This document shows positions 1 through 64,000 of a DNA stretch of 64,000 nucleotides, piece after piece. The stretch comes from Argopecten irradians (Eukaryota > Mollusca > Bivalvia > Pectinida > Pectinidae). Made by a program: the position numbers and the translations under genes. Each line of letters starts with the position of its first letter. The first letter of the stretch is position 1. Below the pieces are notes generated by a model. That model worked only from the letters and a program-made list of their open reading frames with translations. It did not search any database and was not told the origin of the DNA. The stretch spans positions 57,195,467-57,259,466 of the forward strand of contig NC_091134.1 of assembly GCF_041381155.1 (NCBI RefSeq). The letters run 5' to 3'.

Positions 1-392
1 AAGTTCGATAATCGACCTGATTAGATCGTAACTTACAGAGTTACTGCCCTTTGCAATAATAATTATTGAATCTTGTGAATATGATAACTTGAGTGAATTT
101 GCACCGAGCTTGATGAAACTTTCTATGTAGACTAACATTTGAAAAATCTCAAACAAGTTTGAAAATATGCTTGATTCGACTCTAACTTATTTACGGAGTT
201 AATGCCCTTTGCAATAATAATAATTGAACCTTGTGAACACAGTAATGCGAGTAATATGCACCAAGCTTAATGAAACTTTATATGTAGACCTATTAGATGT
301 GTTTCTATTTCATGAACAAAAGACAACAGTAAATTACACAACTAATTTGTATCAAATATCAGGTGACCGTTAAGGCCCACGGGCCTCTTGTT
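1..392 (+). repeat. Right end of a pearl-like tandem-repeat element (cut by window edge)
   Basis: Two diverged units of about 160 bp (around 1-155 and 156-290) share a block ending in a purine-rich 'gcaccaagcttaatgaaact' segment. They are followed by a terminal hairpin with AAGGCCCACGGGCCTC and the ending CTTGTT, the same right end seen on complete copies elsewhere in the window. The left end lies outside the window. Confidence 0.6.
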
Positions 393-476
393 ATTATTTT
401 GTAATGTATTTCTTATCATTTTGCATTTATGAGGCTTTTGTTTTGCTTATTTTGCTAAATTTTAATTTTGTTGTAG

Positions 477-511
477 ATGGACCCAGTAAAGCAAAAAAGT
501 CGAAAAAGTGA
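477..511 (+). CDS. Candidate terminal coding exon of a gene entering from the left
   Basis: A pyrimidine-rich acceptor ending TTGTTGTAG precedes a short open stretch reading (x)DGPSKAKKSKK and then TGA, a lysine-rich tail typical of a protein C-terminus. An AATAAA signal follows at 783-788. If real, this is the last coding exon of a plus-strand gene and the repeat at 1-392 lies in its last intron. The exon is too short to assign to a family and could be chance. It should be treated as a weak call. Confidence 0.25.
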
Positions 512-1584
512 TATTTGATTTTTTTTTTATTATCTACAGCACAAATTGTATTATATAGCTTTAAAGGCAATGTAATTTTATCAGAACTTGTGGGATACAT
601 TGAGACTTTAGAAAATAGTGTTTTATCTAGCTTCCATTCCATATTTTAAATGTTCAAAATATTTCAATTGATATACATTATGTGTATGCATATTCACCTG
701 AGATGCAAGACATATTATTATACAATTTTGCGTATGCTGTGCTTCAAAAGCTTTCATCCAAAGATATTATACTCTTATTGAAAATAAAGTATTAAGTAGT
801 ACAAACTTGTTTATGTATGAACCATGGAACGATGCATGCACACTGTAATTGTAGAATGCATAAAGCTTCTTTAAGAAATCATGTATAGTGAAAAGTGCTA
901 AAAATTCCCTTAAAAAATACACATTTTCAACCTATGGTATTCTTTAACTTTGCAGTATAAAAAACACAAACCAATATATAGTGGACCGGAGTGTTTGGAA
1001 TAATTGGCATTTATATATAGATGAAGGAATACAAGGAAAAATGTATTTATTATATATTTTAAGGCTAAATTAGTATATATACAGTGGAATGTGTTACCAG
1101 GTTCATGTTTTGAAAATATGATTTTTACTTTTGTTTCGATCATGCAAATGATTTTGACCAGTTGACATCTCTTGGGTCATTTTGGTTTAGATATATTGAA
1201 AGTTAAAATTCCAGAAGAACCGTAGTCCTCAGATCACACTGTAACCAGATTTTTGTTATGTTTATATATCAATTAAGATTCATTTATATTTCCTTTGTTT
1301 TACGTATATTAGTATTCAGATATGTTTAGACAGAAGAAATCCCTTTACTGGTATTAAGTTTTTAACACCTCAGTAAATGATTATAATGCTGAAGAAAATG
1401 TTAAATGAACTACTAACTGATGAAATATTCAGGTAGAGATCTAAGCTTTATATCACTTTAAGTTGTTTGCAATGTAAAAGATCAAAGTACAAATAGATTT
1501 AAGTATTATACATGCAAGATTTGCATTTATATTTTGTGTAAATTCATCAAAATTTAATACATATATTGGTATGCTGGTATAATA
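512..1584. other. AT-rich stretch, no gene recognised
   Basis: The first part may be 3' UTR of the candidate exon at 477-511 (AATAAA at 783-788). The rest is AT-rich, with only short chance open frames and no repeat I recognise. Confidence 0.4.
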
Positions 1585-3034
1585 TTTTTAGGTCATCTGA
1601 CCCGAAGGGTCAGGATGACCTATAGTCGTCATGTTTCGTCCGTCGTGCGCCGTCGCCGTGCGCCGTCCGCGTCCGCCGTCCGCCGTCCGCCGTGCGTTAA
1701 CTTTTCACATTTTGAACTTCTTCTCAAGTTCTACCAGTGCGTTTTGGCTGAAACTTGCATGAAATGATCCTGCCATGGTCCCGACAAAGTGTTGTTATTT
1801 TTCGGGTCGATCCGAAATTCAAAATGGCCGCCACAGCCGCCATCTTGAAAACACATTTTTGAACTTCTGCTCAAGTTCTAAACCGGTGCAATTAGGCTGA
1901 AACTTGCATCAAATGATCCTGACATGGTCCCGACAAAGTGTTGTTATTTTTTCGGGTCGATCCGTAATTCAAGATGGCCGCCACAGCCGCCATCTTGAAA
2001 ATACATTTTGAACTTCTTCTCAAGTTCTACCGGTGCGATTTGGCTGAAACTGGCATGAAATGATCCTGATATGGTCCCGACTAAGTGTTGTTATTTTTCG
2101 GGTCGATCCGTAATTCAAGATGGCCGCCACAGCCGCCATCTTGAAAATACATTTTGAACTTCTTCTCAAGTTCTACCAGTGCGTTTTGGCTGAAACTTGC
2201 ATGAAATGATCCTGACATGGTCCCGACTAAGTGTTGTTATTTTTCGGGTCGATCCGAAATTCAAAATGGCCGCCAAAGCCGCCATCTTTAAAAACACATT
2301 TTGAACTTCTTCTCAAGTTCTACCGGTGCGATTAGGCTGAAACTTGCATGAAATGATCCTGACATGGTCCCGACAAAGTGTTGTTATTTTTCGGGTCGAT
2401 CCGAAATTCAAGATGGCCGCCACAGCCGCCATCTTGAAAACACATTTTGAACTTCTTCTCAAGTTCTACCGGTGCGATTTGGCTGAAACTGGCATGAAAT
2501 GATCCTGATATGGCCCGACAAAGTGTTCTTATTTTTCGGGTCGATCCGTAATCCAAGATAGCCGCCAAAGCCGTCATCTTGAAAATACATTTTGAACTTC
2601 TCAAGTTCGACCAGTGCGATTTGGCTGAAACTTGCATGAAATGATCCTGACATGGTCCTGACAAAGTGTTGTTATTTTTCGGGTCAATCGGAAAACCAAG
2701 ATGGCCGCCACAGCCGCCATCTTTAAAAAACACATTTTGAACTTCTTCTCAAGTTGTGCGATTTGGCTGAAACTTGCATGAAATGATCCTGACATGGTCC
2801 CGACAAAGTGTTGTTACATCTCTGGTTGATCCCAAATCGAAGATGGCTACCATGACACTATATCTAATTAACTTCCTACATGTTAAGGCCTTTGGCCTCT
2901 TGTTTGAAAGAAAATTTGTTGAAAGAAATTGAAAATGATCCTGACACGGTCCTGACAAAGTGACACCATATGAAATTAAATTTACTATTGCCGAGGTAGT
3001 CAGATGACCGTTAAGGCCCTTTGGGCCTCTTGTT
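1585..3034 (+). mobile_element. Pearl-like non-autonomous element with 146-bp units (copy A)
   Basis: The left end is TTTTTAGG followed by a hairpin (GGTCATCTGACCCGAAGGGT and onward to 1620). Next come CCGTCC/GTCCGCC microsatellite DNA (1635-1695) and about eight tandem units of roughly 146 bp (about 1700-2815). The right end has an AAGGCCCTTTGGGCCTC hairpin and finishes CTTGTT. An internal right-end-like motif at about 2883-2903 suggests an older truncated end. There is no transposase. The structure matches the molluscan pearl/Helentron-associated class; family membership is inferred from architecture. Confidence 0.7.
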
Positions 3035-4743
3035 ATAGTAATTATTAATTTTTTTAGCTTAAAGCAATTTGATGACTTAAGCATTAACTATATTTTCAAT
3101 AAGCACCTAATTTTATTTAAAGATGCTCCACCGCTGACAAATGGTATTTTTTCACTAACAAAAACAGGAGCAGACGATTTAGTATTTTTCTTCAGTTACA
3201 AAAGTTACTTACTTAACACCATTACCACAATTGAAAAGTTTGAGCTTCTGATTTTACTTAAAGTTAAAAATATGAAAAATAATTAATTGCATCCCGAAAA
3301 AAATTCTGTGGCACTATATCCTATATGGAATGAAGTACTGATTGCGCATGCACCAAAGATGAAATAAATTATTTATACTATTTTTGTGTTGATTAGGCAT
3401 ATGAATACACAATTAAACACCAATTATTGTTCAAATGATGAAACATTATTTATGCTCTGTCGGCGGTGGAGCATCTTCAATTTTTTTCAGATATGTCATG
3501 TCTAAATAATGATAGTCTTATGTTGAATATTTAATAATCTTTCGCATCATTCTTACTCACATAGTGTGTCTACTTAATATGAACAATAGATACTCGTGTA
3601 TAACTATGCAAGATGTCAAAATCACTTTTACCTGAAATAAGATCAAAGATTATTTTCCCACTCTGCCAACATATGTTTCGGGCAAGAATATGGAGGAAGG
3701 CAATTCTCTTCAGTCATGTCCCTTTTACTTTCACATGAATGACATTTTTTTATCTCAAACAACTATTTCTAATTGTATATACAGATATTTATCAGTTTGT
3801 GTTGACATTGTTCAAATACATATTAGTTCGATAGTATTATTAGACTTGTTACAAGTCAATGTTAAAATGTTTCCAGACATGTTTGATATAAAAAAGATAA
3901 TGAATTAAATGTTATGTATAATGTATCTACAAGAGGCATGTTTTTAGTTCACAAAAACAAATTTCCTATTTTCATTGCATATCATTTAACACATCATCAC
4001 TCGGGTTGCCTTTTGCCCCCCATGACAAGCAGCCATTTTGAATTTGGATGTTGAAATTTTGTACATTTATTTCTCAAGCATTGATAGGATCTGTCTCAAA
4101 TTTCTTGCGTGGACTACCTAGGTCCTTATACCATTGTCATTCATATTGCATTTTGGGACCAAGTGAATATTAGTAAAATTAAGTTTGTTGCCATTACTTC
4201 TTTCAAACGATGTACATTTTGCAAATCTAAACTTTGTTACCGTTATTTGGCTTTAATTTTAATTGTAGGTCAGCAATTTTTAGTTTGTGATTGATATGAA
4301 TGAATGAAAACATAATTGATCTGTGGAAAGCTTTATATTTTTCATAAGGAATAAGGAGAGAGGATCCCTCTTCCAATATTTACTGATATAGAATGTTCTT
4401 TTGTGCAAGTCAAGATCCGGTTTATTGGTGCAACTCAAGATCCTTCTGGTATCTCTTATTATAGCAAATTTTTAGTGGATATTAACTACTAATGTAGGTT
4501 AACAGGGTGTTATACAATTTACATTGCAATTAAAAACTGGCCATGTCAAAGAATATCTAACTAAATATAACATGTGCTTTTTAACTAGTGTTGTTAAATG
4601 CATTTTGTATGCTGTGAACTTTTAACAAAATTGTTCAAATTCTTCTTAACATTTTCTTTTATGAGGGTAAGATAATTAAAAGATTCACAAGTTCTTTTAT
4701 GAGGGTGAGATTAATAAAAGTTTCAAAAATGCAATTTATTGCT
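3035..4743. other. Intergenic AT-rich DNA, nothing recognised
   Basis: Only short open frames occur, with no splice-consistent coding exon and no clear repeat. The longest frames (61-72 residues) have no recognisable domain. Confidence 0.4.
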
Positions 4744-7700
4744 TTTTAGGTCATCTGACCCAAAGGGTCAGGATGACCTATAGTCATCATGTTTCGTCCG
4801 TCGTCGTGCGCCGTCCGCCGTCCGCCGTCCGCCGTGCGTTAACTTTTCACATTTTGAACTTCTTCTCAAGTTTGACCAGTGGGATTGAGCTGAAACTTAC
4901 CTGAAATGATCCTGAGATGGTCCCGACAAAGTGTTGTTATTTTTCGGGTCGATCCGAAATCCAAGATGGCCGCCAAAGCCGCCATCTTGAAAACACATTT
5001 TAAACTTCTTCTCAAGTTCTACCGGTGCGATTTGGCTGAAACTTGCATGAAATGATCCTGACATGGTCCCGACAAAGTGTTGTTATTTTTCGGGTCGATC
5101 CGAAATCCAAGATGGCCGCCAAAGGCGCCATCTTGAAAACACATTTTGAACTTCTTCTCAAGTTCTACCGGTGCGATTTGGCTGAAACTTGCATGAAATG
5201 ATCCTGACATGGTCCCGACAAAGTGTTGTTATTTTTCGGGTCGATCCGAAATCCAAGATGGCCGCCACAGCCGCCATCTTGAAAACACATTTTAAACTTC
5301 TGCTCAAGTTCTACCGGTGCGATTTGGCTGAAACTTGCATGAAATGATCCTGACATGGTCCCGACAAAGTGTTGTTATTATTCGGGTCGATCCGAAATCC
5401 AAGATGGCCGCCACAGGCGCCATCTTGAAAACACATTTTGATTTTTAGCTCACCTGGCCCAAAGGGCCGGTGAGCTTATGTCATGGCGCGGCGTCCGTCG
5501 TCCGTCCGTCCGTCCGTCCGTCCGTCCGTCGTCCGTCCGTCCGTCCGTCCGTCCGTCCGTCAACATTTCCTTTAAATCGCTACTAGTCATAGAGTTCTGC
5601 ATGGATTGTAACCAAATTTGGCCACAAACATCCTTGGGGGAGGGGAAATAGAACTTGTATAAATTTTGGCTCTGTCCCCCCCGGGGCAGGAGGGGCGGGG
5701 CCCAATAGGGGTAATAGAGGTAAATCCTTTAAATCGCTACTTGTCCTAGAGTTCTGCATGGATTGTAACCAAAATTAGCCACAAACATCCTTGGGGGAAG
5801 GGGAACAGAACTTGTATAAATTTTGACTCTGGTCCCCAGGGGGCAGGAGGGGCGGGGCCCAATAGGGGAAATAGAGGTAAATCCTTTAAATCGCTACTAG
5901 TCATAGAGTTCTGAATGGAATGTAACCAAATTTGGCCACAAACATCCTTGGGGGAAGGGGAACAGAACTTGTATAAATTTTGGCTCTGATCCCCCGGGGG
6001 CAGGAGGGGCGGGGCCCAATAGGGGTAATAGAGGTAAATCCTTTAAGTCGCTACTAGTCATAAAGTTCTGAATGGAATGTAACCAAATTTGGCCACAAAA
6101 CGTCCTTGAGGGAGGGGGAACAGACCTTGTATAAATTTTGGCTCTGACCCCCTGGGGGCAGGAGGGGCGGGGCCCAATAGGGGAAATAGAGGTAAATCCT
6201 TTAAATCTCTACTTGTCCTAGAGCTCTACATGAATTGTAACCAAATTTGGCCACAAACATCCTTGGGGGAAGGGGAACAGAACTTGTATAAATTTTGGCT
6301 CTGATATCCCAGGGGCAGGAGGGGCGGGGTCCAATAGGGGAAATAGAGGTAAATCCTTTAAATCACTACTTGTCATAGAGTTCTGAATGGAATGTAACCA
6401 AATTTGGCCACAAACATCCTTTGGGGAAGGGGAACAGAACTTGTATAAATTTTAGTTCTGCTCCCCCAGGGGCAGGAGGGGCGGGGCCCAATAGGGGTAA
6501 TAGAGGTAAATCCTTTAAATCGCTACTAGTCATAGAGTTCTGAATGGAATGTAACCAAATTTGGCCACAGACATCCTTTGGGGAAGGGGAACAGAACTTG
6601 TATAAATTTTGGCTCTGACCCCCGGGGGCAGGAGGGGCGGGGCCCAATAGGGGAAATAGAGGTAAATCCTTTAAATCGCTACTAGTCATAGAGTTCTGCA
6701 TGGTTTGTAACCAAATTTGGCAACAAACATCCTTGGGGGAAGGGGAACAGAACTCGTATAAATTTTGACTCTGGCCCCCCGAGGGCAGGACGGGTGGGGC
6801 CCAATAGGGGAAATAGAGGTAAATCCTATAAATCACTTCTTGTCCTAGAGTTTTGTTTGGATTGTGACCAAATTTGGCCATAAACATCCTTGGAAGAAGG
6901 GGAACAGAACTTGTATAAATTTTGGCTCTGACCCCCCGGGGGCGGGAGGGGTGGGGCCCAATAGGGGATTTAGAGGTTAATATTAAAATTCCTTCAGAAA
7001 AGAAACAATGAACCTGTATTCAGAACATTACTTGTCATTACAAACCAGGTGAGCGATACAGGCCCTCTGGGCCTCTTGTTCTCAAGTTCTACCAGTGCGA
7101 TTTGGCTGAAACTTGCATGAAATGATCCTGACATGGTCCCGACAAAGTGTTGTTATTTTTCGGGTCGATCTGAAATCCAAGATGGCAGCCACAGTCTCCA
7201 TCTTGAAAACACATTTTAAACTTCTTCTCAAGTTCTACCGGTGCAATTTCGCTGAAACTTGCATGAAATGATCCTGACATGGTCCAGACAAAGTGTTGTT
7301 ATTTTTCGGGTCGATCCGAAATCCAAGATGGCCGCCACAGGCGCCATCTTGAAAACACATTTTGAACTTCTTCTCAAGTTCTACCGGTGCGATTTGGCTG
7401 AAACTTGCATGAAATGATCCTGACATGGTCCCGACAAAGTGTTGTTATTTTTCAGGTCGATCCGAAATCCAAGATGGCCGCCACAGGCGCCATCTTGAAA
7501 ACACATTTTGAACTTCTTCTCAAGTTCTACCAGTGCGATTTGGCTGAAACTTGCATGAAATGATCCTGACATGGTCCCGACAAAGTGTTGTTATTTTTCG
7601 GGTCGATCTGAAATCCAAGATGGCAGCCACAGTCTCCATCTTGAAAACACATTTTGAACTTCTTCTCAAGTTCTACCGGTGCAATTTCGCTGAAACTTGC

Positions 7701-8101
7701 ATGAAATGATCCTGACATGGTCCAGACAAAGTGTTGTTATTTTTCGGGTCAATCCGAAATCCAAGATGGCCGTCACAGCCGCCATCTTGAAAACACATTT
7801 TGAACTTATTCTCAAGTTCTACCGAAGGGATTTGGCTGAAACTTGCATGAAATGATCCTGACATGGTCCAGACAAAGTATTGTTACATCTCTGGTTGATC
7901 CCAAATCGAAGATGACTACCATGACACTATGTCTAATTAATTTCCTATATTTAAAGGCCCTTGGGCCTCTTGTTTGAAATAAAATTTGTTGAAAGAAATT
8001 GAAAATGATCCTGACATGATCCTGACAAAGTGATACCATATATAATTAATTTTACTATTGTCAAGGTAGTCAGATGACCGTTAAGGCCCTTTGGGCATAT
8101 T
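4744..8101 (+). mobile_element. Pearl-like 146-bp element (copy B), split by a nested insertion
   Basis: It has the same TTTTTAGGTCATCTGACCC left hairpin and CCGT microsatellite as copy A. Four 146-bp units follow (about 4854-5440), then a foreign element (5442-7080), then about six more units (7081-7875) and the shared right-hand segment. The terminal hairpin reads AAGGCCCTTTGGGC but the usual CCTCTTGTT ending is altered, so this right end is decayed. Units at about 7089 and 7527 are nearly identical at 438 bp, showing a three-unit duplication inside the array. Confidence 0.7.
5442..7080 (+). mobile_element. Second-family pearl-like element nested in copy B
   Basis: It begins TTTTTAGCTCACC with hairpin CTGGCCCAAAGGGCCGG. 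A perfect-looking TCCG tetranucleotide run follows (about 5488-5560), then about nine tandem units of 157 bp (about 5565-6975) rich in GGGGCAGGAGGGGCGGGGCC. It ends with GCCCTCTGGGC and CTCTTGTT at 7080. It interrupts a 146-bp unit of copy B: host sequence 'cattttga' lies to the left and 'ctcaagttc' to the right. No clear target-site duplication is visible. The architecture is identical to copy A, but unit sequence is unrelated. Confidence 0.7.
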
Positions 8102-10367
8102 TTTATTTGTTCAAAATTACTAGTCTTATTCACTATTAACTAGTATTGTTTTATTATAGAGATTATGAAAAATTGAATTTTACATGTATGTTTATTTGAA
8201 TGAATCTCAATACAAAAACAAATATATTACCATGACTCTACAAGACCTGTTGGTACTACCCTGTACAGTATATCTTTCTTTGTCATACCAGATACTTTGT
8301 AAATCCAATTTGTTTATTCTAAATTTTTGCCACTAAAATTTTATATATCATTGTTTGTTTTATTTTAATAATCAGATTGCTAATCAATTTTATGGGATCT
8401 GACTTTTTTTGTAAATAAATGTTATATATATATCATGATTTCATTGAGTCTATCGTAGTGGTTGCATATGGACAGGGAGGATTTAGTTCTACCATCAGAT
8501 GTGGCAGACCAGACTTAATTTGGGCTATCTCAGTCTACAGCTTTCTCCTCCTTCCCACACTTCCATTGAGAACAATAGGATGTAAACTGATCACTATTAA
8601 ACAACTTTGTTTGTGATCCAAGGAAATTGACAAAAGTTATCTCCACCATTTACATTGATAGGAATTTCAATTCTTTTTGAGTTTTTCAAATCTGTGAATG
8701 TTAATCTTCACAAAATTATTTTGAAATGGAAATCGCTATGAAAGAAGAAGTTGTTTTACAGTGACCTACTGTTTATGTAGGATATTGTTTGTGCTGGCAA
8801 ATCTCACTTTTGCCAGCTGAAGCCTTTCACTATACAGTATGTAATTAGTTGTTCACATGTAGGTTGTGTACACTGTCAAATATTTCATATATCAATATCT
8901 GATTACATAAATTACTTGGTCAAATAGATCAAGTTTATCTACATTCAAAATCAAAATGGTTGGTTTTAAAGAATCACCTTGTAGAAAGCCTTAAATCGTT
9001 TTATAAATTTCATGAACAAGTGTTATCTGTATTACTTGGGTGTAGCCTTAAAGGTATTTCTCATCTAATATTATTTATTAATGTATGCAGATTTACATTT
9101 TTAATCTGTTCATTTTCCTGCCTTCAGTAATCAGTATTAAGATTTTTTCCTGGTGGAAAATTATATCATAAGGATATGTTTGAAACATATAGTGTATGGC
9201 AGCTATGCCTGTGTGTTGTTAACTTCAATGTATTCAATGTGATTTTGAAATGTTCACAAATCTATCTGTGCAATGTTATGTGCGAGTGTTTAAACAGTAT
9301 TGTACAAATCAATCATCCAAATAAAATATGTTTCTTGGGTTTATTTCTTACTTGTGTTTTGTATCTTTCAATTTCTCATCATCAAATCCAAGTTTGTGCA
9401 CCTAAGGAAATTAAATCTTTTACTTATATCTGTTAGTTTTCATTCAATTGCTAGCTATAAAAGTAAAACTGCCAAGGACTGAAACTGATTTCCAAATGGC
9501 TATAATTTTTAGTTCATAAATGACCAGGTATTGACAAGTAGAAAAACAAACAATAAACAGCCGAAAATCACCTTAAATGAAACAATGAAATCTCTAGGGA
9601 CCAAAAATATTAAACACAACTAGGGCCCAAGGGAAGCCGTCATACATGAAATTATAGTCAGGTTCCTTCAGTAATGAGAAATAGTGGTAACAAACTTCAA
9701 CTATTGAAATCCAAATGGCTGCCTATCGACCAACTTGTAAACCAATTGGTCCCAAAATATGCAATATACACAAGAAGGGTCTTGGGGGAACTTGTGCATG
9801 GAATTGAAATATTATTTCAGTATTTTCTGAAAAATGGCCGTTACAAGAAGTGTTTACAGATGGACCATGGATGATAGTGGGCTAAACACTCAATTGTTGG
9901 GCATCTTTAGAGATTTTTGGGTCCAATGACAACTGTGCATACATTTACCTTTGCAATTTAATCACACCAAATACATTTTTGCTAAGAATCCTGTTAAAAT
10001 GTTTGTCCATACCAAAAACAACACTTACAATCTCGTATCAATGCAGAAATTTAAATTTATGTCCGTGGTTTGAGATAACCAGCATTTCAAAACTTGCACC
10101 AAAACCTCTCTTTGAGAGACAATCTTAAAAGCGTTAAAGGAGATGAGAGACTACACAAGTTTTTCACTGATGAAAGTTCAGTCAGAATGACCTAGCCCTG
10201 CTCTGGATACAATGTCACATTTCTTGATCAGTGATCACTGTAATTGACTTGTGACATAAAGTGTGCACTGACAATGGATATTGAAGAACATCATCAACAA
10301 TACAGATTTTTAGTTCTCCTTTAGGGTAGGACAGGGATTGGACATAAACATAACTAGTTAACTGTTA
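8102..10367. other. Intergenic AT-rich DNA, nothing recognised
   Basis: Open frames of 60-86 residues at 8419-8616, 9176-9482 and 9674-9874 show no domain, no splice context and no codon-like composition. I see no gene or defined repeat here. Confidence 0.4.
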
Positions 10368-10494
10368 AACAGTAGAGGAGAAAATGTAGCGGCCAGACCG
10401 GGGTTCGAACCCGGGACCCTCCGGACACTAGCCGAGATCTCTACCGACTAAGCTACCTGGTCACTGATGATCATCCCAGTCCAATCCCGCTACA
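10368..10494 (-). mobile_element. tRNA-derived SINE head
   Basis: On the minus strand, from 10462, a tRNA-like module shows an A box matching TAGCTTAGTCGG and a B box GGTTCGAACCC, with a GACCAGG acceptor half paired against TCTGGCC. The anticodon stem pairs poorly. The module is flanked by the same sequence (agaggagaaaatgtagc ... ccgctaca) as three other copies in the window, so it is a SINE and not a tRNA gene. Confidence 0.7.
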
Positions 10495-10925
10495 TACCAA
10501 TTATTTTTTGACAGATGTGAAATGCAGGAGCCAAGTATTACATGTGTCCACTTAATTAGAGTCCAATACATTGTGTTTATTATCCGAATTGGAGGACTGT
10601 AAATTGATATTTACTAGCACGGTAAGTGGCAAGCAAGCGTGACTATTCACAAAATGTGTAAACAGCTGGTAAAATCTCATACTTTGCAGAACTGTTGATT
10701 TTCACTGATAAATTCTATGAAAGTTCTTTTAAGTTAATAATAAAAACCTTATAATTACAATATGATTCATCAATATTTATAAATATGCCAGTATAATGCA
10801 TAAACAATCACAGAGATAATGTTCATGTAATATCCAACTTATCAGATCATGCATTTTGTAGATGTTGGATTGTAGTCCGTCCAGTTACGTCAAGATTTAA
10901 CCTGCCATTTTGCCCAGAATTTCTA

Positions 10926-13900
10926 TTATTCCTTCACTAAAGATCTTAAAAATGGAGCTCTCCAAACTCTTAAACACACAACTGTATTTTTTGATGTGGT
11001 GGTAAGGGAGACAACCCTGATCCTTCTCATTTTATCATCGCTTTCTAGGACATCAAGAGCGTCGCCCGTTTTTACCTGTAACAATGGAGTATTAACCTTT
11101 TACATTAACAGCTTATTAATAAATATATCAAGAGAACCTGAATAATTTATCCCATAGATTTATCTTTGCAAATATATTAACTGCCTAATATGGGTGCAAA
11201 TGGGCTGAACATGCATTCCAAACAGGTTTAATCATTTTACCGCCAAAATATTTCCATAACAAAATTGTAGGCCAGTCTTATAACAACAACACTCTTATCA
11301 TATTTTTCCATAATAAGGCCCCTACCTCACCCCCATAAGCACCCCTCCCCTTTTCTGGAGAAAGAGTTAAAGTTCTAGAAATGCCCCCACCCCATGGATT
11401 TAACGATGCTTCTAATATCTGCATTGTATCTCATATTACATGAACTTGCGAGTCTTTTCCATGTGAAACACAAAGGATAAAAGGTAAATGCATGTTTATT
11501 AATTATTGCTACAGATTAATGTGCCTTGAATAGTACAGATAGAGGTAAAATATGGGTGACCTATTTCGTCCAGTACTTACATTTTGGTTCACTAATAAGC
11601 ACCCCTTTTGTTACAATTTTGCGTCTTGGGCGTTAATTATGGCAAAAACGGTAATAGGAAATACATGTTTATCTAAAATTGAAAAAAACAACATCAAAAG
11701 TCTTAGAAGAAATGTTATGCCCATCCCACAAAACATTAACTTCATAAATTTTAATTCTCTGAATTAAATACTATTTACTGGTACATAATATAAGTTTAAT
11801 TAAAATTCTTACTATTGTCCTTTTCAGCTTTAAAGGTAGGCCATTTAGTTTACATCGCTGTTCAGAAAGATCAGTCAAAAATGTCCTGCAAATAGATTAA
11901 GAACAGTGATACAACATACATATAAGAAACATTTATAAATTACTAAGACTTATTATCAATTATATATGTCCATACAATGTATATTTCATCTTCAAATATA
12001 TATTCATTTGTTTGCATCATTTGAAATATTGTACTTACTTGCTAGATATATTTAAGCCAAATCTGCAAATTGAGTCATATCTTGCTTGCGAGATATTCTT
12101 CTTCAGCATCTTATAATTTGGTGACAAATTCACATCACCTGGGAAGTGGACTTCAGGGAATGCCTTCAATATAAATAAAACAAAGTGTTGCTACATATAG
12201 TAAGATGTAAAAACATCATTTACTAAAATGACAAGAATTCCATGGAAGAGGATGTGTTGCCTGCACAGCAGTTAAAAACATCAGATACAATAGTTATTTA
12301 CCGTTGAAAATATTGTTAATACATGTAACTAAGTGAAGTTATCAAGTCCTATAACTCTTGCAAATATTGATGGATTTTGACCAGTATCAAACTCATCTGA
12401 GATCACATTGATATAAAGCAATATACCAAGTTTGGTTGAAATCGAGCATAGAACACGGAAAACATGGATTTATCGGTTTTTGTGATTTCAAAGTCCTATA
12501 ACTCTTGCAAATATTGAAGAATTTTGTACAGTATCAATCTTATTTGAGATCTCATTGATATAAAGCAATATACCAAGCTTGGTTTAAATTGGAAAATAAA
12601 TACTTAAGTTATCACACGGAAACCATTTTCCGGACGGCGCCGGTACTGACCCTGACATAGTGATACCTATTTGTTGCACTCTTGCATATTGCAGGCGACA
12701 CAATGAGTTAGTGAAATCAAGTTGATATGTATATATACTTTGTATGTACATGTACCGGTATGTATAAATCTGGTGAGACAGACTGGTACTCGATCCTGGG
12801 ACATGGTCAGAGATGATCAAACTAGACCAATCCACTTCATGTACTGTATATGTATTTATTTGGCAGGTCACAGAAAGGTAGTGTTGGGAATCGGTTGTAA
12901 AATCATAATCAATGATCAGTTTAGGACAACCTACTAATTATCAATTCTATAATCACATAATATTTACAGAAAACTCTCCTATATCTATATACACTGTATT
13001 TAACCCTTTATTTTCCCTGAAGAATTTAAGAAAGATATCCCATGAACCAACAGTACAAAGAAGTATTTTTTTAATTCAAGTTGTTAATCTAACATGTTTT
13101 TTTGAAATGTGGTTTTGAACCAAATACACACATAATGAAGGTTCAGAACAGTATAATATCAGCACAAATTATCTCCCATTTTAACATACCAGGTATTGAC
13201 TTTCATAATCGATAGTCTTTAGAAAAATCATAATCGATCGATCATCGATTAAAATTGAGAATCAGTCTAACACTACAGAAAAGTACATGTATACCATTAT
13301 GAATATGAAAGTTAATGATCCAACCTTCATTTTGTAGTATGACATTTAAATTTTGATAAAAAAAAGGAATAAATTGGCAATTAAAAATTCCCATTGTACA
13401 GTAAATACATAGTCAAATCACCAAAACTAGACCACAAGTGGTTGCAGCTGAAATTTAATAATATAGTCCCTAATCATTATTGTACTGGTAGTTTGATTTA
13501 TTAGATTAACCTCCTATTAACAGCCAAGGTCATTTAAGTATATCCTCCCATGTATGTGGTGTATGAAATGCGTTCATATTTTGGAAGACTGCAGTATGTT
13601 CATGTTGTTTTTCTTAATAATAGCAGAACTATTGCCCTTTTCATAGTACTATCTCACTGAAGCAAGCTAGCACACCCTACCTCTTCACATTATACGTGTA
13701 TGCATTGAGTTGAATGTGTAAGAACTGTGTGCATATTTTTTAAATATTGTAGTACATTGTATGTTCCGGCTCCTGGTAATAGTGGAGCTCTTGCTACCAG
13801 GGGCTGGTGTTGGCTTAGTGTTAAGATGTCTTGACATTTTACCACAAGTCCTTCATCTTGGGGCTGCAAGTCTGAAACCAATGTGGTGAAGTTGCAATGA

Positions 13901-14878
13901 ACTATCTGCTGGTTGGTGGCTTTTCTCTAGGTACTCTGACTCTCCTTCATCATCCAAACAGTTTATATGATGGAGGAGAGTTTAAAATCCTATTAACATG
14001 CAGCCATGTATGGTCAATTTCCCAGGTTTATAGGATGTTAAACTAAATCAAACCAAATCTTTTTTATAGTTTTATCTCACTTAACCATGCCGCTAGAGAC
14101 ACAGAACAAAGACATCACACCTGATCATATTATATTGACGACGGGCAAATCAGTCATCCAACTCGATCCTTTATGCCGAGTGCAAAACAAGTGCAGAATC
14201 AAATTCGAAACTACCACTTTTATAGACTTCGGTGTGTCTCAACCAGGGGACAGAACGTAAAAGCTTTCCTCACACACACTAATGGCCTAAAGTGAGGAAG
14301 TGTCAAGAAAAATAAACGATTAGATCCCAAATGTACATGTAGCGGTAAGCCATGCACATTTATGATCATGCAATGGGAGTAGCAGGCACATGCAATTCTA
14401 TCGCCTTAGAGTATTTTACCTTTTTGGACACAGTTTTAATGTTATCATTGTCATCATCATCATCAGAATTTCCTTCATTACTCATTTCATCGTCATCAAC
14501 TCCACTTTTACTACTTTCCTCAGACTCTGTCGTTTTGTCTTTTCTTTTTCTTGACTTGTTTCTTGTTTGCACAAATGGTGTGTAAGTATTCCCAGGTCTC
14601 AGAAAGTCTTTGCTAGCGCCATAGAGAGTGTAGTTTTGTCCAAGATTACCCACCGAATGCCCATGACGATGAAGGGGATGATTAACGTTACATGTATGTC
14701 TTTTGCTGTCAGTGTCAGTGCCCATATACCTAAAAGACGTGTATGTGAGTTTACGACTTGTGTTCAAGTTGACAGTAAAGTAATCATCAGTTTTTGGTCG
14801 AAAGGTTGTGATACAGTTCAAGACACATCTAAATTCAGCAGTAAATTGCCGTCGACACATATAACAAACAGTAAACAT
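10926..14878 (-). CDS. MTRES1: MTRES1 (C6orf203-like) mitochondrial transcription rescue factor
   Basis: Four coding exons splice in phase: 14878-14420, 12163-12039, 11885-11813, 11075-10926. They give 268 residues (human about 240). Residues 1-60 are rich in Arg, Ser and Thr with few acids, as in a mitochondrial presequence. A Lys/Arg then Asp/Glu-rich linker lies at about 108-150. The C-terminal part (about 180-268) is an S4-like RNA-binding domain: ARYDSICRFGLNISS, then KLNGLPLKLKRTIVKTGDAL and SKNTVVCLRVWR, which follow the human order 'RYDVILKTGLDIGRNK', 'KSRTVKVGDTLD', 'YRVVLRRWK'. In vertebrates the protein binds mitochondrial RNA, sustains mitochondrial transcription under stress and acts at stalled mitoribosomes. 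The gene is head-to-head with MIS18A. Exon 1 ends exactly at a GTAAAA donor. Family identity is strong; function is transferred by homology. Confidence 0.88.
12343..12625 (+). repeat. Two-unit tandem repeat remnant in MTRES1 intron 1
   Basis: The segment starting 'agtcctataactcttgcaaa' recurs 146 bp later (about 12343 and 12489), with a shared downstream block containing 'gatataaagcaatatacc'. It ends near a 'cggacggcgccggtactgac' segment. It looks like the eroded core of another pearl-like family, on the strand opposite to the gene. Confidence 0.5.
13700..14062 (+). mobile_element. SINE-like repeat with ...GGATGTTAAACTAAATCAAACC tail type
   Basis: The 3' half carries 'gcttttctctaggtactctg', then 'ccaggtttataggatgttaa' and an A-rich 'aaatcaaaccaaat' tail. 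This combination is typical of broadly distributed metazoan/molluscan SINE tails (MetaSINE-like). The left border is uncertain. The copy sits in MTRES1 intron 1. Confidence 0.4.
14085..14330 (+). repeat. Fragment of a dispersed repeat (family also at 50.4, 51.1 and 58.8 kb)
   Basis: Shared blocks include 'gacgacgggcaaatcagtc' and 'aactaccacttttatagact', followed by a 'ggggacagaac' segment. Related blocks recur at 51140-51260 and, reversed, at 50560-50670. No coding capacity is recognised. Confidence 0.5.
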
Positions 14879-15102
14879 AGCTGTAACTTAGCTGTCCGCC
14901 TCCATAACTCTACTTTCACTTTCAGCTCAACCTGCTCAACTAAACGCTTGTTATGATTACTCGCCAATCAAACATCTAGTTGATCGAGATTCTGTTTGGG
15001 ATTAATCGCGCCGAATATAAACAAATCCTCTGGCACATATTGTCATTTTTGTGAAATAACGTTGTTTCTTCCTCATTTTATTGCACATTTAACGGCCTAG
15101 GA
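14879..15102. promoter_or_regulatory. Shared divergent promoter region of MTRES1 and MIS18A
   Basis: Only 224 bp separate the two divergent start codons, so both promoters must lie here or overlap the first exons. The segment holds a CG-containing core (TTAATCGCGCCGAA near 15000), which on the other strand reads TTCGGCGCGATTAA, one base from an E2F-type site. No TATA box is obvious at a usual distance. The E2F reading is inference. Confidence 0.5.
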
Positions 15103-18100
15103 ATGTCGGATAGTCGTTCAGAATCAAATGACACCTTAGAGGAATCTGTAACACTTGAACAAAACGAAGACGTGGACCGAGTTATCTTCCAGTGCAGCCA
15201 ATGTAATTCTGTCGTCGGAGACTCGTCGTCGTGGACAGGATCTAACGAAATCTTGCGAACTATCAGCTTAAAATGTAAGTTAATTGTTTTAATCGACAAT
15301 AAGTGATAATGAATGAAATTTGATATATTTTAGAATAATTAAATGTGAAAAAGTCATTAGCAGATTATATGATTATTAGTAAACTTCTTTTGACTTAAGT
15401 AGGCCTAATGTTTTTTTCAAAAATCACAGTGTCCACATTTTTGCTTTTGTAACAGGAGAGGAGAAAATGTAGCGGCCAGACCGGGATTCGAACCTGGGAC
15501 CCTCCGAACACTAGCCGAGTGCTCTACCGACTGAGCTACCTGGTCACCGATGATCGACCCAGTCCAATTCCGCTACACTCCTCCCTCCTTTCTCAAAGTC
15601 TTCACCCTTGAAGACATACGAGACCCTTCCAAACACCACCGCCGTGGGTTATTTAGTTGGACACCAATTCTGTAACAGGAGAGGAGAAAATGTAGTGGCC
15701 AGACCGGGATCCAAACCCAGGACCCTCCGAACACTAGTCGAGTGCTCTACCGACTGAGCTACCTGGTCACCATTGATCGACCCAGTCCAATCCCGCTACA
15801 CTTTAAAATACTGGGGTATAGTTAACCCATACCCATTCCAACTCAGTTTTTTTTTATGATTTTATTTTGTCAAAATTAAAGCTTTTAAGGTTAATGTACA
15901 AATACACTGGTTAATCACTATTTTGCAAGCTTTTGGTTTAACATCTAAACATTTTGTATAAAAGTTAAATATAATTACAAAACATGTTTCCAAGCCCATT
16001 AACTAGTAATTAAAATTTTAGCAAATGTTCCCCAAGTTCCTGCCTCATTTTTCAAAGTCATCCTCCTCGAAAACATCCATGTAAGAGACCCTTACATTTT
16101 AGAACCTGGGCGCCAGCAATTTTATAACAGGAGAAGTGAAAATGTGGTGGCTAGACTGGGATTTGAACGCCGGACCTCCGAACACTAGCTGAATGCTCTA
16201 CCGCTGAAGTATCTGGTCACCGATGATCAGTCTCACTAGTCACATTCATTTTAAAAGCTGACCTTAAATCTTTTTGTTTGTCTTGTAAGTTGCTACAAGC
16301 AGGAAATGTCAAATTCAATGAAGCAAAAAAGATTGTCATTTTTTTAATCAAAGGAATAAGTCAAATAATCGAAAACACTAGTATTTGCACTGTATTCGAA
16401 ATGTATTTCGTTATTTACAGAAATTGGATGTATATTATATGTGTATCATGCAAAATTACCTTCCTAGTAACTGAGTCTGAGTAGTTATCCCCTGCTTTCT
16501 CGGAAACGGGGGATATTAATTTGTGTTTGTCCGTCTGACTTTCCGTCAATCTGTCTGTCCGCCTGTAACACTTCGTTTCCGTGCAATAACTGTAACAAAT
16601 GTAAACCGATTTTCTTCAAACTTGGTGACAATGTTAAATGCCTTAAGGGCTCGGCCAAGGTCGACCACGACTTTCGATGAACCTTATTTAGCAGAGTAAT
16701 GGCCCTTTGATTTACTAAAATTGTAATTTTCTGCCATTTCCGTCCAATAAGTGTAACAAATTTAAACCGATTTTCTTCAAACTTAGTAACAAGGTTAATT
16801 GCCTTAAGGACTCGGCCAAGATTGATCGTGACTTTCAACAGACCTTATTTAACGGAGTTATGGCCCTTTGCTTAAAAAAAAAAAAAGTCAGTTTCTGCCA
16901 CTTCCGTACACTATATATAACTGTAATAAATATTAACCGATTTTCTTCAAACTTGGTAACAAAGTTAAATGTTTTAAGGGCTCGGCCAAGTTCGATCGCC
17001 ACTTGCGATGAATCTTATTTAGCAGAGTTATGGCCCTTTCATTTAATTAAAAAAAAGTCTTTTTCTGCCATTTCCCTGCAATAACTAGGGTTTTTGCTAA
17101 GTTTTTTGATATATATATGTATATGGTTGAAAATTTATAATAGGTGGTTGGGGGCCACAGGCCCCTGTGGTGGCCAATATCTATTTCTGACAAAAATAGC
17201 CGGTTGTAAACAAGGAAATAAACAGCTGGTTTTGCCAGCACTGACTTTTACCGGGAACCCTGATAACTCTAATAAATATTAACCAATTTTCTTCAAACTT
17301 AGTAACAAGGTTAAATGCCTTAAGGACTCGGCCAAGTTCGATTGCAACTTTTGGCTGACATTATGTAGTGGAGTTTTGGCGTTTTGATGAACTAAAAACG
17401 TCATTTTCTGCCATTCCCTGTGCAATAATTGTGACAAATGTAAACCGATTTTCTTAAAAGTTAGTATCGAAGTTAAATGAATTAAGAGCTCAGCCAAGTT
17501 TAAAAGTCACTTTCAGAGGACATTATTTTACACATCTTACTTCCGAATAAGACTAAGTTTATTTTTTCATGTTTCAACCAAGGTTAAACCTAACCTCAAT
17601 AATGTTTAATTCCCTTCAATATGTCCTGAAAGCAGGGGATGGAAATTCCACGAATTTGCTTGTTGCTTTTGATATTAGTTGACCAGGTCTATACAATTAA
17701 CAAATAACTACATGAACTACATATTTTTTGTGAGTACAAGTTTGCCAATTTCCATGAATAGTGTAGAATATTGGTTGGCCATACATGGATATGAGTTCGC
17801 CAAATGTGGGTAAAACTTCGCCAAATGTGGGTACAAATTTGAATGGGTACGGGATCGATATAATTTGAAATACCCAGAAAATTGTAAAAATGTTTTCAAT
17901 TTGATAGTGTTTGGCATTTATAATAGTGAGGGTTGTGATCTTATGGTCAAACCAGGGCAATTTCATTTGATTATTCTATTATGCAATGTGAAAATGTCAG
18001 CATTTTACTTCATTTGGTCTTTTGTTTTTGATCCAAAGATCAATGTATTCCAATTAGTATACAATCATTTTATCCATCATGTTTGATATTACTTTTACAA

Positions 18101-21100
18101 TAGTCAAATGACTGTTATGGCTTATCTGCCTTTCTGCACAGATGAATTTGATCCCTGGATCCTCATATTTTCAGATGTAAGCAAGAAAGTGGAAGTTAAA
18201 GACAGACTGATCACTTCAAAATCTGGAACAGATCTGGGAAGGTAAGAGTAAATTATGTTCATTGGTATGAGAATTCAGTTTGTTTATTTTAAAGATTCTT
18301 CCATGCTATAAATATATCTTATATTTTATTTGAATCGTATAAGATATCTCATACAGTATTGAGGCACATATGCTTTAAAATTTAGGATCAACATTACTTC
18401 TCGAATAAATGTCAGGTTCGTTTGCCATAATCTAATTAAGTACAGAAGCTGTTACCTTAACACAATGGTACACATGTATACTTTAGGGATCGACTTAGAG
18501 ATCTGTCTCAAATTTGAAGACATATTTATGACACAGGACCACATTTTTTTCTGATCCAAGGAGAGCTTGCATATTAAATATCATGATACAGATCCCTTCA
18601 GGACTTTCTGAGAAGTTGTCGTAACAAACTTCAACTTTTTGAAATCCAAGACGGTTGCCTATTGGCAATCTTGTGAATGTTAAATTGAAGTATACATAAA
18701 TTTTTATGGGTTTTATTTTGTAGTACTTACAATTTGCTACTGTGTGGTGTTTGTAAATCTGACCTTGGTCGCATGTACAAAACCACACCTGGATATCTTG
18801 ACAACATGCGTGATGTCTATACACTGTATGTGGAGAAAATCTCAAGGTAAGATATGGAAACCAAAATAACTATTTAACTCATATAAAGATGCCCACACAA
18901 TAGCATGATAACATTCAACTCACATAACTTATAACATAACCATATGACGTAATCTTCATCCTGTTGAAGGTGATCATTATGATGAAGAAGTAGAAGTAGA
19001 ACTTACCATATTCTACCCAATAAGTGCCCAGGGCGTATAAAAATGAAAAGGTGCTTAATAAGACGAAATTTTTGCAAAGCCATACAGTTTTGGTCTGGGC
19101 ATTAAAATGAGGCCTCAAAAAGGGGAGGGGCCCTTATAGGGACAAGGTCGCTTATTGGGTCGAATACAGTATTCTTATAATCTTCAAAAAGTTTTGCAAT
19201 AGCCATCATTTTCTCTAGACCATATTCAAATGGACACTTCTTTTTGTCCTATAGCATATGTTTAACCTTCTAAAACTGATTTGTATTTGTTGTATAACTT
19301 GTTTTGCTTAATTGTCAATGTAAAATAAAGTTTCTACTTTTTTTTTTTTTAAGAATGAGCTCGAGGGTCACCACATAGAATTCTTTTTATTTTCAGTTAT
19401 ACTTTTGGAAGTTGTAGCCAAGAAGAGGATGGGAATATCAATGATATTGTCTCCTTACCTAATGTCAAAAAGCTGTTAAAGGAACTCAAAAAGGTATTTA
19501 ATCAGTCGGTAACAAAAGTCTCATGATCATTTTTGTCTTGGATGCAACAAAGTGTGAATCAGAATTTATCTATGTAGCATTGATCTTAAGAGTATGTCTC
19601 AAGATGTGGATGTCATGCAGTCTAACCCACTTAATACAAACTCGGATAGTACAAAAACCTGCTGTATTCGGATGAAATTGAAATCCCCAGCAAACTGCAT
19701 TCAATATCCTTGTATTTATTACCCATTTAGTACGAGTCGGTTAATACAAAAACCCGGGTAAAACGTAAATGATTTCAGAGTTTCCTGAGTAATTTTTGTG
19801 TTGTTTCAAACCAATATATTGTGCAGTGCCAAAACTGAAGTTGGCGAATTGTGACATTGGTATGTTTTGATAATCGATCACTGCTGTGTGCCAACATATG
19901 TACATAGAGTGGATATTTTACACACAGGATTTTCAGTAAAACAATAGTATGTATATCCCTGTCCGAAGCTTCACTTTGTTTTTTTCTTTATTTGTTGTAC
20001 AAATATTAACCGACTTAACACAAAATCTGCATATTACGAAAGGAAAGGATTGGAAGCTAGGGTCATCTGGAATTGTAATAACCAGGTTGGACAATATAGT
20101 AATTAGATTTTACATCTGTGTCCTTGTGTACAGTGTCTATGGCCCCAGACATGAAATGGGGATATAGTGTTACCCACACCCGTCCTGTACAGTCCTGTCC
20201 TGTTTAGCTTTGATATATGGAGGACGGGGCATAATGTTTTACAGACTTTTCTAGTTTTCTTTCACACAATAATGTAGGAAATGGAATAGTTCTTTCCAAC
20301 TTTGAAAAATTGATATTAGGATTCTCCAATTGTAACCTAGATTTACTTCACAATGATTAAGACTGATCAGGTTCAAAATTGTCGCTTTGTAGGAAAGGAA
20401 AGCATAAGTACAGATTTTAAGGAAATCTTAAGTTACAGAGATTTCCTTAAAATCTGTAATGCTTTCCTATGAAATTCCTTAAAGTTCAGGAATTTTCATG
20501 AAACTGGGCTATGATCTCTGATCTGATATCCTTGCCTTAACAATCAGAATTTTAAGCTAATTCCTTAAATTTAAGAAATGTTCATGAAACTGGGCCAAGG
20601 ATTCAATGGGTTTAAAGTCAGTGTTGATAGCTTGAAGGGTCTTTACTTAGTCAGGTGATTTATTCTGGTTGATGCTAGTGATCTTCTAAGGGAATGTTAA
20701 CCCTCCTATAATTAACCTCTTCCCTTTAATCTGATATTTTCAGTTACCTTGTTGTTTGTCTTTAGCTTCAGACGGTAATTTTGAGCTTGGACCATAGAAT
20801 CAAGATGTTGGAGTCTGGTGTCCATCTGCCAGGCATAGAAAATCAACCTCCCTTGGCTAACAGGCATGAAATAATCCCAGAAGAAACCGACATGAGAGGA
20901 AATCGAATGGAAACAGTTGTACCTCAGTCAAAACGATTTGATGAAGAACCTCCACGAGGACATAGACTGGATAAAGAATCATTGAGAGCAATCAGACCGA
21001 GCAAAGAAACTGTCCTGGACAGCAGAATAGATATGGAAACTGCACGATATGATAAAGAAGAGATGGTTTCAGACTCTTTTGTCCCAGACAGAAGAAGTGG

Positions 21101-21218
21101 AAATGTGTACAGAAAAAATAACCAACCACCAAGTGCTCCAAGGACCACTCTGAAGACTGATGCCAGCCCTAAGGAGTCTCCGAACAGAGGGCCATATAAA
21201 AGGAAAAGGATAGCATAG
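15103..21218 (+). CDS. MIS18A: MIS18A-like kinetochore/centromere loading factor (Mis18 domain)
   Basis: Five exons splice in phase: 15103-15274, 18175-18241, 18724-18846, 19397-19493, 20766-21218, giving 303 residues (human MIS18A is about 233). The Mis18/yippee-like zinc domain runs from about residue 27 to 125. The first zinc knuckle is VIFQCSQCNSVVGDS (C31, C34). The middle is RLITSKSGTDLGSTYN, a hallmark stretch of the family. The second knuckle is LLLCGVCKSDLGRMYKTTPG (C87, C90). Residues about 143-172 (VKKLLKELKKLQTVILSLDH and on) form the C-terminal helix used for Mis18 oligomerisation. The last ~130 residues are charged and probably disordered, with repeating RxDxE-like steps, longer than in vertebrates. 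The family licenses CENP-A deposition at centromeres with Mis18BP1 and HJURP. The A versus B (OIP5) paralogue choice rests on the tight zinc domain; invertebrates may have a single member. Confidence 0.88.
15451..16245 (-). mobile_element. Cluster of three tRNA-derived SINE copies in MIS18A intron 1
   Basis: Copies lie at 15451-15577, 15674-15800 and about 16136-16241, all in the same orientation. Each has the tRNA-like module (minus strand, GACCAGGTAGCTCAGTCGG A-box side and GGTTCGAATCCC B-box side; the third is more decayed). The segment between copies 1 and 2 (15578-15673) recurs in diverged form before copy 3 (about 16040-16135). The cluster therefore looks like tandem duplication of a head plus body unit. 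Confidence 0.65.
16484..17641 (+). mobile_element. Pearl-like tandem-repeat element, third family, in MIS18A intron 1
   Basis: The left end has an ATCCCCTGCTTTCTCGGAAA hairpin (about 16487-16512) followed by GTCCGTCTG/TCTGTCCGCC microsatellite DNA. Tandem units of about 170 bp follow, sharing 'taaaccgattttcttcaaac', 'aaggactcggccaag' and 'gagttatggccctttg'. The right end at about 17626-17641 carries GAAAGCAGGGGA, complementary to the left hairpin. About 170 bp of foreign sequence at about 17088-17258, containing the palindrome GGGGCCACAGGCCCC, interrupts one unit. No coding region is present. Confidence 0.6.
18985..19172 (+). repeat. Dispersed repeat in MIS18A intron 3 (also at 47.4 kb)
   Basis: Blocks 'aaaatgaaaaggtgcttaat' and 'gaggcctcaaa' with 'gggaggggcccttataggga' recur in the same orientation at 47417-47580 in a WARS2 intron. 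A reversed, diverged relative is seen near 11300-11400. Ends and family are unknown. Confidence 0.5.
19620..20070. repeat. Probable eroded repeat in MIS18A intron 4
   Basis: A short motif (CCACTTAATACAAA with relatives CCATTTAGTACGAG, CGGTTAATACAAAA and CCGACTTAACACAAA) recurs at 19625, 19732, 19739 and 20010. It resembles terminal-repeat remnants of pogo/Tigger-type MITEs, but no clean inverted pair was found. Confidence 0.3.
20411..20456. repeat. Perfect 18-bp inverted repeat (hairpin) in MIS18A intron 4
   Basis: The left arm CAGATTTTAAGGAAATCT (20411-20428) is exactly complementary to the right arm (20439-20456), with a 10-nt loop. Outside it, GGAAAGCA and TGCTTTCC extend the pairing with a small internal loop. 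Nearby 'catgaaactgggc' sequences suggest a MITE fragment. Confidence 0.7.
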
Positions 21219-21220
21219 GT

Positions 21221-21600
21221 TTACAGGTCACCTGAGACGAAGTCTCATGTGATATATTCTCTATCATCGCCTTTCGTCTGCCGTCTTGCATTTTAAGTCA
21301 TGTGTCATGTGTCCATAACAATCTACATTTACTTTTTCTCCCAAACTGCTGAAGCAAATTCAATGAAATTTTGCACAAACCTTCTAAGGCATAAAGCTGT
21401 GGGAGGGACCAAAAGGTATAAAATTGACTAAAAGGACCATGTATGGTTTAAGCCCTTATTGGCCCCAAAATCCATTACTATGTATACATTTATATGCTCA
21501 CATTATATTTTTTTGAATTATTCTTGACTGACTTCAAGAGGGTGATGGTTGCAATTGTATCGGAAATCAGGTGATTGCTAAGGCCCATGGACCTCTTATT
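21221..21600 (+). mobile_element. Short pearl-like element with no tandem array
   Basis: It starts 3 bp after the MIS18A stop codon with a GGTCACCTGAGACGAAGTCT hairpin and a 'cgtctgccgtc' segment. It ends with CAGGTGATTGCTAAGGCCCA, TGGACCTCTTATT at 21600. The termini parallel those of copies A-C, but the core holds a single unit. It must form part of the MIS18A 3' UTR unless polyadenylation is immediate. Confidence 0.55.
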
Positions 21601-22390
21601 ATGTTTAAAGTTCAAGAGAGATAGGAATTTCAATGAGCTTTGTTAAGGACTTTGTTATATGTTAAAGAAATATTTAACCAAAAGAATTTTTAACGGTGCT
21701 TGAGTTATGATTAAATATGAACTATGTGAGGGATATTTTTTTTTCTTTTTAGTTGATTACATTTTATGGCTATCATCCAAAACTTTTATAAATTGAAGTT
21801 TTTATAGCCCTGCCACAAAATAGTGTGACCCATGTTGGTCCTGTCCTGTTTGGTCCCATTACGTCACCAGGTCCTATCTGATTTTGGTTTCTTTTTGATG
21901 CAGAGACATTTATGTCCTACAGATTTTTCTAGTTTGAGCAAATTTTCTAAAAGTCATTTGAACAGATCAAGTTCAATAGCTGTGGCAGTAAAACTTTGAC
22001 TGAACTTTTTTATTTTCTTTTTTGTTCAAGTAGAACAAACATTTGACATGAAATAGGGTGTACCTTGTGACCTGATGGATAATGTTGGGGAAACTGCTTC
22101 ATTTGGAGTTTTGTTTCTTGAAATTACAAAGTTGTCCACATGATATGTTGGCATTTTGGAGGTAAAACTTTACTGAAACTACATTGAACGTCTCCTTTTA
22201 TATGTACATACTATTGGTGTTTACATATATATTCATTTAATGCCTTATGCAATTTTACTATGAATTCAGCATAAACAAACATTTTGAAAGAGTCAAGTTG
22301 CATGTAGTTTTGGCCATAGCAAACTAATGAAGACTGTATGAATTGGCGATAAACTTGCTTTGTAAGTTAATTGTTTCCCTGATGTACCTA

Positions 22391-22705
22391 TCCTCGATTC
22401 TTCACGGGTTGCTATCATTGACGTTATATCCACCCCTGGACTATCTCATAGTAAAACTGAAGACAGTTTAGGAGAAAAAACTGACCAATCAAAGGCTTGT
22501 AGAGACTTCCTTTGAAGATTACAGAGAGAGAGAGTAATGCCCAAATTCAGAGAAACATAGTCAAATGCAGTGTACTGTTACAATACCTTTGATCATCAAT
22601 GGACTGATTACCTGTGTAAGCTTCTGTTGCCTACAGTTTTACTATCAGATAGTCCAGGGGTGTATATAATGTCAGTAATAGTAACCCCTGGAGTATCGAG
22701 GATGT
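22391..22705. mobile_element. MITE with ~72-bp terminal inverted repeats
   Basis: The left end ATCCTCGATTCTTCACGGGT matches the reverse complement of the right end (ATCCTCGATACTCCAGGGGT). The match continues through 'ccacccctggactatc' and 'atagtaaaactg'. Total length is about 315 bp with no coding region. Target-site duplication is not clear. Confidence 0.65.
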
Positions 22706-22736
22706 GATGTAGTTTGTTCTGGTGACTAGTTTCCAC

Positions 22737-25700
22737 ATTTTTAGGTCATCTGACCCGAAGGGTCAGGATGACCTATAGTCATCATGTTTCGTCGTGTCGT
22801 CGTCGTCCGTCGTCCGTCGTCCGCCGTGCGCCGTGTGTTAACTTTTCACATTTTGAACTTCTTCTCAAGTTCTACCGGTGCAATTTGGCTGAAACTTGCA
22901 TGAAATGATCCTGACATGGTCCTGACAAAGTGTTGTTATTTTTCGGGTCGATCCGAAATCCAAGATGGCCGCCACAGCCGCCATCTTGAAAACACATTTT
23001 GAACTTCTTCTCAAGTTCTACCGGTGCGATTTGGCTGAAAATTGCATGAAATGATCCTGACATGGTCCCGACAAAGTGTTGTTATTTTTCGGGTCGATCC
23101 GAAATCCAAGATGGCCGCCACAGCCGCCATCTTGAAAACACATTTTGAACTTCTTCTCAAGTTCTACAGGTGCGATTTGGCTGAAACTTGCATGAAATGA
23201 TCCTGACATGGTCCCGACAAAGTGTTGTTATTTTTCGGGTCGATCCGAAATCCAAGATGGCCGCCACAGCCGCCATCTTGAAAACACATTTTGAACTTCT
23301 TCTCAAGTTCTACCGGTGCAATTTGGCTGAAACTTGCATGAAATGATCCTGACATGGTCCCGACAAAGTGTTGTTATTTTTCGAGTCGATCCGAAATCCA
23401 AGATGGCCGCCACAGCCGCCATCTTGAAACCACGTTTTGAACTTCTTCTCAAGTTCTACCGGTGCGATTTGGCTGAAACTTGCATGAAAGGATCCTGACA
23501 TGGTCCCGACAAAGTGTTGTTATTTTTCGGGTCGATCCGAAATCCAAGATGGCCGCCACAGCCGCCATCTTGAAAACACATTTTGAACTTCTTCTCAAGT
23601 TCTACTGGTGCGATTTGGCTGAAACTTGCATGAAATGATCCTGACATGGTCCCGACAAAGTGTTGTTATTTTTCGGGTCGATCCGAAATCCAAGATGGCC
23701 GCCACAGCCGCCATCTTGAAAACACATTTTGAACTTCTTCTCAAGTTCTACAGGTGCGATTTGACTGAAACTTGCATGAAATGATCCTGACATGGTCCCG
23801 ACAAAGTGTTGTTATTTTTCGGGTCGATCCGAAATCCATGATGGCCGCCATAGCCGCCATCTTGAAAACACATTTTGAACTTCTTCTCCAGTTCTACCGG
23901 TGCAATTTGGCTGAAACTTGCATGAAATGATCCTGACATGGTCCCGACAAAGTGTTGTTATTTTTCGAGTCGATCCGAAATCCAAGATGGCCGCCACAGT
24001 CGCCATCTTGAAACCACGTTTTGAACTTCTTCTCAAGTTCTACCAGTGCGATTTGGCTGAAACTTGCATGAAAGGATCCTGACATGGTCCCGACAAAGTG
24101 TTGTTATTTTTCGGGTCGATCCGAAATCCAAGATGGCCGCCACAGCCGCCATCTTGAAAACACATTTTGAACTTCTTCTCAAGTTCTACTGGTGCGATTT
24201 GGCTGAAACTTGCATGAAATGATCCTGACATGGTCCCGACAAAGTGTTGTTATTTTTCGGGTCGATCCGAAATCCAAGATGGCCGCCACAGCCGCCATCT
24301 TGAAAACACATTTTGAACTTCTTCTCTCAAGTTCTACCGGTGCGATTTGACTGAAACTTGCATGAAATGATCCTGACATGGTCCCGACAAAGTGTTGTTA
24401 TTTTTCGGGTCGATCCGAAATCCATGATGGCCGCCATAGCCGCCATCTTGAAAACACATTTTGAACTTCTTCTCCAGTTCTACCGGTGCAATTTGGCTGA
24501 AACTTGCATGAAATGATCCTGACATGGTCCCGACAAAGTGTTGTTATTTTTCGAGTCGATCCGAAATCCAAGATGGCCGCCACAGTCGCCATCTTGAAAC
24601 CACGTTTTGAACTTCTTCTCAAGTTCTACCAGTGCGATTTGGCTGAAACTTGCATGAAAGGATCCTGACATGGTCCCGACAAAGTGTTGTTATTTTTCGG
24701 GTCGATCCGAAATCCAAGATGGCCGCCACAGCCGCCATCTTGAAAACACATTTTGAACTTCTTCTCAAGTTCTACTGCGATTTGGCTGAAACTTGCATGA
24801 AAGGATCCTGACATGGTACCGACAAAGTGTTGTTATTTTTCGGGTCGATTCGAAATCCAAGATGGCCACCACAGCCGCCATCTTGAAAACACATTTTGAA
24901 CTTCTTCTCAAGTTCTACCGGTGCGATTTGACTGAAACTTGCATGAAATGATCCTGACATGGTCCAAACAAAGTGTTGTTATTTTTCGGGTCGATCCGAA
25001 ATCCATGATGGCCGCCATAGCCGCCATCTTGAAAACACATTTTGAACTTCTTCTCCAGTTCTACCGGTGCGATTTGACTGAAACTTGCATGAAATGATCC
25101 TGGCATGGTCCCGCCAAAGTGTTGTTATTTTTCGGGTCGATCCGAAATCCAAGATGGCCACCACAGCCGCCATCTTGAAAACACATTTTGAACTTCTTCT
25201 CAAGTTCTACCGGTGCGATTTGACTGAAACTTGCATGAAATGATCCTGACATGGTCCTTACAAAGTGTTGTTATTTTTTAGGTTGATACGAAACCCAAGA
25301 TGGCCGCCACAGCCACCATCTTGAAAACACATTTTGAACTTCTTCTCAAGTTCTACCGGTGCGATTTGACTGAAACTTGCATGAAATGATCCTGACATGG
25401 TCCTGACAAAGTGTTGTTATTTTTTAAGTTGATCCGAAACCCAAGATGGCCGCCACAGCCGCCATCTTGAAAACACATTTTGAACTTCTTCTCAAGTTCT
25501 ACCGGTGCGATTTGGCTGAAACTTGCATGAAATGATCCTGACATGGTCCCGACAAAGTGTTGTTATTTTTCGGGTTGATCCGAAATCCAAGATGGCAGCC
25601 ACAGCCGCCATCTTGAGAACATATTTCGAACTTCTTCTCGAGTTCTACCGGTGCGATTTGGCTGAAACTTGCATGAAATGATCCTGACATGGGCCCGACA

Positions 25701-25931
25701 AAGTATTGTTAACATCTCTGGTTGATAACAAATCGAAGATGGCTACCATGACACTATATCTAATTAATTTCCTATATGTTAATTCCCTTGTGCCTCTTGT
25801 TTGAAATAAAATTTGTTGAAAGAAATTGAAAATGATCCTGACATGGTCCTGACAAAGTGACACCATATATAATTAATTTTACTATTGCCAAGGTAGTCAG
25901 ATGACCGTTAAGGCCCTTTGGGCCTCTTGTT
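22737..25931 (+). mobile_element. Pearl-like element with ~20 units of 146 bp (copy C)
   Basis: The left end is TTTTTAGGTCATCTGACCC with a GTCGTCCGTCGTCCG microsatellite. About 20 tandem units run from about 22853 to 25690, nearly all exactly 146 bp. The right segment and hairpin AAGGCCCTTTGGGCCTC end at CTTGTT (25931). Unit types repeat in a four-unit higher-order block: units at 23748 and 23894 reappear at 24334 and 24480. Each unit contains an inverted pair of CAAGATGGC(C/G)GC motifs. Runs of 63-residue open frames over these units shift frame each period (146 is not a multiple of 3) and are not genes. Confidence 0.75.
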
Positions 25932-26763
25932 TTCTTTTTGTCACAGAACTACATGTGTACATCTTATGGTGATTGATATTAGTAAATTTCTAGACTTTCT
26001 ATACAGATCTGTGTGTATATATATATATGGGCCTTATACATTAACTTTACATTGTAATGTCAAAACCAAGTAACATAAATATTAGGATCTTGCAATTATG
26101 CTACTTTTGAGAACCAAAAAAAAAAAAGAGGAGGTATGATATTGTATCAAAACGCATTGTATTTTAATTAATGCTTGTTAATGAATAAATGATAAAAAAT
26201 AAAGAAGAAAAAAATAGTTATTGTTAGTTCTGATAGATTATAAAACAACCTATACATATTTCATACAAAATTTTAGGCGTAGTTTAGCCAGATCAAGCTT
26301 CATATATTTACTATATATCACGTCAACTCACAGCGTTTTAGTAATTTATGTGAAGAATCATTCAATAAGTAAAAAGGAACTTTTCTGTTTTTTGTTTCTG
26401 ATGTGTTTATTATTAACCTGGTAGACTCATAAAATTTGGCATTTCACCAGTATTTTTTGTTAGGAATGTACTTATACATTCAAACCTGTCTATAAAGGAC
26501 ACCCAAGTAATATGTATCAAAATATCCTTATTGAATTAGGTGTCCTTTATCTCGGGTAGATGGAGCTAGGTTCAGATCCATAGTTGGTGTTTTAGGTTAT
26601 CGGGATTGGTAAGGAACCGAGCTCCCAGAATTAGATGTTTGTCTAAGGGTTAAGTCTGAAGTTGATGCTTCAGGTACAGTTAAAGATGTTGAAATCTGTC
26701 GACAATTCTCTTGGTCCTGAACGGGTAAGAATAGAGTTTGGACTAAAGAAAATGATTATGATG
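25932..26763. other. Intergenic DNA, nothing recognised
   Basis: AT-rich with a short TA run near 26010-26020. The block near 26480-26560 ('ctataaaggacaccc' and 'ggtgtcctttatc') is a small inverted repeat of unknown origin. Confidence 0.35.
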
Positions 26764-27877
26764 AAAACTGCTTTACTAAACAGTAGTTGTACACATATCT
26801 GTGGTGAATGTCATGGCAACTGCTTTAGTAAAAAGCACTTGCCAACATGTTTTGTCATTTTACTCGTTTGGCAACTGCTTTACTAGAGTAACTGTTTTGT
26901 CATCCTTACGTATGGCCCATATCAGCCGTATGGGCGAGTGTCTGGCTTTTTAGACAATTAACATTCCACACCGATATCTAGCCGAGTTTGACGCTGTACA
27001 GATGTGCTCATTAAATGACATTTGAAACCAAAACGATATTTTTATGACACTTTATTACAAAGTTGATTATACTAATGTACAAATAACATACCCGTTGGTG
27101 GCAACAAGTTATTGTACGGTAGATAAAGTACATATACAATTGTCAAAGCCGGATGGGGAGAAGATACAGCCTTATGAGGGGGACAATCAAATGATAGCTT
27201 GTAGGGGGGAATAGACTGGCCACCAGACCCTAAGTTGTTGATAAGACTTTCTCGGCAGAGTTCCTCTTCATTAGATTATTTGAAACTTAATCAGACATGT
27301 AGTAGTCTAGAGACTGGTAGCTATGAGAGAAGCTTAATTCACAGCCAAATTCATTGCAGGCGTTCAATTCAGCTAAATCTTTCATACCCCTATCTAGGGA
27401 AAACCCAAATTTCCACCTAATACCTGATATTATCAAAGATGAATAAAAATAATTATTAAACTTTTGTTTACCATATATTGAGATACTTCACTGAAAGCAT
27501 ACTTTCACTCCAACGTGAACATTAGCCACATAATGCTTCAGTGTGTACAACCTTTGTTCTCGTCACCTACCAATAATTCTACCAATAAAAGTGTCATAAA
27601 ATATCGTTTTGGTTTCAAAGATTATTTAATCAGCACACCTGTACAGCGTCAAACTTGGCTAGATATCGATGTGGAATGTTAATTGTCTCAAAAGCCAGAC
27701 ACTCGCCCATACGGCTGATATGGGCCACGCGTAAGGATGACAAAACAGTTACTCTAGTAAAGCAGTTGCCAAACGAGTAAAATGACAAAACATGTTGGCA
27801 GGTGTTTTTTACTTAAGCAGTTGCCATAACATTCACCACAAATATGTGTACAACTACAGTTTAGTAAAGCAGTTGCC
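26764..27877. mobile_element. Element with ~290-bp inverted terminal repeats (foldback-like)
   Basis: The left arm at about 26764-27058 is the reverse complement, with scattered mismatches, of the right arm at about 27585-27877. Shared blocks include ACTGCTTTACTAAAC at the outer ends, GTTTTGTCATCCTTACG, CCCATATCAGCCGTATGGGC, GTTTGACGCTGTACAG, and AAACCAAAACGATATTTT at the inner ends. The roughly 525-bp spacer has no recognisable gene, so this is a non-autonomous long-TIR DNA element. Its right end lies 77 bp past the stop codon of the cNMP-domain gene, so it probably falls in that gene's 3' UTR or just beyond. The motif GGCTGATATGGGCC occurs both inside the right arm and again at 27883-27896. 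Confidence 0.7.
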
Positions 27878-27953
27878 ATGTCGGCTGATATGGGCCATCA
27901 TAGTTTTTGATAGACGATGCCAAGATTAAGGTCTATACAAGGCCCTCCAAGTT

Positions 27954-30900
27954 CTAGGATAGACGATGTTCTGATTCCCTGGGATAAGTAAGGACTGAGT
28001 CTTGACAGGACTCCAGGGATCCGAACACGTCCTTCTTGGTCAGTTTGACCACCAGACAGTGGCTTACAGCTTCCACCTGACAAATACTTTCCATCGAATC
28101 ACAGTGACCTGCACCAAAAGTCAACAATTTACCTATGAAGTGTAGATATAGGAATTGTTCAAGATGTTCTTTATATTAAACCAGGATCATTTACATAGAA
28201 AACAATTAGAAATGTGAAAAAAGATCAAGATCAAACATGTATCATTATTTAATTGATTTTCGTAGCTATATTGTTATTGTAATTATGCAGATTAAAGAAC
28301 ACTTGAGTATTCCATAATTATGGGATCGTGTTTACAGAAAATATACAGCCAGCACGAGATGATGACTTACAGAACACTTGACCAGGTCCTAAAATGTATT
28401 CCGAGTCCAAAGCGGGTTCTGTCACCAACTCAGCCTCTCCCTTCAGGATCAGTACAAATATGTGTTGGTCTGTAAAATATATCTCTACTTCAAAAAAATA
28501 AGGAAATGTTACATCTATCATAGAAATATACATGAACTCATTCAATGCCTCAAAGTACATGGAAGTGTACAGTAGTGGGAAAACCTTTGGCCTTTAGGCC
28601 TCTTAGTTATTCATCAGAAGTTGCTTAAAATGACTTAAGATTGTTTAACCGATGTGTCCTTGAATGAAAATCAAGGTCATTCATTTGAACTTGTCAGAAG
28701 TTGCTTAAAATGACTTAAGATTGTTTGACCCATGTGGCCTTGAATGAAGATCAAGGTCATTCATTTGAACTTGCTACGGGCCCAATAATGGGTCTCTAGT
28801 CCTTTTTGTTATTGACAAGAAGTCGTTCAAAATTGTAGCCTATTTGAAACCTGTGTCTTTGAGTGAAGGTCTATGTCATGTATTGAACAAACTTTGTAGC
28901 TTTTCATTCTGGTAGGTGCTACATGCTCAATATCAATATTTAGGCCCAGGTCTAATAGTTGTTGACAGAAAGTTAATAAAAAGGTTTTAGTCTATTTGAG
29001 TTATTAACAAGAAGTCATTTAAGGATTTTAGCCTATTTGATCTCTGTGACATTTGAATGAAGGTCAATGTTGTACATTGATCAAACTTGGTAGCTACTTT
29101 CTACTAATTTCAGTGCTCTGCACCTTTTGTTTATAAGGAAGAAGTCCTTAAATGAAAAGCATATGTACAGGGACTTGCATGATGACACAGAGCACATGAC
29201 TCTTGGGTCAGATCACCTAAAAACTAAGCCAGCTGATGCATCACAATATATCTTGATGCTGAACAATGGTCTATACAAGGCCATTGGGTTATCAGTTTTG
29301 ACAGAACCTAAGCATATTTGCTTTATCAATCCAAATTTGATTGGAAATGCTACAAATTGTAGATGAAATACACAGAAAATTCTGTCACATGACATTGTAA
29401 TGGCCATTTTTTCAATGAAATGCATATACCAATAAACGTTTTTAACAAGGGTCCAATGGGCCCGAATCGCTCGCCTGCTATTTGGTAATCTTGCATGGTT
29501 CATACTTAACAAATAGGAGAGTAAATAAGAATTTATATCATGCCTAAGCACATTAGAGGCCATTTGCCTCTTGGTTATTAAGAATAAGTCGTTTAAAGAT
29601 TTTAGCCTATATTTGACCCCTGTGACATGAATGAAGGTCAAGGTCATTCATTTGAACAAACTTGATAACCCTTGATCCAAGCATGTCACAGGCCCAATAT
29701 CAGGTCCATATGCTGTTTGGTTATTAAGAGGAAGTCGTTTAAAGATTTTAGCCTATTTGACTCCGATGACCTTGAATCAAGAATCAAGGTCAAGGTCATT
29801 CATTTGAACAAACTTGGTAGCCCTTTATCCCAGCATGTCACATGCCAAATATCAAGTCTCTAGGCCGCTTGGTTATTTAGAAGAAGTGGTTTAAAGATTT
29901 TAGCCTATTTGACCCCTGTGACCTTGAATGAACATCAATGTCATTCATTGGAACAAACTTGGTAGCCTTTTATCCCAGCATGTCACAGACCCAACATCAG
30001 ATCCCTAGGCCTCTTCGTTATTAAGAAGAAGTCATCTAAATATTTGAGCCTATTTTACCCCTGTGACCTTGAAGGAAAGTCAAGGTCATTCATTTGAACA
30101 AACTTATTTGCCCTTCATCCCAGCATGCCACAGGCCAAATATCAGGTCCCTAGGCTGTTTGGTTATTAAGAAGAAGTCTTTTAAAAAATTTAGCCTATTT
30201 GATTTCTGTGACCTTGAATGAAAGTCAAGGTCATTCATTTGAACAAACTTTGTAACGCTTCATCCCAACATGTCACAGGCCCAATATCAGGTTTCTAGGC
30301 TTTTTGGTTATTAAGAAGAAGTCTTTTAACAATTTTAGCCTATTTGACCCCTGTGACCTTGGAGGTGATGCATTTGAACAAACTTAGTAGCCCTTTCTCC
30401 CAGCATGCCACAGGCCCAATATCAATCCCTAGGCCTCTTGGTTATTAAGAAGAAGTGGTTTAAAGACTTTAGCCTATTTGACCCCTGTGACCTTGAATGA
30501 ACAAACTTGGTAACCGTTCATCCCAGCATGCTATAAGGCAAATTTCAGGACGCTATGTCTGCAAGTTTTGGAGAAGAAGTTGTTTAAATGGAAAAGTTGA
30601 CGCCGGATGGACGGACGGACGACGGACGCTGCACCACAGCATAAGCTCACTTGCCCTTCGGGCAGGTGAGCTAAAATGGGCTGTGAATTGGGAATCTGAA
30701 TACCATATGCATCCAGACCGAGCTCACTTTCTTCTATGGATATAACAGTGTATTTGACGAACTGACGAAGACAATTATTGGATTTAACTTACCGTATTCC
30801 TCTTTTGAACAAACAAGTTCACCAGGATACACTTCTCGTGGAACACCACGTAGACATAACTTGTACAAACACCTGTCGGAACATTGTCGGAACAGCGCAC

Positions 30901-33900
30901 TCTGTTTCATCAGCTGGAGAACCACCTACAGATACATGGAAACCAATATCTTATTTTGTTTGCCCAAATCTATTTCTTAAAGTTTTCGCGCCACTTGGTA
31001 ATGAATAGGAATAACTTAGATATTGAAATAATACATAATTTAGAAAGTATCCGTTTGATGTGAAACGCATCTCAAACAAAAGAATGTTCTCTAGAAAACA
31101 AGGAAGGAAACCATGACCAATATCCTTACGACGCCCTGATGTATTATACCTCAAATTGTAGGTAAGCCGGATACTTGGAGTGTATTCTGGAGGTTTTTTT
31201 ATCGTGAGCCATCCACTTTTCCTTCCAGAAATTCCAAAAAGCTCCAGCTTCACTTGGATGCTTCCAATTCCAGTGATGGAAAAAAGGAGAAAACGGAACA
31301 TAACATCAACTTGAATCATAAGATATGTGTAATGCAGATTGTCATTACCATGATGGATATAAGTTTCAAGATATTTGATAGAAATATGGACCGACAAATC
31401 ACTTGAACTTTTTTGTGGACGCAATTAATATGCCCTAAATGTATGTCTACTCTAAAATATTCCTGGGTCTCTGGTACTAGTGGCAAAGGCTTTGGATTTT
31501 ATAGTTCAATCTAATAATTGTATTGGAACGTATTACAAGTCTAATTTTAATTAAATTGTTCTATAGTTATACAGACACCTACTGCCGTGCCACAGATCAT
31601 AGAAAACATGCAAACTGTTGTGATACCTTATCAAAACATAATCCAAAATTCAACATCTTAGTGGCAAGTGTTTACATTTCAAGTATGGACTAATCCAAGT
31701 GTTTTTGCTGTGTGAGTACGAGAGCTCTCAGAGGGATCTAGATGTCTCCCATTAATATCTCTTTCCAGTCAAATGAAAAACTGACATTATCTCTTCTTAT
31801 TTTCCAAGTAATACCATGGGGACTCTACACGTAAATCCTTTTAAAAAGTCAAAAGTCTAATTGAATGTGCGTCTAAAATTCTGTTAAGATTCCCGAAACA
31901 TTCCCCTCAAAAAAGCGGGAACTAACTTGAGTTGTGGAAATCAGTCGTGTCCGGTTGGCAATATCGTTATCTGGTCACTCCGAAAATAGAAGGTACAGTG
32001 CTAAAACCTTTTTCAAACAATTACTTACATCATGAATGATATTTTGAATCCATTCCACTCGGATAGGAATTACTTGGCAGCTAGTCTTCGCACGGACCAT
32101 TATTGTATTCTCTAATCCCAGTAGTATCCCTAAAATGAACAGGATTCGTAACGACTAAATATAACAACGTCAGAGACCCGCAGTTTACAGTGCTATACGC
32201 TGTAAGTGTAGCGTAGTATAATCAAGTTAGAAACAAATCTGGATGCAGAAACCGTTACAGCCTGTAAAATCCTATAGGTCTTGTAAACTTCATCTGTGAC
32301 AAGAGGGGTCATGTCTAGAAGACACGAAGCTTGCACCTCTTAATTCGTCATATGCTAATATTTTTCGTTGAACAACATAATCTGCATCAAACCACACGTC
32401 ACATTTCGGCAGTCTCATTGAAATATAGATCCTTATAACCACTCGGTTAAATTCAATTCAATTCAATTCAATTCAACTTTATTGCTTCCTTACATCCATA
32501 CAAAAGGGATCAATAGCAAAACATACATGTACATAATACACAGTTAGATAGAGGATCTGACAACATCCCATTAGGGGTCATGTTCGGATGACCTTTATAC
32601 CACGTGTACTTAAGATCAAATACTTTTCTACACCTTGCTACGCCAATTAATAACGCCATTTCGTCCCAGTATACATAAACAGTTAGCTTTATTGTGCTCT
32701 TAGGGCGAGATGACTACACACACGAAAATAATTATGACAGTTTTTCAAACTATTTTGTCCCCTGAAATTCACTGTCTAAATTTTGCAGGCAGCAATTTGA
32801 TTGGCCATTTCCAAAGGTCACCTAGACATGACCCCTCGTGGGATTTTCTCAGATCCTCTTATCAAACGTAGTGATTTTAATCAGATTGCACATTTCGGCA
32901 ATCTACACACAAAGCCGATGTAAAGCGAATGGCACAGACGAGACGGAGAAAAATATTCCATTTAGAATCAAACTCTAATAAATATCACAACTCAAAACGA
33001 TTCCTATCAATTGTAAAAGGTTCCATTTTTGACAACTGCTATCATTTCGTTAAACAACATAATCTGTGCATCATAATCTGGTTTGATCTGCATCAAACCA
33101 TTCGTGACAATTTGGCATGGTACAAACGAGACGGAGAAAAAAAAACTCTAATAAATTTCAAAATTCAAAAGGTTTCTTATAAAGTGTCAGATAAGGTTCC
33201 GTTTTATGACAGCTGTTATTATTCTAATCATCTTTTGTACCTTCCTCTCCGAGGACGACAGGGTCACGTTGTATGTCCACTTCCGTCAAGGTCACTTTAT
33301 CATCCCTACAGAAAACCGCCCTGAAGAGAGGATTGAGATTCCTTACCTATATGTTCCATCTTAGAAAATGCTATCAAGATTGCATTAAAACTAAACCGAT
33401 TAATATAATTTTAATAAAGTAATACCCATCGAAAAATAACCCACAAAGGTATACAGTACTTTTATTACAACAAATGCAATTACATTCATTGTATATGCAT
33501 GTATATTTGATAAGTTTTCGTTCATTCGTTCATAAATTCAATTTTACCTGCGTAAATAATTGATAAATAGTTTGGTTATATTTAAAAACTGTGTCCAAGA
33601 ACGCATTTCACGGGAGTACCCACAATCACTGACTGTCCCTCAACTTCAAGTTGTGTATCGACTATCGATTTAGGAAATACTGATAAATAGGTCTAAGAAG
33701 AATATCCTATCTTATGACCCGTCACCCCTTTTGACAGTCATCCCCACCAAAAAATGCTCTTGTGAGTTACCTCCCCCTGATGATGACGTTTACAATCACT
33801 GGCGGGTCGGAGGTCATTGCTACCACGGAGCCGGGTGGGTATATGACGATCAGGGCTGGATTTATCTCCAAGACAAGGCTCCTTAGAGCAGAATCTGACC

Positions 33901-35713
33901 ATTCTCTGAAAACTTGGACCTATGAAAAGAAAGCAAGCCAATATATGCCTATAGTATGAAGAATCTAACAGTTCTCTAAAAATTGGACCTTTGAAAGGAA
34001 AAAAACAAAAGAACGTGCATGCGTGTTAACATTTATTTGTTGAAAAGACCAAGGCAAGAGGCGATTCTCGATGATTATATTGTGTAAGCAGTCTGAATAG
34101 GAGGTGACCTGGCCCGATACCAAATGGTGTCGGCGAGTTCCACCTTTTCATGTAGTAGTGCGCTTTGGCCCTAAACCAGACATCTATCTGTCATAATGTC
34201 GAAGTTTGGTGTCAGGGTGCCCAAAATAGAGAAATTTCTATTCTCCATAACTTTTTTTTTTGCAAAATTCTCTGCATCATAGTTTACGATATTCACAAGA
34301 TTTATTTTTATTGCGTTTTCTCAATGAAGTTTCGAATATATCTAGCGGGACGCTTTTTACATGGACTACATGAGTTAAAGTGATTTTCTATTTGTCATCA
34401 AGCACCTTTTTGAGACAGTTGAATACCATCCTCCGTACTGTTCTGCCAGTGTCCATGTTCGCGCTGACTGGAATATACCGTTTCCCAACAAACCAATCCA
34501 TCATCTTTAACTCGACCTGTACATTGCCAAGCAGTTTCTGATTAACCTTTTCCTCAAGAAGAAGAATCCGACATGTTTCGGTTGATCGGACTGTGGCAGT
34601 ACAGGGCACACTGTATAGAACAGAGACTTCCCCAAAGTAATCTCCCGTGGATAAGTCTGCAATGACCTCTCCGGACAAGGTCATGACCTCTGCATGACCA
34701 TCATCAATGATGAAGATTCCGTTCGATGTCGAACCTGTGAACAAACAAAAACCAATATCTGACTTTATGAGTTAGCAAAGCATCACGAACGACTACCAGT
34801 AACATGAATAAAATGCTAAATAAGTGTCGGTAACTTTTCTATGTTCTACAAAACACTAAAATACAATCTACTAAATGATCCAAAAACTTTGATAACGGTT
34901 TACTATTTAACAGTTACGACATGAATGCATTTTATTGTAGCTTAACAACACTGACCCTGACTAACGACATCCTGGTCAGCTTGGTAATCCCTGACCACGA
35001 CTAGAGTGGTCAGTCTGTCTACCACTTCGTCAGTAAGAATGGATCTGGGCAGCGGAATGGAGTCCAGACATCGCCGAACTTTCTGAAAATATTATATCAA
35101 GAACATTTCAATGGTTCAATGGTTACAATAAATTTTAAACGTTAACAATATCAGGAAACATGTTAACTTTTCGTGTTGCAGTCTCATACTCTAATCTTGC
35201 TTGTAAGAAGCATTCCCATTGGCTTAAAAATGAAGTTATTAGCCCACAACGTAAAAAATGACGTCGCCGTTTATAACGTCACATTTTAATGGTTGAATTT
35301 CTAAGAGAAAAGTGTCCACCAATAAAAAAAAAATACAGGTAAATGATTCACATTACAAAGATTAATTTGAATATATTATTATGTTGTGGAGATATACAAT
35401 ACAAAATTCTGAGTGTGTCAATCTCCATAACATATTCAACTTCAAGTGAATCCTTAAATCTTAGTGATAGAAATATTTTTGTGAAAACAGCCTGACTTGA
35501 AATAACACAATGACGTCGTTATAACAAACATTATGATCGAATAGCATTAACAGGTTTTTTTCATAGACCTGTTGTAAAATCAATCTAAGTAAATAATTTT
35601 AAAGTCTTGTCGTTTCCAGAACATATCATTTCACGGGATTTGCCTTTTTAAAAGTTCTACAGTACCTCGACCATTAATGACGATAGTTCCCGTCTCTCCG
35701 TCTTATACGGCAT
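27954..35713 (-). CDS. Triple cyclic-nucleotide-binding-domain protein
   Basis: Ten exons splice in consistent phase: 35713-35666, 35082-34956, 34734-34406, 33919-33771, 33305-33241, 32129-32029, 31260-31150, 30925-30793, 28469-28371, 28108-27954, giving 438 residues. CNB domain 1 (about 20-140) has DVVSQGSTSNGIFIIDDG and the phosphate-cassette-like FGEVSVLYSVPCTATVRS (92-108), with Cys where the ligand-binding Arg usually sits. Domain 2 (about 169-273) has VIYPPGSVVA and VVLGEEGILLGLENTIMVRA. A Trp-rich linker (274-320) ends in YPAYLQFEVVLQLMKQSALF, like the end of a CNG/HCN C-linker. Domain 3 (about 320-430) has REVYPGELVC and HIFVLILKGEAELV but no GE cassette. There is no membrane segment in the part seen. 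The start is uncertain: the ATG used overlaps the stop of a 69-residue upstream frame (TAATG at 35711-35715), and that frame could supply an alternative N-terminus by splicing. The nearest relatives are unknown; CNBD2-like proteins are one possibility. Cyclic nucleotide binding is doubtful. Confidence 0.72.
28590..29130 (-). repeat. Diverged tandem units related to the 29.4-30.7 kb element
   Basis: Two close units (about 28604-28770, sharing 'cagaagttgcttaaaatgac') and further eroded ones carry 'gaatgaaggtcaatgt' and 'ttattaacaagaagtca' blocks. The same blocks are found in the neighbouring element. This is probably an older copy without intact ends, in intron 8 of the cNMP-domain gene (28470-30792) (upstream of exon 28469-28371). 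Confidence 0.5.
29444..30676 (-). mobile_element. Pearl-like element, fourth family, inside the cNMP-domain gene
   Basis: Read on the minus strand it begins at 30676 with TTTTAGCTCACCTGCCCGAA and a hairpin, then GTCCGTCGTCCGTCCATCC microsatellite DNA. About seven tandem units of roughly 150 bp follow ('tgaccttgaatgaaagtcaa', 'ccctaggctgtttggttatt' on the plus strand). It ends near 29444 with GGGCCCATTGGACCCTTGTT. The left end matches the nested element at 5442, but unit sequence differs. Confidence 0.65.
32549..32862. mobile_element. MITE-like inverted repeat in an intron of the cNMP-domain gene
   Basis: The left arm (about 32549-32605: AGAGGATCTGACAACATCCC, then AGGGGTCATGTTCGGATGAC) is matched in reverse complement by 32802-32862 (AGAGGATCTGAGAAAATCCC, then AGGGGTCATGTCTAGGTGAC). 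A third partial copy of the GGGGTCATGTCTAG motif lies at 32305. A five-fold ATTCA simple repeat is at about 32450-32476. Confidence 0.55.
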
Positions 35714-36622
35714 TACTGGAGTTGGCGATTCATCTCTTTCGGATTAAGATCCTCTTCATTATCATTTTCGCTATCAGTATCTTTTTCTCCAACTTTATTA
35801 ATAGTAGTTCTACTCTCTTTATTACCCATGATTACAGTAAAGCGTTTACGTGAATGTGATCTCCAAAGTTCATTAAACGCTTCAAAATCAAAAGTTTCCA
35901 TCGCGGGAATTATAAAACACACATTTTTAACATTTTCTGCAAAGTCTTTTTAAAAACCTTGTTGGTGTACAGCTATTTCGGAATCGATAATAAATGCGAC
36001 ATTTCCATTTCCCTCCACGTTTCTCTTTTTCCTTTTTTGTTTAAAATCTAGGCCAACCTTTTTCATATTTTGCACGAAAACTTGAGATTAGATAGAATAT
36101 AAATCTTCAAACTTGCCTTTCGTCAATACACCACTGAAAGACGACATTGGCTGTTGGTGTTTCTCTTAAATCTGAAGATCTGTCGTTAGTTTGTCAATGA
36201 CGTGTTGTATTTTATGGAGAAGAAACTACAACCTAGGAACTGCGAGTATTAAAGCCCGTAACGGGTAATGGACATTATCTCTAAATTTCTAAAACACTTT
36301 TATTACTGAAACAAAGTTGTTTTTCATTATGCACAGATGACTCCATAAATAATACGTACTGCGCATTTTAGTGCAATTCTACGAATAATGTAGGCTTTTG
36401 TCATCCTATTAGATAACGTGTTTCTATACCAGCTAGCCCGACTGAGGTCCATCTAACAATCGCTAATCTTGTTATCATGGAATAAAATCTGTGATCACTA
36501 GCGTTATCTATCGGGTACAGGTGTGACCCATCTATCATATATATAGTGTACGTGTATATAACCTATATATGCGTGTACAGTTACAATAATCAAACACATT
36601 GATTGTTTATGTATGAAGCAGA
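35714..36622. promoter_or_regulatory. Divergent intergenic region between the cNMP-domain and ependymin-like genes
   Basis: This region separates two divergent start codons and must hold both promoters. A TATA-like run (CATATATATAG, then TATATAACCTATATATGCG) lies about 50-90 bp upstream of the ependymin-like start and could serve that gene. The minus-strand frame at 35922-35713 (METFDFEAFNELWRSHSRKR...) is either an upstream open frame or an alternative N-terminus of the cNMP-domain gene. Confidence 0.4.
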
Positions 36623-39595
36623 ATGATTTCATTAATTATACAGTTCTTATCAATTCTCTTTACCATTTCCACAACACTGAGAATCAACGCACCAGAGTGG
36701 CCAACGACTTATAAGGTAAGACCACTTCTTGATTTACATTTTACATGTTTAAAACACTAAATCAATTGAGTAGAAATGTACTGGTCAGCGATTGAATCGA
36801 AGATTATCTAACTTCCAGACCCACCGGAAGTGGTTCTTCTTCGTATATGGCTGTGGAAATGGGACGACAGTGTGTGTTAAGACCCCTGTGTATCAATAAA
36901 GTGTTCTGGATATTCTAATGAGAGAAAAACCCACAAGTTAATAGTTTTATCACCTGGATGTTAGAAGCAGGCGACGAAAAGAAATTATAGAAATTTAAGA
37001 GGTGATACTTTTTTGACCAATATATGCAATGAATCTAATGCAAAAAGACGTAATTTGGGGGTTGCATTGTGAATTAACAAACAACCATTCTGTATTATTT
37101 CTATATTAATGTATGTTTTCTCCAGGCATGCGTGTACGTGCAGACTGAGCAGGAATATATCCCTATGGGATGGTACGTAGATGGCAGTACACACAGAATG
37201 AGACTCGACAGCTACGGTATCCCGGAAGGTAATATTCAGCTGTTGTTCGTCAGAAGAAACAGATAATCCTCAAAAGTTATATAAGTCTAAACATGTCACA
37301 TGATTCGCTATCCCAAGTCAATTGTTGTGCTATTGAATGTAAAAAAAACTAGTGTTCGCCAATATGTTCGCTAATGTGTAAGGGTTAAATCAAGAGTAGA
37401 GGACGTATTGGTATATGTTGTCCTTCCATATAAAACTATCTTTTGCTCTTTTTAAGATAGAAAAGATAATCACACATTTGCTGCCGACGGTTTCAGCTAC
37501 GCCTGCTCACACCTTGGACCTCCATTATATGTCTATCTGTATCACTATGACAACGGGAAGGAATACGACATCTTTCCGGCACCAACAAAACCTTATCACC
37601 AGTGCACTGCATAGTAAGTATGAGTCAGAGAACAAACAAAACCTTATCACCAGTGCACTGTATAGTAAGTATGGGTCAGAGAACAAACAAAACCTTATCA
37701 CCAGTGCACTGCATAGTAAGTATGAGTCAGAGAACAAACAAAACCTTATCACCAGTGCACTGCATAGTAAGTATGAGTCAGAGAACAAACAAAACCTTAT
37801 CACCAGTGCACTGCATAGTAAGTATGAGTCAGAGAACAAACAAAACCTTATCACCAGTGCACTGTATAGTAAGTATGGGTCAGAGAACAAACAAAACCTT
37901 ATCACCAGTGCACTGTATAGTAAGTATGGGTCAGAGAACAAACAAAACCTTATCACCAGTGCACTGTATAGTAAGTATGGGTCAGAGAACAAACAAAACC
38001 TTATCACCAGTGCACTGTATAGTAAGTATGGGTCAGAGAACAAACAAAACCTTATCACCAGTGCACTGTATAGTAAGTATGGGTCAGAGAACAAACAAAA
38101 CCTTATCACCAGTGCACTGTATAGTAAGTATGGGTCAGAGAACAAACAAAACCTTATCACCAGTGCACTGTATAGTAAGTATGGGTCAGAGAACAAACAA
38201 AACCTTATCACCAGTGCACTGTATAGTAAGTATGGGTCAGAGAACAAACAAAACCTTATCACCAGTGCACTGTATAGTAAGTATGGGTCAGAGAACAAAC
38301 AAAACCTTATCACCAGTGCACTGTATAGTAAGTATGGGTCAGAGAACAAACAAAACCTTATCACCAGTGCACTGTATAGTAAGTATGGGTCAGAGAACAA
38401 ACAAAACCTTATCACCAGTGCACTGTATAGTAAGTATGGGTCAGAGAACAAACAAAACCTTATCACCAGTGCACTGTATAGTAAGTATGGGTCAGAGAAC
38501 AAACAAAACCTTATCACCAGTGCACTGTATAGTAAGTATGGGTCAGAGAACAAACAAAACCTTATCACCAGTGCACTGTATAGTAAGTATGGGTCAGAGA
38601 ACAAACAAAACCTTATCACCAGTGCACTGTATAGTAAGTATGGGTCAGAGAACAAACAAAACCTTATCACCAGTGCACTGTATAGTAAGTATGGGTCAGA
38701 GAACAAACAAAACCTTATCACCAGTGCACTGTATAGTAAGTATGGGTCAGAGAACAAACAAAACCTTATCACCAGTGCACTGTATAGTAAGTATGGGTCA
38801 GAGAACAATGTTCATAAAAAGATTAAGCAGATTTTAAATATTTTATCAACGTTTTCAGAAGTTTATTTTATTTCTGGATTTTCTGTTGGCAATGTTACAG
38901 CAACATGACGACGCTGTATCCGCGAAGCCCGCTGTTACCAGGGTTGGAATTTATTGAGCAAGTGAAGGACAACTTCACCACATATAACCATTGGAGAGCA
39001 GACTACTTTCTCTTTACAAATGATTACTTCTTCCACGTTGTCAACGGGCTGCCATACAAGTAAGTTTATAGCGCCAATTAGCTACCATACAAGTACGTTC
39101 ATATCACCAACAGGATGCTGTACTATGATTCGCAATGCCAAGATTCGCATCGCCAATTAAATGCCGTACAAGTAAGACGATTTGAAACATCGCTAACGGG
39201 CTGCTGTGCAAGATTTGGCGATGCCAATGAACTGTCATACAAGTAAAATGATTCACATTGCCAATGAACTGCCATACATGTCAGCTATCAATGACACAAT
39301 CGGGCTTCCATACAAATAAGTTGATTAATTAATGTCACCATCGGGTTACCATAGTAAGTTTACCCATGTCGCCAAATTTTCACATTTTTTGTGCCATTAT
39401 TGAGTGCTATCATTCACAAAATATTAATATTATCACTTGAAAAACACAAACTTATATAGTTTTGTAATTTGTACATGTTCTTTTGGTAGGGTTTACGTGG
39501 ACGGTGTTGAGAAGACGTTTGTCTACATAGAGAATGTGACGTTAGATGAAAGCGTCTTCCTTGTACCTAATGACGTCACTTGCAAGGCAGGATGA
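36623..39595 (+). CDS. Secreted ependymin-like (LolA-like fold) protein
   Basis: Five exons splice in phase: 36623-36715, 37126-37228, 37457-37613, 38901-39059, 39490-39595, giving 205 residues, close to the usual ependymin length. Residues 1-22 (MISLIIQFLSILFTISTTLR) are a signal peptide. The mature part has exactly four cysteines (C33, C82, C115, C202). Order of landmarks matches ependymins: WYVDGSTHRMRLDSYG early, then YVYLYHYDNGKEYDI before a cysteine, and a C-terminal VTLDESVFLVPNDVTC resembling the family's 'DPSVF.PP..C'. Four N-glycosylation sequons are at N70, N119, N142 and N186. Ependymin-related proteins are secreted, often calcium-binding, and expanded in molluscs. No ligand can be assigned. 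Introns 3 and 4 are invaded by tandem copies of their own 5' splice sites. Family call is moderate; the coding model is strong. Confidence 0.75.
37583..38812 (+). repeat. 24 x 51-bp tandem array duplicating the exon-3 3' end and its splice donor
   Basis: The unit is 51 bp: ACAAAACCTTATCACCAGTG, CACTG(C/T)ATA, GTAAGTATG(A/G)G, TCAGAGAACAA. The first copy overlaps the end of coding exon 3. A GTAAGTAT donor occurs at 37614 and every 51 bp up to 38787, 24 in all, with no drift. Units 1, 3, 4 and 5 are the GCATA/ATGAG type; unit 2 and units 6-24 are the GTATA/ATGGG type. Because 51 is a multiple of 3 and two plus frames and one minus frame lack stops, long artificial open frames (497, 427 and 411 residues) span it. 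In the true exon frame each unit reads GCA TAG or GTA TAG, a stop. Confidence 0.92.
39036..39366 (+). repeat. Decayed tandem copies of the exon-4 3' end and splice donor in intron 4
   Basis: The real border reads AACGGGCTGCCATACAA then GTAAGT. About eight imperfect copies follow at 30-45 bp steps: AATTAGCTACCATACAAGTA, AATTAAATGCCGTACAAGTA, AACGGGCTGCTGTGCAAG, AATGAACTGTCATACAAGTA, AATGAACTGCCATACATGTC, AATCGGGCTTCCATACAAAT, and ATCGGGTTACCATAGTAAGT, plus one weaker. Between them 'tatcgccaa'-like spacers recur. Confidence 0.75.
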
Positions 39596-42500
39596 CCACA
39601 TGTCAAAGCCTGATGGCGGTGCGATGGTGGCGAGAACAACCTTATTGTCGCTCAATTATGGACTGAATGTACAAAGTACATTGTACAAGGCCACGATAAG
39701 GAAAACAAACGACCTTGACAGTCTTATAGACGGATGTTAATGATATTAGTAATTAGTAATTATGTATCCACTTTCCCATGTCACTTTAATGGATTTTCAT
39801 ATTGACATACACAATATCTATATATCTCCATATACTTTCATGAGATTTAAAGGTTTTTAAAATAATAATGGATGGACGATTTAGTAACCTGAAAAATATG
39901 TTTTATATACTTCCACCGAAGGTGAACTACCCATAGTTTTATGATATTTAGATAACCATTTCGTCATAAACACGATACATAAACGGAATTAAACTTAAAT
40001 TAGATATAGTTAATTTGGTGAACACAAAAAGGAACGGCACTTCAATGCCAACTTGCTTTCCTCATAAACAAGCGGTAAATATCAGATTTAACCAAACTGA
40101 TTGGTAACAAATTTTCCGCAGTTGAAGGCCTTGAAATTGCAATTTCAATAAAAGTTACTTGTGTATATATGTAAGCTTTAAAACCGAAACGTTTTACGTT
40201 TTCATGCACAAGTACTATCAAAATGTTGTATAATTTCAGTATAAAGCCCAATAATTTGTATACTTTTCATTTTAATAATGTGAGGCATTTCAATTTAAAG
40301 CATGTTTTTTAAAACTATTACGAGTAAAAAATCGTTAAGCATACTAGCCTTTTCAGATTTTAAAAGTTTATAATTTGAATTGGCACAAAAGACCAATAAT
40401 AATGATGTAATTTAAATTCATTCAATGCATTCGTCATTCACGAGATTTCTAAGTGAAGTATACGGTTACACCTACATGAACATTATCTGGTGACATCAAA
40501 CGAACGTAAAAAATCAACATATCAATATAATTCATGATCAAAATGGTACAGGGTAATAATGAATTCGATATAATGGTAGCTAAGGCCAAGCAAATAATAT
40601 ACAAATAAACAAACGAACGAATGAATGAATGATGAATTAATGGATAGACGGATAGATGGATGGATGAACTATAATAAATAAATGAATGAGATAAAGGATC
40701 AATTCATCAATCAATCCATTAATTTATCAATCAATCCATTAAATTATCAATTAATCCATTAATAAACCAACTCAAGCAACACACCAATCAATGGACCAAT
40801 CAATCCATTAATTGAACAAATGATTACTCTATCAATAGACTCTGACTAACCAACTACTACACAAGCGTATCAATCAAAACGAACAAAACATCCTGTTTGG
40901 GCTCATTTATATACACGTCTACTGTCTATAGTTTATAATACTGAATCTATATAATAACCAAAGTTTATATTTGTACTTCTTTATAATGCCATATATAGAC
41001 CCTGATAAACCCGATACTTTATACAAGTATCAAGTAAACATCACTCGAATGTCAATCTTTGTTTTCTTCCGATTGACACGCATTATAAAGAAGTTCGAAA
41101 TGTGATAAGGGAACTCTAGATCCTAATAACCAATATTCTCCATAATATATAGATCTGTTTACTCCGGACAGACTGCTGTCCATTTTAATATTCATCACTG
41201 AATTCATAGGAAGGAGTTACTAGTTTGGCGCAAAGAAATAATTATTGGTGAAAATAGGAAATGGTTGAAGCAAACAAACTGCCATGACATTTATAGTACA
41301 AAAACATGAGAATTAACATGGTGTTGCCTTAATACACCTAACGGAGACGTTTGACCTCTGTTTGTCGTGAAGTAAGCTACCGTTGTAATTGATAAAACGT
41401 TTTGAGGCTGAATGTGATAAAAAGGATTTAAATTTCATTACCGGATTAACAGTTCATCTTAATAAAGATGTAAAAATATTGATGTATATATTTGCAAATC
41501 TTGTTTATCCCTCCAATAAATATCAATTTGATTGTGTTTCGGTTGAAAGGACTCGCACATACATTAGCTATTGTGATTTGAAGAAAAATATCTGCCTAAA
41601 TCCATGTGCATAATTTATTGACGACCCTACAAAGAAAGTAAGTTCACGCTCATGAGGTGTCAATATTTGTGGTCAATGGAGAGAAGGTTTTAATGGAGCG
41701 ATAGTGTGACTTGGAGCAGGTGTAAACTTGACCACAAAACCTCTTCAAGTCTATATTTGCAATGCTCATATTTAGTAGATTGTTTCTTTTCAATTTAAAA
41801 GTAAAACACGGAAATAACATCTTTGGTAAAATTCAAAGTTCTTACTACTTAATACATGGAGCGTTATTTGTAAGTGCTTTATGATTAAAAGGGTTTGGTA
41901 AAACATATTTGCATTAAGCGTGAAGCTGACCAGGTATTTTGAAGGGGCACGGTTAGTGGAAGGCAGCCGAATTTACAAGGGTATATTAATTTGGCATTTA
42001 GATAGTGGCTATATAACGTCCACGGCATAGGACAACCATACACTTATCTGTAAAAGTCACAGGCATTTAAGGACTTAATGAGAATATTTATCAAACACTC
42101 GTGGAGTTTAAACATTCGTGTATATCGGTATAAGCTGTACAGGTACATTCATACACTAAAGGTGAACCTGTTGAGGATAGGTTTGAATTTTCTGCGTTTG
42201 ACTGGCCATATCAGTTAACATGTCAACATGCAACTGGCCCAGTTCGCTGGAAAAGGTATACCGTACGTAGTGCCGACAAAGCTGTTAAAACGGGCATATG
42301 AAGAAAAATTCGAATAACCAGTGATATGGATTATAGGAATAGCAAACTAATGGACTGTTAGGATGGATAGATATTTATGCCTTTTGAAACTAAAGATGAA
42401 CGTTGAAATCAACTGGAATCACATGCTAACCATATTCTAACTATATGGTCCGCAGGACATGTATATATTTAATAAAAACGCTGAAAGCTTAACGCCAATG

Positions 42501-42712
42501 AAATTATAACTTCATTTGGACAAATTTAAATTTTCACCATATCAGTGCAGCCCAATGTTGGACTCTTTTCATTCAGGACATAGTGCTTTGGAAATTTGTT
42601 TATAGTATACATGTGTTTTATAAATGTGGTTGTATACATGTGTTTGTATACATGTGTTTTATACGTGAATGAGTCCGAAATAAGTAGTAAATGATGTAAA
42701 AATCTGATACAG
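39596..42712. other. Intergenic DNA; short simple repeats; possible upstream exon of the next gene
   Basis: Simple-sequence DNA based on GAATGAATG, GGATAGATGGATGG and CAATCAATCC lies at about 40610-40810. A possible first coding exon for the gene at 42713 lies at about 42229-42256: ATGCAACTGGCCCAGTTCGC and on to a GTATAC donor, in phase with it, reading MQLAQFAGK. That exon is weakly supported. Nothing else is recognised. Confidence 0.35.
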
Positions 42713-43665
42713 GAGTGACTCGTACCACAAGTACCACAAGAATAAGAGATGAAAACCATAAACGTGAATCTGGTATAGAAGGAGACATGGATGTCAAACG
42801 AATCAAACGGACAAACCAAAAACGAGAACTACAGCTTCCGTCCGTTTTTCTCAATAACAACTGGAGCTCTAAAGAAGATTGTGAACTTTTGGATTTATTT
42901 GGGAACAACAGTTTACCTCCATTACAAATTCCACTTTCGGTAGAATCTCAAATTAGATGCTCGAAATTGTCACCTCGCCAGCTTAGTGATAAGTCACAAT
43001 TATGGAGAAATAGGAAATCAGGAAAGAATCGTTTTCAGCAAGGCGTTCACAAATATGGATGTATTCCAGAAACTGGCATATACAACGACAAAGTGGACAA
43101 GCTTTATAAGCTTGTTACACGGGAAAACTCAATTATGCTCCCTCCATTAGAAACGTCTGGAAGAGTAAAATCAAATATTTCTAACTATGTGGATTTGGCA
43201 GAAAGACATTACGTCATGAAGGATTTCCAGACAGAGGGAAAAATCTCGAAATTTGCACGTGACGAAGTTTATTTCCCGAACGTCAACAAAGATCTGTTTA
43301 CGTGCTACGAATGCAGACGACGTTACGTCAGCGACAAGTACACTGAAGCGTTCGTAACAAGAAATTCAAAAAAGCTCCCATGTGTGTCAATTACATCGCC
43401 AAAAAGTAAAAAACATAAAAAGTCATTCGTCAAAATTCGAGGAACCCGTGCACAGTTCTGTGACGTATTAGGGAAACGGTTCTGCTCAGAATGTGGGGAT
43501 TTAGAAAACCGAAAAATGCGACAGGAACTTTTGGATTCATTTCAAACATCGGAGAAAAATGGAGGTTCATCCGGTCACCTGACCACAAGGAGGTCATTTA
43601 AAGGCCGCAAACGACGTGTCGTCATTGACCCAATACCAACTCTTGTAACTTATGACGGATGTTGA
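42713..43665 (+). CDS. Last exon of an unknown protein with two CxxC pairs
   Basis: An acceptor (AATCTGATACAG) at 42712 opens a 317-codon exon with no early ATG, so this is a 3' exon whose 5' partner is not proven (see 42229). The product is basic. An internal methionine at residue 24 could be an alternative start. It has an N-terminal KR-rich stretch (VKRIKRTNQKRE), a proline/leucine-rich middle, and a cysteine part with FTCYEC (C197, C200) and FCSECGD (C257, C260), a spacing compatible with one zinc site. After it comes a basic tail with RRSFKGRKRRVVIDP (about 296-310), a likely nuclear signal. AATAAA follows at 43790-43795. I do not recognise the family. A nuclear nucleic-acid-related role is only a guess. 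Confidence 0.6.
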
Positions 43666-45285
43666 TATCATTTCATCACGTGAAAGTAATACAGATGAAA
43701 TAATTCAAGTATTAAAAGATTTTAACATGTTACCATAATCGTTCGGCAAAATACTTTCTATTTTAACTTTCGTTAACGTTCATCCACATAATAAATTGAA
43801 ACATGTAAGAAAAGGTCAATGGAGTTATATATCGACATTCAAGAAGTACTTCCTTTGTGTCGACCATTTTGTCACATCTATCCACTTATGACACATAACC
43901 TTATCTTATAGTATATATAATAAATGCATATCATATTTTCTTATATATTTATTATATATATGTGCATATTCGTGAGAAGGATGGATCTAATAATAAGGCA
44001 ATATATAGTTTGGTTTTCGCCTGTCTTTCGTCCACCTGCCGAATTATCATAAGATACACTGGATACAAATTAAACCCATCCCTGAGTGAAGAGGATCCTT
44101 TTTCACTTTTAAAAGCCATGCTTCAATGAGCTAGCGTCTAAAAGTGAACTTAAGCAAATTTAGTGGCACAAATCGGTAAATGGGAAACATTCTTTGTGAA
44201 ACGAAACAAATTTTGAGAAAAAATAGGTTTTTCCTATAGTGGGAAATGCACATTGGAGTCATAAGGTTGCTTTTGTTAGTAAAAACTCTCATTTTTTTTC
44301 ATATTTTCGTCCTAATTAAGTCATGTAGTTTTTAAAGCCGCGAAGGAGAAATACGAATCTTATTGATGTAATTAACGAGGTAGGATAGTATACTGATAAT
44401 GTTCAGCTGATCAAGAGACATTATACAATGTACTTATACAACTATCACATGGAAATTAATGAACATAAAAACGTGATTTCACCAGTGGGCTACATCTAGA
44501 TCAACTATGTCATTTGATAGGACTTTGATGAGCTGCAATGTTGTCAATTATTAGACTTCAGATAAACTTGCCTTTTGACTGAACAACGCCACGCAGGTTA
44601 AATCATCCTTTTGTAGGTTTTTTGAGTTACAAAATAAAATATCGACAGTAGTTTCCATTTACTATTGTGTGTTGGCGATTGGAGAGAGGGTGCGCTTCCG
44701 AGTTGAAAAGTGTCGGAGAATAATATAAGAAAGGCATATAAAGATGTTTTGGCCTAAATTTAGTAAGCATGAAGCATTAATAATGCGGCAGTAAATTTTC
44801 TGTCTCTTTAAGCGTTAATTTATCACTTTTAACTTACGAAAAACAGGGAATATTGTCATTGCATGAAAGGATCAACATACAAATGGGCACTTTGTGGATT
44901 GCAGATTGCCAAGGGCGGATGGTATTCTACAAACAGTCATATTTTGTATTGTAGTATATTGATCTTCTAAACGTACTTCACTAATAATGAAGCGTGCCAA
45001 GAACATCTTACATTGTTTCATTTTCGAACTTATTTGTTATTAACATTTGTGAGTAACGCTCTATAAGTTGTCCCCTTATTTATAATCTTCGTTACTGCTA
45101 AGCATATAGTGTTTAATTAGAACATGACAATGGGGTTACTTATCTATATTAAGATTCCTTGAAGTAGACATTTTGAGTTTTTATATTCTATTTTATTGTT
45201 TAAAACGTTTGTATATGGTCAAATACAGATCACAAACTGACACAAAGAAATCAGATTCCAGGATATACATATACAAAAAGACTTG
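43666..45285. other. Region between convergent genes, nothing recognised
   Basis: It contains AATAAA at 43790-43795 for the plus-strand gene and, on the minus strand, AATAAA at 45197-45192 for WARS2. The rest is AT-rich with no coding exon seen. Confidence 0.5.
45192..45197 (-). terminator. Likely polyadenylation signal of WARS2
   Basis: AATAAA on the minus strand lies about 90 bp after the WARS2 stop codon, a normal distance. Confidence 0.55.
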
Positions 45286-48200
45286 TCATAAAAACCCAAC
45301 TAACGATTTCATTTCTTTTATATTGGGTTCGGCTATATCCATAGCCTTTAATCGGCCCTTTTCAATGATGCTGCTCAAATGGTGTCGATCACTCAGCAAG
45401 CGTTCCACTTGCAGTCGAATTGGATTCAATTCCTCCACAAGAAGCCCAGCTACCTTTAACTTATATTGTCCAGACATGATGGTGCAGTTTTCCTCACACA
45501 CCTGAGAGGGCGATTTGTCGGTTATAGCACATTCTAAGCCAATCAGATTAGCAAGTCCAGGTCTATTGTCAACGTCATAAGTTATTTGTGTATCACTATC
45601 TATCACTGCTTTCTTCACCTTTTTGATGATTTCGTCTGGAGTGTCTGTCAGATCTATCCTGCTCTTTGGGTTAGCTTCTGACTTACTCATCTTCTTTTCT
45701 GGGTGGCGTAAACTCTTTATTCGTGGGGCTTCAGCTATATTTGTTGAAAGAAAGAAAAAATAAAGTTAAGTGACCTCTGTAACAAAGATTGTCAACTCAA
45801 TTGTCAACATCATGAGATTCCCTTTAGTTTTTCTTTTCAATAATAACTCTTGTAAAATTGATAAAGCCAACGTCACTCATTTGTAGGACTCATTACACCC
45901 TGATTTTGACTTATAACATAACTGTAGGCATTTTGATTTATGTACATATAAAGCTTATGAATAAAGTTTACCTTCAAATTTTAAACTTTCAAATGAGTCA
46001 CAAATCAATGCATTTGATTTTTATATCATTCCACAGATATTATAAAATTAGACATAACTTAGCAAGATGAATACTCCATACAAACATTCCACATACTCAT
46101 GTAGGCACTTACTCAGTAATGCTTCAGGTTGGGGAAAATAATGTCCAAATCTGTTGTTGAATATTTTAGCAAGGGCGCGAGCAAGTTGTATATGGCAAAG
46201 TTGGTCCTCTCCAACTGGAACATGAGTGCCTCTGTAAAAGAATTTAAAGATATTATGACAATGTTATTGGCAATTTATGTTTTATATTATTTCAAACTAT
46301 CCCCTGAATTCTGCTAACGGGTTTAGTATATTACATTTTGTAAAATGAAACTTATGTCATCACCAACAAGAGTTGCCTCCCTTTATTTTATTGATTGAAA
46401 GATAAGGTAAAAAGCTGTAATAAAAGTAAGCTGGACAGTGGTCACAAACCAAAATTTACTTACTTGTACAAAAGTATATCAGCTGCCTGTAGAACTGGAT
46501 AAGTGTAAAGTCCAAGCATAGCATCTTTCATCTCGGCAGACTTTTCCTGATTTAAAAAGGAGAAAAAATTATCAACACCAAAAAGATTTTGTAACCAACC
46601 TAAGCCCTTTATATTACTTAATGTAACTTTGTGGGTTCATTATATAATGAATAAATATATGCTTTATTCTATTCAGACAATGAAATTAACAAGGAAAGTA
46701 TTGAGACACAGAAGACTGGCACAATATTGTTTCACATTGTTAAACTTTTGAAAAAATGCAGTACTATTATCCATTAGAAATACTATCAAACAACAACATG
46801 AAATTCTGTTACCAGTAAGTGAACTTATGAGTGACACCTACTTTCCAGGTAGGTAGATGTTCGAGTCGACTCAGCGTACAGCCACAGCCAAGTATCCAGG
46901 CAAGTTCTGTGTGGTAGGGCACCTTCAATCAACCAACAGTAGGATTGACATGTATTACACAGTTATATGTTATGATATTAGAAATAACATTTTCAACATC
47001 AAATGTTGCTGCCTCTATATGATATGTGGATGGCACACAACTGGACATTATGGCATATAAAACGATTGGATGAGACAAGATAGGATAGACATAGGTGACA
47101 CAGCTATCATTATTGCTCCCTAATTTCATGGTTAGGCATGGAAAACATAAACTTTATACAATTGTATATAATAAATATATTTAAAGGTGAAACTAGTGGT
47201 ATAAATTAGATCAGAGCTAATTGTAATTACCTGTGACTGTTGAAACAGGATTCCTCGGTCTGGATCAATTCCACAAGCCAATAGACAGGCTGTCATAGAC
47301 AAAATGTTTTCCCTGCAAAATCAATAAATAATACAAATATTACTTTACTATATATTATATTACTAGTGTTACTTTATACTGATCCATATACCATTTTCGA
47401 CCCAGGTCATTTAAAAAAATGAAAAGGTGCTTAATAAGACAAAATAATTGCAAAGCAAAGTGCAAACCTATACAATTTTGATAGTTTTGGTCTTTATTTA
47501 TGTCCGGGCCATTGAAATTGAGGCCTCAAACTGGGGAGGGGTGCTTATAGGGACATGGGTACTTATTAGGTGAATACGGTAATCAAAAACATTTAAAACT
47601 TTTTAGGAAGCTATAGGGAATTTGATGCTTCTAGGAATTCACCTAAGCAGAATGACATTAGGCAGATTTAGACATTTCCAAGGACGTATATACTTATAAA
47701 TCCTTAACTTTTCAAACCAATGATATCTCTACATGTTATTGTAAAGGCATAGCTATTTTATTGAAACTGAGGCCTACTTACATGTACACAAGGAAAGAAA
47801 TTTACCAGAAGCCAACATCATGATCACTTACTCTGGTACTTAAATTGTATCACTAATTCAAGCTCACAATTTTAATGGCTTTAATAATCACCTCATTAAA
47901 GTTTGTCCGATTTACAAGTTACCAATTGATTTTACAATGCTTTGAATATTTGTGGAATGTCTATTGAACCAAATTCAATTTCAAAACTTCATTTCAACAC
48001 TGTGAAAAGGGTGTCTCAGATCTTTATTCTTACTCCGTCTCCTGACAAGAAGAGGTAACACTCACATCCCCTTATGGGATAAAGTTAAAAACAAGATGAG
48101 AATAAGAATTTCTATTTTGATATGATAGTGGGAAAAAGTGTATGAAAAAGTAGCATCTTTAAAGTTTTTCTCACCTGAGGATGGCAGGATCCTGGGGTAC

Positions 48201-49598
48201 TGTGATGGAATGCAGATCTACAATACTGTAGATGACTCTGTCATTGGTATCCTGCAGCTTCTTCCAGTTCTTAATAGCACCAAAGTAATTACCAATATGA
48301 GGAATACCTGTAGGCTGGATTCCGGAGAAAACAAGCTCAGGAAATGTGACATTCTGTGTAATAAAGAAACCAACACAGAACACTTAAGGATTGTGAACAT
48401 TTATGAAACATCAATTGAAAAGATAAAATAAATATTTTTTCAAAATGAAATTGCTACTTTGAGATATATATATTTACCTATTTAATGGACTTTAAAACTA
48501 CCGTTTTGTTGGTTTTTTAACAATGTCTCATATTTTAAAGTGAACAGTCGGGCAAGGATGGCTAAAGTCGGTAAAAATGGTGTGAATGTATCCAGTATAA
48601 TTTTTTATGAAATAGAAAAATAAAATCTCTCGCCAAAATCTGTCTGCGTACGAAAAAATTAATTTAAAGTATAGGAATCCTAAAACGTCCTCCCGGCTGA
48701 CTATGTCCGTGGTTACATTTACACGCAGCCTCACTTTCAATGCTTTCAACTTTCCTTTACTTTAATGGTCAGAACTGGGAAACGCAAGCAGAACTTGGCC
48801 GTCATATTAATATGTGAGAACTTTTGGAAGGCCAATGAACGCATTTAGACTAGTTTTCTTTGCCCGACTATTCACTTTAAATATATAGCTTTTTTTGCAA
48901 GTCATATTGGTATTGGCAATTTTTAATTTTGCAAATAATATCAGAACTTAGGATCTGGGTTTTGGCTTTGTAGCAAGAAAATTTTAAAGCCATAATGAAA
49001 ATCAAACCATAGAAGATCGTGGTAGCTGTAAATGACTTAAATTATGTATTGATAACAGGTGCATTAGTACATTAACAAATATAAAGTATTCATGTGTACA
49101 TGAAACATAAACAAAGCAAAACAGATATATTTAATTACAGCAATAATGAAAATCGTACTTAAATCTAAACATCCAGTCAATGTGATGTCATCAACTCATC
49201 ACAGTTTTACATATAAAGTATACGTAAAGTGAAAGTAGAGCATGCACATTCACACACTTATACATTATATATCTAATATAAATCCAAGTAATGGGTACCT
49301 GAATATTATAAGATACTATATTCTAAACCAATATAATTTCAATGACTTCATCACTTTGATCATTAGTGTGTCATATCGACTGAAGTAATCCACAGATACA
49401 TGTATTGTCAAACATGAACACACAACACCGCCAGAGAAACATAATTATATCACATTCTAATTTTAGTAACTTTCAAATCACGCGGTATTGTGATTGAATA
49501 TTACATACATCATCCCTCGCGTTTGAGCATAGACATCTTCTAGCGATCCTGCATGTCGGTCGTAAGTTCTTCAAGATAAATCCCATGGACATCGCCAT
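45286..49598 (-). CDS. WARS2: Mitochondrial tryptophanyl-tRNA synthetase
   Basis: Seven exons splice in phase: 49598-49509, 48353-48175, 47312-47231, 46922-46842, 46546-46464, 46231-46113, 45734-45286. They give 360 residues, the same as human WARS2. Exon 1 ([20 protein letters not shown]...) is a presequence rich in Arg with no acids until its end. The class I HIGH-type motif is PTGIPHIGN (44-52), with VFSGIQ before it and [16 protein letters not shown] after it. Family landmarks follow: [27 protein letters not shown], and the KMSKS loop exactly [15 protein letters not shown] (225 on). The C-terminal helix ends KSLVGFL, as in human. The enzyme charges mitochondrial tRNA-Trp with tryptophan in the matrix. 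Every catalytic motif is present, so the gene looks functional. Confidence 0.95.
47400..47585 (+). repeat. Dispersed repeat in WARS2 intron 2 (family of 18985-19172)
   Basis: It shares 'aaaatgaaaaggtgcttaat', 'cattgaaattgaggcctcaa' and 'gggaggggtgcttataggga' with the MIS18A intron 3 copy, in the same orientation on the plus strand. Confidence 0.5.
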
Positions 49599-50429
49599 GT
49601 TGCTTTTGATACGTTTCCGGTCAAACTTTTTCGTAAGAGTTGCACCCCTTTATTCGGCTATCTTTCCGTATTGGATTTCAGAAACGATGTCTTTAAAAAA
49701 AAACTGTGACAACAACAATTTATGATTGAAAAAAAAAAAAAAAAAAAACAACAAATTTATAACGATTGAAGATTGGTGATAACAACAGCTTATACATGTA
49801 GAAAATCATAAAAAAACATCCCGACAAGTACACCCATTGTTTTCACAGGAATTTACTTTTTGTTACAACATAAAGTTACTATATACTCGTTTAGGGGTCT
49901 AGATAAAAAAAAAATCGGTAAAACTCATACCCTACATGGTGTATAACAATGTAAAATACTGTTTTTATCGGTGATTTAGGAGAATTGATTAATATAAACT
50001 TTATCTCATTCATTCTTGTACAATTCATAACACACAACTTAGGAATTTACACGGGCATTGGAACAGAAAAATTTCTTGTTATATGGTCACGAAAAAAGGA
50101 ATAAACACTGTTTCAAAAGAAAAAAAGAAAATAGAAAAGAAACACTCTCTAACAAAATCGGTTGTGTACGTGTTGGGTGTATATTTATGTGTGCTTGTGT
50201 ATTATATATTTGTTATATTTTAAATTAAATTTTGTTACACTTTACACTTTATATTATCATGCACCTTTTCTGGTAAACCGTAATGTTCAAAGAAATAAAA
50301 GAATTGAAATTGAAAATTCAAATTGATTTGATCAAAACACGCCCAAAATGGTCAATATATATACAAGCGTATCGGTTATAAAAACTGAGCTAACTTTTAG
50401 GCAAAAATAGCACATTCATAGCACACAAC
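49599..50429. other. WARS2 upstream region, low-complexity A-rich
   Basis: The WARS2 promoter must lie just above 49598. An A-run of about 20 bases is at 49728-49748. No gene is recognised. The sequence near 50170-50330 is AT-rich. Confidence 0.4.
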
Positions 50430-51425
50430 CTGCTGCCCCTATTGCATGATCGTAAAAGGCGACTAAATTTCGATATTATTTTCTCTTCTTTTCTCCCCTG
50501 ACGCCATCTCCCACCTCCCTTTTGGCCTTCTGTTGAACGCTCGCCCCTGTGAAGTAGGCTTTGGTTTCTGTCTCCTGGCCGAGACACACCATAGTCTATA
50601 CAAGTGGTAGTTTCTGCTCCTGTTTGGCGTTCAGCATTAGGAAGTAGGACGACTGGTTTGCCCGTTGTCATTATAATGTGGGTGTGTTGTTTAGTGTCTT
50701 CGGCGACATGCTTAGTGATCGTGAGGTGGTGTTAAGGGAGACGTTAGGAAGAAGAAAGTTAAGTTAGGAAGAAGAGAAAAGATTCCTAAATTTAGTCGCC
50801 TTTTACGAACATGGATAACATCCCCTCAATAACCAAACAACTATAATAGGTACATGGTGTATCTACCACGCAATTTGTAATCAATTTAACTGAATATTGT
50901 TTATTTGTTTTAAAGCCAAGATCATTTAAAGACGATATTCCATGTTATGGTGTGTGAATGTCTGTATGTTTTGGGAGGCGTGGTATATTTGTGTTGTGGT
51001 GTGTGAATGTCTCTATGTTTTGGGAGGCGGTGGTATATTCGTGTTGTGTCTCCGCAATAGTGGAACTTTTCTTAAAAGTTATATGCCCCTTTTCTTAAAA
51101 GTTACATGCCACCAAAGACATAAAAAAAAACCACACATCACCCGGTCATATCATACTGAAAACGGGCAAACCAGTCGTCCCCTTTAATGCTGATCGCTAA
51201 GCAGCAGCAGAAAACTACCACTTCTATAGACTGTAATGTATCTTGGCCATGGGACAGAACCATTAGTCTTTCCCATAGGGGCAAGCGCTCAACTGGCGGT
51301 CAAAAAGTGTGGTGGTGTTAGGTGAGAGGTAAAAAAGAAGAAAAATAGTTTGGAAAAAATAATATCCTAAATTCAGTCGCCTTTTACAATCTTGTAATTT
51401 GGGCAGCAGGTACAATTCGAACGCC
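50430..51425. repeat. Two inverted copies of a dispersed repeat
   Basis: The left copy (about 50430-50700) and right copy (about 51130-51425) face each other. On opposite strands they share GTCGCCTTTTACGATC/GTCGCCTTTTACAATC, the CTACCACTT and 'gacgactggtttgcccgtt' blocks. A third block at 50720-50810 again carries 'tagtcgccttttacgaac'. Between them, 'atgttttgggaggcg' is itself duplicated (50965, 51017). The 93-residue open frame at 50390-50671 lies within the left copy and is not a gene. Confidence 0.5.
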
Positions 51426-54400
51426 CTAGCTGCAGCTATTTATGATGACATTGAATGAACATAAATATTATGTCAGCCAGAACCATCATGAACAACTACG
51501 ATACAAGGAAGAGGTGTATGTATCATAGACGATCTTAAATTGCCCTAACTTCAGACCTATAGAGTTGGGATATCGGTAGGACCACAAGGATTATGAAAAG
51601 AACCAAAATTGTCAAGGGGTATGATATCAACCTTATCTTCAAATGACTTCTTTAAAAAAAAGAGGACAAAAACGCTTGGAGGTCAGCTATAGGCATTTAG
51701 CATAACAACAGGTCCGAGTCAGTCTATGCTAATCACGAATTTATGATTCTGCGAAAACAAGCTACGTGAAGCACTACCCAGCAATGAAAAGAAATAGGAA
51801 CTAATAACAGATTTAATCTTATCAATTGCTCTAGAAGGAATAAAGAATCCAATAACATTCAAAAATAGATAAAATTCATTTGTTGAATGATTTCTTATCC
51901 TTTTTAATCAAAATTTTATACAGAATTTTCTACACTATGTCAAAAAATGGAATGAGATACTTTTTTCCATTTCCTTTTTCACATAGAGATTTTCATTCCC
52001 GAGTGGAGATGGAATTGATTGAAATCCTACCGGGAGGATCATGTAAATTTCCTCTATGGATCTGCTCACGGTTTGGAATTGAATTTTAGATATTGATTAT
52101 GAAATATGAATATACTGGAAGACGTCTTGCATATAGGGTGGTGTATTAGACGGGAATTTCTTTCTGTATAGGTGACAGGGATATGCTGAGAATGTATTTG
52201 TGAGAGCTTCGCTATTGATTTTTATTTTGTGAGTGACTTTAATAGGTTTGGGATTTCTGACAAAAATCTTTCGCTGTTTTCTTGGAACGTATTGAAATTT
52301 CAATATCAATTTCAAACGACCATGTCATGCATTTCATGTAACTCAAAATAGTAATGATTTTATGTGTCGTGTCAGTTTTGGGTTCTTCATCAAAACTTTC
52401 CCTATGTCACTACCCAAGAGTTAATCATCTTTCGAAATTTATATTGCGTTCTACTCTAATTCTAAAAGAGGCTTCATTTTTTCTCGCGAAGAGACACATT
52501 AAATTGCACACAAACAAGTTAATGTTTTACAAACTGCCTGAGATCGAGATCGTGTTTCTGTTTTGAAGTTGAGATTTTGTGAACTAATTTCAGAAATGTA
52601 ATTGGCTTTCATTGGTTTAAACATGTTTGAAGATACTTTATGAAGTGCTAATTTCCTTCCGTTTGATTTATGGGTATTGAATTATCTCATAGATCATCAT
52701 TTCAGGAAAATCGTTATGAAACAAAACAGGGGAAACCATGGAAACAGTGCCATAGTAATTTTAATCATTTCAGTGGTTCATTTGATTAAGTTGACTGTCA
52801 AGCCTCAAAACGACAAAGTTGATTATGAACCACGTGGTCATATTTTCAAAATAAATTCTATATCAAATTTAATTCAGATAAATAAGTACTGGCAGGAAGT
52901 GAGCAGGAACTCGGGGGTTATCTAAAGTGGACTATGCTAGTAACACACCCTTAAGACCAGTCAACAATTGTAGCGACAAATATCCTTTTGTATAAATACA
53001 ATTTAGTAGACGGGATCTGATTCGAGATGATTCCTTTACTGCCCGCTGCTTGTCGTGTGGAGGTATGCGGGAATTGCCGTATCTATCCTCCTATTACACC
53101 AGTGTATGGCTTATGGACATTTCTATCATTTCAAGACTTTCTACACAAATGTCTACTTTCCATCTCTCCCGCATCAACTGGGTCAATATCATTCGTGTTG
53201 GCTAATCGTATAATTACAACAGACACTGACATTACCGCATTAACGCCTTAAGTAGTCAAAATGTACTATACATTTAATGTACTTTCAATCTCCGCACTCT
53301 AGAGGATTCAAATGATGGACACTTTTTCATTAATCTGGCATTCCGTACTGTGAAAGGATCTTCTGGGAGTTTTGACGCCTGTAGTGTAAAGGGCACGCGA
53401 GCACGTGCTAGTCAGTACCATCGTAACCATTTCATTGTGACACCTCAAGTGAATTGTCATCTAAAGTAGCAGTTACATTTTAGTTATAGACGAGTCCATC
53501 AGAAATCATCTAAAATGACGATCCCAACTCTTCTATTTAATGTCTTTCTGGATTGTTTATAGTTTAACCGGGATTGAACTTGTTGCTCATAGTTCTTCAA
53601 TAGAGCTTTCATCTGTCAGACAACTTCCGTCCGCTCCAGCCTTCCATTAAAGGAAGGAAGCAAGCAAATACCATGGACTGAGCATTTGGATCTTTAGTTT
53701 CAAAAAGCTTCCGGAATTTTATGCGAGTTTAGTTCTGAAGAAAAATCGGGGTTAATAGCCATCATGTCCCCTAAAGAAGTGGGAATGACAAAATGGGGGG
53801 GGGGGGGGGGGGAGAGAGCACTCGACATGTTTTCCTTCTTTGTCACAAACACATTTTTATCTGCGAGTTAATGAGTTTGAACTAGAAACGAATACCACTC
53901 AGATTTGCCTGTTGCCAGCAAGTGAATTGTGTAAAATCAACTTATCTATTATTTAGTTAGTTTATTTACTTCATCAAAATTGATCCAGATATCGGTACAT
54001 ATATTTTGCCCAGAGATACTGAAAAAAAAATCATATCATTCATAAAATTTAACGCATATAATTTGATAACCTTTAACAGATTCAAATATGTTTTAACAGA
54101 TTCAAATATGTGAACCTTTTTAACTTGATAGGTGTATTATAATTATATCATAAAATGACTTTAACACCCGTATTTGGTCATTTTTTTCTCTATCTTTTTA
54201 TTTCCCGATAACTGTATCGAATACGACATATTCAACCCGTAACGTGTTGTAACTGGTCACTTTCTGTACCCACTGTGTTCCGTAAGTACCATACGCGATC
54301 CTTCCTTTACCATTCCTTACAATGACACTCCCTTACCTTAAAACAGTCCCACTAACTGCCTATATAGTACCACTAAAACTGCCCCGTCTACTTAGCACAG

Positions 54401-57400
54401 AGTCCACGTTTATCCCACCAACGTTATGGGCAGTCGGACATTACAGCTTCAGCAGTTTGGACAGAATCAAATAAGCTATAGATCACTACTCTCACGAGGA
54501 ATAAAGACAAGAAATAGCGGCAACAATCACTTCTCTTTGGCTTTTAACTCGGAGAATATCCATTTAGTTTCTTCTTGCAAGGTGTAACATTGATAGAAGA
54601 AGATAGGCCCGCAGGGAAATTAGCCAGGCAACGTTCACTTTTAAACTGAAGCTGTTAAATGTCAGATGGATGAGAAGAAAGGTTTTCTTGTTCGCCACGG
54701 AAGGTCAGATCGCCAAACAATGACTTATTGTTTGGTGCTAGAATCTGACAGAGTGTAGTCTTGTTCGTCCACTTACACGCCTCTTGTTGGCTGTCAGTAT
54801 TAAATATGTGGTGACCACTCATCATTTATAGGGAAATGAACCAGCGATCTTATCAGACCACATCAGACCACGAGTGTAGGTCATATTAACATCGTGCTGC
54901 AATCTTAGTCGTTCATTTTATAAAACGTGTCAATACGATCTTCCTGTAAAAATATAACCCTATAATGTTAATATGATGATAAAGTTAACCTAAACCGGAA
55001 TAGAATTTGTTCAAGAAGAGCAAGATATCAAGAAAACTATTTGGATTTCAATTACCGCGGTAACAGTGATCAATGAGTACATAATTAAATAGAGAAAAAG
55101 TTAGCGTCTTCTTCCTAAGAATGCTCTTTATATGTATACTGATAGATTAACTTTTGTTCTTTATTTCATTCACATCTCAAAGTTCATTGAAATTCAGACT
55201 GATTCTTTAACAGTATACAAATGGTGTTAAGGTAATTAAGTATAATGGCATATTTTAACACTAGCGTTTCAAGTGAAAACCACCACTGTACTGACATACT
55301 CTGTTCACTGTTAAGACTGTGAAAGTGGCTGAATATATATTCCATAGAAATGATTTTGATTTTACTTTGAATTTATTTTGGCCTTTTATTTCGGATTAAT
55401 TGATAAACTAGCTGTATACCGTTTTAACCTCATTATGACTTTAAGACTGGTGGCTAGTGTGTAAAATCCAAAAACTTTATTAAATATAACTGTTTATCAT
55501 GTTTTGAAATTTAAAGTATAAAAAGATACTTTTTAAAATTTAGAAATAAATTTTCACAAGCTCAGCATTTTACAATTTCCGAAAGACACTTTATTTCCCG
55601 AAAATACTTTGCTGGTTTTCGTAAGTGAATCTACTTATGTCATACACATGCTATCTACATGTGTTATCCAAGGAATCATTAGGGGTATTTTATTAGAGCT
55701 TTTGAGGTAGTAATTGTGATTCTATATTGCTTTAACTGTGGCATTTTATCGTATTGACTGATATTAAGTTATGGACGAAAATCACCATCAGAATTAACCT
55801 TAGTACATGTATTGCATTCAGCCGTCTGTCTTGCAATTAATACATTCATGTTGATTTTGATGAAATGGGTATTTTCAATATAGTGCACCACATGTATTTA
55901 CTGTATAGATTCAAGTTAGAGAGAGTCGGTGAATACACTTATTACTAAACCTTGTCATAAAGACCTTATTATATTCGTTTGTTTTAAAGAGAACGAAAAG
56001 GAAAGGATATACACAATGAAGTCAAAACTATTTTACTGAGTCAGAGGGTTTTGACAAACCGACAAATACAGCTCTTAGAAAGCCTAGTACGTATTTGAAG
56101 AGTTGCACTAAGTAGCTTTCCCGTCTAAGTTCCCTATAAAGGCAGGTTTAATGCTAGCTCGTAAAGCACGGAACCCAAGCGCAAGTATTCCCCAGGTGAA
56201 CTAAGCTTAGGTAGAATGACTTCTTTGCCGATATCTATTCCGCTCAAGCTCCATCTGCTGTCGTTCATGTAACATCAGTCTTCGATAGTTTCGGTTTCCA
56301 CAGTACGTTTTAGCATGATATACAATTCAATACCTTCAACGCATTCTACAAAGCAACATTTATAGAACCTGTCCAAGCTGCAAATAATACATTTCATTAT
56401 TTATGATTTACTAAAGAATTGTGTTTAAATTCATTTCAAATTTGATTGACACTGTATTTTCTTCACAAATGGAATTATTAAAAACACTCTGGTGTAACGA
56501 TAGAGAATGAGTGAGAAGATTTAAGCTATTTGCTCAGGAAACATATCAACAACAACGAGAATAGTAATAAACTTCCCTGTACTCGTTCTTCTGGTAATAT
56601 CGCAGAAATAATACTCTTTATTTTGTGCATCAGATGGTGAAATGCTATCTATCTATATTTACTAACTTCAGATAAATATTGATATTAAATGCTCTGGATT
56701 AGATAGTCATCAGGATTTATGACACACATCGTTTATGCTATAACGATGAACCTTAATTGATATCATCGCATCAAAATTAACAAGTTGAATTCCATCCAAC
56801 ATGACTAAGAAGGCCATTCTAAAATTATATCCTATAAGCCTTAAACAAAAATGGATGTATTAAATAATATTAATTTGTTTTTATTTTAAAGCTTGGTTTA
56901 ATGTGGATAAGTAATACGTGACAATAAGGCCCACTCGCTCTACAATCCGGATAGGAATAAGTACTTACACTAGTGACATCATTAAAATTCTCCAGCATAC
57001 CTTCTATTGCCATAAGTATCACACCACGAACGGAAACCAGGCTCGTAAATGTCTACCTTGCCTCCAGGAGTTACTTATCTTATAAATACTGAATCATAAT
57101 ACGTTAATAGTTATGTTATGTCATACTGTTGATTTTCTGAAGACATATGTACGTGATAGGTTATGCGTTGTCGTTGCCGTCGTTTCCATAATCATGTCAA
57201 ACAAAAACGATGAAAACTAAGTACATGTACATCGTACCTTAAATGTAGAATTATAAACCTATACACACATCATTACTAATTAGTACGTATTCATTGCGAC
57301 ACTTTCAATCAGAGGCAAATTAAAATCACAAATGGTGTCAGCACTCTGATTATAGTTAAAATTTTATAATATATATATACATATTTATGTATAGAAACAG

Positions 57401-58780
57401 AAAAAGACACATTTTATATCATTTTATAGGTTGCGTTTTGACCATGCACAACATATTTTGAACTGTATTAATGCAATCGGAATTTCCCACAATATTCTAT
57501 GGTAGCCATATTTATATCAATGACAAGAAATAAAACTGGTATTTAACAAGATATTCCTGATTGCTGTGTCAGGAGGAAAGAAACTTGATGTATTGGCAGC
57601 ATTCTTATCCTGTTTGTATCAACCATGAATCTGTACTCAAGTATCGCTTTTCAGAAATTAATTTCCACCCAGCTGATATCTGACGAAAACTTGCGATGTC
57701 AGGTTTCTTTCACCTTGTTGAAATTTCCAGTCTAGCAAAGGCACGAAGCCAGCATGTCATTTTTTGTTGCTCGCCTGGCACAAACAAATAGAGAAATATA
57801 GTGCATTTGTGTTTAACCAAGAGAACAGACAGTTACAGGGTGAAGTAAGGATCTTGTGGGAATTATCAAAACTGCACGTAATGATGTAACCCATGTGTCA
57901 TTCAATGCACATGCTTACACTTTGATCAACTTATTTACAGAAATACGAAACGATCGCTATCTTATGTTTACTTGCAAAAGGTCACGTGAAGCCTCGGTTT
58001 AAACAGACGCCCGACACAGAATTTGGCCATGTGCATGTTATATAACGCACATGATTAAACCGTAATGTGATAGGTTTATCTGATAATTTGGTCGATTTTA
58101 TTAGAGGAAGTTACGAACAAAAACGTTCAGGAGTAATAATATTTATAGGAATCCCATGTTGAATATTGTACATACGGAAATTACGCAAGAGGTTTTTACG
58201 CTAATTTAAGCACTCAATTAAAGTCGCTCAGCCATGAAATTTCTGCAACTCCTATTCATTTGCGAAGTGTCAGACTATCGATGTTATCAACAAATATAGC
58301 CATGCAGGCTAGTCACTAATATATTGAACATCGTTATTATATAAATGAAAATTGGTAATGATTTGAAAAATTCTAAATATTTTTTTTGCAATATAAAAAC
58401 CGGGTTTGTTGTTTGATATCCAGAGAAATATGTAACGCGGGCACCTTTTTAATGTTATAATCTGTATAGACATTATCTCTCCATATGTCGTCTACTAGTG
58501 CTTAGTACACTTTAATGGAACGTTTACAGACTAACCACGCAATCTTGTGAGGAACAGAGAACTACTTTTCTCCCCTCCTAATGGTAGAGTCTTGGTTTCC
58601 GGTTGCATGTCTCAAGGTCAAGAAGGCCAGCAATGTGGCGTATCTCAAACGTGTGAATTTCGTTAGTAATTTCATGCAGTAAATCATGTACAGTGTTTTA
58701 CAGTTGTAGGATTTTCTTCAAATCATTTTGGATAGAAACGATAAAAAGTTAAAGTCAGATCAATGAAAAGTTTGACGATT
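51426..58780. other. Long gene-poor stretch, no coding exon recognised
   Basis: Only four short open frames of 69-82 residues occur before 53251, and none of 60 or more after that until 60662. None resembles a protein. An 18-G run lies at 53795-53812. No pearl-like element or SINE was recognised. It could be intergenic DNA or a large intron or regulatory region of a gene outside the window. Confidence 0.4.
53795..53812 (+). repeat. Homopolymer run of 18 G
   Basis: An uninterrupted G tract followed by AGAGAG. It could form a G-quadruplex, or its length could be an assembly artefact. Confidence 0.8.
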
Positions 58781-58789
58781 AAGGGTAGG

Positions 58790-59125
58790 CCAGAGTGTCA
58801 AACAAAAACCCTCGGACCTAGCTCGAGCTCATTTTCTAAGCAATTCTCGCAGTCTAGAGGTGGTCAGGTGTTTGTGGTAGGGAATCGGGTACCTTGACCA
58901 TTCCTCCATCGCGTTCCTTTTTTACGTGTGTCTTCGGCGGCATGCTTCAGTGATATAGCACTATAAAAAGGGCAACAGTTCTACTATACAAGAAGACACA
59001 ACACGAACATACCAAAAGTCTCCCAAAATACGCACCTCGCACAATATACTCGCAACACACCACTTACATGGGAGGCCGTCCTCACATGACCATAGCTGTT
59101 AATTAATCAAACAAACAAACAAGTG
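58790..59125 (+). mobile_element. SINE-like repeat with AAACAAACAAAC tail
   Basis: It contains 'gtgtcttcggcggcatgctt', 'aagacacaacacgaacat' and 'gtctcccaaaatacgcac', which match reversed blocks near 50690 and 50960-51060. It ends with 'cctcacatgaccatagctgt', 'taattaatcaaac' and an ACAAACAAAC tail, the usual form of molluscan SINE 3' ends. The left border is uncertain. Confidence 0.5.
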
Positions 59126-62100
59126 AAAATAAATGTGAAGGAATAACAGTGATAACATTTGTATCTTTAAACATATTATCAAACGGAAGGCGGACCAAAA
59201 GAATACCTGGTTAATAAGGGATGTTAACATTGGCTTGTAATATGACTGATCATATTTTATATCCCTCCTGTACCAATTAAAATTTCCGTTCCAGACCTGG
59301 CCATTACACGTACAATAAAAGTCAGCAAGACTTCAGATTAATATTAACATATTTCTGATATATATATAATTAAGTATATGTCTGATTTTGAATCATTTGT
59401 CTAGTCGCTTGTCGATGATTTCCTTTGGTATCAGCAGCCATCACAAATCACAATTCGCGACAAAGCATCACATATGTTTTATCAGATGTTCAATTTGTTA
59501 TGTGTTGCAATAGAATTCACAAGACACCAATATCTGATATTTAGTAAAACCAAAATGATATTTTAGACAAAGGCTGAAACAAATCATCGACCATTAGAAT
59601 GTATAAAATGGTCGATGATCTCAGCATTTCAATTGTGAATGTTCCAATTCTGGATATTCATATACTGCCTCGTTCACTTTAACTACAATCCAGAATTAGA
59701 ACAAGAGGATTTTGACTTGTTATACAATGAAATATCAAAAATAAATGTTTAAAAATAAAACTGGTAAATGTGATGTAACTGCAAACATGAGAGTAACAAC
59801 GCTGACAAATGTCGTGATATAACGCTATTGTAAACATAAAGCAATCGCTACACAGTAGTTTCCAATATGACCATGTTGGGAATTACTTTTTCCCCTTTGT
59901 GTTGTTATGGTTGAGATTATACTTCCTTGTTAGGACGTCTCGTGTTGTTTCATTGCCTTATCCGTAGCGTGGATTTGGTTTTCCCCTCCTTTTATTGTCT
60001 TGTGCATTGAGTTTCTTTTGTTATGCAGTGACAGTAAGCTTCAGTAATGAATGGTTCAGTCCCCATGGTTCCACGTACGTAAGTCCGTACGTTTGTTTAA
60101 TATATCATTAGTGACATGGGTTTAGGATATACATAACGGATTCTATCCCCAAAAGAAAAAAAACATTACCACCATACAAATGTTCTTGGTTAAAAAAACG
60201 AACATCCAGGGACTTGTTAAAATGTTAGTCTTTTAGAAAGGATTTGTTTAAGCCGATCAAATAATAGAAAACGGTTGTATGATTAGCGTTTTTACTGGAA
60301 ACTTTCATATTTTATCGTAATGCTTAAAGCATCATGACGACAGTGAGGCTCTCTTTCTGCAAATATGTCTATTTGTCGTTTTTATCTTTAAAATAAAAAG
60401 TGCTTGGAATAAAGTTATGCTTGTATAACAACTGTCTATTATGCTGATTTGAATGTTTAGTTTTCATGTGTTTTTAATGATGCAAGGGACACAAAGCCGT
60501 AAGCATAATGAACATGATAATAGTGTTGTGTTTAGTTATTCATCGAACTTGTGTGTGATTTTGTTAGAGATCTGCATTATAGTATAAGGAACGTCAAACA
60601 ACAGTCTCGGGTGAATTTCTGTCCTTTTGAGCTTTGTCCCTGGAAAATCACACAACTGTTCCTACAAAGATGTTATCTTAAAACAGGTCCACCTCACTGA
60701 GTCTATATATGATGGCTTGCACTCTACACAACTATTTCCTCCTATTGTGTCCTTCATGGTCTTGTTTGATAACGAAGTCTGATACTGCAAGTTGATACTG
60801 AAAAGGAACCTTAAACAGGGAATGGAAAGCATTACATTTTTTGCTGAATTCCTTAACTTACAAGATAGGAATGAGATTAACATTTTTGTCATTTGCAGCA
60901 AGTTAATGGAAGTTTATCAACTCCATTTTTTGGCTCATAAGTAACACATATCATCATGTGATTATACATAAACTGATTGTACAAAAGATAATGTGCACAA
61001 ACATGTCATTTAAAACAAGAAAAAAAATAACTAAAACATCATTTACAATTTACGAGTGATTAAAGTGGTATCAATGTTAAATATCTTTTTGAATAAATTC
61101 TATTTATCAGAATATATACAGAGCAGATTATAGATAATATACACAATATTTTTAATGCTCTTCTTTAGAAATACAATAAAGATTATCTGAAGGACAGGCA
61201 CAAGATCAATGTATCACAAAAAGTACAAGTCGTCTGAATGTTTCATAGGGTGAAATTATATTTGGCAATAACCATCTCTACACAATGTATATGGTAGAGT
61301 ACTGCAAGGTACACGACCAGGCGATGTACCATCATCTCATGTTGGTGTGTAAAAAACCATATCAAACCTCATTTCGATCTCAACCTTGGCAGTGATTCAT
61401 GCTTACAAGATATTGAACCATATTTATGTAGAAGCCACGTAAGAAAATAGACAGCTGTCACTTCATATCATTGTGCACATAAATCGTGTTCGACTTAATG
61501 CTCGCAATACTCGCTTCATAGATTCGTAGATACAATGTATTGTATTTTCTGCACATGAAGCGAAATTTCCATTTCCAGTATTGTCGAGGAGGTGAAAAAA
61601 TAAGATCGTGGATACATATCAGGCTTTTCAAATGTTCAAGATATAGATGTAGAAAACATAACAAATATTCTGCCTATCTTATGAGACTTTTGATTGGCGG
61701 AGAGATGTCGTACATAACACATCACTATGACAACGGCAGTTCGGAGATACGGGAAACTAACAATACCGAACCGCTGTCCTCGTAAAACAGATATTTCCCC
61801 ATCTCACTTGGCATCTGACACGTATGTCTGACAATGGCATTATCTCTCATCCCCGGGGGACGGTACGTCGGCAGATGAAAGTGCCGCGGGGTGGGGAAAC
61901 ATAGGACTGTGCATCACACGATGTGACGTTATCAAACTTAGTAAACGCACGCGCTCTCGAGAGAATCGGAGGGAGCGTATACAAAAGAACAAAGAAATAA
62001 CAGGGACTATATTACAAAACCGCCAGTTCCTGTTAAAGTGTTAAAAATTCTGTTATTTAACAAAACATATTTCTGTTGTCGTCGCTCTATTTTTTGTACA

Positions 62101-64000
62101 ATATATCTAAAAGATTGTATATTTCTTTCTTTGTTTTAGAAAGGTATTGGGACCTGCATGGTTTCACTACACACTTCATTTTGTAAGATTCATATGTTTC
62201 GAAATATCAAAGGCAAATTTTAACAAATGAAGCATTCTGGAGACAGACTGCCATACTACAAAGGAATATCTTTCACAAAGAAATGAGATTTTAAAAATAC
62301 TTTTCCTGTGTGAATGTATATTACATAAGATTGAACTGATGTTGCGATGCATACACAACATCAGAACAATCAGTAAAGGTGTTGAAAGATAACGTCTCAT
62401 TAGTTAGGGTATAACACGAGATGTGAAAGATAACACGCACATCACTCAATTGTCTTGATAAGAAAGCATTTTAAAGTGTTAACCAAATGTAGAAATTTCT
62501 ATTGATATAAACATCACCTAAAACCATGGAAGCAGTTACAATTACTCGCGTTCGTAATCACTGAATACAATCTACATTTCGGGACATAGCCATTTTTTGT
62601 GTGAAATCGTTATCCTTTATTATCTAGATTTGCAAGGCAGCAGGATGCTTTACACAATCATATATGCCGATAGAACTTTAGAGCATTGCATCAAAATATG
62701 TTTGTTTAGGTAACATGCTTGGTAACTAATGTAATTAATAGACCTGACTTTATGATTATGAATGCATTGTATCAAAGGGGTTAAGTACCTTCTAGAGCTT
62801 GATAGTGAGGTTATGCGTGAATACATACTAGGGATAGGTATATAATCAAGAGCAGGATGAACTGAAATTTAACAAAGAAGTAAAAGGCAAAATAAAAGGC
62901 AAAATTAGGCATTGAATAAAGCTGGCCGTAGTATGAAACTAAGACTTAAGTTCAATGGTGTTTGATGAACAAGAATATTCATGATAAATTATACATGTTA
63001 ATGTTTTCACAACACACATTATTTTAGATTCAAAGCTAGTGAACCATATGAAAGTGGAAACTGATGAGAATCGTTACGGTCGAAAAGGAAGAAAACCGAA
63101 TAATTTGAACGTAAATATAAGATAACATTTTCCCCAATCGATTCCTATCTTCTAACTTGATATGACAAATACCACTCGAGGACGGGCACCATCTGTGTTA
63201 GTCTAAACTAATAGTACAAGACTATAGAACACATTGATAGTGCAGTATGCGGAAACGTATAATAGGAAAAGTAGAGTAAACTTGAAATATTTTGCAAGTT
63301 TGTAAAACGGATGAAGATCTGTAGTATTGTATCATACATGAATAACGACTGTCTTAAATCTTACATGACGTCTATGTACTGAGGTGAAGACGGATAACGG
63401 GAAAAGTAAAACAAAGTCAGAAAGTTGTTAAAAATACAACTCAGTGAACAGTAAAAAGTACTAAAGTAATTCTCATTCAAGGTCAGATGCAAGAACGTCA
63501 TAGTTTTCGTATTTTTTTAATTAGCCAGTTAAAATATTAGATAAGTTTCCGAATCAAATATGAAAAAAATACTGAATTCAGACTCTGAGAACTATCATTA
63601 TTTGGAATGAGTTTTTGTTTTTGACCAAAATGTTTTGGAGGAAACAGACATTTACTTGATGTACATGTATATTTAAAAGGCAGTTGGCTGGAAATTATTC
63701 TATGTATTTTGTGCGTTTGTGTGTTTCGAAGTCATAAAACAAAACTTCAAAGTCTCAAAGCAAAGCACACACTTAAGAAACGGAAGCCAAATTTCCATAT
63801 TTCCAATCTACAGAAATGACGGAACGCATAGTATGAGATTATTGATATCTATTTTCCGTGAGCTAGAACTAGCTTATTACTGTTGATTTATTGTTGTAAA
63901 TTGAACAGTGAGAAATGCATTGCCTTGTTTATATAGCTTTAATGTCTTTTTGAAAGATATAGCTTTGTTATTGACAATCATTCTCGCGAAAACAAATTTC
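59126..64000. other. Gene-poor end of window
   Basis: No coding exon is recognised; the open frames at 60662-60901, 61458-61785 and 62176-62400 show no domain. A local GC-rich, CpG-containing patch at about 61845-61975 (CCCCGGGGGACGGTACGTCG, then TGACGTTATC) stands out from the AT-rich surroundings and could be a promoter or enhancer. Confidence 0.35.

Follow-up and report, generated by a model that had tools for sequence, protein, structure and literature searches.

Intron 3 of a five-exon gene in the window (the whole stretch of 64,000 nucleotides of Argopecten irradians DNA that was analysed) opens with 24 tandem copies of its own 5' splice site, each carried in a 51-bp unit that joins the end of coding exon 3 to the start of the intron. 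The likely explanation is a minisatellite of the mirage type, in which a duplicate of the exon-3/intron-3 boundary grew to 24 copies that are tolerated. Mirages are known from lancelets as minisatellites duplicating an exon-intron boundary in the Adh, troponin C, globin and PGBD5 genes, and they are described as not interfering with splicing (PMC3087553, PMC3902484). Since arrays of this lancelet type lie at several other genes here too, the structure is probably repeat DNA that the genome tolerates, and not a device serving a purpose of its own. The array would then be neutral, a reading favoured by the presence of the same structure at unrelated genes, by the loss of donors in old copies within intron 4 and by the reported harmlessness of the lancelet arrays to splicing. 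A preliminary description of the window had proposed U1 recruitment, a tuning of splicing or truncated isoforms as functional roles and, as an equal alternative, neutral slippage; its anatomy, its U1 complementarity and its stops after the first donor stand, its gene label does not, and the neutral-slippage alternative is the one favoured here.

The anatomy given in the preliminary description, a 51-bp unit of exon end, donor and intron start repeated 24 times with GTAAGTAT in each copy, was reproduced by TRF (period 51, 24.0 copies, 99% matches) and by reading all 24 units, every one of which contains GTAAGTAT (24/24). Each unit comprises 30 exon and 21 intron bases, unit 1 overlapping exon 3 and units 2-24 being intronic. 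The description had counted 24 U1 sites competing with the productive donor; there are 24 donors, but the productive one is among them and the extra ones number 23. As in the lancelet mirages, a tandem duplication with copied splice signals appears to span the exon-intron boundary, as judged from the reading frame and from the phase in which exon 3 joins exon 4. Only two of the 51 columns vary (27 C/T and 40 A/G), and they are linked, giving a type A (units 1, 3, 4 and 5) and a type B (units 2 and 6-24). Type A, the more exon-like of the two, is found near the exon (units 1, 3-5), which fits a re-seeding of the array from its first unit in this one case, and the near-identity of the units in this one assembly is compatible with recent turnover. 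With two variable columns in 51, the probability that none of the eight donor columns varies is 71% by chance, and the retention of GTAAGTAT in every copy therefore says nothing about selection. The coordinates of all features are collected in Table 1.

Table 1. Coding exons, presumed donor and donor arrays of the gene, in positions of the window
Feature	Position	Strand	Basis
Coding exon 1, with ATG; donor GTAAGA	36623..36715	+	gene model
Coding exon 2	37126..37228	+	gene model
Coding exon 3; its final 30 bases, 37584-37613, belong to unit 1	37457..37613	+	gene model, unit reading
Donor array, 24 x 51 bp	37584..38808	+	TRF and reading of units
Presumed productive donor GTAAGTAT, phase 2	37614..37621	+	gene model, U1 5' end of the same genome
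Coding exon 4	38901..39059	+	gene model
Second, decayed donor array	39040..39370	+	repeat search within the gene; borders between units drawn by eye
Coding exon 5, TGA stop at 39593-39595	39490..39595	+	gene model

When the five exons are joined through the donor at 37614 across introns bounded by GT..AG, they encode a protein of 205 amino acids, intron 3 being 1287 bases long. That this first donor alone gives the full-length protein, as had been proposed, agrees with the frame, which is open there only: the later donors append an in-frame TAG-TAA. Use of donors 2-4, that is of one to three extra units, leads to a stop at 117 amino acids, and because the unit equals 17 codons the donors beyond the fourth stop likewise at 117. 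Judged from the sequence, donor 37614 would be the one used. The boundary duplicate may have grown by replication slippage or unequal exchange, and it would be tolerated since transcription reaches the exon-proximal donor before all others and definition of exon 3 would commit this donor; the other 23 donors would be intronic, and either spliced out or seldom used. Where a later donor was used, the appended TAG-TAA would result in a 117-amino-acid product or in a transcript subject to nonsense-mediated decay.

At the start of intron 4, too, the end of the preceding exon is repeated together with its donor, and two neighbouring boundaries of one gene have therefore formed donor arrays, one young and one old. 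This second array, which the preliminary description had overlooked, starts with the last 20 bases of exon 4, the donor (39060) and 13 intron bases, followed by nine degenerate copies of 31-42 bp, with one of 15 bp; a possible tenth copy at 39371 is too doubtful and does not enter the comparison. An intact GTAAGT is found only at 39060 and 39354, hence in one of the nine downstream copies (a further copy appears as GTAAGT across a gap in the pairwise alignment, its actual sequence being GTAAGA). Identity of the nine copies to the boundary is 36/54 for the donor hexamer versus 74/108 for the last 12 exon bases, and 36/48 versus 74/96 once the truncated copy is left aside. In the old copies of intron 4, donor and flank thus decayed at about the same rate, and these nine units give no sign of protection.

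Donor arrays are not confined to this gene. Among the matches listed, 17 distinct arrays were traced to their 5' edge, two of them via triples of GTAAGTAT, four via triples of CAGGTAAGT and 11 via AGGTAAGT at period 51, three places on contig C2 within 6.4 kb being counted as one array. Since all 17 were found via a donor word, their location at donors is partly built in, and the presence of a real exon is the new part. In nine of the 17, what forms the first unit is an open coding exon's end, with a peptide in frame up to a GTAAGT or GTGAGT donor, the introns being of phase 0 in two cases, of phase 1 in four and of phase 2 in three. Seven of these nine exons match a protein: a NIT/guanylate cyclase protein, mitofusin, DENND11, a TSP1 repeat and ANKRD13 above the Pfam cut-offs, and in addition ADAMTS-5 (5e-8) and biliverdin reductase A (0.0023). 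The remaining two are identified by their open frame, L081 giving no match in Pfam and L093 (102 amino acids) none in Pfam or PDB. No exon was recognised in the other eight arrays (L076, L077, L078, L085, L087, L089, L090/L096 and L092), of which L089 and L096 could start after a very short exon and were scored as having none. By eye the units of the 17 arrays differ from each other, except for the look-alike pair L089/L090. At the mitofusin gene (L080; C1:6463090-6468539, minus strand) 42-bp units extend over about 5.4 kb, listed with gaps and read in part, and at the biliverdin reductase gene the first donor is a GTGAGT unlike the later donors.

Words were also counted over the whole assembly. 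GTAAGTAT occurs 71,329 times and its reversal 65,319 times, while tight triples number 14,377 versus 1,532, so that 20.2% of the words start a triple compared with 2.3% of the reversals (ratio 8.6). For CAGGTAAGT the single counts are 19,404 versus 5,409 and the triples 3,100 versus 91, corresponding to shares of 16.0% and 1.7% (ratio 9.5), and AGGTAAGT at an exact period of 51 is found 201 times versus 25 times for the reversed word. The change of CAGGTAAGT to CAGGAAAGT, which kills the donor, gives 449 triples, seven times fewer; its own reversal forms five, so that a non-donor word can also exceed its reversal in counts that are not normalised by single occurrences. The one acceptor word tested, TTTTCAGG, shows no triple excess (388 versus 836 for the reversal, likewise not normalised). 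The reversed-word controls are noisy, with 1,532, 91, 836 and 5 triples for GTAAGTAT, CAGGTAAGT, TTTTCAGG and CAGGAAAGT, respectively, and triples are matches rather than arrays and are inflated by long arrays. By these counts, arrays often contain the donor words tested; neither the number of arrays nor the exact size of the excess follows from them. Rates per Mb computed from the matches listed, among which places on one strand may be missing, are not relied upon. At C1:5402872-5403573 (plus strand), CAGGTAAGT is repeated mostly at a spacing of 88 bp.

Pure tolerance does not explain why the share of words that start a tight triple is 8-9-fold higher for two donor words than for their reversals. 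One speculative possibility, made less likely by the noise of the reversed-word controls, is that minisatellites in this genome arise preferentially at 5' splice sites, and that hundreds of introns may open with a tandem repeat of the exon end and donor that precede them. After duplication of a donor, the copy adjacent to the exon would plausibly still be usable and the rest would become intron; after duplication of an acceptor, splicing would first meet the copy closest to the branch point and use it, the extra units would enter the mRNA and the duplication would be purged. Such a filter would explain the preference for donors over acceptors, but not that for donors over ordinary intron sequence, which would need either a mutational hot spot or a first unit anchored in coding sequence that re-seeds the array. 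Coding selection on the first unit, by which it keeps re-seeding the array, is one possible reason for seeding at donors. If this holds true, donor arrays would supply cryptic donors, and material for the growth of introns, on a lasting basis. With several unrelated genes affected, the choice of the spliceosome among dozens of near-identical donors becomes directly testable, as does the question whether splice donors are hot spots for the birth of repeats; the mitofusin intron and the gene described here represent natural experiments on 5' splice site competition.

Conservation of the donors was compared in 12 arrays, several of them covered in part, namely the nine exon-anchored ones together with L076, L090 and L092/L098 (L077, L078, L085, L087 and L089 being left out). 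In the raw comparison the hexamer of the donor varies slightly less than the remainder of the unit in 11 of the 12 (p = 0.001), a result to be discounted because the search that yielded these arrays had required perfect donors. Against a matched control, consisting of offsets of the same array that pass the same filter, the mean rank of the donor is 0.39 versus 0.5 expected (p = 0.15) and the mean difference 1.6 points (8/12, p = 0.05). This ascertainment-matched trend is weak and selection on donors within arrays is not claimed: nothing firm points to selection on the extra donors, and the data agree with a role as well as with its absence. A functional role may nevertheless exist, given that donor words are common in arrays, that a weak, non-significant trend towards donor conservation is left, and that alternative transcripts are reported for human repeats at exon-intron boundaries (PMC2812944), which also speaks against pure tolerance.

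One candidate function is that of a U1 platform or decoy, by which the 23 extra strong donors would hold U1 snRNP on intron 3 and suppress premature cleavage and polyadenylation, or would reduce splicing efficiency according to copy number. The eight-base pairing with U1 that had been claimed for each copy holds against the U1 of the same genome: 42 matches to U1 were found, all ten inspected begin with ATACTTACCTG (10/10), and GTAAGTAT can pair with this start over eight contiguous bases. The predicted duplex energy is -8.2 kcal/mol versus -14.0 kcal/mol for the full consensus, and the three exon bases before the donor are unpaired with U1 in the standard register. This pairing speaks for the platform, as do the frequency of donor words in arrays genome-wide and the weak trend towards donor conservation in diverged arrays. 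On the other hand, the donors of intron 4 decay about as fast as their flank (in nine units only), the 24 units of intron 3 are too alike for selection to show, and an intron of 1287 bases would be short for needing protection by U1, so that we regard this explanation as unlikely. U1 snRNA genes occur in tandem at C7:7837784-7877915 with a spacing of about 1.18 kb.

An error of assembly, the true copy number being much smaller or much larger, is likewise improbable. Near-identical units are hard to assemble; yet the two unit types follow an ordered pattern, diverged arrays of the same kind are present at other genes of the assembly, and the objection does not reach the decayed array in intron 4. 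Least probable is a regulated poison element, by which later donors would yield the truncated protein or decay-prone transcripts and set the protein level: the in-frame TAG TAA after later donors would suit it, but any GTAAG donor in a phase-2 intron yields an in-frame TAA, so that the stops come free, and six of the nine exon-anchored arrays elsewhere lie on phase 0 or phase 1 introns, where the donor itself brings no such stop.

Three further candidates were considered. The whole array used as a DNA query finds a single place in the assembly (846 Mb, 1508 contigs), and the exact 29-base pattern around the donor has 24 matches assembly-wide, all inside the intron-3 array; a mobile or dispersed element was rejected since this exact part of the unit occurs at this locus only. 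Recursive splice sites were rejected since the units carry ATAGTAAG and lack AG/GT; they read ATAGTAAGT, and splicing after TATAG would leave TAAGT and regenerate no GT. AACAA is found near both ends of the unit, four bases out of register, and the strict identity at the breakpoints amounts to one base; with this single shared base no microhomology mechanism is claimed for the origin of the array.

The array resembles several known systems. Units of the lancelet Adh3 mirage measure 10-72 bp, and for lancelet mirages concerted evolution within clusters is reported (PMC3087553, PMC3902484). The lancelet globin mirages lie at both 5' and 3' boundaries, whereas the one acceptor word tested here shows no excess, and haplotypes of lancelet BflGb6 carry six and three units of 150-160 bp compared with 24 near-identical units here. 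A polymorphic 31-bp VNTR of the human CBS gene, c.1444_1467+7(16_21), with 16-21 copies (PMC2630376), has by its coordinates a unit of 24 exon and 7 intron bases and likewise joins an exon end to its donor, but it concerns one human locus. Tandem genomic duplication at an exonic AGGT creates a new intron (PMC3443670) and also multiplies splice signals, while in the present gene both donor and intron were already in place, the intron has taken up further copies of the donor without a new intron arising, and the units carry ATAGTAAG rather than AGGT. Human internal tandem repeats with units of about 30 bp touch exon-intron boundaries of duplicated genes, and repeat-retaining transcripts in most intron cases as well as novel introns were reported (PMC2812944); in contrast to the array described here, they have about four copies on average and lie in segmental duplications. 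For an intron minisatellite of abalone, the printed consensus lacks GTAAGT (PMC6905558). In the literature searched, with partial coverage, boundary-spanning minisatellites are described from lancelets and from human loci, and donor arrays across a whole genome are not reported; here they are present at several unrelated genes of one other genome.

The preliminary description had called the gene ependymin-like, a label that the comparisons do not support. Its product matches no Pfam family at E <= 1, the gene is absent from the 18 PF00811 matches in the genome at E <= 1, and phmmer against the translations of these matches gives E >= 1.4. The hhalign comparison with a thin alignment of three sequences gives a probability of 0.2, within the range of 20 shuffled controls. 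By eye only, the cysteine spacing resembles that of ependymins. Elsewhere in the genome, near-identical ependymin-family exons lie in opposite orientation about 44 kb apart (L010/L016 at C5:45.42 Mb and L011/L017 at 45.38 Mb), and a cluster of ependymin-family exons is present at C3:49.46-49.49 Mb. The window also contains 146-bp satellite units in up to about 20 copies, at 1706-2847, 4848-5439, 7075-7914 and 22847-25711.
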